Assembly: GCF_000092645.1 (NCBI RefSeq) | Contig: NC_014165.1 | Span: 2,170,001 to 2,234,000 of the forward strand | Length of the DNA: 64,000 bases | Reading direction: 5' to 3' | DNA from: Thermobispora bispora DSM 43833 | GTDB lineage: Bacteria > Actinomycetota > Actinomycetes > Streptosporangiales > Streptosporangiaceae | Shown: positions 1 to 64,000 of the stretch, one piece after another | How the letters are laid out: each line of letters begins with the position of its first letter | How positions within the stretch are numbered: the first letter of the stretch is position 1 | Program-made: the position numbers and the translations under genes | The notes under the pieces: model-generated | What the model was told of the DNA's origin: nothing | The model's input: the letters and a program-made list of their open reading frames with translations, nothing else | Databases searched by the model: none

Positions 1-2
1 TG

Positions 3-155
3 CTGAACGCGTACAACTACCTCGGGGACAACCCGAGGGGCCCGCGGGACCACGGCAGCACCCGGAGCAACTACGCGTGGTTCCGGCAGGGGTACGTCCG
101 GCAGAAGGCCTACCAGTGCAACACCTGGGTCATGCCAGCTTCAACGGTCTCATAA
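3..155 (+). CDS. C-terminal fragment of an unidentified protein
   Basis: An open frame enters from the left edge and ends at TAA (153-155), giving the last 50 residues of a protein. The tail is rich in Asn, Tyr, Gly and Arg (it begins LNAYNYLGDN) and has a single Cys 10 residues before the end. It resembles the tail of a secreted protein more than a cytoplasmic enzyme, but too little is left to name a family. It runs in the same direction as the LCP gene that follows about 96 bp later. Confidence 0.5.
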   Translation: MNAYNYLGDNPRGPRDHGSTRSNYAWFRQGYVRQKAYQCNTWVMPASTVS

Positions 156-207
156 CGGACATGCCCTGAAGCCATATCCTTCGTCTCGGTTGTCCAGATA
201 CGAGGGC

Positions 208-213
208 TACAAT
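208..213 (+). promoter_or_regulatory. Possible -10 box of the LCP gene
   Basis: The hexamer TACAAT lies 39 bp before the LCP start codon in a short, less GC-rich gap. It matches the TANNNT actinobacterial -10 consensus. No convincing -35 at 16-18 bp is visible, so this is a weak call. Confidence 0.35.
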
Positions 214-251
214 CCATCCCCAAGCTCCACAGACGAAGAAGGCGGTGAAGC

Positions 252-1871
252 ATGCGTGGCGGGGGCCCCGCTGACACGAGTGGCGGACACCCGGCGACGC
301 TGTCCCACCCCGAGCGGCGGCCGGAACAGCCGGCCACCGGGCCCGAGCGGCCGGCCACCGGCCCCGGTCCCCGGGAACCCCGTTACGCCAAGCCGCTCAC
401 CACGGCCGCACTGATCGGCTGGACGGCGCTGTCCGCCGTGATCCCCGGAGCCGCCCACCTGCGGGCCGGGCACCGGCGCACCGGGTTCGCGCTGCTCGCC
501 GTGTTCGGCGCGGTGCTGATCGCGGCGGTGGTCTACGGCCTGCGGTTCACCCGCGAGGCCGGGGCCGTCCTCCGGGCGAGCACCCTCAACCTGATCACGG
601 TGGGCGCGGTGCTGTGCGCGCTCGCCTGGTTCGCCCTGGTCGTCGTGTCGTACATCACGCTCCGGCCGCAGGGGCTGTCGAGCCGCGGCCAGCTCGCCTC
701 CGGCGTGGTGGCCGGCGTGCTGAGCGTGTCGGTGATGCTCCCGTTCGCCTTCACCGCGAGCACGATCAAGACCCTGAACGACACCCTGGACGCGATCTCC
801 GTCACCCCCGGCGACGGCACCACGCCGTCTCCGGTCAAGGCGGAGGACCCGTGGAACGGGCGGCGGCGGCTCAACTTCCTCCTGCTCGGCGGCGACGCCG
901 CCGGCAACCGGAGCGGCGTCCGCACCGACACCATGATCGTGGCGAGCGTCAACCTCGCCACCGGGAACACGGTGCTGTTCAGCCTCCCGCGCAACCTGCA
1001 GTACGTGCGCTTCCCGCCGGGCAGCCCGATGCACAAGCAGTTCCCGAACGGGTTCACCGCCGAGCAGGGCCTGCTCAACGCGGTCTGGTACTACGCGGAC
1101 AACAACCCGCAGGTGATGGGCGGCCGCAACCGGGGAGCCCAGGCGCTCAAGGACGCGATCGGCTACACGCTGGGCCTGCACATCGACTACTACGCGATGG
1201 TCGACATGTACGGCTTCGCCCGCCTGATCGACGCTCTGGGCGGCCTGCGCATCCGGGTCCAGGAGGACATCAAGTGGGGCGGCCTCTACGGCACGGCCGG
1301 CACGATCAAGGCCGGCTACCGCAGGCTCAGCGGTGAGGAGGTGCTCTGGTACGGCCGGTCCCGGGTGGGCAGCGACGACTTCGCCCGGATGGGCCGGCAG
1401 CGCTGCATCATCGGCGCGCTCGTGCAGCAGGCCAACCCGGCGACGGTGCTCGCCAACTTCACCAAGATCGCCACGGCCACGCGGCACATGTTCCGCACCG
1501 ACATCCCGCGCGACCTCTTCGAGCACCTCGTGCCGCTGGCGCTGAAGGTGAAGGACGCCAAGATCACGAGCGTCCAGTTCGTCCCGCCGTTGATCTACCC
1601 CGGCAACCCGGACTGGAACAAGATCCGCAAGATCACCCTGCAGGCGATCCGGGAGTCGGTCTCGGGCGGCGGCGCCGCCCAGGCGAGCGCCACGCAGCGC
1701 TCCACCGCCCAGGCGTCCCCGGGTACCCAGGCCCAGGCGCAGCGCACCCCCACCGTCCGGGCCCAGGAGACCCCCACCGCCCGGGCGCAGCGGACGCAGG
1801 ACACGCCGCGGGAGACCCCGACCCCGCGCGACCAGGCGGCGCAGAACCTCGCCGAGGCCTGCGGCTTCTGA
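252..1871 (+). CDS. LytR-CpsA-Psr (LCP) family cell-wall glycopolymer ligase
   Basis: A 539-residue membrane protein. Residues 1-45 are Pro/Arg-rich and cytoplasmic. Hydrophobic segments lie at about 50-70, 78-98, 115-137 and 148-170. The LCP domain covers about 205-400, opening with RRRLNFLLLGGDA and the acidic/Arg motif VRTDTMIVASV and followed by SLPRN. These residues bind the pyrophosphate lipid-linked substrate in the family. LCP enzymes attach teichoic-acid-like or arabinogalactan-like polymers to peptidoglycan outside the membrane. The C-terminal 95 residues are low-complexity Gln/Thr/Ala/Pro with repeated 'TPTxRAQ'-like units, ending in a Cys near the C terminus. Three or four membrane segments before the domain is more than the single one of classical LCPs. 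ATG 252 is used, with GGCGG upstream. Confidence 0.88.
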   Translation: MRGGGPADTSGGHPATLSHPERRPEQPATGPERPATGPGPREPRYAKPLTTAALIGWTALSAVIPGAAHLRAGHRRTGFALLAVFGAVLIAAVVYGLRFTREAGAVLRASTLNLITVGAVLCALAWFALVVVSYITLRPQGLSSRGQLASGVVAGVLSVSVMLPFAFTASTIKTLNDTLDAISVTPGDGTTPSPVKAEDPWNGRRRLNFLLLGGDAAGNRSGVRTDTMIVASVNLATGNTVLFSLPRNLQYVRFPPGSPMHKQFPNGFTAEQGLLNAVWYYADNNPQVMGGRNRGAQALKDAIGYTLGLHIDYYAMVDMYGFARLIDALGGLRIRVQEDIKWGGLYGTAGTIKAGYRRLSGEEVLWYGRSRVGSDDFARMGRQRCIIGALVQQANPATVLANFTKIATATRHMFRTDIPRDLFEHLVPLALKVKDAKITSVQFVPPLIYPGNPDWNKIRKITLQAIRESVSGGGAAQASATQRSTAQASPGTQAQAQRTPTVRAQETPTARAQRTQDTPRETPTPRDQAAQNLAEACGF

Positions 1872-1960
1872 CCGCGGAAATCCACGAACCGGTGGACGCG
1901 CGGTCACGTCGTGCCGCACTGTGGTGACGTTCCGTCACCCTCAGGCTCAGGTGGAGTGCC

Positions 1961-3322
1961 GTGCGCGTGCTCATCCAGCTTCGCCCGTCCCCGGACGTGG
2001 TGGCCGCGGTCGCCGACCCGTCGGCCGCGGTCGCCCCGGCCGATGTGGCGGACGGGCTGCCCGGGGTCGTCCTCGACGACGGGTTCCCGCCCGTGGCGGT
2101 GCCCCGCCCCATCCCCGCGGACCCCGGAGGCGACCCGCTCTCCCTCAACCAGCCGCTGCGCTTCTCGCTCGCCGCCGAGCACGCGTCCGTGCTCATCCGC
2201 GGCGAGATCGCCGACGACGAGGTCACCCCGCGCCTCACCCTGCTGCCCGCGACCCGGCGCGACGTGATCGCGGTCCACGCCGACCCGGTGATCGAGGCGG
2301 CCCCCACCTGCGGCGGTGACGGCCCGGTCGGCGACTGGCGCGACGTGGAGCGGCTGATGTGCGTGCCCGACCTCGCCGCCGAAGGGCTCGACGGCACCGG
2401 CGTCGCCCTGGCGATCGTGGACACGGGCATCGACACCGCCCACCTGAGCACCGTGCTCGACCGGCCGGTCACGGTCGACGAGCGGAGGAGCTGGAGCCCG
2501 GCCGGGGTGACCACCCCGCCGGGCCGGCACCGGCGCGGCCACGGCACCATGTGCGCCTTCGACGCGCTCATCACCGCTCCGCGGGCGCCCCTGCTCGACT
2601 ACCCGGTCCTGCTGTCGCAGCGCCAGGGCGGCTCGGCCGTGGACGGGCTGCTCTCCGACGCGATCGCGGCGTACGCCCGGCTGCGGCAGGTGCTCGAAGA
2701 GCAGCCGCCCGAGTCGCGGGCGCTGGTGGTCAGCAACAGCTGGGGGTCGTTCTCCCCGCGGTGGGACTTCCCGCCCGGCCACCCGGGCAACTACTCGGAC
2801 AATCCCGCCCACCCCTTCAACCTGATCCTCGCCAGCCTCGCCGAGGCCGGGGCCGACATCCTCTTCGCCGCCGGGAACTGCGGGCGGGAGTGCCCGGACG
2901 CCCGGTGCGCCTTCCCGGACCGGCCCATCACCGGGGCGAACTCCCACCCGCGGGCGCTCTCCATCGCCGGGGTCGACACCACCGGCAAGCGGGTCGGCTA
3001 CTCCTCGCAGGGGCCGGGCCGGCTCGCCGAGCGGAAGCCGGACCTGTGCGCGTACACGCACTTCGCGGGCTCCCGCGCCTTCGGCGACTCCGAGCCCGAC
3101 TCGGGCACGTCGGCCGCATGCCCGGTGGCGGCCGGGCTGGTCGCGGCGATCCGCACCCGGTGGCCGAGCACCGTGCTCTCCCCCGCCCAGCTCCGGACCC
3201 TGCTCCGCCGTACCGCGGATGACCGGAGCACCGTCGGGTACGACCACGACTACGGATACGGCATCGTGGACCCGGCCGGCGTGATCGCCGCCCTCCGCCG
3301 GCGGGCGGCGCGGGCGGCCTGA
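1961..3322 (+). CDS. Subtilisin-like serine peptidase (S8), no signal peptide
   Basis: A 453-residue S8-family protease. The triad is visible: Asp154 in AIVDTGID, His194 in RGHGT, Ser384 in SGTSAACP, with oxyanion Asn306 in FAAGN. The N-terminal 115 residues (MRVLIQLRPSP...) form a separate region that could act as an intramolecular prodomain. There is no Sec or Tat signal and no membrane segment, so the enzyme is predicted to be intracellular or exported by an unconventional route. Cys residues cluster around 307-316 (CGRECPDARC) and could bind metal or form disulfides. The GTG start at 1961 follows GGAG. The next gene begins 13 bp after its stop, so the pair is probably one transcript. Confidence 0.85.
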   Translation: MRVLIQLRPSPDVVAAVADPSAAVAPADVADGLPGVVLDDGFPPVAVPRPIPADPGGDPLSLNQPLRFSLAAEHASVLIRGEIADDEVTPRLTLLPATRRDVIAVHADPVIEAAPTCGGDGPVGDWRDVERLMCVPDLAAEGLDGTGVALAIVDTGIDTAHLSTVLDRPVTVDERRSWSPAGVTTPPGRHRRGHGTMCAFDALITAPRAPLLDYPVLLSQRQGGSAVDGLLSDAIAAYARLRQVLEEQPPESRALVVSNSWGSFSPRWDFPPGHPGNYSDNPAHPFNLILASLAEAGADILFAAGNCGRECPDARCAFPDRPITGANSHPRALSIAGVDTTGKRVGYSSQGPGRLAERKPDLCAYTHFAGSRAFGDSEPDSGTSAACPVAAGLVAAIRTRWPSTVLSPAQLRTLLRRTADDRSTVGYDHDYGYGIVDPAGVIAALRRRAARAA

Positions 3323-3335
3323 TGGGGAGGACGGG

Positions 3336-3581
3336 CTGCGGAAGATCCTGATCACCGTGTGCCTCGCGGGCGAGCCGAGCGTGGAGTCGGCCAAGCGGGA
3401 GCTCGGCCTCGCCGACGACGAGGTGGACGACGCCTACGGGCTCGTCTGCGTCGACCCGGGGCGGCGGCTGTACGCCATGCGGGTCACCGAGGACGCCGGG
3501 CGCCGGGTGTGCGGACACGACCCGGCCGCCTCCGGCCCCTACTCCGACCCCTCGATCGCACCGTACGGGCGGGAGGACTGA
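3336..3581 (+). CDS. Small conserved-looking protein downstream of the subtilase; probable CTG start
   Basis: In this frame the first ATG/GTG-type start (GTG 3357) has no ribosome-binding site. A CTG at 3336 sits 6 bp after GGGGAGG (3324-3330) and yields a natural N terminus, MRKILITVCLAGEPS, for an 81-residue protein. The predicted order is beta strand (KILITVCLA), helix (PSVESAKRELG), then two strands (YGLVCVDP, LYAMRVTEDA). That is the kind of small alpha/beta fold seen in I9-type subtilisin propeptides, but this is only a pattern guess. The tail is Pro/Ser/Asp-rich. The gene begins 13 bp after the subtilase stop and may encode its inhibitor, chaperone or substrate. Its last 43 bp overlap the convergent channel gene. 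Confidence 0.6.
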   Translation: MRKILITVCLAGEPSVESAKRELGLADDEVDDAYGLVCVDPGRRLYAMRVTEDAGRRVCGHDPAASGPYSDPSIAPYGRED

Positions 3582-4525
3582 TCGCGCCTAGGGGTGGGCG
3601 GACCGATCGCCCCGTGCGGACGGGGTCCCCAGCGCCCGCCCCTCGATCGCACCTCACGAGCGGGAGACGCGCTCGTGCCGAGGAGCAGGCGGACCGATCG
3701 CCTCATGCGGGCAGGGAGGGAACGCGGCCGGGGCGGCACGGCGGCGGGCGGCCCGGCGTCCATGAACCGACCCGGCTCGCGGAGCTCCTCGCGGAGCTCC
3801 CTCAGCTCGGCGCGCAGGGCGGTGACCTCGGCGTAGATCGCGCTCTCCCGCGCCATCTCCTCCTCCATCGCGCTCACCACCACCGCGATGAAGAGGTTCA
3901 GCACCACGAACGTGCAGATCAGCACGAAGCCGATGAAGAACACCCAGGCCGAGGGGTGCTCCTCCATGACCTCCCTGGCCACGTCGGACCAGGCGTCCCC
4001 GGTCATGATCTGGAACAGGGTGAACAGCGACGTGGGAAGGTCGCCGAAGAGCTCGGGTGCGGTGGCGCCGTACAGCTTGGCGCCGATCACCGCCGCGACG
4101 TACAGCACCAGGCCGAGCAGCAGGATGATCGACGTCATGCCTGGGATGGCGTTGAGCAGCGCGGTGACCACCCGGCGCAGCGAGGGGATGACCGAGATCA
4201 GCCGTAGGGTGCGCAGCACGCGCAGCGCGCGGACCACGGAGATGCCGCCTCCGGCGAACGGCACCGACAGCCCGATGATCACCGTGTCGAAGATGTTCCA
4301 CGGATCGCAGAAGAAGCGCAGCCGGTACGCGTAGAGCTTTGCGGCGAGCTCGGCGATGAAGACGCCCAGCGCGACGTGATCGATCGCGGAGAGGACCTCG
4401 CCATAGCGGACCACCACGTACGGCGAGGTCTCGGCACCGAGCACCGCGGCGTTCACCAGGATGACCGCGATGATGAACTGCTGGAACCGGTGCGACTCGA
4501 CAACACGGCAGACGCGCTCTCGCAC
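3539..4525 (-). CDS. Voltage-gated cation channel, single-domain (NaChBac/Nav type)
   Basis: A 328-residue six-helix channel subunit. S4 (residues 95-118) carries Arg at every third position (VVRALRVLRTLRLISVIPSLRR). The pore helix runs into the filter TGDAWSD (175-181), then S6 (195-220). A Glu/Arg heptad stretch (221-251) would form the tetramerising coiled coil known from bacterial Nav channels. The filter differs from the T-L-E-S-W of NaChBac by Gly for Leu and Asp for Glu, plus a second Asp. The open frame extends far upstream to 5434, but that extension is low-complexity. GTG 4525 is preceded by GGGAG at 5 bp and gives a start directly before S1. The last 70 residues are Arg/Pro-rich. 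It converges on the small gene at 3336-3581. Confidence 0.82.
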   Translation of the reverse strand: MRERVCRVVESHRFQQFIIAVILVNAAVLGAETSPYVVVRYGEVLSAIDHVALGVFIAELAAKLYAYRLRFFCDPWNIFDTVIIGLSVPFAGGGISVVRALRVLRTLRLISVIPSLRRVVTALLNAIPGMTSIILLLGLVLYVAAVIGAKLYGATAPELFGDLPTSLFTLFQIMTGDAWSDVAREVMEEHPSAWVFFIGFVLICTFVVLNLFIAVVVSAMEEEMARESAIYAEVTALRAELRELREELREPGRFMDAGPPAAVPPRPRSLPARMRRSVRLLLGTSASPAREVRSRGGRWGPRPHGAIGPPTPRRDQSSRPYGAIEGSE

Positions 4526-5036
4526 ATGCGCTCCCGGGGATGCCTTCGCAAAATCGCCAAGATCGTAAGGGTAACAACCCTGTCTGACGCCGTTCGCGCG
4601 GTTCCGGTTCGGCGTCTCGATGCGGACGGGGCGCGCGAGCGCCGTGGGCCGCGCCGTTCCGGTGCCCGCCAACGCGGGCCGGGCCGATCCCGAGGCCGGG
4701 GAGCCCGGCCCGCGGTCACCCGCGCCACCCGGCCTCACGTCGATCGCCCAGGAGGAGGCCGGGATCGGCAAGCCGGGCGCGACGGCCGTCCTCGCCAGGC
4801 AGCGGCTTGCAGCCGCCGAGGTGCTGATGCGGCGCGTGGCCCAGGTCGGCGCCACGGTCGCGCGCGAGGGGACGGGACCGGCGGCCGCCGGGGCGCCGGC
4901 CCCGGGAGCGCACCCCGTTTCCGGTTCCCAACCATCCGCGGATTCGTCGGGACCAAAGTCCGTTGTTGCGCTGTCCGGCCGCTGATTACTGTCCGAAACG
5001 CCCGGGGAACACGGGCCCGGCAGGAGGAGGACCTCA
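4526..5036. other. Non-coding or undetermined gap upstream of the channel gene
   Basis: About 510 bp with several overlapping open frames on both strands, none with a ribosome-binding site and none with a recognisable product. It should contain the promoter of the minus-strand channel gene; a TACGAT hexamer lies about 35 bp before that start. Toward the right it holds TTGTTG (4960-4965) and TACTGT (4984-4989), spaced 18 bp, a fair promoter for the gene at 5037. Confidence 0.4.
4960..4989 (+). promoter_or_regulatory. Predicted promoter of the hypothetical gene at 5037
   Basis: TTGTTG, 18 bp, then TACTGT, followed about 30 bp later by AGGAGGAGGA and a GTG start. The arrangement fits a housekeeping sigma promoter. 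It is the main evidence that something is expressed from this otherwise poor region. Confidence 0.4.
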
Positions 5037-5996
5037 GTGACGCATGGCGTGAGCGGTGCGGCCGCGCACCGGATCGGCGAGGCGGCGGACCGGATCGGCG
5101 GAGCCGGGCCGGCCGCGCCCGCGAGCACCGCTCCCGGGCTCGTCGTGATCATCGCTCGCGGCCGGGAGTACACTAAAGGCGTCGTCGAGGAGCAGGCCCT
5201 CACGAGCGCGGACACCGCGCTCCCGGCCTCCCGCCAGCGCTTTCTCCCCACCGCGCACCCCGCCGCACTGGCCGCCGTGCGGGGTACCGCGCCGTCCGGT
5301 GACCGCATGACCGACACCACCACGCCCGGGTCGTGGCGCGCCTGCGCGTGCGCCATCGGCACGGTGGGCGCCGTGCCGGCCGGGCACGGGCGGGCCGCGT
5401 CCCGGCGCGCCGGGCGGGGACCGGGACGATCCACCCCGGGACGGCCGACGCCTGCACCTCACGCACGCTCACGCGATCCGCGGACGATCGGTGGCGCCAC
5501 CGGCTCGCCCGGTGCGATGGCCCGGCGGCGCGGGCGGCCCGAGCGGGCCGCCGGGAGCGGCGCCGTCCGGAGTCACGGCCTTGCCGATGCTGTAGCCGCC
5601 TACCTCGCAGGAACTGCGGGCGGAGTTCAGCCGGGGGCCGCGTTGCCGGTGAGCACCGGGACCGGTGCCGGTCCACGCCCTGGACGGGGCCGGGCGCCGC
5701 GCCGATCGGGATCGCGGCACGCGCCGGAATCGAAGGGGTCACGATACGGGGCCGCGACCGGCGGAGACGTTCCCCATCGAGGGAGGGCGGGCGGCGGAAC
5801 GCTCAGGGCCGGGCGCGGGCCCCGGGGCTGCCGGGGCCGTCCCGGCCGGCGGCCACGGCGCGCCCCATGCGCCGAGGGCCGCACCACCCTGTGGCCGCGC
5901 CGGCCCCGCCGCGAGCGGGCCCGCGGTCAGCCGTGGGCGCGGTTCACCAGCGGCCCCGAGCCGGTGGAGCCGCGCACCACCAGCTCGGGCCGGTAG
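5037..5996 (+). CDS. Hypothetical protein, possibly a decaying gene
   Basis: GTG 5037 has a near-ideal site (AGGAGGAGG) and a plausible promoter. The frame has strong G/C third positions for roughly its first 130 codons (MTHGVSGAAAHRIGEAADRI...), including a short hydrophobic stretch GLVVIIARG. After about 5430 the frame becomes Arg/Gly/Pro-rich with relaxed third positions, as in non-coding DNA. It also overlaps the 3' end of the convergent LacI gene. I recognise no domain. It may be a short real gene whose stop was lost by frameshift, a remnant, or a fortuitous frame. The true 3' end is unknown. Confidence 0.3.
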   Translation: MTHGVSGAAAHRIGEAADRIGGAGPAAPASTAPGLVVIIARGREYTKGVVEEQALTSADTALPASRQRFLPTAHPAALAAVRGTAPSGDRMTDTTTPGSWRACACAIGTVGAVPAGHGRAASRRAGRGPGRSTPGRPTPAPHARSRDPRTIGGATGSPGAMARRRGRPERAAGSGAVRSHGLADAVAAYLAGTAGGVQPGAALPVSTGTGAGPRPGRGRAPRRSGSRHAPESKGSRYGAATGGDVPHRGRAGGGTLRAGRGPRGCRGRPGRRPRRAPCAEGRTTLWPRRPRRERARGQPWARFTSGPEPVEPRTTSSGR

Positions 5997-6958
5997 ACCA
6001 GCTCCACGTGCCGGGCGGGGGTCCCGGCGATCTCCTCGAGCAGGGTCTCCACCGCGGCTGCCGCCATCGCCCCGATCGGCTTGCGCACGGTGGTGAGCGG
6101 CGGATCGGTGAACGCCATGAGCGGGGAGTCGTCGAACCCGACGACCGACACGTCCCCCGGAACCGACAGCCCGCGCTCCCGCACGGCGCGGATCGCCCCG
6201 AGCGCCATGAGGTCGCTCGCGCAGACGATTCCGGTGCAGCCGCGGTCGATGAGCACCGAGGCGGCGGCCTGGCCGCCCTCGACGGTGAAGAGCGAGTCCT
6301 GGATCAGCTCGTCGGCGTCGGTCACGCCGAGCAGCTCGGCCATGGTCTGCCGGAAGCCCTCGATCTTGCGGATGACCGGCACGAACCGCCGCTGCCCCAC
6401 CGCCAGGCCGATGCGCTCGTGCCCCAGGTCCACCAGGTGCTGGACGGCGAGCCGGGCGGCGAGCCGGTCGTCCGGGGAGATGAACGGCGCCGGCACCGCC
6501 GCGTTGTACCCGTCCACGAGCACGATCGGGACGCCCCGGTCGATCAGCCGGAGGTAGCGGTCCATCCGGGCCGTGGTGTCGGCGTGCCGTCCGGAGACGA
6601 AGACGATCCCCGACACGCCCCGGTCGAGGAGCATCTCGGTGAACTCGTCCTCGGTCGCGCCCCCGGGCTCCTGGGTGCACAGGACCGGGGTGTAGCCGCG
6701 CTGGGTGAGCGCCCGCTCCACGGCCTGGGCGAACGCCGGGAAGATCGGGTTGCTCAGCTCGGGGATGACCAGGCCGATCAGGCCGTTACTGTGCTGCCGG
6801 AGCCGCTGGGGGCGCTCATACCCCATCACGTCGAGCGCGGCCAGCACCGCCTGGCGGGTGGCCGGGGAGACACCCGGCCTGCCGTTCAGCACGCGGCTCA
6901 CGGTGGCTTCGCTGACCCCTGCCTGAGCGGCGATATCGGCAAGCCGGATGGTGCTCAT
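5927..6958 (-). CDS. LacI-family regulator of the maltose/alpha-glucoside operon
   Basis: A 343-residue LacI/GalR repressor. The helix-turn-helix and hinge occupy the N terminus (MSTIRLADIAAQAGVSEATVSRVLNGRPGVS). A periplasmic-binding-protein-like effector domain covers about 60-335 (IGLVIPELSNPIFPAFAQAVE; GFDDSPLMAFTDPPLTTV). It is the last gene of the minus-strand operon, 10 bp after the GH13 stop, so it should be co-transcribed with the genes it controls. Two in-frame ATGs exist (6964 and 6958); the second gives the usual MSTIRLADIA start. A maltose- or trehalose-type effector is likely from context but cannot be read from the sequence. Confidence 0.88.
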   Translation of the reverse strand: MSTIRLADIAAQAGVSEATVSRVLNGRPGVSPATRQAVLAALDVMGYERPQRLRQHSNGLIGLVIPELSNPIFPAFAQAVERALTQRGYTPVLCTQEPGGATEDEFTEMLLDRGVSGIVFVSGRHADTTARMDRYLRLIDRGVPIVLVDGYNAAVPAPFISPDDRLAARLAVQHLVDLGHERIGLAVGQRRFVPVIRKIEGFRQTMAELLGVTDADELIQDSLFTVEGGQAAASVLIDRGCTGIVCASDLMALGAIRAVRERGLSVPGDVSVVGFDDSPLMAFTDPPLTTVRKPIGAMAAAAVETLLEEIAGTPARHVELVYRPELVVRGSTGSGPLVNRAHG

Positions 6959-6968
6959 GATCACTACC

Positions 6969-8585
6969 CTAGGCGTCGGACGCGGACCACCAGGTGGCCG
7001 AGTCGGGCGCGAGACGCACGGCGCCGCCGGCGTCCTCGGGCCGCTGGCTCGCGAGGAGCAGCGTACCGGGCCGGTGGCCGATCTCGATCCACTCCGGCGT
7101 CATGTTCACCAGGCAGGTCAGCGAGCGGCCGCGCCGGAACGCCAAGGTGCCGGCCGGGGCGTCCAGCCAGGTGAGCGTGCCGTCGCCGAGGTCGGGGTGC
7201 TCCCGCCGGATCCTGATCGCGGCCCGGTAGAGGTTGAGCGTGGAGCCCTCGTCCTTGAGCTGGGCCTCCACGCTGAGGTCCCGCCAGTCGCGCGGCATCG
7301 GCAGCCAGCTCTCGTACACCCCGGGCGGCGTGAAGCCGTACGGCGGCTCATCCGTGGCGGTCCACGGGATCGGGACCCGGCAGCCGTCCCGGCCGGCGCC
7401 GGGGCCGCGGAGCCGCTGCGGGTCGCGCTGGACCTCCTCCGGCAGGTCGAGCACCTCGGGCAGCCCCAGCTCCTCGCCCTGGTAGATGTAGGCGGAGCCG
7501 GGCAGGGCGAGCACGAGCAGCGCGGCCGCGCGGGCCCGGCGCAGCCCGACCTCGCCCCCGCCGTACCGGGTCACGTGCCGCTTGACGTCGTGGTTGGAGA
7601 GCACCCAGGTCGTGGGAGCGCCCACCATCGAGGCCGTGCGGATCGACTCGTCGATGACCCAGCGGAACGTGTCCGCGTCCCACGGGGCGCTGAGGAAGTG
7701 GAAGTTGAACGCCTGGTGGAGCTCGTCCGGGCGGATGTAGTTGGCGAGCCGCTCGGGCGAGGGCGCCCACGCCTCGGCCACCCCGATCCGCTCCCCGTCG
7801 TAGGAGTCGAGGATCCGCCGCCAGGAGCGGTGGATCTCGTGCACCCCGTCCTGGTCGAAGAACGGCACCGGCTTGGAGCCGATCATCTCCACGTGGCCGG
7901 GGAAGCCCACGTCCGGCAGGCCGGGCGCCTTCACCATGCCGTGGGCCACGTCGATGCGGAACCCGTCCACCCCCAGGTCGAGCCAGAACCGCAGCACGTC
8001 CTCGAACTCGGCGCGCACCTCGGGGTGCTCCCAGTTGAGGTCGGGCTGCTCGGGGGCGAACAGGTGCAGGTACCACTGCCCGTCCGCGACCCGCGTCCAG
8101 GCGGGCCCGCCGAAGACGGACTCCCAGTCGTTCGGGGGGAGCTCCCCCGACTCGCCCCTGCCGTCCCGGAAGATGTACCGCTCCCGCTCCGGGCTGCCGG
8201 GGCCGGCCTGCAGCGCGGCGACGAACCAGGGGTGGCGGTCCGAGGTGTGGTTGGGGACCACGTCGACGATGACGCGCAGCCCGCGCTGGTGGGCCTCGGC
8301 GATGAGCGCCTTGACGTCGGCGAGCGTGCCGAAGATCGGGTCGACGTCGCGGTAGTCCATCACGTCGTACCCGAAGTCGGCCATCGGCGACGGGTAGAAC
8401 GGCGTGAGCCAGATGGCGTCGACGCCGAGCTCGGCGAGGTAGCGCAGCCGGCTGCGCACGCCGAGCAGGTCGCCGATGCCGTCGCCGTTGCCGTCGGCGA
8501 AGCTGCGCACGTACACCTGATAGATCACCGCGTCCCGCCACCATCGGGTGGCGGTCGGCTGCGGCCGGGCGGCGGGTTCGGTCAT
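6969..8585 (-). CDS. aglA: GH13 alpha-glucosidase (oligo-1,6-glucosidase / maltase type)
   Basis: A 538-residue cytoplasmic glycoside hydrolase with the (beta/alpha)8 barrel of family GH13. Conserved region I is DVVPNHTS (108-115). The nucleophile is Asp212 in GFRIDVAH, the acid/base Glu271 in VAEAW, and the third carboxylate Asp333 in LSNHDV. It lacks a signal peptide and starts WWRDAVIYQVYVRSF, typical of intracellular alpha-glucosidases of the GH13_30 type that split imported maltose and maltodextrins to glucose. It lies 28 bp after the permease gene and 10 bp before the LacI gene. The ATG at 8585 follows GGGGAG. Exact linkage preference (alpha-1,4 or alpha-1,6) cannot be decided here. Confidence 0.9.
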   Translation of the reverse strand: MTEPAARPQPTATRWWRDAVIYQVYVRSFADGNGDGIGDLLGVRSRLRYLAELGVDAIWLTPFYPSPMADFGYDVMDYRDVDPIFGTLADVKALIAEAHQRGLRVIVDVVPNHTSDRHPWFVAALQAGPGSPERERYIFRDGRGESGELPPNDWESVFGGPAWTRVADGQWYLHLFAPEQPDLNWEHPEVRAEFEDVLRFWLDLGVDGFRIDVAHGMVKAPGLPDVGFPGHVEMIGSKPVPFFDQDGVHEIHRSWRRILDSYDGERIGVAEAWAPSPERLANYIRPDELHQAFNFHFLSAPWDADTFRWVIDESIRTASMVGAPTTWVLSNHDVKRHVTRYGGGEVGLRRARAAALLVLALPGSAYIYQGEELGLPEVLDLPEEVQRDPQRLRGPGAGRDGCRVPIPWTATDEPPYGFTPPGVYESWLPMPRDWRDLSVEAQLKDEGSTLNLYRAAIRIRREHPDLGDGTLTWLDAPAGTLAFRRGRSLTCLVNMTPEWIEIGHRPGTLLLASQRPEDAGGAVRLAPDSATWWSASDA

Positions 8586-8613
8586 TGGGCTCCCCCCGAG
8601 AGTGTCGTGGTGG

Positions 8614-9450
8614 TCATGCCTTGGTGGCTCCGGCGGTGAGGCCGGTCACCAGGTGGCGCTGGATGAGCAGGAAGACGACGGCCGCCGGGACGGCGATGAG
8701 GACCGCCGAGGCCGTCAGCAGGCCCCACTCCGCCTTGTGCTGGCCGACGAACTGGCCGAGACCGACGGCGAGGGTGTACTTGTCGTCGCCGGTCATGAAG
8801 GCCGTGGCGTACGCGACCTCCGCCCAGGCGGTGAGGAAGGCGTAGAAGGCCGCGACCGCGAGCCCGGGCTTGGCGAGCGGCAGGATCAGCCGCCAGAACG
8901 TGCCGAACGGGGTGAGCCCGTCCACCCGGCCCGCCTCGTCGATCGACACCGGCACGGTGTCGAAGTAGCCCTTCATCATCCACGCGCAGAACGGCACGGT
9001 GGACGTGAGGTAGGCGATGATCAGCGACGGGAACCGGTTGATCAGCCCCAGCCCGGCCATGAGGTTGTAGATCGGCACGATCAGGATGGCGACGGGGAAC
9101 ATCTGCGTGATCAGCAGCATCCACATGATCGACCGATGGCCGGGGAACCGGAAGCGGCTCACCGCGTATCCGGTGGACGCCGAGAGCAGCACCCCGATCA
9201 CCGCGGTGGCCGCGGCGACCAGGAGCGAGTTGACGGTCCAGGTGAGGAACTTGGTGTTCCCGAGCACCTGCGCGTAGTTGTCGAGCGTGGCCTGCTCGAA
9301 CGGCCGGAGCGAGGCCGACTCGATGACGGCCCGCGGCTTGAACGACGTGAGCACGAGCCACGCCACGGGGAAGACCGCGATGAGGCTCGCCGCGCACAGC
9401 GTCAGGTGCAGGGCGATCGACTTGAGCGGGCTCCGCCGCGTCCCTCTCAC
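8614..9450 (-). CDS. malG: Maltose-type ABC transporter inner-membrane protein (MalG-like)
   Basis: A 278-residue permease with six predicted helices and the EAA loop near the C-terminal half (EAGRVDGLTPFGTFWRLILPLAKPG), the docking site for the ATPase. The GTG at 9450 overlaps the upstream permease stop in a GTGA and follows GGGGGAGG at a suitable distance. The longer open frame starting at 9531 lies inside the previous gene and is rejected. It pairs with the 9447-10400 permease to import maltose or other alpha-glucosides. Confidence 0.88.
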   Translation of the reverse strand: MRGTRRSPLKSIALHLTLCAASLIAVFPVAWLVLTSFKPRAVIESASLRPFEQATLDNYAQVLGNTKFLTWTVNSLLVAAATAVIGVLLSASTGYAVSRFRFPGHRSIMWMLLITQMFPVAILIVPIYNLMAGLGLINRFPSLIIAYLTSTVPFCAWMMKGYFDTVPVSIDEAGRVDGLTPFGTFWRLILPLAKPGLAVAAFYAFLTAWAEVAYATAFMTGDDKYTLAVGLGQFVGQHKAEWGLLTASAVLIAVPAAVVFLLIQRHLVTGLTAGATKA

Positions 9451-10400
9451 CACGCCTCCCCCTGACGGCTCAGCGCCCGGCGGTAGGTGGCGGCCATCAC
9501 GATGAGCAGGGCGAGGATCACCATGCCCCACGCGGCGGACGCCGAGTAGTTCCTGATCCCCTCGAAGGCCTCACGGTAGGCGTAGGTCACCAGGATCTCC
9601 GTGGCTCCGGCCGGTCCTCCCTTGGTGAGCAGGAAGATGACCGGGAACTGGTTGAAGGTCCAGATGGTGCCGAGCAGCACCACGGTGCGCGTCACCGGGC
9701 TCAGCCCGGGCAGGGTGATGTGCCGGAACCGCTGCCACGGCGACGCGCCGTCGACCTCCGCGGCCTCGTACAGCTCGCGCGGGATGGCCTGCAGGCCGCC
9801 CAGCATGGCGAGCATCATGAACGGCACGCCGAGCCAGACGTTGCAGGCGATGACCGAGACCTTGGCCCAGAACGGGTCGTCGAGCCAGCTGATCCCCGGG
9901 AGCCCTGCGGCCCGGAGCATCGCGTTGACCACCCCGAACTCGCCGTTGAGCAGGTACCGCCAGATGAACGCGGACACGAAGCTCGGGATGGCCCAGGGCA
10001 GCACGAGCAGCACCCGGTAGCCCGCGCGGAACCGCATCGGCCGGTTGAGCAGGAGCGCCAGGCCCAGCCCGATGCCGACGTGCAGCGCCACGCAGACCAC
10101 CGTCCAGACGATGGTCCAGGCGAGGCGCTCCAGGAAGGTGGCCGAGGTGAGGATCTCCACGTAGTTGCGGAGGCCGACGAACTCGTACGTCGGGGGGATG
10201 ACGTTCATCCCGATCGTGCGGCCCATGGTGGCCTCGGTCGCGTCGGTGAGCGACAGGTAGATGCCACGGGCCAGCGGGTAGCCGACGAGCACGAGCGTGA
10301 CGATGACCACCGGCGCGGTCATCGCCCAGGCGTACCAGTGCCGGGCGAGGAGCCGCACCCGGGGTGCGGCCCCTCGCCCGGCGACGACCTCAGCCGTCAT
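9447..10400 (-). CDS. malF: Maltose-type ABC transporter inner-membrane protein (MalF-like)
   Basis: A 317-residue permease beginning with a short cytoplasmic tail, then a first helix (WYAWAMTAPVVIVTLVLVGYPLARG) and five more. The EAA motif is ELYEAAEVDGASPWQRFRHITLPGLSP. The start ATG overlaps the binding-protein gene by 11 bp, implying translational coupling. It forms the heterodimeric channel with the MalG-like protein. No ATPase lies in this operon; the divergent gene at 11993 is the obvious candidate. Confidence 0.9.
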   Translation of the reverse strand: MTAEVVAGRGAAPRVRLLARHWYAWAMTAPVVIVTLVLVGYPLARGIYLSLTDATEATMGRTIGMNVIPPTYEFVGLRNYVEILTSATFLERLAWTIVWTVVCVALHVGIGLGLALLLNRPMRFRAGYRVLLVLPWAIPSFVSAFIWRYLLNGEFGVVNAMLRAAGLPGISWLDDPFWAKVSVIACNVWLGVPFMMLAMLGGLQAIPRELYEAAEVDGASPWQRFRHITLPGLSPVTRTVVLLGTIWTFNQFPVIFLLTKGGPAGATEILVTYAYREAFEGIRNYSASAAWGMVILALLIVMAATYRRALSRQGEAW

Positions 10401-11697
10401 CCCTCACCGGCTCCAGCCCCTTGAGGATCCCCTGGTACTCCGCGGCGACCTCCTCGAGCATCTGCTCGGCGGTCGCCTGGCCGCCGGCGAGCTTCTGGTA
10501 CCCCTCGAGGAGCGGCTGGAAGAGCGAGGCCGCCTCGGGGATCCACGGGCGCTCGACCGCCGACTCGATCGGCTTCTGCCACTGGACGACCTGCGGGTTG
10601 GCCTTCGCCTCCGGCAGGTCGTACGCGGAGGCGCGGGTGGGGAGCAGGCCGAGCCTGCCGGCGATCTTCGCCTGGCTCTCCTTGCTCGCCATGAACCGGA
10701 TGAACAGGTAGGCGGCGTCGAGGTTCTTCGAGCCCGCGTACACGGCGTAGTCGTGGCCGCCCACGGGGGCGCCGGAGCGGACCGAGCCGGACGGGACCGG
10801 GGCGATGCCGAGGTTGTCCGGGTTGTCCTTGAACACCTTGCCGCTGAGGTTGTCGGCGTTCGACCACGGCCCGTTGAAGATCATCGCGACCTTGCCCTCC
10901 TTGAAGGCCGTGGCGACCGTGGTGTAGCTGTCCTGGAGCACGGGCTTCGCGGCCGCGCCCGACTTGATCAGATCCTCCACGATCTTGACGCCCTGGACGG
11001 CCTGCGGCGCGGCGATGGTGATCTTCTTGCCGGCCGCGTCGACGAGGTCGCCGCCCTCGCCGTAGATGAACGGCAGGAGGAAGTAGGAGTCGATGTTGAG
11101 CGCGAGGCCGTCGGCCCCGGTCTTCTCCTTGACGTCGAGCGCGACCTGCTTCAGCTCGGCCATGGTGGCCGGGGGCGCGTCGTGGCCCGCCTTCTTGAGC
11201 AGCTCCTTGTTGTAGAGCAGGCCGAGCGTGTCGGTGACCTGGGGGACGGCGTAGGTCTTGCCGTTGTACCGGCCGCTCGCCGCCGGGGTCGGCAGGAAGT
11301 CCTGCGGATCGGCGATGGCGGGGGTGCCGTCGAGCGGGGCGAGGTAGCCGAGCGAGGCGAACTCCGCCACCCAGCCGACGTCCGTGCGCAGCACGTCGGG
11401 CGCGCCGGCGCCGGACTGCGCGGCGGTCTTGAACTTGTCCCGCGCGTCGGCGAAGGGCACGTTGACGTAGTTGACCTTGATCTTCGGGTACTTCGCCTCG
11501 AACTCCTTGACCAGCTCCTGGAAGACCGGGGCCTCCGTGGTGGCGTCGGAGGTGTCCCACCAGGTGATCTCGCCCGAGACCTCACCGGGCGCCTTGCTCG
11601 GTGCAGTGGCCGGATCGGTACCGGCGGTGCCGCCGCAGGCGGTGGCCGCCAGTGCGAGGGCCGCGGCGATCGCCGCGGCGGAGATGACTCGCCGCAT
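10390..11697 (-). CDS. malE: Maltose/maltodextrin-type extracellular binding lipoprotein
   Basis: A 435-residue family 1 solute-binding protein. The signal peptide ends in a lipobox (LAATACGG), so the mature protein is lipid-anchored outside the membrane. The body has the usual EITWWDTSDATTEAPVFQELVKEFE opening and a NGPWSNAD segment near the middle. The ATG at 11697 is 11 bp after AGGAG. A GTG at 11709 overlaps that same site and is less likely. It is the first gene of the five-gene operon. The ligand is inferred to be maltose or maltodextrin from the linked GH13 enzyme; trehalose or another alpha-glucoside is possible. Confidence 0.88.
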   Translation of the reverse strand: MRRVISAAAIAAALALAATACGGTAGTDPATAPSKAPGEVSGEITWWDTSDATTEAPVFQELVKEFEAKYPKIKVNYVNVPFADARDKFKTAAQSGAGAPDVLRTDVGWVAEFASLGYLAPLDGTPAIADPQDFLPTPAASGRYNGKTYAVPQVTDTLGLLYNKELLKKAGHDAPPATMAELKQVALDVKEKTGADGLALNIDSYFLLPFIYGEGGDLVDAAGKKITIAAPQAVQGVKIVEDLIKSGAAAKPVLQDSYTTVATAFKEGKVAMIFNGPWSNADNLSGKVFKDNPDNLGIAPVPSGSVRSGAPVGGHDYAVYAGSKNLDAAYLFIRFMASKESQAKIAGRLGLLPTRASAYDLPEAKANPQVVQWQKPIESAVERPWIPEAASLFQPLLEGYQKLAGGQATAEQMLEEVAAEYQGILKGLEPVRDDG

Positions 11698-11763
11698 AGG
11701 TGCTTGCACTCCTCAGACCAGGGTTTGCGCACCGGAAGGTAACGCAATCACGGCCCTGCATGA

Positions 11764-11792
11764 AAGGTTTTCTGCAAGTTTCAGCAAAGTTG
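11764..11792 (-). promoter_or_regulatory. Candidate LacI-family operator repeats upstream of the maltose operon
   Basis: Read on the minus strand, the segment contains TTGCTGAAAC followed directly by TTGCAGAAAAC, a direct repeat of TTGC(T/A)GAAA. CTTGCAG-type repeats are described for Streptomyces mal and amylase promoters controlled by LacI-type repressors. This site lies 65-95 bp before the binding-protein start, where a repressor would act. Confidence 0.45.
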
Positions 11793-11865
11793 TGACAAGG
11801 TTGCCATATTACGGCTACCTGGAACTCCAACTGCGCTGCGTGCAAGGTCCGCTACGTCAAACGCG

Positions 11866-11901
11866 CAACGTTGTTAACAGTTGATCAGCGTTTCGTATGA
11901 C
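11866..11901 (+). promoter_or_regulatory. Predicted promoter and palindromic operator for the sugar ATPase gene
   Basis: TTAACA (11874-11879) and TATGAC (11896-11901) are spaced 16 bp on the plus strand. Abutting the -35 is the palindrome CAACGTTG (11866-11873) with the central CG usual for LacI-family sites. A repressor here would occlude the promoter. Both elements are pattern calls. Confidence 0.4.
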
Positions 11902-11962
11902 ATGTATGGACATGACCAGCGGGACGCGGTGTACTACCACATCATCCCTGTGGCCGAGGATC

Positions 11963-11982
11963 CGGGCGTTATGCCCGGGAGG
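11963..11982 (+). other. Hairpin next to the ribosome-binding site of the ATPase gene
   Basis: CCGGGC and GCCCGG flank GTTAT in the leader, and the right arm runs straight into GGGAGG, the ribosome-binding site of the ATG at 11993. Folding would partly hide the site. No regulator can be inferred. Confidence 0.35.
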
Positions 11983-11992
11983 AACGAGCTTC

Positions 11993-13264
11993 ATGAGCAC
12001 CGTCGTCCTCGAAAATGTGACAAAGGTATATCCGGGGGGATTCGTCGCCATAGACCGGATGAATCTCCGCGCAGAAGAGGGAGAGCTCCTCGTCTTGCTG
12101 GGACCCTCCGGCTGCGGTAAGTCGACCCTGCTCCGGATGATCGCCGGCCTAGAGGAGATCACCTCCGGTTCCCTGTGGCTGGACGGGCGGTTGGCCAACG
12201 ACCTCACGCCACGGGAGAGAAACGTGGCCATGGTCTTTCAGAGCGGAGCGCTCTACCCGCACCGGACCGTGCGCGGCAACCTTTCCTTCCCATTGGAGAT
12301 CGCCGGCGTCGAGGTCCCGGAGATCCGGGAGCGGGTGGAGGCGCTCGCCAAGGCGCTGCAGATCGAGGAGACCCTCGACCGCCGCCCCCACACCCTCTCC
12401 GGCGGCCAGCGTCAGCGGGTGGCCATGGGCCGCGCCATCCTGCGCCAGCCGTCGCTGTTCCTGATGGACGAGCCGCTGTCCAACCTGGACGCCGGCATGC
12501 GCACCGAGCTGCGCATGGAGATCTCCTCCCTGGTACGGTCGCTCGGCATCACCACGATCTACGTGACCCACGACCAGGTGGAGGCCCTCTCCCTGGCCGA
12601 CCGCATCGCGATCATCAACCGCGGTGTGCTGCAGGACATCGGCACCCCGGCGCAGGTCTACAACGACCCGGCGACCGCGTTCACCGCCGCCTTCCTCAGC
12701 TCGCAGCAGCTCAACCTGCTCGCCGCGACCGTGCGGACCCCGCAGAACCAGTACGTCCTGCTCGACTTCGGGCCGAGTCAGATCGTCATCCCCTGGACCG
12801 ATCCGCGGGCGTACGCGGTGTCGCGGCACACGGGGATGCAGATCATCGTCGGCATCCGGCCGGACGTGCTCGTCCCCGTGTCCGACCAGGCCGAAGGGCC
12901 CACGCTCGTCGGCCGGGTCCGCACGCTCGAGTACCACGGGCACGAGTGGCTCGCCTTCCTCGAGGCCGGCATCCCGGCCGTGAGCGTGCCGCAGCCGCCC
13001 GACCAGCGCCGCCATCTCATGGCCGGCACCACCGGCAAGGCGCGCTCGCTCATCCGCCGCATGCTCGGCCGCGAGAACGGCGCCGCGGCTCAGCCACCCT
13101 CGGCGTCCGCCCCCGCCGGCTCACACCGCCGCGCCGACCTCATCGTACGGCTGAGCAGCCGGCCGGCCTGGCGGGTGGGCGAGTACGCGCGCGTCGCCGT
13201 CGACGTCGCCCAGCTCATGCTGTTCACCATGGACGGCGCCCGCATCGACCCGCCGCGCCGCTGA
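11993..13264 (+). CDS. msiK: Multi-sugar ABC transporter ATPase (MsiK/MsmK/MalK type)
   Basis: A 423-residue ATP-binding subunit. It has Walker A GPSGCGKST, Q-loop VFQSGALYP, signature LSGGQRQRVAMGRA, Walker B LFLMDEPLSNLDA and switch His in THDQVEA. About 180 C-terminal residues form an OB/TOBE-like regulatory part. The ATG at 11993 has GGGAGG upstream; the open frame begins earlier at 11897 but without a site. It is divergent from the maltose-type transporter and 4.6 kb from the cellobiose transporter, neither of which has its own ATPase. In Streptomyces, MsiK energises both kinds of importer, and I infer the same shared role here. The tail after about residue 360 is poorly conserved-looking. 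Confidence 0.87.
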   Translation: MSTVVLENVTKVYPGGFVAIDRMNLRAEEGELLVLLGPSGCGKSTLLRMIAGLEEITSGSLWLDGRLANDLTPRERNVAMVFQSGALYPHRTVRGNLSFPLEIAGVEVPEIRERVEALAKALQIEETLDRRPHTLSGGQRQRVAMGRAILRQPSLFLMDEPLSNLDAGMRTELRMEISSLVRSLGITTIYVTHDQVEALSLADRIAIINRGVLQDIGTPAQVYNDPATAFTAAFLSSQQLNLLAATVRTPQNQYVLLDFGPSQIVIPWTDPRAYAVSRHTGMQIIVGIRPDVLVPVSDQAEGPTLVGRVRTLEYHGHEWLAFLEAGIPAVSVPQPPDQRRHLMAGTTGKARSLIRRMLGRENGAAAQPPSASAPAGSHRRADLIVRLSSRPAWRVGEYARVAVDVAQLMLFTMDGARIDPPRR

Positions 13265-13414
13265 TCGGGTGACCGGTCCGCGGCACCGTCGCGCCGGATC
13301 TCCGGCATCCCGCTCCGCTCATCTCGGCGAATCCGCCACAGGGACGCGCCGTCACCGCCTCGCCGTAGCGGCAAGGCCCGCGCGGGTAGGCGCCCCGGCG
13401 AGCCGTCCCTCGCG

Positions 13415-14035
13415 TCACGCCGTCCGGCTCAGATCCCAGCCGGCGAGCAGGCCCACGATGTCGACCAGGCGCGTGATCCGGTCGAGCTCGGCCCGGTGGA
13501 AGGCGGGCCCCTGCGATCGCGCAACCACGAGGTACGCTCCGTTCAGCGGCACGCTCGCGATGTGGAGCCCTGCCTCGCTGATCGCGACGGGGCGCATCGG
13601 GGTGAGCTCGGCGACGGGCACCCGGCCGGGGAACTGCCAGCTCCCGTGCAGGACCGAGCCGGTGGCCGGCTCCAGCGCGGCGGCCCAGTCCGCGCCGAGC
13701 AGGTCGGGCATCGCGTCGACGAGGATGATCACCGCCCGGTCGGGATCGGCCGCGATGTGCCCGAGCACGTCGTAGTCAGGGGAGCTGCCCGGCACGTTGC
13801 GCGTGGGCCACACCCCTTCCACCCGGACACCGGGGAGCAGGCCGATCCGCTCACCCAGCTCCGACGGCGCGGCGCGCCCCGGCCAGGAGACCGTGAAGTC
13901 GTCGACCGCGCGCCCCGCCTGGCGTTCCAGCACGGTCATCTGCAGGATGTCGGCGCCCATCAGCCCGAAGGCCCGGGCCACCTGGCCGAGCGCCCCCGGC
14001 CGATCCGGGAGCGAGACCCGTAACCGCAGGAGCAT
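13415..14035 (-). CDS. ACT-domain protein, amino-acid binding
   Basis: A 206-residue protein whose first 75 residues are an ACT domain (LLRLRVSLPDRPGALGQVARAFGLMGADILQMTV). This is the ligand-binding fold that senses amino acids in many metabolic regulators. The remainder (about 80-206) has no catalytic or DNA-binding motif that I recognise. ATG 14035 is 8 bp after GGAGG; an ATG two codons upstream is too close to that site. It converges on the sugar ATPase gene and diverges from the histidine kinase gene. Confidence 0.75.
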   Translation of the reverse strand: MLLRLRVSLPDRPGALGQVARAFGLMGADILQMTVLERQAGRAVDDFTVSWPGRAAPSELGERIGLLPGVRVEGVWPTRNVPGSSPDYDVLGHIAADPDRAVIILVDAMPDLLGADWAAALEPATGSVLHGSWQFPGRVPVAELTPMRPVAISEAGLHIASVPLNGAYLVVARSQGPAFHRAELDRITRLVDIVGLLAGWDLSRTA

Positions 14036-14372
14036 GCGCATCACCTCCTCCGACTGCGACACATCCGACAGTGCCGGAGGCACGTTTCGCGGATGTTACG
14101 CCCGTCCGTATCCGGATGACGAAAGAAGTCGGCAAATTTCTGCCCGCTTGCACGGGGTCCGGATGCGCCTCGGCCCCGTGGCCGCGCGCCGGCGTCCGGC
14201 CTACGCATCCGGCGCATGACGGGCGCCGTCCCGCGCCGTGGGCGGCGATGGCGCGGGACAGGCGGAGCATCATGCCCCCTGGGCAGATCTTCATGCGCGT
14301 TTTGAGCAATCTTGACGATCGCTTTCCGATCTCCGGAATCTTCCTCGAGATGCCCGCAAGTAGCCTCGGGGC
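14036..14372. other. Divergent intergenic region between ACT protein and histidine kinase
   Basis: About 340 bp without a supported gene. It should hold promoters for both flanking genes. A relatively AT-rich patch at about 14295-14345 contains TTGAGC and TTGACG. No response-regulator gene is present, although one would be expected directly before a kinase of this type. Confidence 0.4.
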
Positions 14373-15803
14373 ATGCCCCTCCCCTGGCGATGCGGGTGGT
14401 CGTTCCGAGCCCGTCTGACACTGATCGGCACTCTCGTCGCGGCGCTGGTGCTCATTCCCGCCGTGATCGCGGCGCATATCATCGTGCGCTACTCCATCGT
14501 CCGGGACATCGAGGCGGACAGCATCGCGACGGCGACCAGGGTCGCCGCCGAGGTCCGATCCGGCGGGCTGCCCTCCTCCCTGCGCCCCGACCGGAACGGC
14601 ATCGATCTCATCGAGGTGGTCGACGCCCAGGGGCGGACCATCGCGGCCACCCCGGCGGCCGGGCGGCTCTCCGTGCTGACCCCGTTACGCCCCACGCCGG
14701 AGAACACGACCGTGAGCACCACCACCTGCGCGCTGCCGGAGCGCCGGTGCGTCCACCTCGCCGCGGTCCGGGTCACCCCCGGCGACGGCTCCCCCGTGGT
14801 GTACGCCGGGCGCAGCTCCCCATCGCTCCTCGGCTCCCTGCCGCCGGCCCCCTTGCTCCTGCTGCTGTCCGTCGCGCTCTGCGGGCTGATCGCCCTGGCC
14901 GCGTGGCGCTCGGCCGGGCGGCTGCTGCGCCCGGTCGCCGCGATCCGCTCCGAGCTGGCCGAGGTGGGCCGGGCCGGCGCGGCCTGCCGGCTCCGCGAGC
15001 CCCCGGGGGACGACGAGATCGCCCGGCTGGCCCGGACCGCGAACGACGCGCTCGCCCGCCTGGAGAAGTCCATCCAGCAGCAGCGGCGGTTCGCCGCCGA
15101 CGCCTCGCACGAGCTCCGCACGCCGATCGCCGGGATCCGCGCGCAGCTCGAGTGCGCCCGGCTGCACCCCGAGGACACCGCCGAGGCGGTCGAGGCGGCG
15201 CTCCGCGACACCGATCGGCTCGAGTCGCTCGTCTCCGACCTGCTCCTGCTGACACGGATCGGGACCACGCCGAAGGACGCCTGGGAGCCGATCGATCTCG
15301 GGCAGCTCGCCCGTGCCGAGCTCGCCCGCCGGTCGGGGAAGGCACGGGTGGAGGACGATCTCGCCCCCGGGGTGGTGGTGAGCGGGCTGCCCTCCCAGCT
15401 CACACGGATGCTCGCCAACCTGCTCGACAACGCCGAACGGCACGCCGCCTCGGTGGTACGGGTCCGGGTCGCGCGGAGCGGGGACGAGGCCGTGCTCTCC
15501 GTGTACAACGACGGCAAGCCCATCCCCGAGGCCGACCGGGAACGGCTCTTCGAACCCTTCTACCGGACCGACCCGGCGCGGAGCCGGACCAACGGCGGGA
15601 CCGGCCTCGGCCTCGCCATCGCCCGCGAGGTGGTGCAGGCCCACGGCGGCACCATCCGGGTGGAGGACACCGGCGGCGCGGGGGCGCTCTTCGTGGCCCG
15701 GCTGCCGCTCGCCGAGCACCGGGACGAGCCCGGGGTCACCGCCCCGGCGGCGGCCGGGACGGGCATCCGGCCGCTCGCCCTCCGCCGGCGCGGTCACCGC
15801 TAG
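14373..15803 (+). CDS. Sensor histidine kinase without an adjacent response regulator
   Basis: A 476-residue membrane kinase. The first transmembrane helix is at about 15-38, an extracytoplasmic sensor region at about 40-150, and the second helix at about 157-178. These are followed by a HAMP linker (AGRLLRPVAAIRSELAEV), HisKA with phosphoacceptor His246 (ADASHELRTPIAG), and a HATPase_c domain with the N box NLLDNAERH and the G2 box GTGLGLAIA. The sensor region has two Cys (CALPERRC) that may form a disulfide. Partner regulators are normally encoded just upstream with a few bases of overlap, but none is here, so it is an orphan. The start ATG has only a weak GGGG upstream. Confidence 0.87.
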   Translation: MPLPWRCGWSFRARLTLIGTLVAALVLIPAVIAAHIIVRYSIVRDIEADSIATATRVAAEVRSGGLPSSLRPDRNGIDLIEVVDAQGRTIAATPAAGRLSVLTPLRPTPENTTVSTTTCALPERRCVHLAAVRVTPGDGSPVVYAGRSSPSLLGSLPPAPLLLLLSVALCGLIALAAWRSAGRLLRPVAAIRSELAEVGRAGAACRLREPPGDDEIARLARTANDALARLEKSIQQQRRFAADASHELRTPIAGIRAQLECARLHPEDTAEAVEAALRDTDRLESLVSDLLLLTRIGTTPKDAWEPIDLGQLARAELARRSGKARVEDDLAPGVVVSGLPSQLTRMLANLLDNAERHAASVVRVRVARSGDEAVLSVYNDGKPIPEADRERLFEPFYRTDPARSRTNGGTGLGLAIAREVVQAHGGTIRVEDTGGAGALFVARLPLAEHRDEPGVTAPAAAGTGIRPLALRRRGHR

Positions 15804-16039
15804 GGCCGGGCGGCCGCCGGCATGTCACCGCCACGGCCGCGGCCCGGGCCACCGGCATGCCGCGGACGGCGCCCGGGCCGCCCGCGTGCCACCGGACGCC
15901 ATCCCAGACCACCCGGCGCTCCGCGGTCGCCGCTCCGGGACATCGGCACGCCATGGTGGCCACCCCGGGCCATCTCGGCTACTTTCTGTGATCGGCCTGT
16001 CACGATATGAAGGTTCCCGCTCGCCGACCGGTGGTGATC

Positions 16040-17521
16040 ATGAAGCGCGTCTCCCCGTCCCGCAGGCTCCGCGGGGCATGCGGCATCCTCACGGTCCTCG
16101 TCCTGTGCCTCGCGCTGGGGTTCCCGGCGACGGCCGCGGACCGGCCGGCGGACCGGCGGCCGAACATCGTGTTCATCCTGGCCGACGACCTCGACGCCGC
16201 GAGCCTGCCCAGGCTGCCGAACATCATGAACCTGCTGGTGCGGCAGGGCGCCACGTTCACCCGCTACTACGTGACCAACCCGTGGTGCTGCCCCTCCCGG
16301 TCGTCGATCCTCCGCTCCCAGTACGTGCACAGCCACGACGTGGTGAGCAACCGGCCGCCCACGGGCGGGTTCCCGCGCTTCCGCCCGCTCGAGCACTCCA
16401 CGGTGGCCACCTGGCTGCACGACGCGGGCTACCGCACCGGCCTGCTCGGCAAGTACCTCAACCAGTACCCCAAGGGCGCGGACCGCCGGTACATCCCGCC
16501 GGGCTGGGACGAGTGGGCGGTGCCGGTGACCCGGCTCTACCAGGAGTACGGCTACGCGCTCAACGACAACGGCCGGATCCGCAAGTACGGCGAGGCCCCG
16601 GAGGACTACCTCGAGGACGTGCTGAGCGCCAAGGCGAACGCGTTCGTCTCCGGTGGCGGGCCGTTCTTCCTCTACCTCGCGCCGGTCGCGCCGCACCTGC
16701 CGGCGAACCACGCGCCCCGGCACGCGTCCGCCTTCGCCGGGGAGATCGCGCCCCGCACGCCCTCGTTCGACCAGGCCGACCTGTCCGCCGAGCCGCGATG
16801 GCTCCGGGAGCGGCCGCGGCTGACCGACCGGGACATCCGGCGGATCGATCGCGTCCACCGGAACCGGCTCCGCGCCATGCTCGGCATCGACGACATGGTG
16901 GGCGCCCTGATCGCCGCGCTCGAGCGGGCGGGCCGGCTCGACGACACGTACATCTTCTTCACCTCGGACAACGGGTTCCACCTCGGCCAGCACCGGCTGC
17001 GGCCGGGCAAGACGACCCCGTTCGAGGAGGACATCCGGGTCCCGCTCGTGGTGCGGGGGCCGGGGATCGCCCCGGGCACCACGATCGACGCGCCGGCCTC
17101 GGCCGTGGACCTCGCGCCGACGTTCGCCGACCTCGCCGGGGCCAGGGTGCCGTCGTACGCGGAGGGCCGCTCCCTGGTCCCGCTGCTGCACGGGCGGAAG
17201 GTGCCGTGGCGGGAGAGCGTGCTGGTGGAGTTCGTCCACGCCGACTACTCCCCGCAGAGCCCGCCCACCTACGCGGTGCTCCGGGCCGGCCGGTACAGCT
17301 ACGTGGAGTACGAGACCGGCGAGCGGCAGCTCTACGACCTGGTCGCCGACCCGCACCAGCTCCGCAACCTCGCGGCCACCGCCGACCCGGCCCTGCTCAC
17401 CGCGCTCTCGGTCCGGCTGCGGCTCCTGCGCCGCTGCTCGGGGGCCGGGTGCCGGATCGCGGACGCGCTGCCCCTGCCCCGCGCGGTTCTGATCGACGAC
17501 GGGGCGCCGATCGGGGAATGA
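16040..17521 (+). CDS. Secreted sulfatase (N-acetylglucosamine-6-sulfatase-like)
   Basis: A 493-residue type I sulfatase. A Sec signal peptide (LTVLVLCLALGFPATAA) precedes the alkaline-phosphatase-like fold: metal ligands in NIVFILADDLD (42-52), the formylglycine site CCPSR with Cys83 as the residue to be modified, GLLGKYLNQYP, and FTSDNGFHLGQH. Formylglycine-generating enzyme is required for activity and is not encoded in the window. It would remove sulfate esters from sulfated glycans outside the cell. ATG 16040 follows GGTGGTG at 5 bp; an upstream ATG at 16007 has no site. The neighbours (kinase, cellobiose operon) give no obvious pathway link. Confidence 0.87.
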   Translation: MKRVSPSRRLRGACGILTVLVLCLALGFPATAADRPADRRPNIVFILADDLDAASLPRLPNIMNLLVRQGATFTRYYVTNPWCCPSRSSILRSQYVHSHDVVSNRPPTGGFPRFRPLEHSTVATWLHDAGYRTGLLGKYLNQYPKGADRRYIPPGWDEWAVPVTRLYQEYGYALNDNGRIRKYGEAPEDYLEDVLSAKANAFVSGGGPFFLYLAPVAPHLPANHAPRHASAFAGEIAPRTPSFDQADLSAEPRWLRERPRLTDRDIRRIDRVHRNRLRAMLGIDDMVGALIAALERAGRLDDTYIFFTSDNGFHLGQHRLRPGKTTPFEEDIRVPLVVRGPGIAPGTTIDAPASAVDLAPTFADLAGARVPSYAEGRSLVPLLHGRKVPWRESVLVEFVHADYSPQSPPTYAVLRAGRYSYVEYETGERQLYDLVADPHQLRNLAATADPALLTALSVRLRLLRRCSGAGCRIADALPLPRAVLIDDGAPIGE

Positions 17522-17600
17522 GCCGCCGGTCGTTCCGGTGCGTCGTTTCCCACCGATCGCGGGTAACAGTGGTCCGAATCCCATTCCATCCCACATCAAG

Positions 17601-17614
17601 TGGGAGCGCTCCCA
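17601..17614. promoter_or_regulatory. CelR operator box 1 (TGGGAGCGCTCCCA)
   Basis: A perfect 14-bp palindrome identical to the operator known for CelR/CebR repressors of Thermobifida and Streptomyces, which release DNA when cellobiose binds. It lies 235 bp before the binding-protein start. Confidence 0.9.
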
Positions 17615-17720
17615 ATGTCCGGTCTGTAACACAAAAACGCTGAATACGACGCTTGGCGAGTAAGCCGTAACAATCAGGTATCGCCGTATTGACGCGGCTT
17701 CCGCTCATGGTGGACTCTCG

Positions 17721-17734
17721 TGGGAGCGCTCCCA
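17721..17734. promoter_or_regulatory. CelR operator box 2 (TGGGAGCGCTCCCA)
   Basis: A second perfect copy exactly 120 bp downstream of box 1 and 102 bp before the binding-protein start. Two boxes would allow cooperative binding or looping. Confidence 0.9.
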
Positions 17735-17835
17735 AATAGCGCTGACTGACCTTCGATCACAGGCCGCGCGTTCGGGGACCGGCCTGGGATTCCCTCCCAT
17801 TGATGATTCGGACCACCACCTGAGAGGGGTCGGGA

Positions 17836-19179
17836 ATGATCGACAAGTCGCGCCGCGGCAGAAGGCTCGCTGTCGCGGTGGCGGCGACGCTGGCCCTGGG
17901 CGTCACCGCCGCCTGCGGCTCCGACAACAGCAGCTCGCGCTCGTCCTCGGACGATTCGTCCAAGGGTCCGGTCACCATCACCGTGCAGACCTTCGGCGGT
18001 GGCAAGAACTTCGGGTTGCAGGAAGCGATCGAGAAGTGGAACGCCACCCACACCGATATCAAGATCAAGCACGAGAACCTGACCGACCAGTTCGAGCAGA
18101 TCTACTGGCCGCAGCTCATCCAGCAGCTCCAGTCCGGCGCCGGCGCGGGTGACGTCGTCGGCATCGAGGAGGGCGGCATGGGCCTCGCCAAGGCGCACCC
18201 CGAGTGGTGGGTCGACCTCGGCGAGTACGGCCTGACCAACCGCCAGTCGGACTTCCCCGCCTGGAAGTGGGAGAACGGCATCACCACCGACGGGAAGCTG
18301 TTCGCCCTCGGCACCGACATCGGCGGCATGAGCCTGTGCTACCGCCGCGACCTCTTCGAGAAGGCCGGGCTGCCGTCCGACCGCGAGGAGGTCAGCAAGC
18401 TCTGGCCCACCTGGGACGACTTCATCGAGGTCGGCAAGAAGTTCCAGGAGAAGATCAAGGACACCAAGTTCGTCGACGGCACCAACACGCTCTTCAACGT
18501 CGTGCTGGTGCAGGAGGCGGCGAAGCACGGCAACGTCACCTACTTCGACCGCAACAACAACCTGATCATAGACCAGAACCCGGCGGTGAAGACCGCGTTC
18601 GACTTCGCCGTGAGGATCAGCAAGGAGGGCCTCACCGCGAAGCTGCGCAACTTCACCGACGAGTGGTTCACCGGGATGAAGAAGTCGCAGTTCGCCACGC
18701 TCGGCTGCCCGTCCTGGATGCTCGGCGTGGTGAGCGGTGACAACGCGGCCGGCCCCGAGCTGAAGGGCAAGTGGGACGTGGCCGCGGTGCCCGGCGGCGG
18801 CGGCAACTGGGGCGGCTCGTGGCTCGCCGTGCCGAAGCAGACCAAGCACCCGGCCGAGGCCGCCAAGGTGGTGGACTACCTCACCAGCAAGGAAGCCCAG
18901 GTGAGCGTGTTCACCTACGCGGGGAACATGCCGAGCAACATCCAGGCTCAGCAGGACCCGGCGGTCCAGAACGCCACGAACGAGTACTTCAACAACGCCC
19001 CGATCGGCGAGATCTTCGCCAAGTCGGCCTCTTCCCTGCAGCCCGTCTTCCTCGGGATCAAGCACGCGCAGGTGAAGAACGCCGTCGAGTCGGTCATCTC
19101 GGCCATCGACGACGGCTCGGTGCCGTACGACCAGGCCTGGGAGAAGATCGTCGACGACGCCAAGAAGGCCGCGAGCTGA
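17836..19179 (+). CDS. cebE: Cellobiose/cellotriose-binding lipoprotein
   Basis: A 447-residue family 1 solute-binding protein. The signal peptide ends in the lipobox LGVTAAC, followed by a Ser/Asp linker (about 28-45) and then the binding fold (VTITVQTFGGGKNFGLQEAIEKWNATHTD). Trp-rich patches (WWVDLGEY, AWKWENG, NWGGSWLAV) suit stacking against glucose rings. The ATG is preceded by GAGAGGGG. It is the first gene of the cebEFG-GH1-celR operon behind two CelR boxes, which makes cello-oligosaccharides the likely ligand. Confidence 0.9.
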   Translation: MIDKSRRGRRLAVAVAATLALGVTAACGSDNSSSRSSSDDSSKGPVTITVQTFGGGKNFGLQEAIEKWNATHTDIKIKHENLTDQFEQIYWPQLIQQLQSGAGAGDVVGIEEGGMGLAKAHPEWWVDLGEYGLTNRQSDFPAWKWENGITTDGKLFALGTDIGGMSLCYRRDLFEKAGLPSDREEVSKLWPTWDDFIEVGKKFQEKIKDTKFVDGTNTLFNVVLVQEAAKHGNVTYFDRNNNLIIDQNPAVKTAFDFAVRISKEGLTAKLRNFTDEWFTGMKKSQFATLGCPSWMLGVVSGDNAAGPELKGKWDVAAVPGGGGNWGGSWLAVPKQTKHPAEAAKVVDYLTSKEAQVSVFTYAGNMPSNIQAQQDPAVQNATNEYFNNAPIGEIFAKSASSLQPVFLGIKHAQVKNAVESVISAIDDGSVPYDQAWEKIVDDAKKAAS

Positions 19180-19266
19180 GACCCGCGGCCAGGTGAGCAC
19201 CGGCCCGTGACGGCGATCCCTCGCCGGCGGGCCGGTCGCCTGCTTTCATCCGCTGAAAGGTGACGC

Positions 19267-20238
19267 ATGGGCCTCCACGTCGATACCGGGCAGTCCACAC
19301 GGACCCCGGTCGGACATGAGACACGGCGGCCGAGCCGGCGCAGGCGGTCCTTCTCGTCCTGGCTGGACATGAAGGCGGCGCCGTACCTCCTGATCACGCC
19401 GTACTACCTGCTTTTCTTACTCTTCGGGCTCTTCCCGCTCGGCTTCACCCTCTGGTACTCGCTCTACGACTACGACCTCGCCGGCACGGTCGAGTGGGCC
19501 GGGCTGGGCAACTACACCGCCCTGCTGGCCGACCCGGCGTTCTGGAACGCCGTGGTCAACACGCTCGCCATGTTCGTCATCGCGACCGTGCCGCAGATGC
19601 TCCTGGCCCTGATGCTCGCGAACGCACTGAACAGGCGGTTCCGGGGCCAGCTCTTCGTCCGGATGGGGGTCCTCCTCCCCCTGGTGACCTCGGTGGTCGC
19701 CGTCGCCGTGGTCTTCACCCAGCTCTACGGCCGGGACTGGGGCCTGATCAACTGGATCCTCGGCTGGTTCGGGGTGGACCCGATCCACTGGAAGGCGGAG
19801 CGCGTCCCCGCGTGGATCGCCATCTCGACGATGGTCGACTGGCGGTGGACCGGCTACAACGCGATCATCTTCCTCGCCGGGATGCAGGCCATCCCCAAGG
19901 AGCTCTACGAGGCGGCCGCGATCGACGGCGCCTCCCGCCGCCGCCAGTTCTGGCAGATCACCATCCCGATGCTCCGGCCGACGATCATCTTCGTGATCCT
20001 CAACTCGACCATCGGCGGCCTCACCCTCTTCGCCGAGCCGACCACGTTCTACAACGGCAACGTCCACGGCGGTACCAACCGGCAGTTCCAGACCGTCTCG
20101 ATGTTCATCGTCGAGCAGGGCTTCCGTGAGTTCGACTACGGCTACGCCGCGGCGGCCGCGTGGATGCTCTTCGTGATGATCCTCCTCGGCTCGATCATCA
20201 ACTTCCTGCTCGTCCGCCGGATCGGGGGCACACGATGA
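19267..20238 (+). CDS. cebF: Cellobiose ABC transporter permease
   Basis: A 323-residue permease with six predicted helices. The first is YLLITPYYLLFLLFGLFPLGFTLWYSL, and the EAA loop is ELYEAAAIDGASRRRQFWQITIPML. A ribosome-binding site GAAAGG precedes the ATG. Its stop overlaps the next permease start in an ATGA. It forms the channel with CebG. Confidence 0.92.
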   Translation: MGLHVDTGQSTRTPVGHETRRPSRRRRSFSSWLDMKAAPYLLITPYYLLFLLFGLFPLGFTLWYSLYDYDLAGTVEWAGLGNYTALLADPAFWNAVVNTLAMFVIATVPQMLLALMLANALNRRFRGQLFVRMGVLLPLVTSVVAVAVVFTQLYGRDWGLINWILGWFGVDPIHWKAERVPAWIAISTMVDWRWTGYNAIIFLAGMQAIPKELYEAAAIDGASRRRQFWQITIPMLRPTIIFVILNSTIGGLTLFAEPTTFYNGNVHGGTNRQFQTVSMFIVEQGFREFDYGYAAAAAWMLFVMILLGSIINFLLVRRIGGTR

Positions 20239-21128
20239 CCACCCTGTCGACCAGCTCAGCTACCCGGTTCCGCGGTGCACGGCCGTCGTCCGGGGCCGCC
20301 TCTCTCTGGAAGGCCACACCGCTCACCAAGTTCGCGCTCGCCATCACGCTGATCATCTCGGCGTTCCCGCTCTACTGGATGATCGTCATCGCGTCGCGGA
20401 GCAACGCGGACGCGACCGCCGTGCCCCCGCCGTTCCTGCCGGGCGGCAACCTCGGCGAGAACATCCGGCGGGTCCTCGAGCACCCGGACGCGCACTACAC
20501 CACCGGCCTGCTCAACTCGCTGATCGTCTCCAGCTCGGTGACGATCTCCGTGGTCATCATCTCCACGCTCGCCGGCTTCGCCTTCGCCCGGCTCCAGTTC
20601 AAGGGCGGCCGGGTCCTCCTGCTGCTGGTGCTGGTCACGATGATGGTCCCCCTGCAGCAGATGGGCATCGTGCCGCTGTACCGCCTGATGGTCGAGCTCG
20701 AGTGGATCGGCTCGCTCAAGGCGGTGATCTTCCCGTACCTGCTCAACGGCTTCGGCGTCTTCCTCATGACGCAGTACACCGAGCAGGCGGTCCCGCACGA
20801 GCTGGTCGAGGCCGCCCGCGTGGACGGCGCCTCCACCCTGCGCATCTGGTGGAACGTCATCCTCCCCGCGGTACGGCCCGGCATGGCGGTGCTCGGGATC
20901 AACACGTTCATGCTCACCTGGAACGACTTCATGTGGCCGCTGATCGTGCTGACCCCGGACAACCCGACGGTCCAGGTCGCGATCAACGCGCTCAACGCGA
21001 AGTACAGCACGGACTACGTGCTGATCTTCAGCGGCACCGCCGTCTCGATCCTCCCCCTCGTCATCGTGTTCCTCGCGTTCGGCCGCCAGATCATCGGCGG
21101 TCTCATGGAAGGTGCAGTCAAAGCGTGA
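20235..21128 (+). CDS. cebG: Cellobiose ABC transporter permease
   Basis: A 297-residue MalG-type permease. The EAA loop is ELVEAARVDGASTLRIWWNVILPAVRPG. The ATG at 20235 overlaps the cebF stop; the longer frame from 20160 lies within cebF and is rejected. The stop TGA shares a base with the GH1 start, so the three genes are translationally coupled. Confidence 0.92.
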   Translation: MTTLSTSSATRFRGARPSSGAASLWKATPLTKFALAITLIISAFPLYWMIVIASRSNADATAVPPPFLPGGNLGENIRRVLEHPDAHYTTGLLNSLIVSSSVTISVVIISTLAGFAFARLQFKGGRVLLLLVLVTMMVPLQQMGIVPLYRLMVELEWIGSLKAVIFPYLLNGFGVFLMTQYTEQAVPHELVEAARVDGASTLRIWWNVILPAVRPGMAVLGINTFMLTWNDFMWPLIVLTPDNPTVQVAINALNAKYSTDYVLIFSGTAVSILPLVIVFLAFGRQIIGGLMEGAVKA

Positions 21129-22558
21129 TGACTCACAGCACACCCGAGAACGAGGCGCCGGCCCTGCGGTTCCCACCGGAGTTCGTCTGGGGCGCCGCCA
21201 CCTCCTCGTACCAGATCGAGGGATCGCTCTCCGCCGACGACCGCGGCACCTCCATCTGGGACGTGTTCTGCCGGCAGGACGGACGCATCCTCGGTGGCGA
21301 CAACGCCGAGGTCGCGACCGACCATTACAACCGGTACCGGGAGGACGTCCGGCTCATGGCCGAGCTCGGCCTGAAGGCCTACCGGTTCTCCGTCTCCTGG
21401 CCCCGGATCCAGCCCGACGGCTCCGGCCCGTACAACGCCAAGGGCCTGGACTTCTACAAGCGGCTCGTCGACGAGCTGCTCGAGCACGGCATCGAGCCCT
21501 GGCTCACCCTCTACCACTGGGATCTCCCCCAGGCGCTCGAGGACGCGGGCGGGTGGCCGGAACGCGACACGTCGAAGCGCTTCGCCGACTTCGCGGCCAC
21601 GGTCCACGCCGAGCTGAGCGACCGGGTGCGGTACTGGGCCACGGTTAACGAGCCGTGGTGCGCGGCGTTCCTCGGCTACGCCTCCGGTGAGCACGCCCCC
21701 GGGCGGCGCGAGCCGGCCGCCGCGGTGCGGGCCGCGCACCACCTCAACCTCGCGCACGGCCTGGCCGTCCAGGCGATGCGCGCGCAGAACACGCGCTCGC
21801 AGATCGGGGGCTGCGTCAACCTCTACCCGGTCTCCCCGGCCACCTCCAGCGAGGCCGACCTGGACGCCGCCCGCCGCATCGACGGCCTGCAGAACCGGTT
21901 CTTCCTCGACGCGCTGCTCAAGGGGTCCTACCCCGAGGACGTGCTCGAGGACCTGAGCCGGGTGACCGAGCACTCCTACATCGCCGACGGCGACCTGGAG
22001 GCGATCGCGGCGCCGATCGACATGCTGCTGATCAACTACTACAGCCGCTTCACCGTGACCGGTGGCGGTGGCGGCGCCCAGTCGGCCGCGGCGGCGCCGA
22101 CCGGCGCCGGGTCGCCGTGGGTGGGCAGCGAGCACGTCGGCTTCGTCAGCGGCGGGCGGCCGGTGACCGCCATGGGCTGGGAGATCGACGAGAGCGGGCT
22201 GTACGAGGTGCTCACCCGGCTCGCCACCGAGTACCCGCCCCTCCCGCTGTACGTCGCGGAGAACGGCGCCGCCTTCGACGACGAGGTCGCCGAGGACGGC
22301 ACCGTGCACGACCCCCGGCGGCGCGACTTCCTTGAGGCGCACGTGCGCGCCTGCCACCGGGCGATCGAGGCCGGCGTGCCGCTCAAGGGGTACTTCGTCT
22401 GGTCCCTGATGGACAACTTCGAGTGGGCCTGGGGGTACGGCAAGCGGTTCGGCCTGATCCACGTGGACTACGCGACCCAGCGGCGGACGATGAAGACGAG
22501 CGCCCGCTGGTACGCCGAGCTCATCCGGCGTGGTGGTCTGCCCCGTGATGCAGAATAA
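21128..22558 (+). CDS. bglC: GH1 beta-glucosidase (cellobiase), first copy
   Basis: A 476-residue intracellular family 1 glycoside hydrolase. It has the N-terminal signature FVWGAATSSYQIEG, acid/base Glu175 in ATVNEPW, and nucleophile Glu378 in LYVAENG, with WSLMDNFEWAWGY near the end. A Gly/Ala-rich insert (about 311-329, TGGGGGAQSAAAA) breaks the usual spacing before the aglycone-site loop. It hydrolyses cellobiose delivered by CebEFG. It overlaps cebG by one base, and its 3' end precedes the celR start by 28 bp. No export signal is present. Confidence 0.93.
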   Translation: MTHSTPENEAPALRFPPEFVWGAATSSYQIEGSLSADDRGTSIWDVFCRQDGRILGGDNAEVATDHYNRYREDVRLMAELGLKAYRFSVSWPRIQPDGSGPYNAKGLDFYKRLVDELLEHGIEPWLTLYHWDLPQALEDAGGWPERDTSKRFADFAATVHAELSDRVRYWATVNEPWCAAFLGYASGEHAPGRREPAAAVRAAHHLNLAHGLAVQAMRAQNTRSQIGGCVNLYPVSPATSSEADLDAARRIDGLQNRFFLDALLKGSYPEDVLEDLSRVTEHSYIADGDLEAIAAPIDMLLINYYSRFTVTGGGGGAQSAAAAPTGAGSPWVGSEHVGFVSGGRPVTAMGWEIDESGLYEVLTRLATEYPPLPLYVAENGAAFDDEVAEDGTVHDPRRRDFLEAHVRACHRAIEAGVPLKGYFVWSLMDNFEWAWGYGKRFGLIHVDYATQRRTMKTSARWYAELIRRGGLPRDAE

Positions 22559-22586
22559 GCGCAGGAGCGGTGAGGGGGCAGGACAG

Positions 22587-23606
22587 ATGAACGGGGACCG
22601 CCGTCCGGGCGGGAGGCCCACGCTCGAGGAGGTGGCGGCCCGCGCCGGGGTAGGCCGTGGCACCGTGTCCCGGGTGATCAACGGTTCTCCCAAGGTGAGC
22701 GCCAAGGCGCGCGAGGCGGTGCTCGCCGCCATCAAGGAGCTGGGCTACGTGCCCAACCGCGCGGCGAGGACGCTGGTCACCAACAAGACGGACACGGTCG
22801 CGCTCGTGGTGTCGGAGTCCGAGCAGCGCGTGTTCGGCGAGCCGTACTTCGCCGGGCTGGTCCGCGGGATCAGCGCCGCGCTCTCGGAGACCGGCCTGCA
22901 GCTCATCCTCGCCATGGCGCAGAGCCGCGAGGAGCACGACCGGCTGGAGGCGTTCCTCACCGCCCGCCACGTCGACGGCGTCCTGCTCACCTCGGTGCAC
23001 GGGGCCGACCCGCTGCCCGCCCGCCTGGAGGAGATGGGCGTGCCGACCGTGCTCGGCGGCCGCCCGGTCGGCATCACGCCGTACAGCTATGTCGACATCG
23101 ACAACCGGGCCGGGGCGCGGCAGGCGATCAAGTACCTGATCTCCAAGGGCAGGACCAAGATCGCCACCATCGCCGGCCCGCAGGACATGGGCGTGGGCGT
23201 CGACCGGCTCGCCGGGTACCGCGACGCGCTGCTCGCCACCGACATGAACGAGATGGTCGCCTACGGCGACTTCTCCGAGGAGAGCGGCGCGGCGGCCATG
23301 CGGGAGCTGCTCGACCGTCATCCGGATCTGGACGCGGTGTTCGCCGCCTCCGACGCGATGGCGCTCGGCGCGCTGCGCGCGCTGCGGGAGCGGGGCAGGT
23401 CGGTGCCCGATGACGTGGCGCTGGTCGGGTTCGAGGACTCCTCGATCGCGCTGCACAGCGACCCGCCGCTCACCACCGTGCATCAGCCGACCGAGGCGAT
23501 GGGCCGCCAGATGGTGCGCCTGCTGATCGCGCGCATCAACGGCGAGCCAATCAAGCAGCCGGTGGTGATCCTCGACACCCACCTGGTGATCCGCGCCTCC
23601 GCCTGA
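22587..23606 (+). CDS. celR: LacI-family repressor CelR of the cellobiose regulon
   Basis: A 339-residue LacI-family repressor. Helix-turn-helix RPTLEEVAARAGVGRGTVS is followed by the hinge RVINGSPKVS, where the VGRGTVSRVINGSPKVS stretch is typical of CelR/CebR proteins recognising TGGGAGCGCTCCCA. The effector domain follows (DTVALVVSESEQRVF; GFEDSSIALHSDPPLTTVHQP). ATG 22587 lies after GCAGGA; another ATG at 22548 overlaps the GH1 stop and would add a Lys/Arg/Gly-rich 13-residue tail. It is co-transcribed with cebEFG and bglC, so it should be autoregulated, and it sits directly before boxes 3 and 4. Confidence 0.92.
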   Translation: MNGDRRPGGRPTLEEVAARAGVGRGTVSRVINGSPKVSAKAREAVLAAIKELGYVPNRAARTLVTNKTDTVALVVSESEQRVFGEPYFAGLVRGISAALSETGLQLILAMAQSREEHDRLEAFLTARHVDGVLLTSVHGADPLPARLEEMGVPTVLGGRPVGITPYSYVDIDNRAGARQAIKYLISKGRTKIATIAGPQDMGVGVDRLAGYRDALLATDMNEMVAYGDFSEESGAAAMRELLDRHPDLDAVFAASDAMALGALRALRERGRSVPDDVALVGFEDSSIALHSDPPLTTVHQPTEAMGRQMVRLLIARINGEPIKQPVVILDTHLVIRASA

Positions 23607-23610
23607 GGCC

Positions 23611-23624
23611 GGGGAGCGCTCCCA
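23611..23624. promoter_or_regulatory. CelR operator box 3 (one mismatch: GGGGAGCGCTCCCA)
   Basis: Differs from the perfect box only at the first base. It starts 5 bp after the celR stop codon and 54 bp upstream of box 4. Confidence 0.85.
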
Positions 23625-23664
23625 AGCCAAGAGCCATTGAAATCTGCCATGATGCTTCCTGATT

Positions 23665-23678
23665 TGGGAGCGCTCCCA
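23665..23678. promoter_or_regulatory. CelR operator box 4 (TGGGAGCGCTCCCA)
   Basis: A perfect copy 25 bp before the second GH1 start, where bound CelR would block either the promoter or early transcription. The AT-rich run between boxes 3 and 4 (TTGAAATCTGCCATGATGC) probably carries the promoter. Confidence 0.9.
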
Positions 23679-23702
23679 CCGGCCCTTGCACAGAGGAGAG
23701 AC

Positions 23703-25022
23703 ATGGAGACCAAGCGGTTCCCCCAGGGCTTCGTCTGGGGCACGGCGACCTCCGCGTTCCAGGTGGAGGGGGCCACCACGGCCGACGGCCGGGGGGTCAG
23801 CGTGTGGGACACCTTCGCCGCCGTCCCCGGCAACGTCCGGAACGGCGACACCGGTGAGCCCGGCGCCGACCACTACCGGCGCTACGCCGAGGACCTCGAC
23901 CTGATCGCGGATCTCGGCCTGAGCGGTTACCGGTTCTCGATCGCCTGGCCCCGGATCCAGCCGAACGGCTCGGGCAAGCCGAACCAGAAGGGCCTCGACT
24001 TCTACAAGAGGCTGGTCGACGGGCTCGCCGAGCGCGGTATCCGGCCGCTGCCCACCCTCTTCCACTGGGACCTCCCCCAGGCGCTGCAGGACAAGGGCGG
24101 CTGGGAGAACCGGGACACCGCCGCCAGGTTCGCCGAGTACGCCGAGATCGTCTTCGACGCCCTCGACGTGGCCGACTGGGTCACGATCAACGAGCCGAAG
24201 ACCGTGGTCGACTGCGGCTACCGGTACGGCATCCACGCGCCCGGGATCAAGGACGACGCGCGGGCCTTCGTCGCCTGCCACCACCTGCTCCTCGCCCACG
24301 GCCTCGCCGCCCGGGTGCTCCACGAGCGGCACCCCAGCCGGCGGATCGGCCCGGCGCTCAACCTGCACCCGGTCTACCCGGCCGACGACAGCCCCGAGGC
24401 CGCCGCGGCGGTCCGGCACCGGGACGGGCTGGAGAACCGGCTCTACCTCGACCCCATCCTCAAGGGCGGCTACCCGGAGGACACCCTGGAGTGGATCTCC
24501 GCGCGCAGCCCGATGCCCGACCACATCCTCGACGGCGACCTGGCGATCATCGCCGAGCCCGTCGACCTGCTCGGGGTCCAGTACTACACGCCGATCTTCG
24601 TCGACGGCCGCGGCGAGCGCGTGATCAAGCACCGGACCGCGCAGGCCGACTGGCTGGAGATCTACCCGGAGGGGATGTACGACATCCTCGTCCGGCTCAC
24701 CCGCGAGTACCGGCCGGTGCCCCTGGTCATCACCGAGAACGGCATCGCGACCGACGACGCGCCCGGGCCCGACGGCCGGGTCCGCGACGAGCTGCGGATC
24801 GCCTACCTGCGGGACCACCTCCACGCGGTGCACCGCGCGATCGGCGAGGGCGCCCGGGTCGAGGGGTACTTCGTGTGGTCCCTGCTCGACAACTTCGAGT
24901 GGGCCGAGGGGTACGCCCACCGCTTCGGTATCGTCTACGTCGATTACCCGACGCAGCGGCGCATCCCCAAGGACAGCGCGCTCTGGTACCGCGAGGTGGC
25001 CAAGAGCAATGAGCTGCGCTGA
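23703..25022 (+). CDS. GH1 beta-glucosidase, second copy
   Basis: A 439-residue intracellular family 1 enzyme, about 37 residues shorter than the first copy. The signature is FVWGTATSAFQVEG, acid/base Glu164 in TINEPK, and nucleophile Glu345 in VITENG. The residue after NEP is Lys where the first copy has the usual Trp, and the downstream loop (KTVVDCGYRYGIHAPG) differs, so substrate range or acceptor site probably differs. ATG 23703 is preceded by GAGGAGAG. It has its own pair of CelR boxes and is followed 35 bp later by the mutarotase gene. Beta-galactosidase or beta-xylosidase activity is possible instead. Confidence 0.92.
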   Translation: METKRFPQGFVWGTATSAFQVEGATTADGRGVSVWDTFAAVPGNVRNGDTGEPGADHYRRYAEDLDLIADLGLSGYRFSIAWPRIQPNGSGKPNQKGLDFYKRLVDGLAERGIRPLPTLFHWDLPQALQDKGGWENRDTAARFAEYAEIVFDALDVADWVTINEPKTVVDCGYRYGIHAPGIKDDARAFVACHHLLLAHGLAARVLHERHPSRRIGPALNLHPVYPADDSPEAAAAVRHRDGLENRLYLDPILKGGYPEDTLEWISARSPMPDHILDGDLAIIAEPVDLLGVQYYTPIFVDGRGERVIKHRTAQADWLEIYPEGMYDILVRLTREYRPVPLVITENGIATDDAPGPDGRVRDELRIAYLRDHLHAVHRAIGEGARVEGYFVWSLLDNFEWAEGYAHRFGIVYVDYPTQRRIPKDSALWYREVAKSNELR

Positions 25023-25057
25023 GGTTCCGCACGCCCCGAGCACTGAGAGGACTCCCC

Positions 25058-25930
25058 ATGGCCGATGACGCTCTCGTGGCCGGCCGTTACGAGGCCCGGA
25101 TCAGCCGGCGGGGCGGCGCCCTGCGCACGCTGCGCCACGACGGCCGCGACCTGGTGACCGGTTGGCCGGCGGACGGCCCGATCCCCCACTACAGCGGCAC
25201 GGTGCTCGCCCCGTGGCCGAACCGGGTGGTCGGCGGCACGTACGACTTCGCCGGCGTCACCCACAAGCTGCCGATCAACGAGCCCGAGCGCGGCCACGCG
25301 CTGCACGGCCTCGTCACCGACCGGATCTGGGACCGCGCCGAGCAGGCCGGAGACGGCGCCCTGCGGCTGACCCACACGATCGAACCGGTGGAGGGCTACC
25401 CCTTCCGGATCGACCTCGAGGTGCGGTACGAGCTCACCCCCGCCGGCCTCACCGCGACGCTGACCGCGCGGAACACCGGCGATGAGCCCGCGCCGTACGG
25501 CTGCGGCTGGCACCCCTGGCTGCTCGCCGGGCCCGACGTCCGCGAGTACGAGCTCGACCTCCCGGCGGACCGCGTGCTGCTCACCGACGAATCCCTCGCC
25601 CCCACGGAGCTGGTGGACGTGGCGGGCACCCCGTACCGGTTCCACCCGCCCCGGCGGATCGGGGACACCGTGATCGACCACGCCTTCACCGGCGTCACCG
25701 AGGGCCGGGTCCGCGTGCGCGGCCCGGAGGGAGGCGTGGAGATCTCCTGGGATCCGGCGGTGATGCCCTGGGTGCAGGTGTGCACCGGCACCGGGCTCGG
25801 CCACCGCGGGCTCGCCGTGGAGCCGATGACCTGCCCGCCGGGCGCCTTCAACTCGGGCACCGGCGTGATCGTCCTCGAGCCCGGAGCGACCCACCGGGCC
25901 GCGTGGACGATCAGCGCCCTGGAGGGCTGA
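25058..25930 (+). CDS. galM: Aldose 1-epimerase (mutarotase)
   Basis: A 290-residue mutarotase of the beta-sandwich family. Substrate-binding and catalytic segments are visible: LAPWPNRVVGG (Asn-Arg), RGHALHGLV (His), GCGWHPWLL (His) and the base Glu in LAVEPMTCPPGAFNSG. It interconverts alpha and beta anomers of glucose released by the beta-glucosidase, feeding glucokinase. GAGAGG lies upstream. It is the second gene of the CelR-controlled unit starting at 23703. Confidence 0.9.
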   Translation: MADDALVAGRYEARISRRGGALRTLRHDGRDLVTGWPADGPIPHYSGTVLAPWPNRVVGGTYDFAGVTHKLPINEPERGHALHGLVTDRIWDRAEQAGDGALRLTHTIEPVEGYPFRIDLEVRYELTPAGLTATLTARNTGDEPAPYGCGWHPWLLAGPDVREYELDLPADRVLLTDESLAPTELVDVAGTPYRFHPPRRIGDTVIDHAFTGVTEGRVRVRGPEGGVEISWDPAVMPWVQVCTGTGLGHRGLAVEPMTCPPGAFNSGTGVIVLEPGATHRAAWTISALEG

Positions 25931-26335
25931 GCCCCGGGGCGTGATCTCCGCCGTTCCACCGGCCCGGGCCGCCGCGTTCGCGTGCGGCGCCGTACCGGAA
26001 TGACCGCCGGGCCGTACGGCGGAGCGCGGTGTCCGGAAGCCCGAGACCGGGCACCGCGTCTGGACCGGGCGGGCCCCGCACCATCCCGCGCGGGGCCCGC
26101 TCGCGCCCGGGAGCGCGGCGGCTCGCCGGGTACGCCTTCTGGAGCGCACCCGCGGGAGGGGGCGCCGTGCCGCGGGTCATCCCGCCGCCCGGTCTTCACC
26201 GGCGGGGCCGCCGGAGCGCCCGGAAATCAGAGGTATGGTCCGGCGACCGCCGGGACGCTCCACGCCCGGGAGGCACGGCCGCCCGTCCCGCGCGGCGGAG
26301 CGCCGTTCCGCGCCCAGGAAGGCTGGTGAGGACCC
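25931..26335. other. Intergenic region with a terminator-like hairpin
   Basis: About 405 bp of very GC-rich DNA without a supported gene. Long open frames here are Arg/Gly/Pro-rich and lack start signals. Near its right end it should contain the promoter of the oxidoreductase gene; TATGGT at about 26233 is a possible -10. Confidence 0.5.
26069..26100. terminator. Inverted repeat, probable terminator after galM
   Basis: GCGGGCCCCGC and GCGGGGCCCGC form an 11-bp perfect stem with a 10-nt loop, 140 bp downstream of the galM stop. There is no U-tract, which is usual for GC-rich actinobacterial terminators. Confidence 0.4.
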
Positions 26336-27552
26336 ATGCGGACGACGTGCGTGATCGCGGGCGGGGGCCCGCCGGGATGGTGCTCGGGCTGCTGCTGGCG
26401 CGGGCCGGGGTGGAGGTGACCGTCCTCGAGAAGCACGCCGACTTCCTGCGGGACTTCCGGGGGGACACGATCCACCCGTCCACCCTGGAGGTGCTCGACG
26501 AGATCGGGCTCGCCGAGGCCTTCCACCGCCTGCCCCACTTCAAGGCCCGGCGCATGGAGGTGCAGACCGACGAGGAGCGGATCGTCGTCGCCGACCTGAG
26601 CCGGCTCCCGGGCAGGTACCCCTACATCGCGTTCGTCCCGCAGTGGGACTTCCTCAACCTCCTGGCGTCCGAGGCGCGCGCCCACCCCACCTTCCGGCTG
26701 CTGATGAACGCCGAGGTCACCGGCCTCCTCCGGGAGGACGGGCGGATCACCGGCGTGCGCTACCGGGACGCCGCCGGCGCCGAGCACGAGATCACCGCCG
26801 TGCTCACCGTGGGGGCCGACGGGCGCCACTCGGCGGTGCGGCGGGCCGCCGGGCTCGTCCCCAAGGAGTTCGGCGCGCCGATGGACGTCGTGTGGTTCCG
26901 GCTCTCCCGGGCGCCCGGCGACCCCGAGCACCCGTTCCTCCGCATGTCCGCCGGCCACCTCATGGTGGCGCTCAAGCGCGAGACCCACTGGCAGATCGGC
27001 TTCGCCGTACCGAAGAACGGCGTCGACGAGCTGCGGGCCCAGGGGATCGCGGCGCTGCGCGCCCACGTCGCCCGGCTCCTGCCCTTCCTCGCCGACCGGG
27101 TCGGCGAGCTGCGGGGCTTCGACCAGACCGGGTACCTCCGCGTCACGGTCAACCGGGTCCGCCGCTGGCACCTGCCCGGGCTGCTGCTGATCGGGGACGC
27201 GGCGCACGCCATGTCCCCCGTGTTCGGCGTCGGGATCAACCTCGCTGTGCAGGACGCGGTGGCCACCGCGAACATCGTCGGTCCCGCCCTGCTCCGCGGC
27301 GCGGCGCCGGAGGCGCTGCTCGCCAAGGTGGAGCACCGCCGCATGGTCCCGACCGTGATCACCCAGACCGTGCAACGGGCCGTGCAAGATTTCATGATCC
27401 GCCCCACGCTCGGCGCCCGGCCGCCCGCCCTCGTCCTCGGCCGGCTGCCGTTCCTCGGCCGGTTCGTGCCCCGCTTCCTGGGCTTCGGCGTGCTGCCCGA
27501 GCACGTACGGCTCCCGGCCGCGCCAAGGGCGTCCGGCCGTACCGAGAAATGA
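26336..27552 (+). pseudogene. FAD-dependent monooxygenase with a frameshift in the N-terminal FAD motif
   Basis: The start ATG 26336 has GAGGA upstream and opens the family's typical N terminus MRTTCVIAGGGP in one frame. The rest (AGMVLGLLLARAGVEVTVLEKHADFLRDFRGDT...) continues in the neighbouring frame. Inserting one G in the run at 26361-26376 would give an intact Rossmann motif GGGPAGMVLG. The remainder is uninterrupted to the stop: DG motif (TVGADGRHSAVRRAAG), then GLLLIGDAAHAMSPVFGVGINLAVQDA for the second FAD segment. Length (about 405 residues) matches PheA/TfdB-type FAD hydroxylases. Either a true single-base deletion or a sequencing error in a G/C homopolymer region; the clean downstream frame favours a recent event or an error. 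Confidence 0.8.
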
Positions 27553-27611
27553 TCTCAATACGTGGACGCGTCGCAGTGCGCATGGAACGCGGTGCAATAC
27601 GCTATGGACCC

Positions 27612-28946
27612 GTGAGCACCATCGATCTCGACACGTGGCGCCATCTGCCCGCCGCTCAGCAGCCCGACTGGCCGGACCGTGCGGAACTTGACCGGGTCGT
27701 CCGTGAGCTGGCCACCATGCCGCCGCTCGTGTTCGCCGGCGAGTGCGACCAGCTCAAGGAGCGCCTGGCCGCGGTCACCAGGGGCGAGGCGTTCGTGCTC
27801 CAGGGCGGCGACTGCGCCGAGACGTTCTCCGGCGCCACCGCCGACAACGTGCGGAACAAGCTCAAGACGCTGCTGCAGATGGCGATCGTGCTCACCTACG
27901 CGGGACGGGTCCCGGTGGTGAAGATCGGCCGGATGGCCGGTCAGTTCGCCAAGCCGCGGTCGAAGCCGGTGGAGGTCCGGGACGGCGTGGAGCTGCCCGC
28001 CTACCGGGGCGACATGGTCAACGGCTTCGACTTCACCGCCGAGGCGCGGCGTCCGGACCCGGCCCGGCTGCTGCGGGCGTACCACTGCTCGGCGGCCACC
28101 CTCAACCTCGCGCGCGCGTTCACCAAGGGCGGCTACGCCGACCTGCGCCAGGTGCACGCGTGGAACCAGGACTTCGTGGCCGAGTCCCCGGCCGGGCAGC
28201 GGTACGAGCGGCTCGCGCGGGAGATCGACCAGGCGCTCGCGTTCATCAAGGCCTGCGGCGGGGATCCGAGCGAGTTCCACACCGTCGAGTTCTACTCCTC
28301 GCACGAGGCCCTGATCCTGGAGTACGAGTCGGCGCTCACCAGGATCGACTCGCGGACCGGCCTGCCGTACGACGTGTCCGCGCACATGGTGTGGATCGGC
28401 GAGCGCACCCGCCAGCTCGACGGGGCGCACGTGGAGTTCGCCAGCAAGATCCGCAACCCGATCGGGGTGAAGCTCGGCCCCACCACCACCCCGGAAGAGG
28501 CGCTCGCGCTGATCGAGAAGCTCAACCCGGAGAACGAGCCGGGCCGGCTCACCCTCATCACCCGGATGGGCGCCAAGAAGATCCGCGACGTGCTCCCCCC
28601 GCTGGTGGAGAAGGTCACCGCGAACGGCGCGGCCGTGGCGTGGGTGTGCGACCCGATGCACGGCAACACGTTCGAGGCGCCCAGCGGGCACAAGACCCGG
28701 CGGCTGGACGACATCCTCGACGAGGTCGCCGGCTTCTTCGAGGTGCACCACGCCCTCGGCACCCACCCGGGCGGGATCCACATCGAGTTCACCGGCGACG
28801 ACGTCACCGAGTGCGTCGGCGGCGGCCACGAGATCGTGGAGGAGGACCTCGCGCTCCGCTACGAGACCACCTGCGACCCGCGGCTCAACCGCAGCCAGTC
28901 CCTCGACCTGGCGTTCCGGGTCGCGGAGCTGTACCGGGCGCGCTGA
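27612..28946 (+). CDS. aroG: Class II 3-deoxy-7-phosphoheptulonate (DAHP) synthase
   Basis: A 444-residue plant/mycobacterial-type DAHP synthase, the first enzyme of the shikimate pathway, condensing phosphoenolpyruvate with erythrose 4-phosphate. Family marks include FVLQGGDCAETF (metal-binding Cys), GQFAKPRS, YRGDMVNGFD, VEFYSSHEAL, KLGPTTTPEE, WVCDPMHGNT (metal His/Asp region) and HPGGIHIEFTGDDVTECVGGG. GTG 27612 gives the expected N terminus STIDLDTWRHLPAAQQPDWPD. There is no ribosome-binding site, and a TACGCT hexamer lies 8 bp before the GTG, so the mRNA may be leaderless. An in-frame ATG at 27582 would add ten residues and is less likely. Confidence 0.92.
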   Translation: MSTIDLDTWRHLPAAQQPDWPDRAELDRVVRELATMPPLVFAGECDQLKERLAAVTRGEAFVLQGGDCAETFSGATADNVRNKLKTLLQMAIVLTYAGRVPVVKIGRMAGQFAKPRSKPVEVRDGVELPAYRGDMVNGFDFTAEARRPDPARLLRAYHCSAATLNLARAFTKGGYADLRQVHAWNQDFVAESPAGQRYERLAREIDQALAFIKACGGDPSEFHTVEFYSSHEALILEYESALTRIDSRTGLPYDVSAHMVWIGERTRQLDGAHVEFASKIRNPIGVKLGPTTTPEEALALIEKLNPENEPGRLTLITRMGAKKIRDVLPPLVEKVTANGAAVAWVCDPMHGNTFEAPSGHKTRRLDDILDEVAGFFEVHHALGTHPGGIHIEFTGDDVTECVGGGHEIVEEDLALRYETTCDPRLNRSQSLDLAFRVAELYRAR

Positions 28947-28956
28947 TCACCCGGTC

Positions 28957-28973
28957 ACCGGGGCGTCCCCGGT
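28957..28973. terminator. Short hairpin between convergent DAHP synthase and thioredoxin genes
   Basis: ACCGGGG-CGT-CCCCGGT forms a 7-bp stem in the 26-bp gap between the two stops, reaching the last base of the thioredoxin stop. It could terminate both transcripts. Confidence 0.4.
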
Positions 28974-29350
28974 CACAGGTCCTGCTGCCCGGCCTCCGAC
29001 TGCTGGGCGAGCTGGGCGCGGATCTCGTCCATGTCGAGGGCGCGTACCCGCTCGATCAGCTCCTCGAGCACGGGCGCGGGCAGGGCGCCGGGCTGGGCGA
29101 AGACCTGGATCCCGTCCCTGATCGCCATGAGCGTGGGCACCGCGCTGACCTGGAAGGCCGCGGTGAGCACCGGCTGCGCGTCGGTGTCGATCCTGCCGAA
29201 GGTGATGTCCGTGTGCCGCTCTGAGGCCTGCGCGAAGATCGGCTCAAAGGCCTGGCAGGGGGCGCACCAGTCCGCCCAGAAGTCGAGCAGGACGATCCCC
29301 TTCTCCGCGATCTCGTTGAAGTTCTGTTCCGTGACGTCGACGGTCGCCAT
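28973..29350 (-). CDS. trxA: Thioredoxin with a WCAPC active site
   Basis: A 125-residue thioredoxin fold protein: [31 protein letters not shown], cis-Pro motif AVPTLM, and a C-terminal helix extended by about 15 residues ([17 protein letters not shown]). The active site is CAPC rather than the common CGPC, which tends to shift redox potential. No signal peptide, so it is a cytoplasmic disulfide reductase. ATG 29350 is preceded by AAAGGAG. It is divergent from ctaD, with about 110 bp between. Confidence 0.9.
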
Positions 29351-29461
29351 GGGGCGACTCCTTTCGTTCGGCCATCAGCGGGCATAACCAGACGCACAGC
29401 CCGAACATTCCTGGCCGTGTGGCGCCCCGACGGGCGCGCCCGCGCGAGAGGAGCCGCCGCC

Positions 29462-31141
29462 ATGGCCGTGCGGACTAGGCAGACCACCACCGTGACGCCC
29501 AAGGGACGGCGACCAGGCACGGTGATCGTCTCCTGGCTGACGAGCACCGATCACAAGGTGATCGGTCACCTGTACCTGATCACCGCCTTCGTGTTCTTCC
29601 TGATCGGGGGCGCGATGGCGCTGGTGATCAGGGCCGAGCTCACCGTGCCGGGGCTGCAGTTCGTCAGCAACCTCCGGTACAACGAGCTGTTCACCATGCA
29701 CGGCACGATCATGCTGCTGCTGTTCGCCACCCCGCTCTTCGCCGGGTTCGCGAACGCGATCATGCCGCTGCAGATCGGCGCCCCGGATGTGGCGTTCCCC
29801 CGGCTCAACATGGTGAGCTACTGGCTCTTCCTGTTCGGCGGCATCATCACGCTGAGCGGATTCTTCATGGGCGGGGCGCCCTCCTTCGGCTGGACGGGGT
29901 ACACGCCGCTCTCCGAGCGCGAGTACACCCCGCAGCTCGGCGGCGACCTGTGGATCATGGGGCTGGTGCTCGCCGGGGTGGGGACCATCCTCGGCGCGGT
30001 CAACTTCATCACCACGATCATCACCAGGCGGGCGCCCGGGATGAGCACGTTCCGGATGCCGATCTTCACGTGGAACGTGCTGCTCACCTCGGTCCTGGTG
30101 CTCCTCACCTTCCCGGTGCTCGCCGCCGCGCTGCTCGCGCTCGAGGCCGATCGCAAGCTCGGCACCCGCATCTACGACCCGGAGCACGGCGGGCCGCTCA
30201 TCTGGCAGCACCTGTTCTGGTTCTTCGGCCACCCCGAGGTCTACATCGTGGCGCTGCCGTTCTTCGGGATCATCACCGAGGTGATCCCGGTCTTCAGCCG
30301 CAAGCCGCTCTTCGGGTACATCGGCATGGTCGGCGCCACGATATCGATCACCGTGCTCTCCATGGCGGTGTGGGCCCACCACATGTTCGCCACCGGCCGG
30401 GTGAACCTGCCGTTCTTCGCCCTGATGACGTTCCTGATCGCCGTGCCCACCGGGGTGAAGTTCTTCAACTGGATCGGCACCATGTGGCGGGGCCACCTCA
30501 GCTTCGAAGCGCCGATGATGTTCGCGATCGGGTTCCTGCTCACGTTCCTGATCGGCGGGCTGACCGGGGTGATCCTCGCCTCTCCCCCGCTCGACTTCCA
30601 CGTGCACGACAGCTACTTCGTGGTGGCCCACTTCCACTACGTGCTGTTCGGCACCGTGGTGTTCGCCATGTTCTCCGGCTTCTACTTCTGGTGGCCGAAG
30701 CTGACCGGCACGATGCTGGACGATCGCCTGGGGCAGATCCACTTCTGGATGGTCTTCCTCGGCTTCCAGCTCACCTTCCTGGTGCAGCACTGGCTGGGGG
30801 TCTCGGGGATGCCCCGCCGGTACGCGGACTACTCCGCGGTCGACGGCTTCACCGGGCTGAACGTGGTCTCGAGCGTGGGGGCGCTCGTGCTCGGCCTGTC
30901 GAACCTGCCGTTCTTCTACAACGTCTGGAAGACGGCCCGGCGCGGGGAGCGGGTCACCACCGACGACCCGTGGGGCGCCGGGGGCTCCCTGGAGTGGGCC
31001 ACCTCCTGCCCGCCGCCCCGGCACAACTTCACCCGGCTCCCGCAGATCCGCTCCATCCGGCCGGCGTTCGACCTGCACTACCCGCCGGCGGCCGGCGGCG
31101 AGGCGAGCCCGCCCCCGGAGACGAGGTCCCTGGACCGCTGA
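29462..31141 (+). CDS. ctaD: Cytochrome c oxidase subunit I
   Basis: A 559-residue haem-copper oxidase catalytic subunit with about 12 helices. Haem a and a3/CuB ligands are visible: MHGTIM (His), WFFGHPEVY (CuB His cross-linked to Tyr), WAHHMF (two CuB His) and AHFHYVL (haem ligands). It belongs to the A-type subunit I group. ATG 29462 follows GAGAGGAGCC. It stands alone: no subunit II, III or cytochrome bc genes are present, so it is a solitary copy that would need partners encoded elsewhere. Thioredoxin lies divergently upstream. Confidence 0.94.
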
Positions 31142-31169
31142 CCCCGCCGTCCCGTACGGCACGGCGGGG
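31142..31169. terminator. Bidirectional terminator between ctaD and the stress-protein gene
   Basis: CCCCGCCGT and ACGGCGGGG form a 9-bp perfect stem around a 10-nt loop, filling the 31-bp gap between two convergent genes. Confidence 0.6.
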
Positions 31170-31172
31170 CGA

Positions 31173-31643
31173 TCACCGGCTGCGGGCGAGCGCGCCGGCG
31201 GCCGCGCGGTCGCCGGCTCCCCGGGCGGGCGGGATCACGACCGGGCAGTGCGCCCCCTGCAGGCAGGCGGCGATCACGGGGTCGATCGACGGGTACGGCC
31301 CGCTCCGGCAGTGCCGGGCGCCGAGGACGAGCAGGTCCGCGCCGGCGCTCGCCCGGATGAGCACCTGGGCCGGCGGGCCCTCGAGCACCAGGGGCTCCAC
31401 GTGGTCCGCGCCCAGCTCGGCCACCACGCGCCTGGCGAGCATGAGCGCGGCCTTGCGCTCCTCCTCGCGGGATGCCCGGCCCGCGCTGGGAGCGTAGGGG
31501 GCGTGCAGCCCGCCCGACCACTCCCACGCGTGCACCGCGAGGACCCGCGCGCCGCGCCGCCGCCCTTCCGCCGCGGCCCACCGCAGTGCGGCCAGCGACG
31601 CCGCCGATCCGTCGATGCCCACGAGGATGGTCGCCCGGCTCAC
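31173..31643 (-). CDS. Universal stress protein (UspA family)
   Basis: A 156-residue single USP domain: ATILVGIDGSAASLAALRWAAAEG at the N terminus and a nucleotide-binding-loop region GARHCRSGPYPSIDPVIAACLQGAHCPVVIPP. The glycine-rich ATP motif (G-2x-G-9x-G-S/T) is altered, with Cys-Arg-Ser in place of the usual GxGG segment, so ATP binding is uncertain. GTG 31643 has GGGAGG upstream; the longer frame from 31862 covers the terminator region and is rejected. Two Cys near the C terminus are unusual for the family. Confidence 0.85.
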   Translation of the reverse strand: MSRATILVGIDGSAASLAALRWAAAEGRRRGARVLAVHAWEWSGGLHAPYAPSAGRASREEERKAALMLARRVVAELGADHVEPLVLEGPPAQVLIRASAGADLLVLGARHCRSGPYPSIDPVIAACLQGAHCPVVIPPARGAGDRAAAGALARSR

Positions 31644-31774
31644 GATCCCGCGCCTCCCGGCTTCCCGCTCCACCCAGTCTCTCCTTCCTTGATGAACGCC
31701 GGGTTTCGCGAGGCGAACATCTCCGTTCCCCGGCGGCCCGGCGCCGCCGCGGAGGGGCGCCGGAAAACGAGAAA

Positions 31775-31802
31775 CGCCCGTCCTCCCGATCGAGGACGGG
31801 CG
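31775..31802 (-). terminator. Intrinsic terminator of the DoxX gene
   Basis: CGCCCGTCCTC and GAGGACGGGCG form an 11-bp perfect stem with a 6-nt loop. Read on the minus strand it follows the DoxX stop and is succeeded by TTTCTCGTTTT, a good U-rich tail. Confidence 0.8.
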
Positions 31803-31813
31803 ATCCGCAACCG

Positions 31814-32368
31814 CTACCGCAGCACCGGGTACTTCCGGACCAGAGCCGTCTGGCTCCACCACTTCCCGATGCCGACGGTGTCGCCGGCGTTCACCAGGGC
31901 GAGCCCAGCCATCAGCAGGGCGTAGATGAGGTGCTCATCCATGAACGGGTTGTTCGCGAGCGGCAGCTCCGCGGCCCACATCAGCACCATGAGCAGCGCG
32001 CCCGAGACGGCCGCGATGCGCATCCCGGCGCCGAGGACGAGGGCGATGCCGATGCCCGCCAGACCGAGCATGAAGAGCCAGTCGACCCAGGCCTGGCCGG
32101 CGAGGGAGGTGAAGAATCCGCCGAGCGCCCGGTCGGCCGTGCCCTTCAGGAAGCCGGTGGTGGGGGATCCGCCGTTGATCCAGGCCTTGGCCGCGGGGGT
32201 GGCGAACCCGAGGCCGAAGAGCTTGTCGATGAACGCCCACAGGAAGATCCAGCCGAGCGCGATGCGGGTGGCCGCCCAGACGTAGTCCGCCGCGGACGCG
32301 TGCTCCGTCCGGTGGCCGGCGACCGGGGGACGATCAGCCGCCGAAGGCCTCTGGTGCGTGGTCGCCAT
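31814..32368 (-). CDS. DoxX-family membrane protein
   Basis: A 184-residue protein with four predicted helices (AATRIALGWIFLWAFIDKLFGLGF; WLFMLGLAGIGIALVLGAG; IAAVSGALLMVLMWAAELP; LIYALLMAGLALVNAG). DoxX/DoxD relatives belong to thiosulfate:quinone oxidoreductase or redox-related membrane complexes; here the role is unknown. ATG 32368 follows GAAGGAG. It is flanked by a strong terminator and separated from the HtrA gene by 194 bp, so it is probably monocistronic. Confidence 0.8.
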   Translation of the reverse strand: MATTHQRPSAADRPPVAGHRTEHASAADYVWAATRIALGWIFLWAFIDKLFGLGFATPAAKAWINGGSPTTGFLKGTADRALGGFFTSLAGQAWVDWLFMLGLAGIGIALVLGAGMRIAAVSGALLMVLMWAAELPLANNPFMDEHLIYALLMAGLALVNAGDTVGIGKWWSQTALVRKYPVLR

Positions 32369-32513
32369 TTCTGACTCCTTCTCTCCTGCCGACACTGCAA
32401 TCACACCGCTTTTCCGCAGGTGTCTGCAGTGCCGTACGGCTCAGGGCAGGAGCCCGGAAGTCACCAAGGCGACGGGACCTTAGGCCCGGTCTGCGCAAGG
32501 GGCGCACACGGCC

Positions 32514-32544
32514 GCCGGCCGTCACCCGTCCGATGACGGCCGGC
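32514..32544 (-). terminator. Stem-loop after the HtrA-like protease gene
   Basis: GCCGGCCGTCA and TGACGGCCGGC form an 11-bp perfect stem with a 9-nt loop, 18 bp beyond the stop codon of the minus-strand protease gene. No T-run follows. Confidence 0.55.
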
Positions 32545-32562
32545 CTGACGTGCGGGCGCCGC

Positions 32563-33834
32563 TCAGCTCGACGACTGCTCGGCCAGCGTGATGGTCACGG
32601 TCGAGGTCTTGCCGCCCCGGATGTAGGTGATGGTGACCTTGTCGCCCGGCCGCGAGGTCCGGATCGTGCCGACCAGCTTCTCGGCGCTGTCCACCACCTT
32701 GTCGTTGATCTTGGTGATGAGGTCGCCCTCGGTCAGGCCGGCCTTCTCCGCCGGGCTGCCCGGGGTGATCGCCGTGATCACGGCCCCGGACACGGTGCCC
32801 ATGGCGTCGGCGACGCTCACGCCGAGGAAGGCGTGGGTGGCCTTGCCGTACTTGATGAGCTGGTCGGCGACGAGCTTCGCCGTGTTGATCGGGATGGCGA
32901 AGCCCACGCCGATGTTGCCGGAGCTGCCGCCGGAGGTGGCGATCGCGGTGTTGATGCCGATCACCTGCCCGGAGGCGTTGACGAGCGCGCCGCCGGAGTT
33001 CCCCGGGTTGATCGCGGCGTCGGTCTGGATCATCCCGCCGATCGTGGTCCGCTGCCGGCGCGACCGGCCCCACGGGAACGACTCGTCCTCGTCGCCGCTC
33101 TCGGTGAGCGTGCGGTCGAGCGCGCTGACGATCCCGGCGGTGACCGAGCCCTCCAGGCCCAGCGGGCTGCCGATCGCGAGGACCGGCTCACCGACCTGCA
33201 GCTTGTCGCTGTCGCCGAGCGCGGCGGGGGTGAGGCCGGAGACCCCCTGCGCCTGGACCACGGCGAGGTCGGTGGTGGGGTCGGTGCCCTTCAGCACGGC
33301 CGAGGCCGTCTTGCCGTCGCTGAACTTCACCGTGATCGTGCCGCCCTGCCGCACCCCGGAGACCACGTGGTTGTTGGTGAGGATCAGGCCGTCGGCGGAG
33401 AGGATCACCCCGGAACCCTCGCCGCCGCCGGTGAAGGTCTGCACCTTGAGCGAGACCACGGACGGCATGACCGCCTTGGCGACGTCGACGAGGGAGGCCG
33501 TGCCGGAGCCGCTCGACGTCCTGACCACCGGGGTGGTGACCACGGTCTCCCCGCCCTGCGTCGCGCCGACGATCAGGCCGCCGGCGACCCCACCGCCGAG
33601 GGCCACCGCGGTCAGGACCGCGGCCGCGCCCGCCCGCCGCCGCCAGTCGCCCCTGGGCTTGGGCGGCGGGCTGGGGAGCACGGCGGTGCCGAACGGCCCC
33701 TGAGCCTGGCCGCCGAAGCCCGGTCCGCCGCCGAACTGGCCTCGCTGTGGCGGAGTCTTGCCGAACTGACTCCAGCCGTGGTTGGAGAGCACTTCGGTGC
33801 CCTCCTCTGCGGACGTGTTCTCCTGAGAGCTCAT
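32563..33834 (-). CDS. HtrA/DegP-like membrane-anchored serine protease with PDZ domain
   Basis: A 423-residue protein. The N-terminal 65 residues are cytoplasmic, Gly/Pro/Gln-rich. One membrane anchor lies at about 68-92 (AGAAAVLTAVALGGGVAGGLIVGA), then a trypsin-like domain with His156 (TNNHVVSG), Asp189 (PTTDLAVV) and Ser280 (NPGNSGGAL). A single PDZ domain spans about 325-415 (AFLGVSVADAMGTVSGAVITAITPGSPAEKAGLTEGD). The protease would face outward and act in envelope protein quality control. An acidic/basic insert at 243-262 (TESGDEDESFPWGRSRRQR) may be a regulatory loop. ATG 33834 is preceded by GGGGGA. Confidence 0.92.
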   Translation of the reverse strand: MSSQENTSAEEGTEVLSNHGWSQFGKTPPQRGQFGGGPGFGGQAQGPFGTAVLPSPPPKPRGDWRRRAGAAAVLTAVALGGGVAGGLIVGATQGGETVVTTPVVRTSSGSGTASLVDVAKAVMPSVVSLKVQTFTGGGEGSGVILSADGLILTNNHVVSGVRQGGTITVKFSDGKTASAVLKGTDPTTDLAVVQAQGVSGLTPAALGDSDKLQVGEPVLAIGSPLGLEGSVTAGIVSALDRTLTESGDEDESFPWGRSRRQRTTIGGMIQTDAAINPGNSGGALVNASGQVIGINTAIATSGGSSGNIGVGFAIPINTAKLVADQLIKYGKATHAFLGVSVADAMGTVSGAVITAITPGSPAEKAGLTEGDLITKINDKVVDSAEKLVGTIRTSRPGDKVTITYIRGGKTSTVTITLAEQSSS

Positions 33835-33959
33835 CGCGATCCCCCTCATGGTTCGCCGGTACGCCCGGCCGCCGGCCGGGACACGACCAGGATGGCAAAC
33901 CAGCGATAAGCTCACCCTAAGCGATCAACGGCGCGGCCCGGTCCCGTCCGCGGCAGTCG

Positions 33960-35498
33960 TCAGCGGCGCGCCGCCGCCCAGTACTCGTCCCTGAGCAGCC
34001 GCTTGTACAGCTTGCCCGTGGGGTGCCTGGGGAGCTCCTCCCGGAAGTCGACGCTCTTGGGGCACTTGTAGTGGGCGAGGCGCGCCCGGCAGTACTCGAT
34101 CAGCTCCGCCTCCAGCTCCGGGCCGGCGTCGGCCATGGAGACGGGCTGGACCACGGCCTTGACCTGCTCGCCCATCTCCGGGTCCGGCACCCCGATCACC
34201 GCCACGTCGGCGACCTTGGGGTGCAGGGCGAGCACGTTCTCGGCCTCCTGCGGGTAGATGTTCACCCCGCCGGAGATGATCATGTACGCGCGGCGGTCGG
34301 TGAGGTAGAGGTAGCCCTCCTCGTCCACGTAGCCGATGTCGCCGAGCGTGGTCCAGCCGCGCCCCTTGGGGTCCTGGGCGGCGCGGGTCTTCTCCGGGTC
34401 GTCGTGGTAGACGAACTGCGGGCCGTCGGAGAAGTAGATCGTGCCGGTCTGCCGGGGCGGCAGCTCGTTGCCGTCCTCGTCGAGGATGTGGACGACCCCG
34501 AGCAGCGGCCGGCCCACGGTGCCCTTGTGGCTGAGCCACTCCTGGGGGCCGGCGTAGACGAACCCGTTCCCCTCGGTGCCCGCGTAGTACTCGTGGAGGA
34601 TGGGGCCCCACCACTCCATCATGCGCTCCTTCACCTCCACCGGGCAGGGCGCGGCGGCGTGGACCGCGTACTTGTGGGAGGAGAGGTCGTACCGCTCGCG
34701 CACCTCGGCGGGGAGCTTGAGCATCTTGATGAACATGGTCGGGACCCACTGGGAGTGGGTGACCCGGTACTTCTCGATCAGCGCCAGGGCCTGCTCCGGG
34801 TCGAAGCGCTCCATGACCACGACGGTCGCGCCGAACCGGTGGAAGGTCATGCAGTAGCGCAGGGGCGCCGCGTGGTAGAGCGGCGCGGGCGACAGGTAGA
34901 CGCTCTCGGCCGTGGGCTGGAACAGGAAGCCGATGAGCTTCATCAGCGGGCCCGGCTCCTCCAGCGGGGCCTTGGTGAGCTCGGGCTTGACGCCCTTGGG
35001 CCGCCCGGTGGTGCCCGAGGAGTAGAGCATGTCGGCGCCCTGGCACTCGTCCTCGATCGGGGTGACCGGGTGGCGGGCGATGGCCTCCTCGAAGGAGGTG
35101 AAACCGGGGGCGGTGCCGTCGAGCATGAGCCGCAGCTCGACGCCGGGCGTGGCCTCCGTGATCGAGGCGGCCACCTCGGCGAGCCGTGCCGAGGAGATGA
35201 ACACCCGCGCGTTGCAGTTGTTGACGATGTACGCCAGCTCGTCGGTCTTGAGCTTGGAGTTGATCGCGGTGTAGTAGAGCCCCGAGCGGTGGGCGGCCCA
35301 GGCGATGGTCAGGAACTGGGGATGGTTCTCCAGCATGAACGCGATGTTGTCGCCGGGCCGCAGTCCCGCGGCGCGGAACAGGTGCGCGAGGCGGTTCGAC
35401 TCTTCGTTCAGCTCACGGAAGGTGATCACCTGGCCGGACTCGGCCATGATCACTGCGGGCTTGTCAGGCGTGGCCGCTGCAATTGCTCCCGGATGCAT
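33960..35498 (-). CDS. Acyl-CoA synthetase (AMP-forming, FadD family)
   Basis: A 512-residue ANL-superfamily enzyme. It has the AMP-binding P-loop YSSGTTGRPKGVKP, A5 motif EYYAGTEGNGF, A7 GWTTLGDIGYVDEEGY, hinge DRRAYMIISGGVNIYPQEAEN and the catalytic A10 Lys in PTGKLYKRLLRDEYW. It activates a fatty or aromatic acid to its CoA thioester; chain length cannot be read from motifs. The open frame continues upstream to 35555, but ATG 35498 gives the normal start MHPGAIAAATPDKPAVI. It is transcribed alone; the gene on its 3' side, the HtrA-like protease, reads in the same direction. Confidence 0.9.
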   Translation of the reverse strand: MHPGAIAAATPDKPAVIMAESGQVITFRELNEESNRLAHLFRAAGLRPGDNIAFMLENHPQFLTIAWAAHRSGLYYTAINSKLKTDELAYIVNNCNARVFISSARLAEVAASITEATPGVELRLMLDGTAPGFTSFEEAIARHPVTPIEDECQGADMLYSSGTTGRPKGVKPELTKAPLEEPGPLMKLIGFLFQPTAESVYLSPAPLYHAAPLRYCMTFHRFGATVVVMERFDPEQALALIEKYRVTHSQWVPTMFIKMLKLPAEVRERYDLSSHKYAVHAAAPCPVEVKERMMEWWGPILHEYYAGTEGNGFVYAGPQEWLSHKGTVGRPLLGVVHILDEDGNELPPRQTGTIYFSDGPQFVYHDDPEKTRAAQDPKGRGWTTLGDIGYVDEEGYLYLTDRRAYMIISGGVNIYPQEAENVLALHPKVADVAVIGVPDPEMGEQVKAVVQPVSMADAGPELEAELIEYCRARLAHYKCPKSVDFREELPRHPTGKLYKRLLRDEYWAAARR

Positions 35499-35575
35499 GA
35501 CCGAACGGTACTCGGTTTGTCGTGATCGGGCTAGGGCCCGGCGATCTCGATGCAATCACAGCGCCGGACGGCGAC

Positions 35576-35603
35576 GGGCGGACCGCCCCGTGGCGGTCCG
35601 CCC
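35576..35603. terminator. Terminator hairpin after metQ
   Basis: GGGCGGACCGCC and GGCGGTCCGCCC form a 12-bp perfect stem with the loop CCGT, 34 bp beyond the metQ stop on the minus strand and upstream of the acyl-CoA synthetase. Confidence 0.65.
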
Positions 35604-35637
35604 GTTCCGAAGGCCGCGCGGGAGTTCGGCGCGGGGG

Positions 35638-36480
35638 TCAGAAGGCCGGGATGACCGAGCCCTTGAAGGTCTGCTCGATGTACTGCTTGACCTCGGGGCC
35701 GGTCAGCAGCCGGGCGAGCTCGGTGATCCGCGGGTCGTTCTCCTTGCCCTCGGCCACGACGAGGCCGTTGACGTACGGGTTGCCCTCGGCCTTCTCCAGG
35801 ATCAGGGCGTCGGTGGCCGGGTTGAGGTCGGCCTCGAGGGCGTAGTTGCCGTTGATCACCGCGGCGTCGACGTCCGGCAGGGAGCGCGGCAGCTGGGCCG
35901 CCTCGAGCGGCTGGAACTTGAGCTTCTTCGGGTTGCCCGTGATGTCGCGCTCGGTGGCGGTGATGCCGGCGTCCGCCTTGAGGGTGATCACGCCGTTGTC
36001 GGCGAGCAGCTTCAGCGCCCGGCCGAGGTTGGTCGCGTCGTTGGGCACCGCGATCGTGGCGCCCTCGGGCAGCTCGGCCACGTTCTTGATCTTGGAGGAG
36101 TAGAGCCCGAGCGGCTCCAGGTGCACGTCGGCGACGAACGTCAGCTTGGTGCCCTTGGAGGCGTTGAAGTCCTCCAGGTACGGCCTGTGCTGGAAGTAGT
36201 TGGCGTCGAGCTGGCCGTCCTGGAGCTGCAGGTTCGGCTGCACGTAGTCGTTGAACTCGACGATCTCGATCTTCAGCCCGGCCGAGGGGGCGAGCGTGTC
36301 GGACACGAACTTGAGGATCTGCCCGTGCGGCACCGGGGTGACGCCGACCTTGAGCGGCTCGGCGGAGGCCGAGGCCGTCGCGTCGCCCGCGGCGGTCTCC
36401 GGCTCGGAGGACGAGCCGCCGCACGCGGTCAGGCCCAGGGAGAGCCCGGCGGCGAGCAACAGCCCGAGCAGCTTGCGCAT
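35638..36480 (-). CDS. metQ: Methionine-binding lipoprotein
   Basis: A 280-residue NlpA/MetQ lipoprotein. The signal ends in the lipobox GLTACGG, then a Ser/Ala/Glu linker, then the fold: PLKVGVTPVPHGQILKFV, QHRPYLEDFN and IAVPNDATNLGRAL. It binds methionine (D or L) outside the membrane and delivers it to MetI/MetN. ATG 36480 is chosen with AGGAG 11 bp upstream; GTG codons nearer the site are too close to it. Last gene of the metN-metI-metQ operon, 106 bp after metI. Confidence 0.92.
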   Translation of the reverse strand: MRKLLGLLLAAGLSLGLTACGGSSSEPETAAGDATASASAEPLKVGVTPVPHGQILKFVSDTLAPSAGLKIEIVEFNDYVQPNLQLQDGQLDANYFQHRPYLEDFNASKGTKLTFVADVHLEPLGLYSSKIKNVAELPEGATIAVPNDATNLGRALKLLADNGVITLKADAGITATERDITGNPKKLKFQPLEAAQLPRSLPDVDAAVINGNYALEADLNPATDALILEKAEGNPYVNGLVVAEGKENDPRITELARLLTGPEVKQYIEQTFKGSVIPAF

Positions 36481-36586
36481 GGTGGTCACCACTCCTTCAG
36501 ATGACAGTGCGAAATAGGTAATAGAGGGATAAATCAGACGGTCGTGGAACGTGACACCCCACCGGCCACCCGGCGCCGGGCCGGGA

Positions 36587-37243
36587 TCAGCGGCGGGAGA
36601 GCCGGCGGCTGACCGTGTCGCCGAGGCCCTGGACGAGCTGGACCAGCACCACGAGCACGACGACCGTGACGACCATCAGGGTGGTCTCGAACCGCTGGTA
36701 GCCGTACCGCACCGCGAGATCGCCGAGCCCGCCGCCGCCGATCACGCCGGCCATCGCCGAGTACGAGATGAGCGCGACGACGGTCACCGTGAGCGAGGCG
36801 ACCAGGCCGGGCAGCGCCTCCGGGAGCAGCACCTTGACCACGACCGTGGTCCGGCTCGCGCCCATGGCCCGCGCCGCCTCCACCACGTCCCGGCTCACCT
36901 CGCGCAGCGAGGTCTCCACCAGCCGGGCGAAGAACGGCACGGCGCCGATGGTGAGCGGCACCACGGCGGCGGTGGTGCCGATCGTGGTCCCGGTGAGCAG
37001 CCGGGTGAGCGGGATCACCGCGATCATCAGCACGACGAACGGGAGCGACCGGCCGACGTTGACGATCAGCCCGAGGGCCTGGTTGAGCAGCGGCGCCGGG
37101 AACAGCCCGCCGCGGGCCGTGCCGACCAGGAGCACGCCGAGCGGCAGCCCGAACAGCGCGGTGAAGAGCGTGGACCACGCCACCATCTGCAGGGTCTGCC
37201 CGGTCGCCTCCCACAGCAGCGGGCTCATCTCCGACCAGGTCAT
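36587..37243 (-). CDS. metI: Methionine ABC transporter permease
   Basis: A 218-residue MetI-type permease with five predicted helices and the ATPase-contact loop VVEAARAMGASRTTVVVKVLLPEALPG. The ATG overlaps the metN stop in ATGA, showing translational coupling. It forms a homodimeric channel. Confidence 0.93.
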   Translation of the reverse strand: MTWSEMSPLLWEATGQTLQMVAWSTLFTALFGLPLGVLLVGTARGGLFPAPLLNQALGLIVNVGRSLPFVVLMIAVIPLTRLLTGTTIGTTAAVVPLTIGAVPFFARLVETSLREVSRDVVEAARAMGASRTTVVVKVLLPEALPGLVASLTVTVVALISYSAMAGVIGGGGLGDLAVRYGYQRFETTLMVVTVVVLVVLVQLVQGLGDTVSRRLSRR

Positions 37244-38196
37244 CGGGCCACCTCCACCAGGAGTCCGAGGTCGCGCAGGTAGGCGAGGGCCGCATCGGCC
37301 CGCTCTCCGGTGAGCCGGACCAGGAGCCGGCCGGCCGGGCGGCCGGCGACGGTCTCCACCGATCCGGCGAGGATGTCGATGTCGACGTCGAACCGGCGCA
37401 CGGCCTCGGAGAGGACCGGCGTCCCCCCGGGCTGCCGGCCGGTGAAGGTGATCGTCACGCTCCCGGGCTCGGGCGCCGGCAGCGGGAACAGCTCCCGGAC
37501 CAGCCGGGATCCGGGCGTCGCCAGCAGGTCGGGGATCGGGCCCGCCTCCTCGATCCGGCCCGCGCTGATGATCGCCACGGAGTCGCAGACCGCCTTGATC
37601 ACGTCCATCTCATGGGTGATCAGGAGGATCGTGAGCCCGAGCTCGCGGTTGAGCCGCTTCAGCAGGGCGAGGATCGCCTGCGTGGTCCCGGGGTCGAGCG
37701 CGGACGTGGCCTCGTCGGAGAGGAGCACGGCCGGCTCGCCGGCGAGCGCCCGGGCGATGCCGACACGCTGCTTCTGCCCGCCGGAGAGCTGCGCGGGGTA
37801 CGCCTTGGCCTTGTCGGCGAGGCCGACGAGGTCGAGCAGCTCACCGACCCGGCGCGCCCGCTCCCGCCGCGGCACGCCCATGATCTCCAGCGGGAAGGCC
37901 ACGTTCCCCGCGACCGTGCGGGACGACAGCAGCGCGAAGTGCTGGTGGATCATGCCGATGCGCATGCGGGCCCGGCGCAGCTCCCGCTCCGGCAGCGCGG
38001 TCAGCTCCTGCCCGTCGACCGTGACGGTGCCCGCGGTGGGCTGTTCGAGCAGGTTGATGCAGCGCAGCAGGGTGCTCTTGCCCGCGCCGCTCTGGCCGAG
38101 CACGCCGAAGATCTCTCCTTTGCCGACATGGAGGTCCACGCCGTCGAGGGCGACGACGGACCCGTAGACCTTGCGCAGGCCGGAAACAGTGATCAC
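37240..38196 (-). CDS. metN: Methionine ABC transporter ATPase
   Basis: A 318-residue ATPase: Walker A GQSGAGKST, Q-loop IHQHFALL, signature LSGGQKQRVGIARAL, Walker B AVLLSDEATSALDP, H-loop THEMD. The C-terminal 75 residues form the NIL domain that binds methionine and inhibits transport when the cell is replete. The GTG start follows GGGGAATC, a sequence that can pair with GATTCCC just upstream (see the leader ORF). First gene of metNIQ. Confidence 0.93.
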   Translation of the reverse strand: MITVSGLRKVYGSVVALDGVDLHVGKGEIFGVLGQSGAGKSTLLRCINLLEQPTAGTVTVDGQELTALPERELRRARMRIGMIHQHFALLSSRTVAGNVAFPLEIMGVPRRERARRVGELLDLVGLADKAKAYPAQLSGGQKQRVGIARALAGEPAVLLSDEATSALDPGTTQAILALLKRLNRELGLTILLITHEMDVIKAVCDSVAIISAGRIEEAGPIPDLLATPGSRLVRELFPLPAPEPGSVTITFTGRQPGGTPVLSEAVRRFDVDIDILAGSVETVAGRPAGRLLVRLTGERADAALAYLRDLGLLVEVAR

Positions 38197-38248
38197 GAGA
38201 TTCCCCGAAGACGACGACGGTGCAGCCGCGATGGATCGGGAATCCCGT

Positions 38249-38320
38249 TCAGTGCGTGCCGGGCGGGAAGGGAAGGTGGCTGATCCTGCGCAGGACCAGG
38301 TTGTCTGCGGGGGAGTTCAT
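38249..38320 (-). CDS. Possible 23-residue leader peptide before metNIQ
   Basis: ATG 38320 opens a 23-codon frame, MNSPADNLVLRRISHLPFPP..., ending at TGA 38249-38251, 52 bp before the metN start. AGAGAG lies about 9 bp before the ATG. The intervening leader contains GATTCCC, complementary to the GGGGAATC that serves as the metN ribosome-binding site, so ribosome position on the small frame could control metN translation. No Met run exists in the peptide. The function is inference, and the frame could be fortuitous. Confidence 0.4.
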   Translation of the reverse strand: MNSPADNLVLRRISHLPFPPGTH

Positions 38321-38409
38321 GAACGTGCTCTCTGCTTCGGGACGGGACGACGATCGGGGGACGGGCTCAGGCCATGGGACAGGCGCACCCGGCCGCGGCG
38401 GTACAGCGC

Positions 38410-38415
38410 ATCATA
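38410..38415 (-). promoter_or_regulatory. -10 box (TATGAT) for metNIQ
   Basis: A 5/6 match to TATAAT on the minus strand, 90 bp before the leader ORF start. The -35 is unclear. Confidence 0.45.
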
Positions 38416-38590
38416 GCCGCGCGGCGATCGTCACAGGTCCACATCACGTTCATCGCGAACATGGTAACAGGTCACGTACTTGCCACATCTTTAGGGTCTT
38501 TCGGCCGTTATTGTGCTTTTCATCACATTGTTGCGGGCACGGACGCCGGGTGCCCGGGGCCGCACCAGTGGCCCGGGCCGGCGCGGCCCT

Positions 38591-38646
38591 GCCCGCCGGC
38601 CGGTGGACGCCGGGTGACCGGCCCGCCGGCCGGTGGACGCCGGGTG
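38591..38646 (+). repeat. Two-copy 30-bp tandem repeat
   Basis: GCCCGCCGGCCGGTGGACGC followed by CGGGTG occurs at 38591-38616 and again at 38621-38646, with a 4-bp spacer. A partial copy (CCCGCCGGTGGCCCGG) follows. It lies 50-105 bp before the FG-GAP gene start. Confidence 0.8.
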
Positions 38647-38695
38647 TTCACCCGCCGGTGGCCCGGCCGTCGCGGGCGCGGGGGACCATCCGGCC

Positions 38696-40072
38696 ATGAA
38701 CGCTCAACCGGTCTCCGCCCTGCTCGCCGCCGTGCTGCTCTCCCCCGCGGCGGCTGACCCCGCCGCCTCCCCCGCCGCCGCGGACGGCTGCCCCTCCTTC
38801 ATCGCCGTGGCGGCGCCGTACGCCACGGTGGACGGGCGGCCGCGCGCCGGATCGGTGACCCTGCTGCGCGGGCTGCGGCCGGCCGGGCTGCTCCACCAGG
38901 GCGCGGGCGGGCTCGGGGACGAGCCCGAGACCAACGACTCGTTCGGGTCGGCGCTGGCGCGCGGGGACTTCAACGGCGACGGCTGCGATGACCTGGCGAT
39001 CGGCGCGTCCGAGGAGTTCCACGGCGCGCCCACCCCCGGAGCCGACGGTGAGGGCGTCGTCCACCTGCTGTACGGCACGCCGCACGGCCTGGAGCCGGCC
39101 GGGCGCATCGACGTCACCCTGCTGGGCCGGCGCCCCGGATCCGACCGGTTCGGCGCCGCCCTGGCCGCGGGCGACTTCGACGGGGACGGTGACGACGAGC
39201 TCGCCGTGGGCGCGCCCGGGGCCGCCGGCGGCGGCCTGGTCGGGATCTTCGGCCTCGGCGGGCGGGCGCCGCAGGCCGCGGGCGTGCCGGTCGGGCGGGC
39301 GGCGCGCTGGATCGGTGGGCGCGGGGAGGCCACGGGCCAGTTCGGGGCGGCCCTCGCCGCCGGGGACTTCGACGGGGACGGCCGGGACGATCTGGCGATC
39401 GGCGCGCCCGGCGAGGGGCGCCGGCCCGGCTCCGGGACGGTGACCGTGATCGACCCGGTGCGGCGGCGCGCGACCGTGCACACCCAGGACGGCGTCGGGA
39501 TCCCGGGCGTGGCGGAGGCGTGGGACGCCTTCGGCTCCGCGCTGGCCGCGGGCGACTTCAACGGGGACGGCCGGGACGATCTGGCGATCGGCGTCCCCGG
39601 GGAGGACCTGTCCGCCGGGCGGCGGGCGATGGAGTACGGCGACGGCGTGGTCGACGTGCTGTACGGCTCCGCCCGCGGGCTCACCTCGGGAGAGGCGTGG
39701 TCCCGGCGCACCCTCACCGGCACGCCGCGCCACTCCGACCGGTTCGGGGCCGCGCTCGCCGCGGGCGACCTGAACGGCGACGGGTACGACGAGCTGATCG
39801 TGGGCGTGCCGGGCGCGGGCGCGGTCCAGGTGATCGCCGGGACCGGCTTCGGGCTGAGCGGCCGCCACGACGCGCTGATCACCGGCGGCCGGACGGGCGG
39901 ATTCGGCTCCTCGGTGCTCGCCGTGGGACGGAGCATCCTCGTGGGCGCCCCGGGCGAGAGCCGGGTCACCGTGATCGAGACCCGGCCGCGGAAGGCCGGT
40001 ATCGCTCCCGGGCGCGCCCGGGCCGCCGCCACCGGCCGGCCGGGCGACCTGTTCGGCTACGCGATGAGCTGA
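38696..40072 (+). CDS. Secreted FG-GAP (integrin alpha-type beta-propeller) protein
   Basis: A 458-residue exported protein. A Sec signal peptide (ALLAAVLLSPAAADPAASPA) leads into at least five FG-GAP repeats. Each repeat has FG(S/A)ALA(A/R)GDFNGDG followed by (D/E)LA(I/V)GAPG, i.e. a DxDGDxxD calcium-binding loop: about 103-120, 165-182, 232-248, 296-312 and 375-392. Such repeats fold into a seven-bladed propeller used for ligand or carbohydrate contact. No enzymatic motif is seen. Its 3' end overlaps the convergent PhoD gene by 16 bp. ATG 38696 is used; the earlier frame start at 38633 lies in the repeat. Confidence 0.88.
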   Translation: MNAQPVSALLAAVLLSPAAADPAASPAAADGCPSFIAVAAPYATVDGRPRAGSVTLLRGLRPAGLLHQGAGGLGDEPETNDSFGSALARGDFNGDGCDDLAIGASEEFHGAPTPGADGEGVVHLLYGTPHGLEPAGRIDVTLLGRRPGSDRFGAALAAGDFDGDGDDELAVGAPGAAGGGLVGIFGLGGRAPQAAGVPVGRAARWIGGRGEATGQFGAALAAGDFDGDGRDDLAIGAPGEGRRPGSGTVTVIDPVRRRATVHTQDGVGIPGVAEAWDAFGSALAAGDFNGDGRDDLAIGVPGEDLSAGRRAMEYGDGVVDVLYGSARGLTSGEAWSRRTLTGTPRHSDRFGAALAAGDLNGDGYDELIVGVPGAGAVQVIAGTGFGLSGRHDALITGGRTGGFGSSVLAVGRSILVGAPGESRVTVIETRPRKAGIAPGRARAAATGRPGDLFGYAMS

Positions 40073-41607
40073 GGGTGCCCGGAGCGCACGGTGAAGCGGG
40101 CCGTGGTCCGCGCCGGCGCGCCGCGCCGGCTCACGTAGCCGAGGGTGCGGAAGTCCACGGTCATCTCCTCCGCGGTGACCCGGCACACGACGAAGCCCCG
40201 GCGCTCGTCGAGGTAGGCGATGTGGGGGTTCTCCCGGAGCAGGGCCGCGACCCGCGCGTCGTCGTGGTAGCCGTCGCCGTCGCTGGAGACGGAGGAGGTG
40301 ACGAGCTCGACCGCCACCCGCGGGGAGTCCGGGTCGGCGAAGTCGGGCCGCAGCTCGGCGGCGTGGTGCATGTGCGCGTCCCCGGTGAGCACGACCGGGT
40401 TGGCCACGCCCACCTCCTTGATCCGGTGCAGCAGCCGGGCCCGCTCCGCCGCGTAGCCGTCCCAGCCGTCCATGTTGAACCGGGTGCCCGGGCCGGTCAT
40501 CGCGTCCCGCTGCGCCATCAGCACCTGCTGGGCGATGAAGTTCCACCGGGCGCGCGAGCGCGCCAGGCCGTCGAGCAGCCAGCGGCGCTGGTCCGCGCCG
40601 AGGATGGTGCGCCCGGGGTCCAGCCGGTCGTGGCACCCGGCGCGCTCCCCGTCGCCGCACGCCTGGTCGTCCCGGAAGCGGCGGGTGTCGAGCAGGTGGA
40701 AGGAGGCCAGCTCTCCCCAGTGGACCCGCCGGTGGATCCGGATCGACGTGCCGCGCTGCCGCGAGCGGCGCAGCGGCATGTGCTCGTAGTAGGCGCGGAA
40801 GGCGCGGGCCCGCCGCGCGAGGAAGTCCGGGGTGCCGAGGCTGGACTCCGGCCCGGCCCAGTTGTTCTCCACCTCGTGGTCGTCGAAGGCGACCAGCCAC
40901 GGCGCCGCCAGGTGGGCCGCCTGCAGGTCCGGGTCGGTCTTGTACTGGGCGTGCCGGATCCGGTAATCGGCGAGCGTCCGGCACTTGCCGCCCACGTGCT
41001 CGCGCACCGCCCCGCCCGGTGCCCGGTAGCCCAGCGGCCGGTACTCGTAGATGTAGTCGCCCAGGTGCACCACGAGGTCCGGCTCGAGCTCGGCGATCCG
41101 GCGGTAGGCGGTGTAGTAGCCGTGCTCCCAGTGCGCGCAGGAGGCCATGGCGAACGTGAGCGGCGACACCCCGGCCGGGGCCGTCCGGGTACGGCCGGCC
41201 GGGGAGATGTGCCCGCCGGCGCGGAACCGGTAGAAGTACTCCCGCCCCGGCTCCAGCCCGTCCACCTCCACGTGGACGCTGTGGGCCGTCTCCCGCCGGG
41301 CGACGGCGGTGCCGGAGGCGACCACCTTGGAGAACCGCTCGTCCGCCGCGAGCTGCCAGCCGACCTCGACGTCGTGCGCGGGCATGCCGCCGAGCCCGTC
41401 GGGCGCGGTCGGGTCGGGGGCGAGCCGCGTCCACAGCACCACGCCGGTGCCGGTGGGGTCGCCGGAGGCGATCCCCAGGGTGAACGGGTCCCGCCGGAGC
41501 GCCCGGGAGACCGGGCGGGCCGCGACCACCGCATCGGGAAGGAGCAGGCCTCCCGCCCCGGCGGCGAGTGCGGTCAGCAGGGAGCGCCGCGTGATGCCGT
41601 TCCGCAT
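40057..41607 (-). CDS. phoD: Tat-exported PhoD-type alkaline phosphatase/phosphodiesterase
   Basis: A 516-residue enzyme. The twin-arginine signal (GITRRSLLTALAAGAGGLLLPDAVVA) is followed by the PhoD N-terminal domain (RDPFTLGIASGDPTGTGVVLWTRL). The metallophosphatase core follows: FAMASCAHWEHGYYTAYRRI, VHLGDYIYEY, FDDHEVENNW and VVLTGDAHMHHA. PhoD hydrolyses phosphomono- and diesters outside the cell using Fe/Ca. ATG 41607 follows GGAG. No Pho box was searched with certainty. It converges with the FG-GAP gene and overlaps it by 16 bp. Confidence 0.92.
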   Translation of the reverse strand: MRNGITRRSLLTALAAGAGGLLLPDAVVAARPVSRALRRDPFTLGIASGDPTGTGVVLWTRLAPDPTAPDGLGGMPAHDVEVGWQLAADERFSKVVASGTAVARRETAHSVHVEVDGLEPGREYFYRFRAGGHISPAGRTRTAPAGVSPLTFAMASCAHWEHGYYTAYRRIAELEPDLVVHLGDYIYEYRPLGYRAPGGAVREHVGGKCRTLADYRIRHAQYKTDPDLQAAHLAAPWLVAFDDHEVENNWAGPESSLGTPDFLARRARAFRAYYEHMPLRRSRQRGTSIRIHRRVHWGELASFHLLDTRRFRDDQACGDGERAGCHDRLDPGRTILGADQRRWLLDGLARSRARWNFIAQQVLMAQRDAMTGPGTRFNMDGWDGYAAERARLLHRIKEVGVANPVVLTGDAHMHHAAELRPDFADPDSPRVAVELVTSSVSSDGDGYHDDARVAALLRENPHIAYLDERRGFVVCRVTAEEMTVDFRTLGYVSRRGAPARTTARFTVRSGHPQLIA

Positions 41608-41836
41608 GTCTCCACTGCACCCCGGCACGGTGACCGCCTCCCCGACCGGGAGGTACCCGCGGGGAAAGCCCTGATGAACGGTTGGCCGCGCTTCCCCGTG
41701 TGCCCGTGGCCGCGGCGCGGCCTGCCGGACCAGAGGAGCAGCCGGAGCGGAGGAGCAGTGGGACCTGAGGAGAAGCGGGGCCGCGCGACCAGGGCCGGCC
41801 GCGCCGCCTGCCGTCCCGGGCCGGAACGGTCCCCCG

Positions 41837-42613
41837 TCAGACCAGGTGGAGAAGGTCGGCCACCGAGTCGGCCACCCGGGAGGGCCGGTACGGGTACCGG
41901 TCGATCTGATCCCGGCGGGTGACCCCGGTGAGCACGAGGATCGTGTACAGGCCCGCCTCCATGCCGCACACGATGTCGGTGTCCATCCGGTCGCCGATGA
42001 TCGCCGTGCTGTCGCTGTGCGCCTCGATCCGGTTGAGCGCGCTGCGCAGCATCATCGGGTTCGGCTTGCCGACGAAGTAGGGCTCCACGCCGGTCGCCTT
42101 GGTGATCAGCGCGGCGACCGCGCCGCACGCAGGGTGCGAGCCCACGTGCGACGGCGCGACCGGGTCGGGGTTGGTCGCGATGAACCGCGCGCCCCGCTCG
42201 ATCAGCCGGATCGCCGTGGTGATCGCGGAGAAGCTGTACGTGCGGGTCTCCCCGAGCACCACGTAATCGGGGTCGATGTCGGTCAGCACGTACCCGATCT
42301 CGTGCAGGGCGGTGGTGAGCCCGGCCTCGCCGATCACGTACGCGGAGCCCTCCGGGCGCTGGTCGGCGAGGAACCGCGCGGTGGCCAGGGCGGAGGTCCA
42401 GATGGACTCCGCCGGCACCTCGAGCCCGGCGGCGCGCAGCCGCGCCGACAGGTCGCGCGGGGTGTGCATGGAGTTGTTGGTCAGCACGAGGAAGCGCTTG
42501 CCGGAGGCGCGGAGCCGCGCGAGGAACTCGTCGGCCCCCGGGATGGGCTTCCACTCGCGGACCAGCACGCCGTCCATGTCGGACAGCCACGACTCGATGG
42601 CCGGCTCGCTCAT
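41837..42613 (-). CDS. HAD-superfamily phosphatase, NagD-like
   Basis: A 258-residue haloacid dehalogenase-type phosphatase with a C2 cap. Motif I is SDMDGVL, motif [10 protein letters not shown], motif III Lys in [11 protein letters not shown], and motif [13 protein letters not shown]. NagD/PGP-type enzymes dephosphorylate nucleotides or small sugar phosphates. ATG 42613 is used. An intergenic region of about 230 bp separates it from phoD, which reads in the same direction. Confidence 0.9.
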
Positions 42614-43139
42614 GTGACCAGCATGGCAGCCGGGCCACCGCGGCCGCACCCCTGTGGCGCGGCGTTCAGTGCAAATGTCTGCAATCAGCGCTCAAGCACG
42701 CGGGCCGGCGTACCGGGTACGCGGGCTGATCGCGGCTCGGGCGGCGTCGGTGCGAGGGCTGCGTCGATGCTTGGGCTGTGGTGCGGCGCGGGATGTGGTG
42801 CGGCGCGGGATGTGGTGCGGCGCGCGCACCCATGCAGACGCCTTTACGTTGTAGATCTCAATGGCCTTGTGCGATGTCCCCGGCCTGGGCGCGGCGGTCC
42901 GCCGCTCGGGCCGCCCTGGAAGTCCCGTGCGCCGAAGGTTCGGCTTCACCGTACGGCGGCCGTGGATCGTCCCGCTCAGGCCCCGCCCTGCCGCAGGAGG
43001 ATGCGCACGCGGCCCGGTTGGCGGCGCGGAGCGGGGCACGACGCCCGCCCGCCGCGGTGGGCGCCGCCAGAGCGCCGGGCCCGCCCGCCCGTGCCGCGCT
43101 CTATGGTGGTGCGCGTGAACGGTCACCGCGGCGCCCGCC
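42614..43139. other. Intergenic region with short tandem repeat
   Basis: About 526 bp between a minus-strand and a plus-strand gene. No frame has a start signal or a domain. Contains the 17-bp repeat block and a moderately AT-rich segment (ATTGAGATCTACAACGTAAA on the minus strand). Confidence 0.5.
42778..42824 (+). repeat. 17-bp tandem repeat, nearly three copies
   Basis: GTGGTGCGGCGCGGGAT is repeated at 42778-42794 and 42795-42811, with a partial third copy to about 42824. Because 17 is not a multiple of three, it is unlikely to be selected as protein-coding. Confidence 0.85.
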
Positions 43140-43991
43140 ATGCGCATTAGCGATCTCGTACGGCTGTCGCGCCGCGACGGGCCGGTGACCGTGCTCCGGG
43201 ACGCGGCCGCGCTGGTGGTCCGGGTGGGCGACGTGGTGGTGAAGGCCCACGCCCCCGGCACCGACGAGGCGGCCCTGCGCGCCCGGCTCGAGACCGCGGC
43301 CGCGCTGCCGGGGCTGTTCCTCGCCCCGATCGGGCTGGAGCGGATGGACGGCCGGCTGATCACGATCTGGCCGGCGGCCGAGACGGTCGGCCCGGACCTC
43401 GCGGACCCCGCCCACCTGCCGTGGGAGGAGGGCGCCCGCCTGCTCGCCCGGCTGCACGCGGCTCCCCCGCCGGCCGGTTTCCCCCCGGCGGGCGGGCCGG
43501 CGCGGCTCGCCCGGGCGATGGCCCGGCTCGCCCGCGCGGAGGTCCCGCCATCGGTCACCGCGGTGATCACCGGCGCGTACCGGACCCTGCCCACGGAGCC
43601 CACGGGGAGGGTCCGGGCGCTCTGCCACGGGGACTGGCACCTCGGCCAGCTCGTCCGCCACCGGGGGCGGTGGCTCCTGATCGACGTGGACGATCTGGGA
43701 GCCGGCGATCCGGCCTGGGACCTCGCCCGCCCCGCGGCCTGGTACGCGGCCGGGCTGCTCGACCCCGCCTCCTGGGAGCGCTTCCTGTCCGCCTACCTCG
43801 CCGCCGGCGGCCGGGCCGTCACACCGGGCGACCCGTGGCGGGAACTCGACGCGCCGGCGCGGGCGTTGATCATCCAGCAAGCGGCGACCGCCGTCACCGC
43901 CCGCGAGCGGGACGGCCATGACCCCGAGACCATCGATGCGCTGCTGTCCGCCTGTGCGAGGATCGTGGCCGCCACCCGCCGCGTGATCTGA
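43140..43991 (+). CDS. Aminoglycoside phosphotransferase (APH)-family kinase
   Basis: A 283-residue APH-fold protein with a short N-lobe, catalytic loop LCHGDWHLGQLV (Asp in HGDWH) and metal-binding IDVDDLGAGDPAWDLARP. Family members phosphorylate aminoglycosides, choline or other small hydroxyl compounds; nothing indicates antibiotic resistance here. The N-terminal nucleotide loop is degenerate. It is followed 23 bp later by the zinc-ribbon gene, probably as one operon. Confidence 0.82.
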   Translation: MRISDLVRLSRRDGPVTVLRDAAALVVRVGDVVVKAHAPGTDEAALRARLETAAALPGLFLAPIGLERMDGRLITIWPAAETVGPDLADPAHLPWEEGARLLARLHAAPPPAGFPPAGGPARLARAMARLARAEVPPSVTAVITGAYRTLPTEPTGRVRALCHGDWHLGQLVRHRGRWLLIDVDDLGAGDPAWDLARPAAWYAAGLLDPASWERFLSAYLAAGGRAVTPGDPWRELDAPARALIIQQAATAVTARERDGHDPETIDALLSACARIVAATRRVI

Positions 43992-44014
43992 CGACGAGGG
44001 AGGTACGTCGGGCG

Positions 44015-44272
44015 ATGCAGTGCCCAAAGTGCCATGGCGTCATGCGGACCTATGACCGCAACGGCGTGCACATCGACCAGTGCGAGAACTGCCGGGGGAT
44101 CTTCCTCGACTACGGCGAGCTCGAGACGCTGACCCGCATCGAGTCCCAGTGGGTGCAGCAGCACTACGGGCCCCCGCCGGCGCCCCACGGCGGCCCGGCC
44201 TGGGGCGCGCCCCACCACGGCCACTACGGTCACCGGCCGCGGAGCTGGCTGCACATGCTCTTCTCCAGCTGA
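44015..44272 (+). CDS. Small zinc-ribbon protein (TFIIB-type zinc finger family)
   Basis: An 85-residue protein with CPKC (3-6) and CENC (24-27) motifs typical of the zf-TFIIB ribbon, including the family phrase CRGIFLDYGELETL. The tail is His/Gly/Pro-rich (GGPAWGAPHHGHYGHRP) and could bind additional metal. GGGAGGTACG precedes the ATG. The function is unknown. Confidence 0.85.
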   Translation: MQCPKCHGVMRTYDRNGVHIDQCENCRGIFLDYGELETLTRIESQWVQQHYGPPPAPHGGPAWGAPHHGHYGHRPRSWLHMLFSS

Positions 44273-45100
44273 TCGGCCTCTTCCCCGGCCGACCGGCCCA
44301 CCGGCCGGGGATCTGTGCCCCAGCCCGACCGGCGCCCGGCCCGGTACGGCCGGCCCGGCGGCCGCTCGACGGGCCGGCCGAGCACGACCGGCCCGCAGGG
44401 GACGGCTCCGGCCGGGCCGCACCTTCCCCTGCCGCAAGATCGGACCGCACCCTCCCTTGCGGCCAGACCGGGCCGCGCCCTTCCCTGAAGTGGGACGCAC
44501 GCTCACGGCCAGGTAGGGCCGCAGTCCCCGGGCCAGGCAGGGCCGTACGCTTCCCCGGTCAGCCAGGGCCGCACCCTTCCCCTCAGGCGGGACGCACCTC
44601 TCGCGGGCCAGGGAGGACCGCACGCTCCCAGGGAGCCTCGCGCTTCCCCGGCCAGGCCGGGCCGCACGCTTCCGCCCGGCTAGCACCGCAGTCCCCGGGC
44701 CAGACAGGACCGTACGCTTCCCCGGCAGGCGGGGCCGTACGCTCCCCTGCCGGCACACCACCGGCGGCCCCGGCCACGGCACGCTCCCGCCGTGCACGAT
44801 CCACCGCCTGCACCGCATCGCCGAGCCCATCCGTGGCCGCTCATTCCGCTTCCGCCACAGAGCCGCACCGGCTCGGTGTCACCGGCATGAGGGCCGGCGC
44901 AGGCGGCCCGGCACACCCCGCCCACCCATCCGGCCGGCGGCGCGGCCCGCCGCTCTCGATCTTCCCCTCACCCCGGCGCCCTTCCCCTGCCGGGCCGGGT
45001 ACCGATGACCGTGCACGCGCAAGCCGTACGGCCTCATCTCCACGAAGCCCCGGTCCGCCCGTACCACAGACCCCTCTGGTGGACCGGCACACCCTCGGAT
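44273..45100. other. Long intergenic region dominated by degenerate repeats
   Basis: About 830 bp between the zinc-ribbon gene and the iron boxes. Long Pro/Arg/Gly-rich frames exist on both strands but lack start signals. The plus frame is merely continuous with efeU. The first half is the repeat array; the second half shows nothing recognisable. Confidence 0.55.
44414..44753 (+). repeat. Degenerate tandem repeat array, about 14 units averaging 24 bp
   Basis: Units begin with GG(G/A)CCG(C/T)ACGCTTCCCC and end with GGCCAG(G/A)C-like sequence. I count starts near 44414, 44442, 44470, 44492, 44516, 44540, 44566, 44589, 44615, 44635, 44659, 44683, 44707 and 44731. Spacing varies from 20 to 28 bp, so the array has drifted. 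It is not CRISPR, since there are no constant-length spacers. Confidence 0.75.
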
Positions 45101-45119
45101 TAAGGTATGCCTTACCTAA
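45101..45119. promoter_or_regulatory. Iron box 1 (IdeR/DmdR-type) upstream of efeU
   Basis: TAAGGTATGCCTTACCTAA matches 15 of 19 positions of the actinobacterial DtxR-family consensus TTAGGTTAGSCTAACCTAA. Ferrous IdeR/DmdR bound here would repress the downstream iron-uptake operon. Confidence 0.85.
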
Positions 45120-45120
45120 A

Positions 45121-45139
45121 TTTGGCAAGGCTAACCTTT
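45121..45139. promoter_or_regulatory. Iron box 2, adjacent to box 1
   Basis: TTTGGCAAGGCTAACCTTT matches 14 of 19 consensus positions and begins one base after box 1, so two dimers could bind side by side. The efeU start is 38 bp further. Confidence 0.75.
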
Positions 45140-45177
45140 CCCTCCGAGGAAGGGCTCACCGGGAAGGGAGAGCCGGC

Positions 45178-46023
45178 GTGTTCGCCAGCTACCTCATCGG
45201 CCTGCGGGAAGGGCTGGAGGCGACGCTCGTCGTCACCATCCTGGTCGCCTTCCTGGTCAAGAGCGGCCGCAAGGACAAGCTGCCGCTCGTCTGGGCGGGA
45301 GTCGGGATCGCCGTCGCGCTGTCGCTCGCGGCCGGTGGGCTGCTCACGTTCACCTCCGCGGTGCTCGGCACCCGCGAGCAGGAGCTGTTCGAGGGCATCG
45401 CCTCGCTCCTCGCCACGGTCTTCGTGACCTTCATGATCTTCTGGATGAAGGCGACGTCACGCCGCCTCTCCGCGGAGCTCCGGGAGCGGCTCGACGAGGC
45501 GCTGCGCATCGGCACGGCCGCGGTCGTCGTGCTCGCCTTCGTGTCCGTCGTCCGCGAAGGCCTGGAGACCGCGCTGCTCTGGTTCGCCGCCGCCCAGGGT
45601 GCGGCGAGCAGCACCACCCCGCTGGTCGGGGTCACCCTCGGCCTGCTCACCGCTGTCGCGATCGGCTGGGGTCTGTACCGGAGCGTCCTGCGCATCGACC
45701 TCGGCCGGTTCTTCACCTGGACCGGTCTGCTGCTCATCCTCGTCGCGGCGGGCATCGTCAAGTACGGCGTGCACGACCTGCAGGAGGCGGGTGTGCTGCC
45801 CGGCCTGACCGATCAGGCCTTCGACATCAGCGGCGTCCTCGACCCGGGCGCCTGGTACACGGCGCTGCTCACCGGCATGTTCAACATCACCGCCCAGGCC
45901 ACCGTCCTGGAGACCATCGCCTGGGCGCTCTACGCCGTCCCGGTGCTCGTGCTCTTCCTCCTCCCGGCCCGCAGGTCCCGCGTGCGCACCACCACCGCCG
46001 CCCCGGCTCCCCCCGCCTCGTGA
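45178..46023 (+). CDS. efeU: FTR1-family iron permease
   Basis: A 281-residue, seven-helix permease with both FTR1 iron-binding motifs REGLEATL (near residue 10) and REGLETALL (near 125). It translocates ferric iron in the EfeUOB system. GTG 45178 follows GGGAG at 7 bp and gives MFASYLIGLREGLE; the far longer upstream frame is repeat DNA. The tail after about residue 260 is Arg/Thr/Ala-rich and cytoplasmic. First gene of efeUOB. Confidence 0.93.
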   Translation: MFASYLIGLREGLEATLVVTILVAFLVKSGRKDKLPLVWAGVGIAVALSLAAGGLLTFTSAVLGTREQELFEGIASLLATVFVTFMIFWMKATSRRLSAELRERLDEALRIGTAAVVVLAFVSVVREGLETALLWFAAAQGAASSTTPLVGVTLGLLTAVAIGWGLYRSVLRIDLGRFFTWTGLLLILVAAGIVKYGVHDLQEAGVLPGLTDQAFDISGVLDPGAWYTALLTGMFNITAQATVLETIAWALYAVPVLVLFLLPARRSRVRTTTAAPAPPAS

Positions 46024-46036
46024 TCGGAGTCCATCG

Positions 46037-47164
46037 ATGCGTACTGGCACCGCTGTCACCGTCTCCCTGCTCGCCCTCGCCGCGATCGCCGGCTGCTCGG
46101 GGACCGGTTCGCCGGGCTCCGGCTCCGGTGGGGCGGACAAGATCAGCGTCGCCGCGAGCGACACCGAGTGCACGGTGAGCGTCTCGGAGCTCCCCGCCGG
46201 GACCGCGACCTTCGCGGTGACGAACAACGGGACCAAGGTCACCGAGTTCTACGTCTACGCGCCCGGCGATCGGGTCATGGGCGAGGTGGAGAACATCGTG
46301 CCCGGGCTCACCCGCGAGCTCATCGTGGAGCTCCCGCCAGGAAACTACGAGACGGCCTGCAAGCCCGGCATGATCGGCAAGGGGATCCGCAACGCCCTGA
46401 AGGTCACCGGCGAGCACAAGCCGCTCACCGCCGACGCGAAGCTCGCCGAGGCGGTCGCGAGCTACAAGCGGTACGTCAACAGCCAGGCCGGCTCCCTGCT
46501 CGAGAAGACCAAGGAGTTCACCGACGCGGTGAAGGCCGGTGACATCGCCAAGGCGAAGGAGCTCTTCCCGATCGCCCGGACGTACTGGGAGCGCATCGAA
46601 CCGGTGGCCGAGATCTTCGGGGACCTCGACCCGGCGATCGACGCGCGGGAGAACGACGTGGCCGAGGGCGAGGAGTGGACCGGCTTCCACCGGATCGAGA
46701 AGGACCTCTGGGTCACCGGGGACGTCAGCGGCGACGGGCCCATCGCCGACAAGCTCATGGCCGACGTGCGGACCCTCGTCGAGAAGGCCACCACGGTCGA
46801 GCTCTCCCCGCTGCAGCTCGCCAACGGGGCGAAGGGCCTGCTGGACGAGATCGCGACCGGCAAGATCACCGGTGAGGAGGATCGCTACTCCCACACGGAC
46901 CTGTGGGACTTCGCCGCCAACCTCGACGGCAGCAAGGCGGCGGTTCAAGCGCTCCGCCCCGTGCTCGAGGAGCGCGACCCGGAGCTCGTCAAGGAGATCG
47001 ACGAGGGGTTCGCCGCCGTCGAGAAGGTGCTCGGCGAGCACCGGTCAGGCGACGGCTGGAAGCTCTACACCGAGCTCGGCAAGAGCGACCTGAAGGCCCT
47101 GTCCGACGCCATCAACGCCCTCTCCGAGTCGATCAGCAAGATCGCGTCGGTGGTGCAACGATGA
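46037..47164 (+). CDS. efeO: EfeO iron-uptake lipoprotein (cupredoxin plus M75 domain)
   Basis: A 375-residue lipoprotein. The lipobox is LAAIAGC. An N-terminal cupredoxin-like domain covers about 35-130 and includes Cys46 and Cys113. The C-terminal M75/imelysin-like helical domain follows, with the metal-site motif GFHRIEKDLW (HxxE). EfeO binds ferric or ferrous iron and passes it to EfeU. It begins 13 bp after efeU, and its stop overlaps efeB in an ATGA. Confidence 0.92.
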   Translation: MRTGTAVTVSLLALAAIAGCSGTGSPGSGSGGADKISVAASDTECTVSVSELPAGTATFAVTNNGTKVTEFYVYAPGDRVMGEVENIVPGLTRELIVELPPGNYETACKPGMIGKGIRNALKVTGEHKPLTADAKLAEAVASYKRYVNSQAGSLLEKTKEFTDAVKAGDIAKAKELFPIARTYWERIEPVAEIFGDLDPAIDARENDVAEGEEWTGFHRIEKDLWVTGDVSGDGPIADKLMADVRTLVEKATTVELSPLQLANGAKGLLDEIATGKITGEEDRYSHTDLWDFAANLDGSKAAVQALRPVLEERDPELVKEIDEGFAAVEKVLGEHRSGDGWKLYTELGKSDLKALSDAINALSESISKIASVVQR

Positions 47165-48423
47165 GCACGGCGACCGGGATCAGCAGACGCAGGCTCCTCG
47201 GCCTCGGAGTGGCCGGGGCTGCCGGGGCGGCGGCCGTCGGCGCGTTCGCCGGCCGTACGCTCCCCGGCGGATCCGCGCCCGCCCACACGGAGGCGGCGGG
47301 CGGGGCGGTGCCCTTCTACGGCAGGCACCAGGCGGGCATCACCACGCCCGCCCAGGACCACCTGCACTTCGTCGCCTTCGACGTGATCACCGAGAAGCGC
47401 GGCGAGCTCGTGGAACTGCTCCAGGAGTGGACGGCGGCCGCGGCCCGGATGACCCAGGGCAAGAGCGCCGGGCCCTTCGGCCCGGTCGGCGGCGATCCCC
47501 AGGCACCGCCGGACGACACCGGGGAGGCGCTCGACCTCCCCCCGTCCCAGCTCACGCTCACCATCGGCTTCGGCCCGTCGCTCTTCGACGAGCGGTTCGG
47601 GCTCGCCGATCGCAGGCCGCCGGCGCTGGTGGACCTGCCCTCGTTCCCCGGGGACGCGCTCATCCCCGAGATCTCCGGGGGCGACATCTGCGTGCAAGCG
47701 TGCGCGAACGATCCCCAGGTGGCCGTGCACGCGATCCGCAACCTGGCGCGGATCGGGTTCGGCAGGGTCTCGGTCCGGTACTCGCAGCTCGGATTCGGCC
47801 GCACCTCGTCCACCTCGTACGCGCAGGAGACCCCGCGCAACCTCTTCGGCTTCAAGGACGGCACCGCCAACCTCAAGCTCGAGGACGCCGCCATGCTCGA
47901 CGAGCACCTGTGGGTGGCGCCCGGCGACGGCCCCGGCTGGATGACCGGCGGCACCTACCTGGTGGTCCGCAAGATCCGCATGCACATCGAGACGTGGGAC
48001 CGGGCACCGCTCGCCGAGCAGGAGGCGATCTTCGGGAGGGACAAGGCGCGCGGCGCCCCGCTCACCGGCCGGGACGAGTTCGACGAGCCGGACTTCACCA
48101 AGACCGGTGCGGACGGCAAACCGGTGATCGCGGAGAACTCCCACGTGCGGCTCGCCCACCCGTCACGGCACGGCGGCGCCCGGCTCCTCCGCCGCGGCTA
48201 CAACTACGTGGACGGCTCCGACGGGCTCGGGCGGCTCGACGCCGGGTTGTTCTTCATGGCCTACCAGCGCGACCCGCGCAAGCAGTTCATCCCCATCCAG
48301 ATGGAGCTCGCCCGCCACGACGCGCTCAACGAGTACATCAAGCACGTCTCGAGCGGCGTCTTCGCCTGCCCGCCCGGGGTCACGGACGCCGGCGACTTCT
48401 GGGGGCGGGCCCTCTTCACCTGA
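47161..48423 (+). CDS. efeB: EfeB Tat-exported DyP-type haem peroxidase
   Basis: A 420-residue DyP peroxidase. The twin-arginine signal (SRRRLLGLGVAGAAGAAAVGAFAG) directs folded export. The catalytic GxxDG motif is present as GFKDGTANL, and a haem-proximal His follows in the C-terminal half. It oxidises or releases iron for EfeO/EfeU, or acts on haem. ATG 47161 overlaps the efeO stop by 4 bp. The longer frame from 46903 is inside efeO. Confidence 0.93.
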   Translation: MSTATGISRRRLLGLGVAGAAGAAAVGAFAGRTLPGGSAPAHTEAAGGAVPFYGRHQAGITTPAQDHLHFVAFDVITEKRGELVELLQEWTAAAARMTQGKSAGPFGPVGGDPQAPPDDTGEALDLPPSQLTLTIGFGPSLFDERFGLADRRPPALVDLPSFPGDALIPEISGGDICVQACANDPQVAVHAIRNLARIGFGRVSVRYSQLGFGRTSSTSYAQETPRNLFGFKDGTANLKLEDAAMLDEHLWVAPGDGPGWMTGGTYLVVRKIRMHIETWDRAPLAEQEAIFGRDKARGAPLTGRDEFDEPDFTKTGADGKPVIAENSHVRLAHPSRHGGARLLRRGYNYVDGSDGLGRLDAGLFFMAYQRDPRKQFIPIQMELARHDALNEYIKHVSSGVFACPPGVTDAGDFWGRALFT

Positions 48424-48663
48424 CCCACGCGGTGCCGGCCCCACCCGGGCACCACCACTCCCCGGCGACGGCCCCGGCGCGTGGCGAATCCGATCGACCC
48501 CGAACGGCACGGGAGGCGCCGGGTGCCCGGTCGGTGAACGCGCTGTGCTCGCACGCTCCGTACGAGCCCGCGCGGTCAGCGGCCGCGCCGCCTCCCCGGC
48601 GGGCCTACGCCAGCGCGGCCGCCGCGCCCCGGCGACATCGCGGCGGCTCCCGGCCCGGGCCCG

Positions 48664-49464
48664 TCAGCTCAGCCGCCACTCACCCCGCTGGTTGCCGAAG
48701 AGCCCGCTCTTCACCGCGTACAGGAACTTCGCCGCCTTCAGGTCGTTGGGGAGCTCGAACACGAGGACGCCCTTGCGGCTGTCCCCGGCGCTGATCGTCA
48801 CCGACGTCAGGCTCACCCCCTCCTGGATGTTGCTGATCAGGCTCGGGCGGTGCTCCTGCCCCTCGTTGTCGACCAGCGTCGCCCCCATCCACGGGCTGTC
48901 GTTGTACACGCGGTCGCCCTTGTTCTCGATCCGGAGCTCGACGGCCACCCAGCGGTTGCCCGCCTTCGGGGTGAAGATCTCCGACTTGGGGGTCGCCCGG
49001 TCGAAGACCTTGGTGACGGTGACCGCCACCTGCTCGCCCTCGGTCCCGCGGAGCAGCAGGGTGCCGCCGAGCTCGGCCTGCTGGTAACCATCGTCACCGC
49101 TCCGGTCCCCCGGCTCCTGGCCCTGTCCGTCGCGGTTCTCGCCGGGGTCCTGCCCCAGGCCGTCCCGGTCCTGTGTCACGCCCGGGGTGGGACGGCCGGC
49201 GACCGAGGTGCTCTCATCCCCGGAGAGCAGGGCGACCACCACGCCGATGCCCACCAGCACCACGACCACGGCCGCGATGACGCCGATCACCATCCCGGCA
49301 CCGGGCTTCTTCGGTGGCGGCGGTGGCGGATAGCCGTACCCGTAGGGCTGGCCGTACGGGTACGGCTGCTGGGGATACTGAGGCGGCTGCCCGCCCTGCC
49401 ACATCTGCCACTGCTGGGGGTTCTGGTGGGGGTTCTGCGGGCCGGGCCCCTGGTGGTATGCCAT
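48664..49464 (-). CDS. Membrane-anchored DUF4352-type protein, copy A
   Basis: A 266-residue protein. Residues 1-52 are Gln/Pro/Tyr-rich (repeated QP, PYG), one helix lies at about 55-80 (AGMVIGVIAAVVVVLVGIGVVVALLSG), then an acidic linker, then an immunoglobulin-like DUF4352 domain (about 150-266: VAVTVTKVFDRATPKSEIFTPKAGNRWVAVELRIENKG). The domain faces outside. The function is unknown; related domains occur in surface lipoproteins. A paralogue lies immediately upstream. Confidence 0.8.
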   Translation of the reverse strand: MAYHQGPGPQNPHQNPQQWQMWQGGQPPQYPQQPYPYGQPYGYGYPPPPPPKKPGAGMVIGVIAAVVVVLVGIGVVVALLSGDESTSVAGRPTPGVTQDRDGLGQDPGENRDGQGQEPGDRSGDDGYQQAELGGTLLLRGTEGEQVAVTVTKVFDRATPKSEIFTPKAGNRWVAVELRIENKGDRVYNDSPWMGATLVDNEGQEHRPSLISNIQEGVSLTSVTISAGDSRKGVLVFELPNDLKAAKFLYAVKSGLFGNQRGEWRLS

Positions 49465-49884
49465 ATCCGCTCTCCGGATGACTCGACGATCGCATCTTCG
49501 GTGGGCGAGATGATCTGCTGGCGTAGGTTACCGGGGCGGAGCCACAGCAGGCGTAGCCAATTCGCGCAGTAGCCCATAACCCGCCATTCCGGCCTGGGCC
49601 GAGACAATGGTGCCGTCACCGGTGCAGCCGGCTGACCGGGAACGCAAGGGGTGCGCCGCCTGCCGCGATGGCCCGCCGCGAGGACGGCCGGTCATCAGCG
49701 GTTTCGCGGACAGGGTCACCGGGAGCAGGTCACCGGCCCGCATACGAATCTTGGGCCTCGGAAATGATCGTTTCAGCCGCGTCCGCACCATTGCGGAGAC
49801 ACCGACCGCCGCTCGCGCCGAAAGAGACAGGACGGCCGGTCTGGAATGAGCGGCGCATGCCGTGCCTTCTCGGTCACATGGCCG
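49465..49884. other. Gap between the two DUF4352 paralogues
   Basis: About 420 bp. It contains the promoter-proximal shared element of copy A at 49511-49525. Small frames on both strands lack ribosome-binding sites. Nothing else is recognised. Confidence 0.5.
49511..49525 (-). promoter_or_regulatory. Shared 15-bp element upstream of DUF4352 copy A
   Basis: TGATCTGCTGGCGTA (plus-strand reading) lies 47 bp before the start of copy A and recurs exactly before copy B. It is a candidate promoter or regulator site. Confidence 0.5.
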
Positions 49885-50652
49885 TCAGTTCAGCCGCCAC
49901 ACCGCCTTGCTAGCGGGTCCTCCGGAGTACCTTCCGAACAGCAGCTTCTCCGCCTTCACCCGATCGGGGAGCTCGAACACGAGGACGCCCGACGAGGTAG
50001 CCCCGGGAACCAACGGGTACGTCCCCACCGCGGACATGTTGCCGCCCTCCGCGATCCTGCTGTTGTGGCTGTCGCGCGGGACGTACTCCACCCCGTACTG
50101 ATCGACCAGCCTCGCCCACCCTGCGTCGCAACAGTACAGGTCACGTGTTCCCTGCTGCTCGACCCGTAACCCGACCGCCACCCAGCGGGCGCCCGGCTGC
50201 GGGGATCGATGCCGCGGGGTCGCCGGGTCGAAGTACCCGGTCACGGTGACCGTGAGCCGCCAGTCGTCCTTCGCGAGCGTGAGGGTGTCGCCCACCCGGG
50301 CTTGCTGGGCGTCGCGGAACCTGTCCTGCCACAGCGTCTTCCCGGTATTCGAGAGGTCGTCCCACTCGGGGTCCACCACCACGACGCTCGGTGCGGCGCG
50401 GCCGGCTACCGGGGTGCCCTCACCCGCGGAGAGGCGCGAGATCACCACACCGATGCCCACGAGCACCATGACGACGACCGCGATCACGCCGATCACGACC
50501 CCGAGCTCGGGCTTCCGGGGTGGCGGCGGGGATGGATGCCCGGACACGTCCGGCCGGCCGTACGGCGACGGCCGCCCGTCCTGCGCCCGCCCATCCGGCC
50601 TCGCCTGCGACCGCGCGGAGTCCTGCGGGCCCGAGCCCTGTTCGTACGCCAT
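49885..50652 (-). CDS. Membrane-anchored DUF4352-type protein, copy B
   Basis: A 255-residue paralogue of copy A with the same architecture: a Pro/Ser/Arg-rich N terminus, a helix (LGVVIGVIAVVVMVLVGIGVVISRL), a linker, and a C-terminal domain ending GVLVFELPDRVKAEKLLFGRYSGG...WRLN, clearly parallel to GVLVFELPNDLKAAKFLYAVKSG...WRLS in A. It has lost the acidic linker and gained Cys-Cys (YCCDAGW). ATG 50652 follows GGAGGG; the frame extension to 50694 is rejected. Confidence 0.78.
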   Translation of the reverse strand: MAYEQGSGPQDSARSQARPDGRAQDGRPSPYGRPDVSGHPSPPPPRKPELGVVIGVIAVVVMVLVGIGVVISRLSAGEGTPVAGRAAPSVVVVDPEWDDLSNTGKTLWQDRFRDAQQARVGDTLTLAKDDWRLTVTVTGYFDPATPRHRSPQPGARWVAVGLRVEQQGTRDLYCCDAGWARLVDQYGVEYVPRDSHNSRIAEGGNMSAVGTYPLVPGATSSGVLVFELPDRVKAEKLLFGRYSGGPASKAVWRLN

Positions 50653-50703
50653 GACTTGCCCTCCACGGGATGACTTCCACGAACGCGCCTGCACCGGGCG
50701 AAG

Positions 50704-50718
50704 TGATCTGCTGGCGTA
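50704..50718 (-). promoter_or_regulatory. Shared 15-bp element upstream of DUF4352 copy B
   Basis: An exact copy of the 49511-49525 element, 52 bp before the copy B start. Flanking bases also agree partly. Confidence 0.5.
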
Positions 50719-50829
50719 CCTTAGCGGCTTCGCACCCTAAACTGTTAATCCCATTCGCAAAGTGATTGGTCTTCACTGATTGAGCGCATGAGATCGGATA
50801 CGCACATGGCCTGGCTTGTGACGAAAAGA

Positions 50830-50880
50830 CGGGCGGCCGGTGCGGGAACGCCTCAGCGGCGCGCCCGCACCGGCCGCCCG
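50830..50880 (-). terminator. Terminator after meaB
   Basis: CGGGCGGCCGGTGCGGG and its perfect complement form a 17-bp stem with a 17-nt loop, 11 bp beyond the meaB stop. On the minus strand it is followed by GTCTTTTCGTC. Confidence 0.75.
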
Positions 50881-50890
50881 GAAATCCGGA

Positions 50891-51870
50891 TCACTGAGCC
50901 GCGCGCTCGCCGTCCTCGCCCGGCGGCCCGGCGGCGAAGAAGGCGCCGAGAATCCGGTCCGCGGCGAGCGACGGGGTGAGGGACCCGTCGAGGACCTGCC
51001 GCTCGATCTCCGGCGCGATCGGCGCGGCGCGCTCCCGGAGCAGGGAGAGCAGCCGGTCGGACGCGAGCGACCAGGTCCACTCCACCTGCTGGCGGGCGCG
51101 CTTCGCCGCCACGTCGATCCCCTCCTGGTGGCGGACGATCCGCTCCCACAGCTCCGGAAGGCCCGCGCCGGTGAGGCCGCTGCAGGTGAGCACGGGCGTG
51201 GAGGAGCGGAGCAGCCGCAGTGCCCCGGAGAGCTCGGCCGCGGCCTTCCGCGCAGCCTTCTCGTGCTCGCCGTCCGCCTTGTTCACCGCGATCACGTCGG
51301 CGAGCTCGAGCACGCCCTTCTTGATCCCTTGGAGCTGGTCCCCGGTGCGGGCGAGGGTGAGCACGAGGAACGTGTCGACCATGTCGGCGACGGCGGTCTC
51401 CGACTGGCCGACGCCGACGGTCTCGACCAGCACGATGTCGTACCCGGCCGCCTCCATGACGATCATCGCCTCGCGGGTGGCCTTGGCCACGCCGCCGAGC
51501 GTGCCCGCGGTCGGCGACGGCCGGATGAACGCGCGGGGATCCGCGGCGAGCTTCGTCATCCGGGTCTTGTCGCCGAGGATGCTGCCGCCGGAGCGCGGCG
51601 ACGACGGGTCCACGGCGAGCACGGCCACCCGGTGCCCGCGGCCGGTCAGGTAGGTGCCGAGCGCCTCGATGAAGGTCGACTTGCCGACGCCCGGCACCCC
51701 GGAGATGCCCACCCGCCGGGCCTTGCCCGCGTGCGGGGTCAGCTCGACGAGCAGCCGCTGGGCGAGCCGCTGGTGGTCGGGCCGGGTCGACTCCACGAGC
51801 GTGATCGCCCGGGCGATCCACCGCCGGTTCCCGGAGAGCACGCCGTGGAGGTAGTCCTCCAGGGCCGCGG

Positions 51871-51874
<4 letters not shown>
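50891..51874 (-). CDS. meaB: MeaB/ArgK-type GTPase chaperone of methylmalonyl-CoA mutase
   Basis: A 327-residue G3E-family GTPase: P-loop GVPGVGKST, an Asp-rich switch ([23 protein letters not shown]), [10 protein letters not shown], and NKAD for guanine specificity. MeaB protects the mutase and gates loading of adenosylcobalamin. GTG 51874 overlaps the mutB stop in GTGA, so it is translationally coupled as the last gene of mutA-mutB-meaB. The much longer open frame (to 53191) is a shadow of mutB. Confidence 0.93.
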
Positions 51875-54029
<2,155 letters not shown>

Positions 54030-54033
<4 letters not shown>

Positions 54034-55835
54034 CGGGCCACTCCCAGGTCATCGAACGTGGTGCGGATCACGTCGAGCGCGTCGCAGCCGGCGTAGAGGT
54101 TGGCGTCGACACCCTCATACTCGCCCTTCCCCGCCAGCCAGACCCGTCTCGCCCCGGCCTCCTTGAGCGCGGTGGCCACCGCGGCGGCGTGCTCGGCGTA
54201 CAGGGCGTCGCTGGAGCACAGGCAGGCCACGGGGGTGCCGGCGTCGCGGAACGCGGCCGCGATCGCGGCCGGGTCGGTGGCGGGGCCGCTGGTCACGGTC
54301 TCGATCCCGCCGGCGGCGAAGAGGTTGGCGGCGAACGTGGCCCGGGCCGTGTGCGCGGCGATCGGCCCGATCGTGGCGAGGAAGACCGTGGGCCGCCGCT
54401 CCTGGGCGTCGGCGATGTCGCGCAGCGCCTCGAACTCCTCGGCGTACCGGATCACCGGGAGCCCGCCCGGCCCGGCCACCGCCCGGCCGGCGAGCCCGGC
54501 CCCGGGACGGCGGGACAGCGGCCGCTCCGTGCGGTCGGGGAACTCGCTCACCCCGGTGAGCGGGTCGCGCCGGTGGGCGATGTTCGCCGCGCGCGCGGCC
54601 CGGGTGGCGGCGAGCCGCTCCGGGACGAGGCTCTCCAGGGCGGCGGCCATGCCCCCGGCCCGCTCGATCTCCTGGAACCACCGCCACGCGGCGGCGGCGA
54701 GGTCCGCGGTGAGCCGCTCGGCGTACCACGATCCGCCCGCCGGGTCGGCCACCCGCGCCACCCCGGCCTCCTCCACCAGGAGGGCGTGGGTGTTGCGCGC
54801 GATCCGCCGGGAGAACTCGTCGGGCAGGCCGAGGCAGGCGTCGAACGGCTGCACGGTCACCGCGTCCGCCCCGCCGACGCCGGCGGCGAAGCAGGCCACC
54901 GTGGTGCGGAGCATGTTCACCCACGGGTCGCGGACGCTCATCATCGCCGATGAGGTCACGGCGTGCTGCACCTGCGTCCCCGGCCCGCCGACCACCTCGG
55001 CGACCCGCGCCCACAGGCGGCGGGCCGCCCGGAGCTTGGCGATGGTGAGGAACTGATCGGCGGTGGCCGCGTAGCGGAACTCGAGCTGGCCGAGCGCCTG
55101 CTCGACCGTGAGACCGGCCTCGGTCAGCGCGCGCAGGTAGGCCACCCCGGTCGCGATGGAGCAGCCCAGCTCCTCGGCGTCACTCCCCCCGGCGTCGTGG
55201 TACGGCAGCGCGTCGACGGTGATCGCGCGGAGCCCGGGGTGCCCGGCGGACCGGCTGGCGAGCTCGGCCGCCTCGGCGAGCCGGGCGGGGATGGCGTCCC
55301 GCTGCCCGGTCCGCGCGGCCAGGCCGATCGGGTCGGCGCCCAGGTTGCCCCCGGGGATCCGCCTCCCGGCAACCAGGCGAAGGAAGGTCTCCGCCGCCTC
55401 CGCGGTGTGCTCCCCCGCGTCGAGCACGACGGGGAAGCGCTCCAGATCGACGCCGTCCAGCACGTCGGGCAGCGCGGCCGCGCCGATGGCGGCGAGGTCC
55501 AGCCAGATCGAGGTGACACCGCCCTCGAGGTCGGCCTGGATCGCCGCGCGGGTGGCGGCCGGATCGGGGTCGGCGTGGCGCTGCCGTACGTCCCAGGCGC
55601 CCGTGCGGCCCACGATGCGCGGGGCGCGCGGGAGGTCGGAGGCGTCGTGGAGCGGCGCCACGGTGACACCGTCATATGTCGTGGTGGACAGCGCCTGCTC
55701 GACGTCGTCCGCCGATCCCTGCCAGCCGGACTTCCGCAGCACCTCGGCCGCGAGCTCCCGCCACCGCTCCCGGGTGGCCTGCGGGAACTCCGCGGCGAGT
55801 CCGGTGAGTTCGCCGAGTTCGAGTGGCACCGTCAT
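54030..55835 (-). CDS. mutA: Methylmalonyl-CoA mutase small subunit
   Basis: A 601-residue non-catalytic homologue of mutB. It keeps the barrel features ([43 protein letters not shown]) and a degenerate C-terminal Rossmann domain that lacks the DxHxxG cobalamin motif. It stabilises the heterodimer. ATG 55835 has no ribosome-binding site; TAGCAT lies 7 bp before it, suggesting a leaderless transcript. First gene of the operon. Confidence 0.93.
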
Positions 55836-56125
55836 GCGACGGATGCTAGACGCAGCCCCGCGGTGACGATCGGCCGGGGTGTGGTTTGACCGCCGTCGTG
55901 TCGCGGCGGCGCGCCGCCGGGTCACGGCACGGGCGGGCCCGTCCTCCGGGCGCTCCGGGCGCGCTGCTTCCGGGCCGGGGCGCCGGGATGCGCGGCGGCG
56001 GAGCGGGGGTCGCGGCACCGGACCGGAGGCCGACCGGTCGGCTCCGGGCCATAGACTGCGACCGGCACCACGCGTGGCGTGGATCGGTGTAAATGCGTCG
56101 ACAGTGAGGCTCCCCGCCCGAGACT

Positions 56126-57259
56126 ATGGATCACATGTCCGTCCTCAAGGAGGTCGTCTTCTCCTCCCGCCCCGAAGAGGAGTCGAGCGCGGTCCCGTTG
56201 CGGTTGTGGCTCGACGACACCGACACCCCGGCCGACGTGATCGACGCGCTGGCCCTCTCCCCGTTCGCGACCGGGGCCCAGCCGTGGTCCCGGACCACGC
56301 GGCTGGAGCGGGTCCGCGCCGACGCGGCCATGACGGTTCCCGGGGGCCGGCTGCTCCGGGTCGCCCAGCACACCGACGGCCACGAGGCCCGTCTCATCGC
56401 CGGTGAGGGCTGGACGCTGCGGGTGGTCCGGCACGCCAACCGGTCGGCGACGGTGACCGCGACCGCGGTGACCGAGGAGCTGGCCGCCTCGGTGCTGGCC
56501 CAGGCGATCCGGGACGCCGAGGAGAAGGCGCCGGCGGGCGACCACGTCACCATGGGCTTCTGGTGGTCCTCGGTCCACGGCCCCCGGCGCTCGGTGAAGC
56601 CGATCACGACCTCGCCCTGGGCGGAGATCAGGCGGAACTACTCCAGCTCGGTGGTGCCGCGCCTCGACGGGCTCATGAAGACCACGCCGAAGGACATCAC
56701 CGGGCGGCTGCTGCTCTTGCACGGCCCGCCGGGCACGGGCAAGACCACCCTGCTCCGCACGATCGCCCGCGAGTGGTCGAGCTGGTGCCAGGCCGACTGC
56801 GTCCTCGACCCCGAGCGGCTCTTCGGCGACCCCGGGTACCTGATGGACGTGGCGATCGGGTACGACGACCCGGATGAAGAGGACCAGCAGCGCTGGCGGC
56901 TGCTCATCCTCGAGGACTGCGACGAGCTGATCCGCGCCGAGGCCAAGCAGTCGACCGGTCAGGGCCTGTCCCGGCTGCTCAACCTCACCGACGGCCTGCT
57001 CGGGCAGGGCAGGGACGTGCTCGTCGCGATCACCACCAACGAGGACCTCGCCCGGCTCCACCCGGCGGTGGTGCGGCCGGGCCGGTGCCTGGCCAGGCTG
57101 GAGATCGGCCCGCTGGGACCGGAGGAGGCGGCGCGGTGGCTGGGCCGGCGGGACGGCATCGGCCCGTCCGGTGCCACGCTCGCCGAGCTCTACGCGCTCC
57201 GCGACGGGCACGCGGCGCCGGAGCCGGACGAGCCCGCCTCGACCGGGCTGTACCTCTGA
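56126..57259 (+). CDS. AAA-family ATPase with DUF5925 N-terminal domain
   Basis: A 377-residue protein. The N-terminal part (about 20-165) resembles DUF5925 (PLRLWLDDTDTPADVIDALALSPFATGAQPWSRT). The C-terminal AAA module has Walker A LLHGPPGTGKTTL, Walker B RLLILEDCDEL, sensor I VAITTNED and the arginine-rich HPAVVRPGRC. The family is widespread in actinomycetes, but its substrate is not known. ATG 56126 or ATG 56135 could be used. The next gene reads in the same direction 378 bp later. Confidence 0.85.
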   Translation: MDHMSVLKEVVFSSRPEEESSAVPLRLWLDDTDTPADVIDALALSPFATGAQPWSRTTRLERVRADAAMTVPGGRLLRVAQHTDGHEARLIAGEGWTLRVVRHANRSATVTATAVTEELAASVLAQAIRDAEEKAPAGDHVTMGFWWSSVHGPRRSVKPITTSPWAEIRRNYSSSVVPRLDGLMKTTPKDITGRLLLLHGPPGTGKTTLLRTIAREWSSWCQADCVLDPERLFGDPGYLMDVAIGYDDPDEEDQQRWRLLILEDCDELIRAEAKQSTGQGLSRLLNLTDGLLGQGRDVLVAITTNEDLARLHPAVVRPGRCLARLEIGPLGPEEAARWLGRRDGIGPSGATLAELYALRDGHAAPEPDEPASTGLYL

Positions 57260-57637
57260 CCGCCCGTCCCGCCGGTACGGCGGGGCCCGCGCGGCCGGAG
57301 CCCGGGGTCGATCCACGCGGTACGGCGGGGCCGGAAAGGCGCGGGCGTCCGCGGTGGGAGGGGTGCTCGTGAGCGCGCACCCCGCCCGGCGCACGGGCAT
57401 GACCGCGTGGGTACGGCGGGAATCTGCGGTGCGGCCGCCGATGGCGGGAGGCGGGTCGCGGGAACGCGGGCACGCCCGGCCGGCGCCCGGAACGACGTGG
57501 GCGGCCCGGCCGGCGCCCGGGGTCGTTTCCGCGGTACGGCGGGCCGGCGTGGCGGGACGCGCACGGCGCATCCGCGCATGACGCGCCGCGGGTCCGCGCA
57601 CTGGGATATTCACCGGCCGGTCCGACATTATTGGCGC
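57260..57637. other. GC-rich gap with dispersed GGTACGGCGGG repeats
   Basis: About 378 bp. The 11-mer GGTACGGCGGG occurs four times (57274, 57319, 57410, 57533). Between 57268 and 57284 it forms the hairpin CCCGCCG-GTA-CGGCGGG just after the ATPase stop. No credible gene on either strand. AT-richer DNA just before 57638 (GGGATATTC...GACATTATTGG) probably carries the next promoter. Confidence 0.55.
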
Positions 57638-58456
57638 ATGTCGGTTCACGAGCGTCGGCGGCTACCGCCGGGCCTGGAACAGCTCTTCGCTGACGGCGGC
57701 GCCGGGAGGGAGCTCACCGTCGATCTCCCTCCCGGGTCTCTCGTGTGGCCGGATCCCAAGTACGACCGGATGCGCACGCATCATCGGCCCTCGTTCTGGC
57801 TGAGCGACGATCCCGTGCCACCCGGGTTCTGGGCACGGTTGCGCCGTGAGCACCCGCGGTCCGGGCTGTGGCCGGTGCTGCTCGAGGACGGCGTGCAGCC
57901 GTGGTCGGCGGGGCAGATCGCGCCGGATTCGGTGGCGCAGATCGACCTCTTCACCGCCGAGGGGTTCATGGCCGAGGTGTGGCGGGACCTCATCGTGAGC
58001 CGCGACGTGGTGGACCTCTCCCCGTTCGGGAAGGAATGCCCCGGTCTCGCCCCACCGGGGAGGTTGATGGCCGACCCTGACACGGTCGCCGACTGGTACG
58101 CGGACATCGTGGTCCAGCGGGTCACCCCGCTGGGGCTCGTGGCGGTGGACCGGAGCGCCGACGCCCCGGTGGCGCTCGGCTGGCAGGGCGCGGTGCACCA
58201 CAACGAGTGGAACGTGCCGCTCGCCGCGGTGCTCCGGAGCTGGGAGGAGAGGTTCGGCGTCCGGGTGGTCGGCATGGGGTTCGACACCCTGGAGCTCAGC
58301 GTGGCCGCTCCCCCCATGACGCTGGAGCACGCGCTCCACGTGGCGGCCGAGCACTGGACCTTCTGCCCGGACAGCATCCTGCAGGCCGGGGGATCGCTCG
58401 CCGAGTACGCCGCGCAGATCGTGGGCCGGAACGCCTGGTCGTTCTGGTGGGACTGA
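57638..58456 (+). CDS. DUF4253-domain protein
   Basis: A 272-residue protein whose C-terminal half matches the DUF4253 pattern: LVAVDRSADAPVALGWQGAVHHNEW, then AVLRSWEERFGVRVVGMGFDTLELSVAAPP and a terminal WSFWWD. The N-terminal half (WPDPKYDRMRTHHRPSFWLSDDPVPPGFWARLRREHPRSGLWPVLL) is also family-like. The molecular role is unknown. ATG 57638 has no clear ribosome-binding site, and CATTAT lies about 8 bp upstream, so it may be leaderless. Followed by a strong terminator. Confidence 0.85.
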   Translation: MSVHERRRLPPGLEQLFADGGAGRELTVDLPPGSLVWPDPKYDRMRTHHRPSFWLSDDPVPPGFWARLRREHPRSGLWPVLLEDGVQPWSAGQIAPDSVAQIDLFTAEGFMAEVWRDLIVSRDVVDLSPFGKECPGLAPPGRLMADPDTVADWYADIVVQRVTPLGLVAVDRSADAPVALGWQGAVHHNEWNVPLAAVLRSWEERFGVRVVGMGFDTLELSVAAPPMTLEHALHVAAEHWTFCPDSILQAGGSLAEYAAQIVGRNAWSFWWD

Positions 58457-58458
58457 TC

Positions 58459-58496
58459 CCGGCCTCGGGCGCCCTCGCGCGGGCGCCCGAGGCCGG
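58459..58496 (+). terminator. Strong terminator after the DUF4253 gene
   Basis: CCGGCCTCGGGCGCCC and GGGCGCCCGAGGCCGG pair perfectly over 16 bp with the loop TCGCGC, beginning 2 bp after the stop codon. Confidence 0.8.
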
Positions 58497-58660
58497 AACC
58501 GACGCAGGCCCGGGGCGCGGATGCCGGGCGCGGGCCCGCGGTGGAGCGGGCGCCGGGTCCGGGCGTGCCCGGGCGTCCCGGCGCCCGCCGCCCCGGACCA
58601 CGGCGGGCCGGCCGTGCCCGTGGCCGGGGCGGCATCACGCCGTCCGCGCGGCTCCGTACC

Positions 58661-58888
58661 TCACCGGTGGTGCTCGTAGAGCCGGGCCAGGTCGCTCTCC
58701 ATCTGCGCCATGACCCGCTGGTACCCCTCCCAGCCGTACAGCCGGAGCAGCTCGGACTTCATCCGGAGCGTCTCCTCCTGTACCGCTTTCGGGCCCCGGC
58801 GGCGCAGCGCGTCGAGCGTGGCGCGCGCGAGCGCCTCTCGTTCGCCCCACGCCGGGGAGCCATCACGTCGGAACGCAGGGGTAGGCAT
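58661..58888 (-). CDS. Small hypothetical protein
   Basis: A 75-residue, charged, helical protein (REALARATLDALRRRGPKAVQEETLRMKSELLRLYGWEGYQRVMAQMESDLARLYEHH). GGAGGG lies 9 bp before the ATG, which supports a real gene. Not recognised. The helical pattern with alternating Leu/Arg/Glu could mediate dimerisation. Confidence 0.65.
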   Translation of the reverse strand: MPTPAFRRDGSPAWGEREALARATLDALRRRGPKAVQEETLRMKSELLRLYGWEGYQRVMAQMESDLARLYEHHR

Positions 58889-59582
58889 GGCGTCGTGCCC
58901 TCCGCGCTACTGAGACGAACGGTGCCTTTTCCTGACGCGCGACGGGGCCGTTCGGTTGACAGCCGAGTCGGATCTCGCGCCGAACGGGGGAGCCCGCTCG
59001 GCGGAACGCACGCACCGGCCGGTGGATGGCCCGCCGGCGGCCGGCGAAGGTCCCGCCCGGGCGAGGCCGGGGCGCACCGCCGCGCCCGTGCCACCCCGCG
59101 GTGCCCGCGCCACGAGCACCCTGTTCCCCGGTCCACCGCACCGCGAGCGCACATTTATCACTTTTCCGCCTTGTATGGCCATGCCGGAAATTCCATAGAA
59201 CTCCTCGGTGGCCGGAGGACGGAAATCCGGATCGGCGCGCACGGGAAAACCCGGAATCGCCCGGTTTCCTGCTTTCTCATCCTTCCTTTTCGCCGCTCGC
59301 CGCGTTTCCCCTGGCATGCACTCTTCACGCGGCCGGCACCTGATTCTCCGTACGGGTGACGGCCCTGCGCCCGCCCGCGGAACCCCCTGCTCCCGGCGGC
59401 GCACCGGCCGACCGGCCATGCCGTACCGGCACTTTCTCATAACGGGATACCCGGATAATTCGGCATACTCTACGCCGATTTCCGGCCGGTAGGAATAGCC
59501 GGGGCGGCGGATGGGCATATTCGATATCGCCTCCCACCGGACGCGGGTTTTCCGAGGACCTGCGCTCAAAGGGGGAGGGCGC
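58889..59582. other. Long intergenic region without a supported gene
   Basis: About 690 bp between two divergent genes. The part from about 59145 to 59330 is unusually AT-rich for this window (ATTTATCACTTTTCCGCC; TGCTTTCTCATCCTTCC). Just before the amidase, CGGATAATTCGGCATACTC may hold its promoter. No conserved RNA fold is recognised. Confidence 0.5.
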
Positions 59583-60452
59583 ATGTCGGAGATCACACGC
59601 CGGATGTTCCTCTCGGCCGGGAGCGGTATCGCCGGGGCCATTCTCCTCGCACCCGAGGTCTTCGCCGCCTCCGTCCGGCCCCGGCGGCCGCGCCGGCCCC
59701 GCATCTACACCCGGAGCGAGTGGGACGCGGCGCCACCCCGGCGCAAGGCGACGGTGACCGACCATCCGCCGGACCGGATCGTCATCCACCACACCGCCAC
59801 CGCGAACACCGGCGACACCAGCCTCGAAGCGGCGTTCCGGCTCTCCCGGGCCATCCAGCGCCACCACATGCGGCGCAACGGCTGGGACGACATCGGGCAG
59901 CACTTCACGGTCAGCAGGGGCGGGTACATCCTCGAGGGCCGCAACCGCACCCTGCCCGCCATCGAGCAGGGCAAGCTCGCGGTGGGCGCCCACGTCGCCG
60001 GGCACAACAGCCGCGCGCTGGGCATCGAGACGGAGGGCACGTACATCGACGAGCTCCCCACCAAGGCCCAGCTCAACGCGCTCGTCGCGCTCGTCGCCTG
60101 GCTCTGCGCCACGTACCGGCTCGACCCCCAGAAAGCGATCATCGGGCACCGCGACCTCAACGCCACCGCCTGCCCGGGCGATCGCCTCTACGGCTACCTC
60201 GGCCGCCTCCGGGAGGACGTGGCCCGCCGCCTCGGCACGGTGCGCTCCTCGGCCGCCCGCCTCGCCGTGGCCGAGGAACCGCAGCCGGCCCTCGTGGAGC
60301 CGGGAGACGGCGAGGAGCCCGCGGAGCCGGAGCCGGGGCTCATCCGGCCGGTCGGGCGGAAGGACCGGGACGGCCGGACGGGCGACGATGCGCCGGAGGG
60401 TCCGCGCGGCCGTTGCCCGGCGGCCGGAGACGGCCCCGAACGGCTCAGCTGA
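59583..60452 (+). CDS. Tat-exported N-acetylmuramoyl-L-alanine amidase (PGRP/amidase_2 fold)
   Basis: A 289-residue enzyme. A twin-arginine signal (TRRMFLSAGSGIAGAILLAPEVFA) is followed by an amidase_2/PGRP domain. Zinc ligands are visible in IVIHHTAT (His) and IIGHRDLNATACPGD (His and Cys), with GIETEGTY in between. It cleaves the bond between MurNAc and L-Ala in peptidoglycan. The C-terminal 60 residues are Pro/Glu/Gly-rich. ATG 59583 follows GGGGGAGGG. Confidence 0.9.
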   Translation: MSEITRRMFLSAGSGIAGAILLAPEVFAASVRPRRPRRPRIYTRSEWDAAPPRRKATVTDHPPDRIVIHHTATANTGDTSLEAAFRLSRAIQRHHMRRNGWDDIGQHFTVSRGGYILEGRNRTLPAIEQGKLAVGAHVAGHNSRALGIETEGTYIDELPTKAQLNALVALVAWLCATYRLDPQKAIIGHRDLNATACPGDRLYGYLGRLREDVARRLGTVRSSAARLAVAEEPQPALVEPGDGEEPAEPEPGLIRPVGRKDRDGRTGDDAPEGPRGRCPAAGDGPERLS

Positions 60453-60753
60453 CCCACGGGCCTCGCCTGTTCCGCGGATCCGGACGGGACGCTCCCGCGA
60501 GCGGATGCCCCATCCCCCGGGCATGGGTACGCTCGGGTTTCAGCAGCTAGGGCGGCACCCCCGTGCCACCCCCGCGCATTCCCCGGAGGCCCTGCATGCG
60601 CACAGCTCTCCCCGACCGCTCGCCGTCCGCTCAGGTCGCCGTGCCTCAGGCGGGGTGACGGGTGACGCGCATGCTCCACACCGGCGCCAGGCGCCCCGGC
60701 GAGACGTTCCTCACCGGCCGCCGGTGGCGGGGAGTCCCCGGTAAGGGGGCCGC
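60453..60753. other. Intergenic region between amidase and flippase genes
   Basis: About 300 bp, GC-rich, with no supported gene and no clear promoter or terminator. AAGGGGG just before 60754 is the ribosome-binding site of the next gene. Confidence 0.45.
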
Positions 60754-63700
60754 ATGACCGCCTCAGAGCAGGGCCGGGGCGTCCTCCGCGGCAGCGCGGC
60801 CGGCTCGTTACCCGGCCTCGCCCGGCGGGCCGGGGACGGTCCGCCCGCCGGCCGGCTCCGCGCGGCGATCTCCGGCATCGTCGGCGACCCCCTCCTCCGC
60901 AACGCGTACGCGCTCATGATCAACGCGGGGGTCTCGGGCGCGCTCGGCCTCCTCTACTGGGTGCTCGCCGCCCGCCTCTACGACGCGGAAGAGGGCGGCC
61001 GGGCGATGGCGGTGATCGGCGCGATGCGCCTGCTCGCCTCCCTCACCTCGCTCGGGTTCTCCGGCACCCTCACCCGGTTCATCGCCGACACCGGCCGCGC
61101 CACAGGCCGGTTCATCGCCGGCGTCTACCTGCTCGCGAGCGGGGCGGCGCTCGTGCTGACCGCCGGCTTCCTGCTCACCCTCCCCCACTGGGGCCCGAAC
61201 TACCGCGACCTGAGCGGGCTCGGCCCCGGCCTGCTCTTCTGCGTCGCCGTGGTCTCCTGGGTGGTCTTCACCCTGCAGGACGTCGCCCTCACCGGGCTGC
61301 GCAAGGCCACCTGGGTGCCGGTCAAGAACATCGCGTACGCCGTCGTCAAGATCATCCTGCTCGTCGCGCTGGCGAAGGCGCTGCCGTCGGCCGGCATCGC
61401 GGTGTCCTGGGTCCTGCCCGTGGTGATCGGGATCCTCCCCGTGGATCTGCTGATCTTCGGCAGGCTGGTGCCCGAGCACCGCAGGCGGACGGCCGGGCGG
61501 CGGCCGCCGTCGATCCGGACGCTCGGCAGGTTCCTCGCCGGGGACTACCTCGGCTCCATGTTCATCCAGGCGATCACCTTCCTGCTGCCGGTGATCGTCG
61601 GGGCCCTCGTGGAGGCGCGGCAGTTCAACTACTACTACAGCGTCACCATGATCGGCGGGCTGCTGGAGACGCTCGCCATGACCATGGCGGCCTCGCTCAC
61701 CGTGGAGGGCGCCTTCAACCGGGCCGCGCTCGCCGCCAACGGCCGCCGCGCGCTCAGCCGCTCCCTGCTCAGCCTCAGCCCGGTGGTGTTCGGCGCGATC
61801 GTGCTCGCCCCGTGGGTGATGGCGCTGTTCAGCCCCGGGCACGCCGAGCACGCGACCACGCTGCTCAGGTTCGTCGTGCTCGCCACGCTCCCCCGCGCGG
61901 TGGTCGAGATCCATCTCGGCGTGCTCCGCGCCATGAACCGGGCCCGGGCGCTCGTGGTCGTCCAGGGGACGATGTGCGCCGGCGTGTTCGCCGGGACGTT
62001 CGTCCTGCTGCCCCGGCTCGGCATCACGGGGGTCGGCCTCGCCCTGTTCCTCGCCCAGCTCGGCGTCGCCCTCGCCGTCCTGCCGTCGCTGGTCCGCGTG
62101 CTGTGGACCCGCGAGGGCACCGAATCTGGTGGTTCGTCCCGCATGATGGTCCCCGTGACGACGATCAGTGAGCGCGTGACCCGGTTAGGGACCCGGATGC
62201 TGGCCGTCATGCCCCACCCCGACCGGGTGAAGAGATGGCTGCTGCCGATCCTGTCCGCCCAGGGCCTGGCCATCTACCTGATCGCGCTGCTCGCGCCGCC
62301 CGGCGAGCTCGCCGGCGTCGACGTGGAGCGGATGAACGGCCTCGGGCTCATCTCGGTGCTGCCGCCCACCGCCTTCGCCGGGCTGGCGCTGCTGATCGTC
62401 ACGTTCTTCGTCACGTTCGCCCAGCGCCGGTACCGCCCCGTCCTGCTCCTCGCCCAGCTCCTCGCGATCACGTTCTGCCTGCACGGGGCGGGCGCTCTGG
62501 TCGCGGAGGAGCCGCGCTTCCCCACGGCCTGGCTGCACGTCGGCTTCGCCGAGTACATCGCGCGGACCGGTGGCACGCTCCCCGGCCTCGACGCGCGGTT
62601 CAGCTGGCCGGGCTTCTTCGCGCTCTTCGCCTTCGTGGGCGGCGCCGCCGGCATGGAGGACTTCCGCGGGCTGGTCAACTGGACGCCCCTCGTCTCGAAC
62701 GTCTGCTACCTCGTCCCGCTCCTGCTGATCCTGCGGCGCATGCGCGCCGACCGCCGGGCCAAGTGGCTGGCCGCGCTGCTGTTCGTCACCCTCCAGTGGA
62801 TCGGCCAGGACTACTTCTCCCCGCAGGGCACCACGTACCTGATGTACCTGCTGCTGATCGCCATCGTGGTGACCTGGTTCGGGCGCGAGCGCGATCGGCC
62901 GGCCGGGGAGCCCCGCGGGCTGCTGAGCCGGCTCGCCGGCTACCTCGACGAGGCGGAGCCGGGTGAGCTGCCCGCGAAGCAGGCCGACCCGATCACGCGG
63001 ATCGCGCTGTACGGCGTGCTGCTCCTGCTCGGCGCCGCCGCGGCCGCGACGCACCAGATCACCCCGTTCATGATGGCGGCCTCCACCCTCGGCCTGGTCA
63101 TGCTGCGGCGGTGCGGGGTGGCCACGCTCCCCTGGCTGATCGGCGGGTTCGCGGTCGGCTGGCTGAGCTACTTCGCCACGCCGTACTGGTACGGCCACAT
63201 CGGCGACCTGTTCGGCGGGATCGGCTCGCTGCTCAGCAACCTGACCGCGAACACCACGGGCCGCATGGAGGCGGCGACCGGCGATCCCCTCCACCCGTAC
63301 GTGCTCCAGCTCCGCCTCGGGTTCGCCGTGGTGCTCGTGCTGCTCGCCGGGGTCGGGCTCGCCCGCCGGGTGCGGCGCATGGTGATGGACCGGGTCGCGC
63401 TGGTGCTCACCGTGACCCCGCTCTCCGCGATGGCGCTGCAGAGCTACGGCGGGGAGATGGGGCTGCGCGTGTACCTGTTCATGCTGCCGGGCGCCTGCAT
63501 CCTCGCCGCCTACGCCTTCTTCCCCGAGCCCCCGGGGAGCCTGCGGGGCATGCGCCAGGTGATCGGCAAGCCCTCCCGGCTCGAGCTGCTCCGGGCGCGG
63601 CTCGCCCTCCCGCTCGCCGTGGTGACCACGCTCGCGCTCTGCGGCGGCTTCTTCGTCGCCCGGTACGGCAACGAGCAGTTCGAGCGCATCACCACCGGCG

Positions 63701-64000
63701 AGGCGCTCGCCCTCGAGTACATCTACGCGCGCGACCGGCCCAGCGCCCGGGTGCTGGTGCTCGCCCCCAGCGACGCGGAACCCGGCACGGTGAGCAGCGA
63801 CCTCATGGCGAGCATGGTGCCGTGGCGGGAGAAGCACGTCGAGCGGGTGGAGTGGGTCAGCACCCCGCCCCCGACCGACCCCGAGGACATCGGCCAGGTC
63901 ATCACCGCGCTGCGCTCGCTGGGCCCTGGATCGTTCCTGCTCACCACCCGGGCCCAGGAGACCCTGCTCGAGGTGACCGACCCGGCCGGCCAGGGCATCG
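60754..64000 (+). CDS. MOP-type polysaccharide flippase fused to a second polytopic membrane module (3' end outside window)
   Basis: One uninterrupted frame of at least 1082 codons opens at ATG 60754 (AAGGGGG upstream) and has no stop before the window edge. Residues about 45-455 form a multi-helix MOP/Wzx-like flippase (NAYALMINAGVSGALGLLYWVLAARLYD; DYLGSMFIQAITFLLPVIVG; ALFSPGHAEHATTLLRFVVLATLPR). After a hydrophilic linker (about 455-490, with Met464-Met465) come a dozen more helices (about 490-990) resembling large glycan polymerases or GT-C-like enzymes (TAWLHVGFAEYIARTG; DYFSPQGTTYLMYLLLIAI). A soluble tail follows. Likely role: export and assembly of a cell-surface polysaccharide. Second-module identity is inference. 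Confidence 0.75.
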   Translation, partial: MTASEQGRGVLRGSAAGSLPGLARRAGDGPPAGRLRAAISGIVGDPLLRNAYALMINAGVSGALGLLYWVLAARLYDAEEGGRAMAVIGAMRLLASLTSLGFSGTLTRFIADTGRATGRFIAGVYLLASGAALVLTAGFLLTLPHWGPNYRDLSGLGPGLLFCVAVVSWVVFTLQDVALTGLRKATWVPVKNIAYAVVKIILLVALAKALPSAGIAVSWVLPVVIGILPVDLLIFGRLVPEHRRRTAGRRPPSIRTLGRFLAGDYLGSMFIQAITFLLPVIVGALVEARQFNYYYSVTMIGGLLETLAMTMAASLTVEGAFNRAALAANGRRALSRSLLSLSPVVFGAIVLAPWVMALFSPGHAEHATTLLRFVVLATLPRAVVEIHLGVLRAMNRARALVVVQGTMCAGVFAGTFVLLPRLGITGVGLALFLAQLGVALAVLPSLVRVLWTREGTESGGSSRMMVPVTTISERVTRLGTRMLAVMPHPDRVKRWLLPILSAQGLAIYLIALLAPPGELAGVDVERMNGLGLISVLPPTAFAGLALLIVTFFVTFAQRRYRPVLLLAQLLAITFCLHGAGALVAEEPRFPTAWLHVGFAEYIARTGGTLPGLDARFSWPGFFALFAFVGGAAGMEDFRGLVNWTPLVSNVCYLVPLLLILRRMRADRRAKWLAALLFVTLQWIGQDYFSPQGTTYLMYLLLIAIVVTWFGRERDRPAGEPRGLLSRLAGYLDEAEPGELPAKQADPITRIALYGVLLLLGAAAAATHQITPFMMAASTLGLVMLRRCGVATLPWLIGGFAVGWLSYFATPYWYGHIGDLFGGIGSLLSNLTANTTGRMEAATGDPLHPYVLQLRLGFAVVLVLLAGVGLARRVRRMVMDRVALVLTVTPLSAMALQSYGGEMGLRVYLFMLPGACILAAYAFFPEPPGSLRGMRQVIGKPSRLELLRARLALPLAVVTTLALCGGFFVARYGNEQFERITTGEALALEYIYARDRPSARVLVLAPSDAEPGTVSSDLMASMVPWREKHVERVEWVSTPPPTDPEDIGQVITALRSLGPGSFLLTTRAQETLLEVTDPAGQGI

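Follow-up and report, generated by a model that had tools for sequence, protein, structure and literature searches.

A putative MOP-type flippase fused in frame to a GT-C-fold glycosyltransferase module in Thermobispora bispora and its actinomycete relatives

The window analysed here is a 64,000-nucleotide stretch of the genome of Thermobispora bispora DSM 43833, a heat-loving bacterium. Near its end, on the forward strand, an Amidase_2 family gene (59511–60452) is followed by a gene that starts at ATG 60754, with a Shine-Dalgarno-like AAGGGGG ahead of the start (60743–60749, read by eye). A preliminary description of this DNA had reported a stop-free frame of at least 1082 codons from this ATG to the window end, which we confirmed. 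Reading the sequence past position 64000 for the stop, as that description proposed, showed that the frame closes 347 bases beyond the window at a TGA codon (window-equivalent positions 64345–64347), yielding 1197 codons and a predicted protein of 1197 aa. Third-position GC content is 0.85–1.00 in every one of 29 forty-codon blocks (codons 1–1160) and 0.86 across the junction between the two halves (codons 446–495), suggesting that the frame is coding throughout. Because the region is high in GC, the open frame is weak evidence by itself (two other frames over the same stretch contain just 2 and 4 stops) and support comes from homology over both halves. Third-position GC together with this homology rules out a chance open frame.

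The N-terminal half (approximately residues 47–451, 60892–62106) appears to be a WzxE/MurJ-type flippase of the MOP superfamily, which would flip a lipid-linked sugar. In the predicted structure (model mbecb01e393ed), residues 50–451 match WzxE (PDB 9g9p) with a Z score of 30.7 (388 residues aligned to the 409-residue chain, rmsd 3.7) and MurJ (PDB 6nc6) with a Z score of 29.7. The Pfam family PF01943 matches the fusion protein and the flippase half with 24.1 and 26.3 bits (5.9e-6 for the flippase half), below the gathering score, and is just over the cut-off in a genome-wide search (29.9 bits versus 28.2). Among 25 proteins scanned, PF01943 was detected in 12 and MatE in one (E 0.05 or better). 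The separate Pfam searches of each half that had been suggested earlier thus gave a borderline PF01943 match for the flippase half and no credible match for the second half.

The second half carries a GT-C-fold glycosyltransferase module (62227–63999, continuing to 64344) that is predicted to comprise two helices (residues 492–513 and 538–556), a core from approximately residue 557 and an alpha/beta domain near the C-terminus. Residues 557–1082 of the model built from the window itself match yeast STT3 with a Z score of 17.8. The whole GT-C half of a Microbispora relative, which is 71% identical to the Thermobispora half, was modelled with a pLDDT of 85.9 and a pTM of 0.88, and matches STT3 (Z 21.3, 438 residues), ArnT (Z 16.5) and AftA (Z 15.9). 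The best fold matches of this half are oligosaccharyltransferases, PMT and ArnT, the list of matches also including EmbA/EmbB, AftA and AftD, and the second half is therefore STT3/ArnT/AftA-like according to its predicted fold. It is 73% identical to its counterpart in a relative. As comparisons with Pfam, NCBIfam and PDB sequences returned no credible match, the GT-C half may represent a family of GT-C enzymes that has no name as yet and occurs in Streptomyces and its relatives. The arrangement of the two modules relative to each other in the full model is unreliable (pTM 0.58, 25 sequences).

An alignment of the GT-C family highlights several conserved residues. R588 (62515–62517; R119 in L131 numbering) is invariant in 77/77 sequences. 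E600 (62551–62553), in the loop that follows helix 1 of the core, is a candidate catalytic acid and its column, 131, is E or D in 76/77. D686 of the GQDYFSPQG motif (62809–62811), between two core helices, is a second conserved acid (D in 77/77), and column 144 is D in 74/76. Any correspondence between these acids and the catalytic acid of known GT-C enzymes, expected in the first extracytoplasmic loop of the core, is tentative. The WWD motif, which is the motif of oligosaccharyltransferases, occurs in 0/77 sequences, and an oligosaccharyltransferase proper (STT3/AglB/PglB) was rejected on this ground. A Wzy-type polymerase is also not supported, with no Pfam Wzy match for the second half or for 47 relatives, and Wzy_C (PF04932) was not found across the T. 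bispora genome. Wzy polymerases have the fold of the RodA/WaaL-like GT-C class, and although RodA/WaaL-class enzymes do not appear among the fold matches listed for the GT-C half, this does not count against such a fold. Flipping of a lipid-linked sugar and its use by a transferase are usually carried out by two separate proteins. The earlier proposal that a flippase and a second polytopic module form one protein is supported by the frame, homology over both halves and the predicted folds, and its guess of a GT-C-like fold was correct; "polymerase" in the Wzy sense is not supported for a second half that resembles STT3/AglB, ArnT and AftA, though the module may still be a GT-C that polymerises.

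The two modules are joined by a low-confidence linker (residues 453–491, 62110–62226, pLDDT below 50), which is probably disordered. It is presumed to be cytoplasmic because flippases of the MOP kind usually have an even number of helices. Within the linker, an R-M-M-V-P-V motif (62140–62157) is homologous to the start-codon region of the second gene (ATGATGGTCNNCGTGA) in unfused relatives. An out-of-frame TGA at 62144–62146 is equivalent to the flippase stop in Nonomuraea and Bailinhaonella, which are unfused (GCA TGA over ATG ATG), and a second out-of-frame TGA at 62156–62158 is equivalent to the flippase stop in Sphaerisporangium (GTGA overlap). The absence of a ribosome-binding site at Met464-Met465, as previously claimed, holds, with just a weak GGTGG upstream (62128–62132, by eye). 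R-M-M-V is present in six of the seven fused genomes of the nearest clade, within a linker that is otherwise variable and differs in length between the seven, and the remaining genome, Microbispora, has R-I-M-V.

To characterise fusion state across relatives we used a family set and a named set of loci. The family set was drawn from 200 genomes, 106 with a flippase match and 99 with a GT-C match, of which 67 were picked by eye (both halves about 3 kb apart or less on a single contig) and combined with T. bispora to give 68 pairs; genomes were left out if a half was missing, if the halves lay on separate contigs or at a large distance, or if the only GT-C matches were distant and kilobases away. 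The named set was taken from the best 80 of 571 confirmed loci and comprises 72 pairs after eight without a flippase were dropped. Fusion was not scored by shared frame length, since one genome (G043) gives a single length for both halves despite an intervening stop. The two halves are fused in 24/68 family pairs and 24/72 named pairs. After removal of loci with an identical flippase start, 36 of 109 distinct adjacent flippase/GT-C pairs are fused in frame, in Microbispora, Herbidospora, Streptomyces, Actinomycetospora and others. The other 73 are separate, indicating that fusion is not required. When each unfused GT-C gene is assigned the candidate start closest to a 4-base overlap, 56/73 separate pairs overlap by exactly four bases, versus 9.0 expected.

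Fusion state is stable within clades, with three changes on an unrooted tree, all forced, versus 20.2 in shuffles. A wider set (unrooted, with all but six Nonomuraea removed) has six changes, five of them forced. One of these six depends on a single locus (L204) that is probably a draft frameshift. The distances of the flippase and GT-C modules correlate across the 68 pairs (r 0.968), which partly reflects shared species history. Homologues that keep the fusion, which the preliminary description had recommended looking for, were thus found in several separately sequenced genomes. Two-gene relatives, together with evidence of either an in-frame deletion or an internal start, had been named there as grounds for refutation. 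Two-gene relatives do exist, and the Met464-Met465 region corresponds to their start codon, but all seven nearest-clade genomes compared, including T. bispora, are fused. This comparison of genomes indicates that the fusion in the nearest clade has been inherited and did not arise from an error. We found no published description of such a flippase/GT-C fusion in the literature searched, which had most subscription journals outside its scope.

Genes for lipid-linked sugar synthesis accompany these pairs. Of the named loci, themselves the best 80 of 571 confirmed ones, 66 are fully flanked once six shorter than 15 kb are dropped. All 66/66 contain a gene for an AglJ-like lipid-phosphate-sugar synthase, and 54/66 an AglG-like gene (tblastn E 1e-15), the latter in only 10 of the 22 fused loci within this set. 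Polysaccharide deacetylases with PgaB similarity, Acetyltransf_6 proteins and GH39-like proteins are also found as neighbours. In Microbispora, Microtetraspora, Herbidospora and Planotetraspora a gene of the Amidase_2 family is likewise upstream, separated from the fusion by the AglJ-like gene. By homology, a synthase is thus encoded with the flippase and GT-C, as in three-component systems, although it is unlinked in T. bispora, where the AglJ-like gene is at 3.137 Mb, 0.9 Mb from the fusion, beside AglG-like and deacetylase genes. The closest PDB match of its product is dolichol-phosphate mannose synthase (5mlz, 8.4e-17). It is distinct from the GT2 encoded next to an Lnt-like gene, which is likely to be Ppm1. 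AglJ and AglG family scores (134 and 197 bits) are far below the NCBI cut-offs (325 and 440 bits), so we refer to these proteins as relatives and not as orthologues.

Nine further loci, eight with distant GT-C matches some kilobases away plus G546, have a different organisation. In 8/9 the flippase frame continues for 258–387 residues, and a GT-C query matches this tail in six of the eight (tblastn E 1e-3 or better) and in a seventh (G005) in another search. None of the eight aligned tails, which exclude the 24 aa tail of G121, has D at column 144 or 217. The G095 tail, in which E at column 131 is kept, gave no tblastn match when compared with the GT-C half. The G015 tail keeps R at column 119. 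All nine loci contain a separate GT-C relative, which retains R119, D131 and QDY in the 5/5 compared. G005, G095, G121 and G546 were outside this comparison, and the downstream GT-C matches of G005 and G121 contain an internal TGA. Judging from these alignments, some fused relatives keep a decayed transferase part, and the fused GT-C module therefore need not be catalytic everywhere.

One frame, two predicted folds, conserved pairing, a homologous junction and conserved pathway neighbours point to a single-chain flippase-transferase in a three-component-type extracytoplasmic glycosylation system, and it is probable that the transferase uses the flippase's product. We infer the donor, its flipping, the transfer, the hand-over between modules and the acceptor as follows. 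AglJ-like (and AglG-like) GT-A enzymes would build a polyprenyl-phosphate-linked sugar or short oligosaccharide on the cytoplasmic side, the N-terminal MOP module would turn this glycan to the outer face, and the tethered GT-C module would take the flipped lipid as donor and glycosylate an acceptor outside the membrane. The tether would hold the two steps side by side at 1:1 stoichiometry, and unfused relatives may reach a similar result via the 4-base ATGA/GTGA/TTGA overlap. Covalent linkage of an MOP flippase to a GT-C module provides strong genetic evidence for supply of one by the other, and with both in a single chain their coupling becomes testable by reconstitution. A more elaborate version, which we regard as tentative and on balance doubtful, is a channelled machine in which the MOP module hands a monophosphate glycan directly to the GT-C module, stoichiometry is fixed across Actinomycetota by fusion or overlap, and in side lineages the transferase part has decayed to a non-catalytic pseudo-GT-C, still attached to the flippase, with a second GT-C catalysing.

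An alternative that we consider unlikely, but that carries some weight, is that the protein couples a flippase to a polysaccharide polymerase, with the GT-C module processively extending an exopolysaccharide that the deacetylase, acetyltransferases and GH39-like hydrolases modify and trim, much as EmbC/AftA-type enzymes act on arabinan. Such neighbours are typical of exopolysaccharide loci, and the fold matches include AftA, EmbA/EmbB and AftD. However, the genome has no Wzy_C match and the top folds are oligosaccharyltransferases, PMT and ArnT, although fold cannot distinguish one addition from many. It is considerably less likely that the fused GT-C module serves the flippase chiefly for docking or regulation while another GT-C catalyses. 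The tails that lack D at 144 and 217, accompanied by separate GT-C relatives, would suit this arrangement, but T. bispora and its close fused relatives have the conserved residues, and the queries used detected only this one GT-C relative in the T. bispora genome.

Two further alternatives concern the junction. Production of a free GT-C protein alongside the full fusion, from Met464/Met465 or GTG 62155 as the old start codon, seems improbable, though marginally less so than a docking role. Retention of R-M-M-V in an otherwise variable linker would be consistent with a second product, but there is no convincing ribosome-binding site, and the unfused start sits on a stop codon, an arrangement lost by fusion. 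That a sequencing or assembly error deleted a stop near 62130 is barely credible. At the corresponding bases unfused relatives do carry a stop, which lies in another frame, but the same in-frame fusion occurs in 7/7 clade genomes with differing linkers, as well as in other clades, and is therefore not a base-calling artefact.

A single-chain flippase-transferase has a precedent in MprF, in which a lipid-making enzyme is fused to its flippase, although MprF handles lysyl-phosphatidylglycerol and has unrelated folds. WzxE and MurJ (9g9p, 6nc6) share a fold with residues 50–451 but only 12–14% identity, and are stand-alone proteins with lipid-pyrophosphate substrates. ArnT, AftA and STT3 share the fold of the second half at about 10–12% identity, with no shared sequence family found, and the tethered flippase distinguishes the Thermobispora fusion from them. 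In the Haloferax volcanii Agl N-glycosylation pathway, as described in PMC3871713, sugars are built on dolichol phosphate and the components include AglJ, AglG, AglR/Agl15 and AglB. Relatives of AglJ and AglG adjoin the flippase/GT-C pair in other actinomycetes and the predicted fold of the GT-C half is that of STT3/AglB, but the Haloferax components are separate proteins (PMC3871713). The scores of the bacterial GT2s fall far short of the archaeal cut-offs, and WWD is absent from 77/77 sequences. The three-component GtrB/GtrA/Gtr glycosylation system described for Citrobacter youngae O1 (ORF15, ORF14 and the GT136 protein ORF12; PMC11127046) similarly encodes a polyprenyl-phosphate-sugar synthase, a flippase and a GT-C together, with the donor made inside and used outside. 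The ORF14 flippase is described as a four-helix protein similar to EmrE and ArnE, called MATE in that account, and the three are separate proteins (PMC11127046). In Thermobispora, by contrast, a WzxE/MurJ-type MOP module is fused to the GT-C module.

The frame that opens at ATG 60754 continues beyond the window to a stop at the window-equivalent positions 64345-64347, giving 1197 codons in a genome of 4,189,976 bases in a single contig. Third-position GC stays between 0.85 and 1.00 across 29 forty-codon blocks (codons 1 to 1160), the junction between the flippase and GT-C halves included. The uninterrupted frame claimed in the preliminary description is borne out, and we regard the fused frame as genuine.

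Comparison with unfused relatives locates the junction. The flippase gene of unfused Nonomuraea ends in GCA TGA, and these bases are shared with the GT-C start ATG ATG GTC AAC GTG. The equivalent stretch of the window, CGC ATG ATG GTC CCC GTG ACG, is read in one frame, so that two TGA triplets (62144-62146 and 62156-62158, forward strand) persist out of frame. Six of the seven genomes in the clade sharing this junction have RMMV and Microbispora has RIMV. On this alignment, the internal Met464-Met465 pointed out in the preliminary description is the counterpart of the GT-C start codon of the unfused relatives.

In profile searches the flippase half matched PF01943 near the cut-off, and the GT-C half had no credible match in the sequence libraries searched (Pfam, NCBIfam and PDB sequences). 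Predicted models are clear on the folds. In a model built from the 1082 residues encoded within the window (pLDDT 75.4, pTM 0.58), residues 50-451 aligned with WzxE (Z 30.7), the flippase half with MurJ (Z 29.7) and residues 557-1082 with yeast STT3 (Z 17.8). The complete GT-C half of a Microbispora corallina relative was modelled with a pLDDT of 85.9 and a pTM of 0.88, and aligned with STT3 (Z 21.3), ArnT (16.5), AftA (15.9) and PglB (15.0), in agreement with Foldseek. On these matches, the second module is a predicted GT-C glycosyltransferase of the STT3/ArnT/AftA type. Several MurJ alignments extend to approximately residue 554-585 and cover two helices ahead of the GT-C core; MurJ chains thus align model residues 492-556, beyond the flippase module. 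In unfused relatives the two helices are located in the second gene, and for that reason we count them with the second module. The linker (residues 453-491) has low model confidence, and the linkers of 24 fused family members, 2334 residues in total, are Ala/Pro-rich.

Conserved GT-C residues include R588, E600, D613 and D686, which correspond in family numbering (that of the GT-C half L131) to R119 (77/77 sequences), E/D131 (76/77), D144 (74/76) and D217 (77/77). The WWD motif of oligosaccharyltransferases is absent from all 77 GT-C family sequences.

Among 68 family loci picked for both modules lying close together, 24 carry a fusion and the other 44 have separate genes. Fusions also account for 24 of the 72 loci with both modules among the best 80 of 571 confirmed matches (hereafter named loci): Microbispora, Sphaerimonospora, three Microtetraspora, five Herbidospora, Planotetraspora, one further Streptosporangiaceae, Actinoallomurus, a Frankiales MAG, Actinomycetospora, Streptantibioticus and eight Streptomyces. 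A fourth Microtetraspora is unfused and placed in a different clade. Pooling both sets and dropping repeats left 109 pairs, 36 fused and 73 separate. The fused/separate label changes three times on the GT-C-half tree, all forced by starred branches, versus 20.2 times with shuffled labels, and six times (at least five forced) on a wider-set tree, both being quick trees with some long branches. Flippase and GT-C module distances are correlated (r 0.968, 68 pairs), partly from shared species history. Either query half was matched in 75 of 394 genomes at class level and 23 of 396 at phylum level. Streptomyces himastatinicus is the sole unfused locus among 10 Streptomycetaceae named loci; an overlap of ~1 kb between its flippase frame and its GT-C frame suggests that the draft assembly contains a frameshift.

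With the GT-C start taken as the candidate nearest to 4-base spacing, the second gene overlaps the flippase gene by exactly 4 bases (ATGA, GTGA or TTGA) in 56 of the 73 distinct separate pairs. These endings occur in 319 of 860 other predicted genes of the same loci, so 9.0 overlaps in 73 would be expected with random frame. A 4-base start/stop overlap usually means coupled translation. If started at the overlap, many separate GT-C genes would have a long extension at the N-terminus, of up to ~600 codons ahead of the membrane part, which is similar in length to the linkers of fused proteins or exceeds them; in Nonomuraea (L142 and others) it would take up the 234-479 codons that immediately follow the flippase stop. 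At two loci (from genomes G043 and G132) the nearest start lies 39 bases past the flippase stop, and in G043 both genes share one frame, split by that stop.

We inspected nine further loci where a GT-C is only distant and non-adjacent, a small sample of six genera by group codes with four loci from one genus. The flippase frame continues for 258-387 residues in eight of them (L277-L284; genomes G005, G015, G122, G188, G098, G095, G157 and G546). At a tblastn cut-off of E 1e-3, six of these tails align with the GT-C half, and the G005 tail does so within a longer match; the G095 tail had no match at this cut-off. In gap-rich alignments to the GT-C family, D is missing from columns 144 and 217 in all eight, while one has E131 and one has R119. 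Judged from sequence, most of these tails look like a decayed GT-C module, which suggests that a catalytically dead GT-C can stay attached to its flippase. A GT-C relative lies elsewhere in the same fetched locus as the tailed flippases. All five of these separate GT-Cs that were compared keep R119, D131 and QDY and have S or A in place of D144, which makes E600 a better catalytic candidate than D613 in the window protein.

Neighbouring genes were counted by tblastn (E 1e-15, at most 8 kb away from the GT-C match) in 66 fully flanked named loci, 44 separate and 22 fused. An AglJ-like GT2 was found in all 66, an AglG-like GT2 in 44/44 separate and 10/22 fused loci, a polysaccharide deacetylase in 44/44 and 14/22, an Acetyltransf_6 protein in 42/44 and 19/22, and a GH39-like protein in 35/44 and 20/22. 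The AglJ-like and AglG-like proteins match TIGR04182 (6.6e-39) and NF041394 (3.4e-58), far under the NCBI cut-offs, and the nearest solved structure to the AglJ-like protein of T. bispora is the dolichol-phosphate mannose synthase 5mlz (8.4e-17). In T. bispora the fusion gene is flanked by an amidase gene on one side and, downstream, by GH39-like, two Acetyltransf_6 and one P450 gene. The AglJ-like, AglG-like and deacetylase genes, a set that adjoins the flippase/GT-C pair in many relatives, are clustered side by side at ~3.138-3.141 Mb (L246:7631-10526; ~3.1376-3.1405 Mb), with 54-74% identity to the relatives' genes. A distinct GT2 gene at 2.087 Mb adjoins an apolipoprotein N-acyltransferase-like gene and likely encodes Ppm1. 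The P450 gene (7450-8694, minus strand, of L003, the stretch around the fusion) lies between the two Acetyltransf_6 genes of the glycan locus; it is 75% identical to that of Microtetraspora, and P450 matches occur in 11/22 fused versus 5/44 separate named loci.

We consider it fairly probable that the flippase half flips a lipid-phosphate sugar that the GT-C half transfers outside. A lipid-phosphate-linked sugar or short chain would be built inside the cell, flipped by the MOP half and then transferred by the GT-C half, the fusion possibly coupling these steps. What the data show is the layout of the gene, its folds as predicted and their conservation, from which the donor, the flipping, the transfer and the coupling are inferred. 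For Haloferax, PMC3871713 names AglJ and AglG among the enzymes that load dolichol phosphate with its first four sugars, with AglR and Agl15 as proposed flippases and AglB for transfer. The union of an MOP flippase and a GT-C in one chain, its alternation with 4-base overlaps and its decayed versions are unusual, and extend the finding beyond an isolated fusion. The closest described logic, that of PMC11127046, is a three-component system of separate parts with a small EmrE/ArnE-like flippase, whereas here an MOP flippase is fused to the GT-C. Since this logic and the fold of each part are already known, we view the fusion as a variant on an established type of system.
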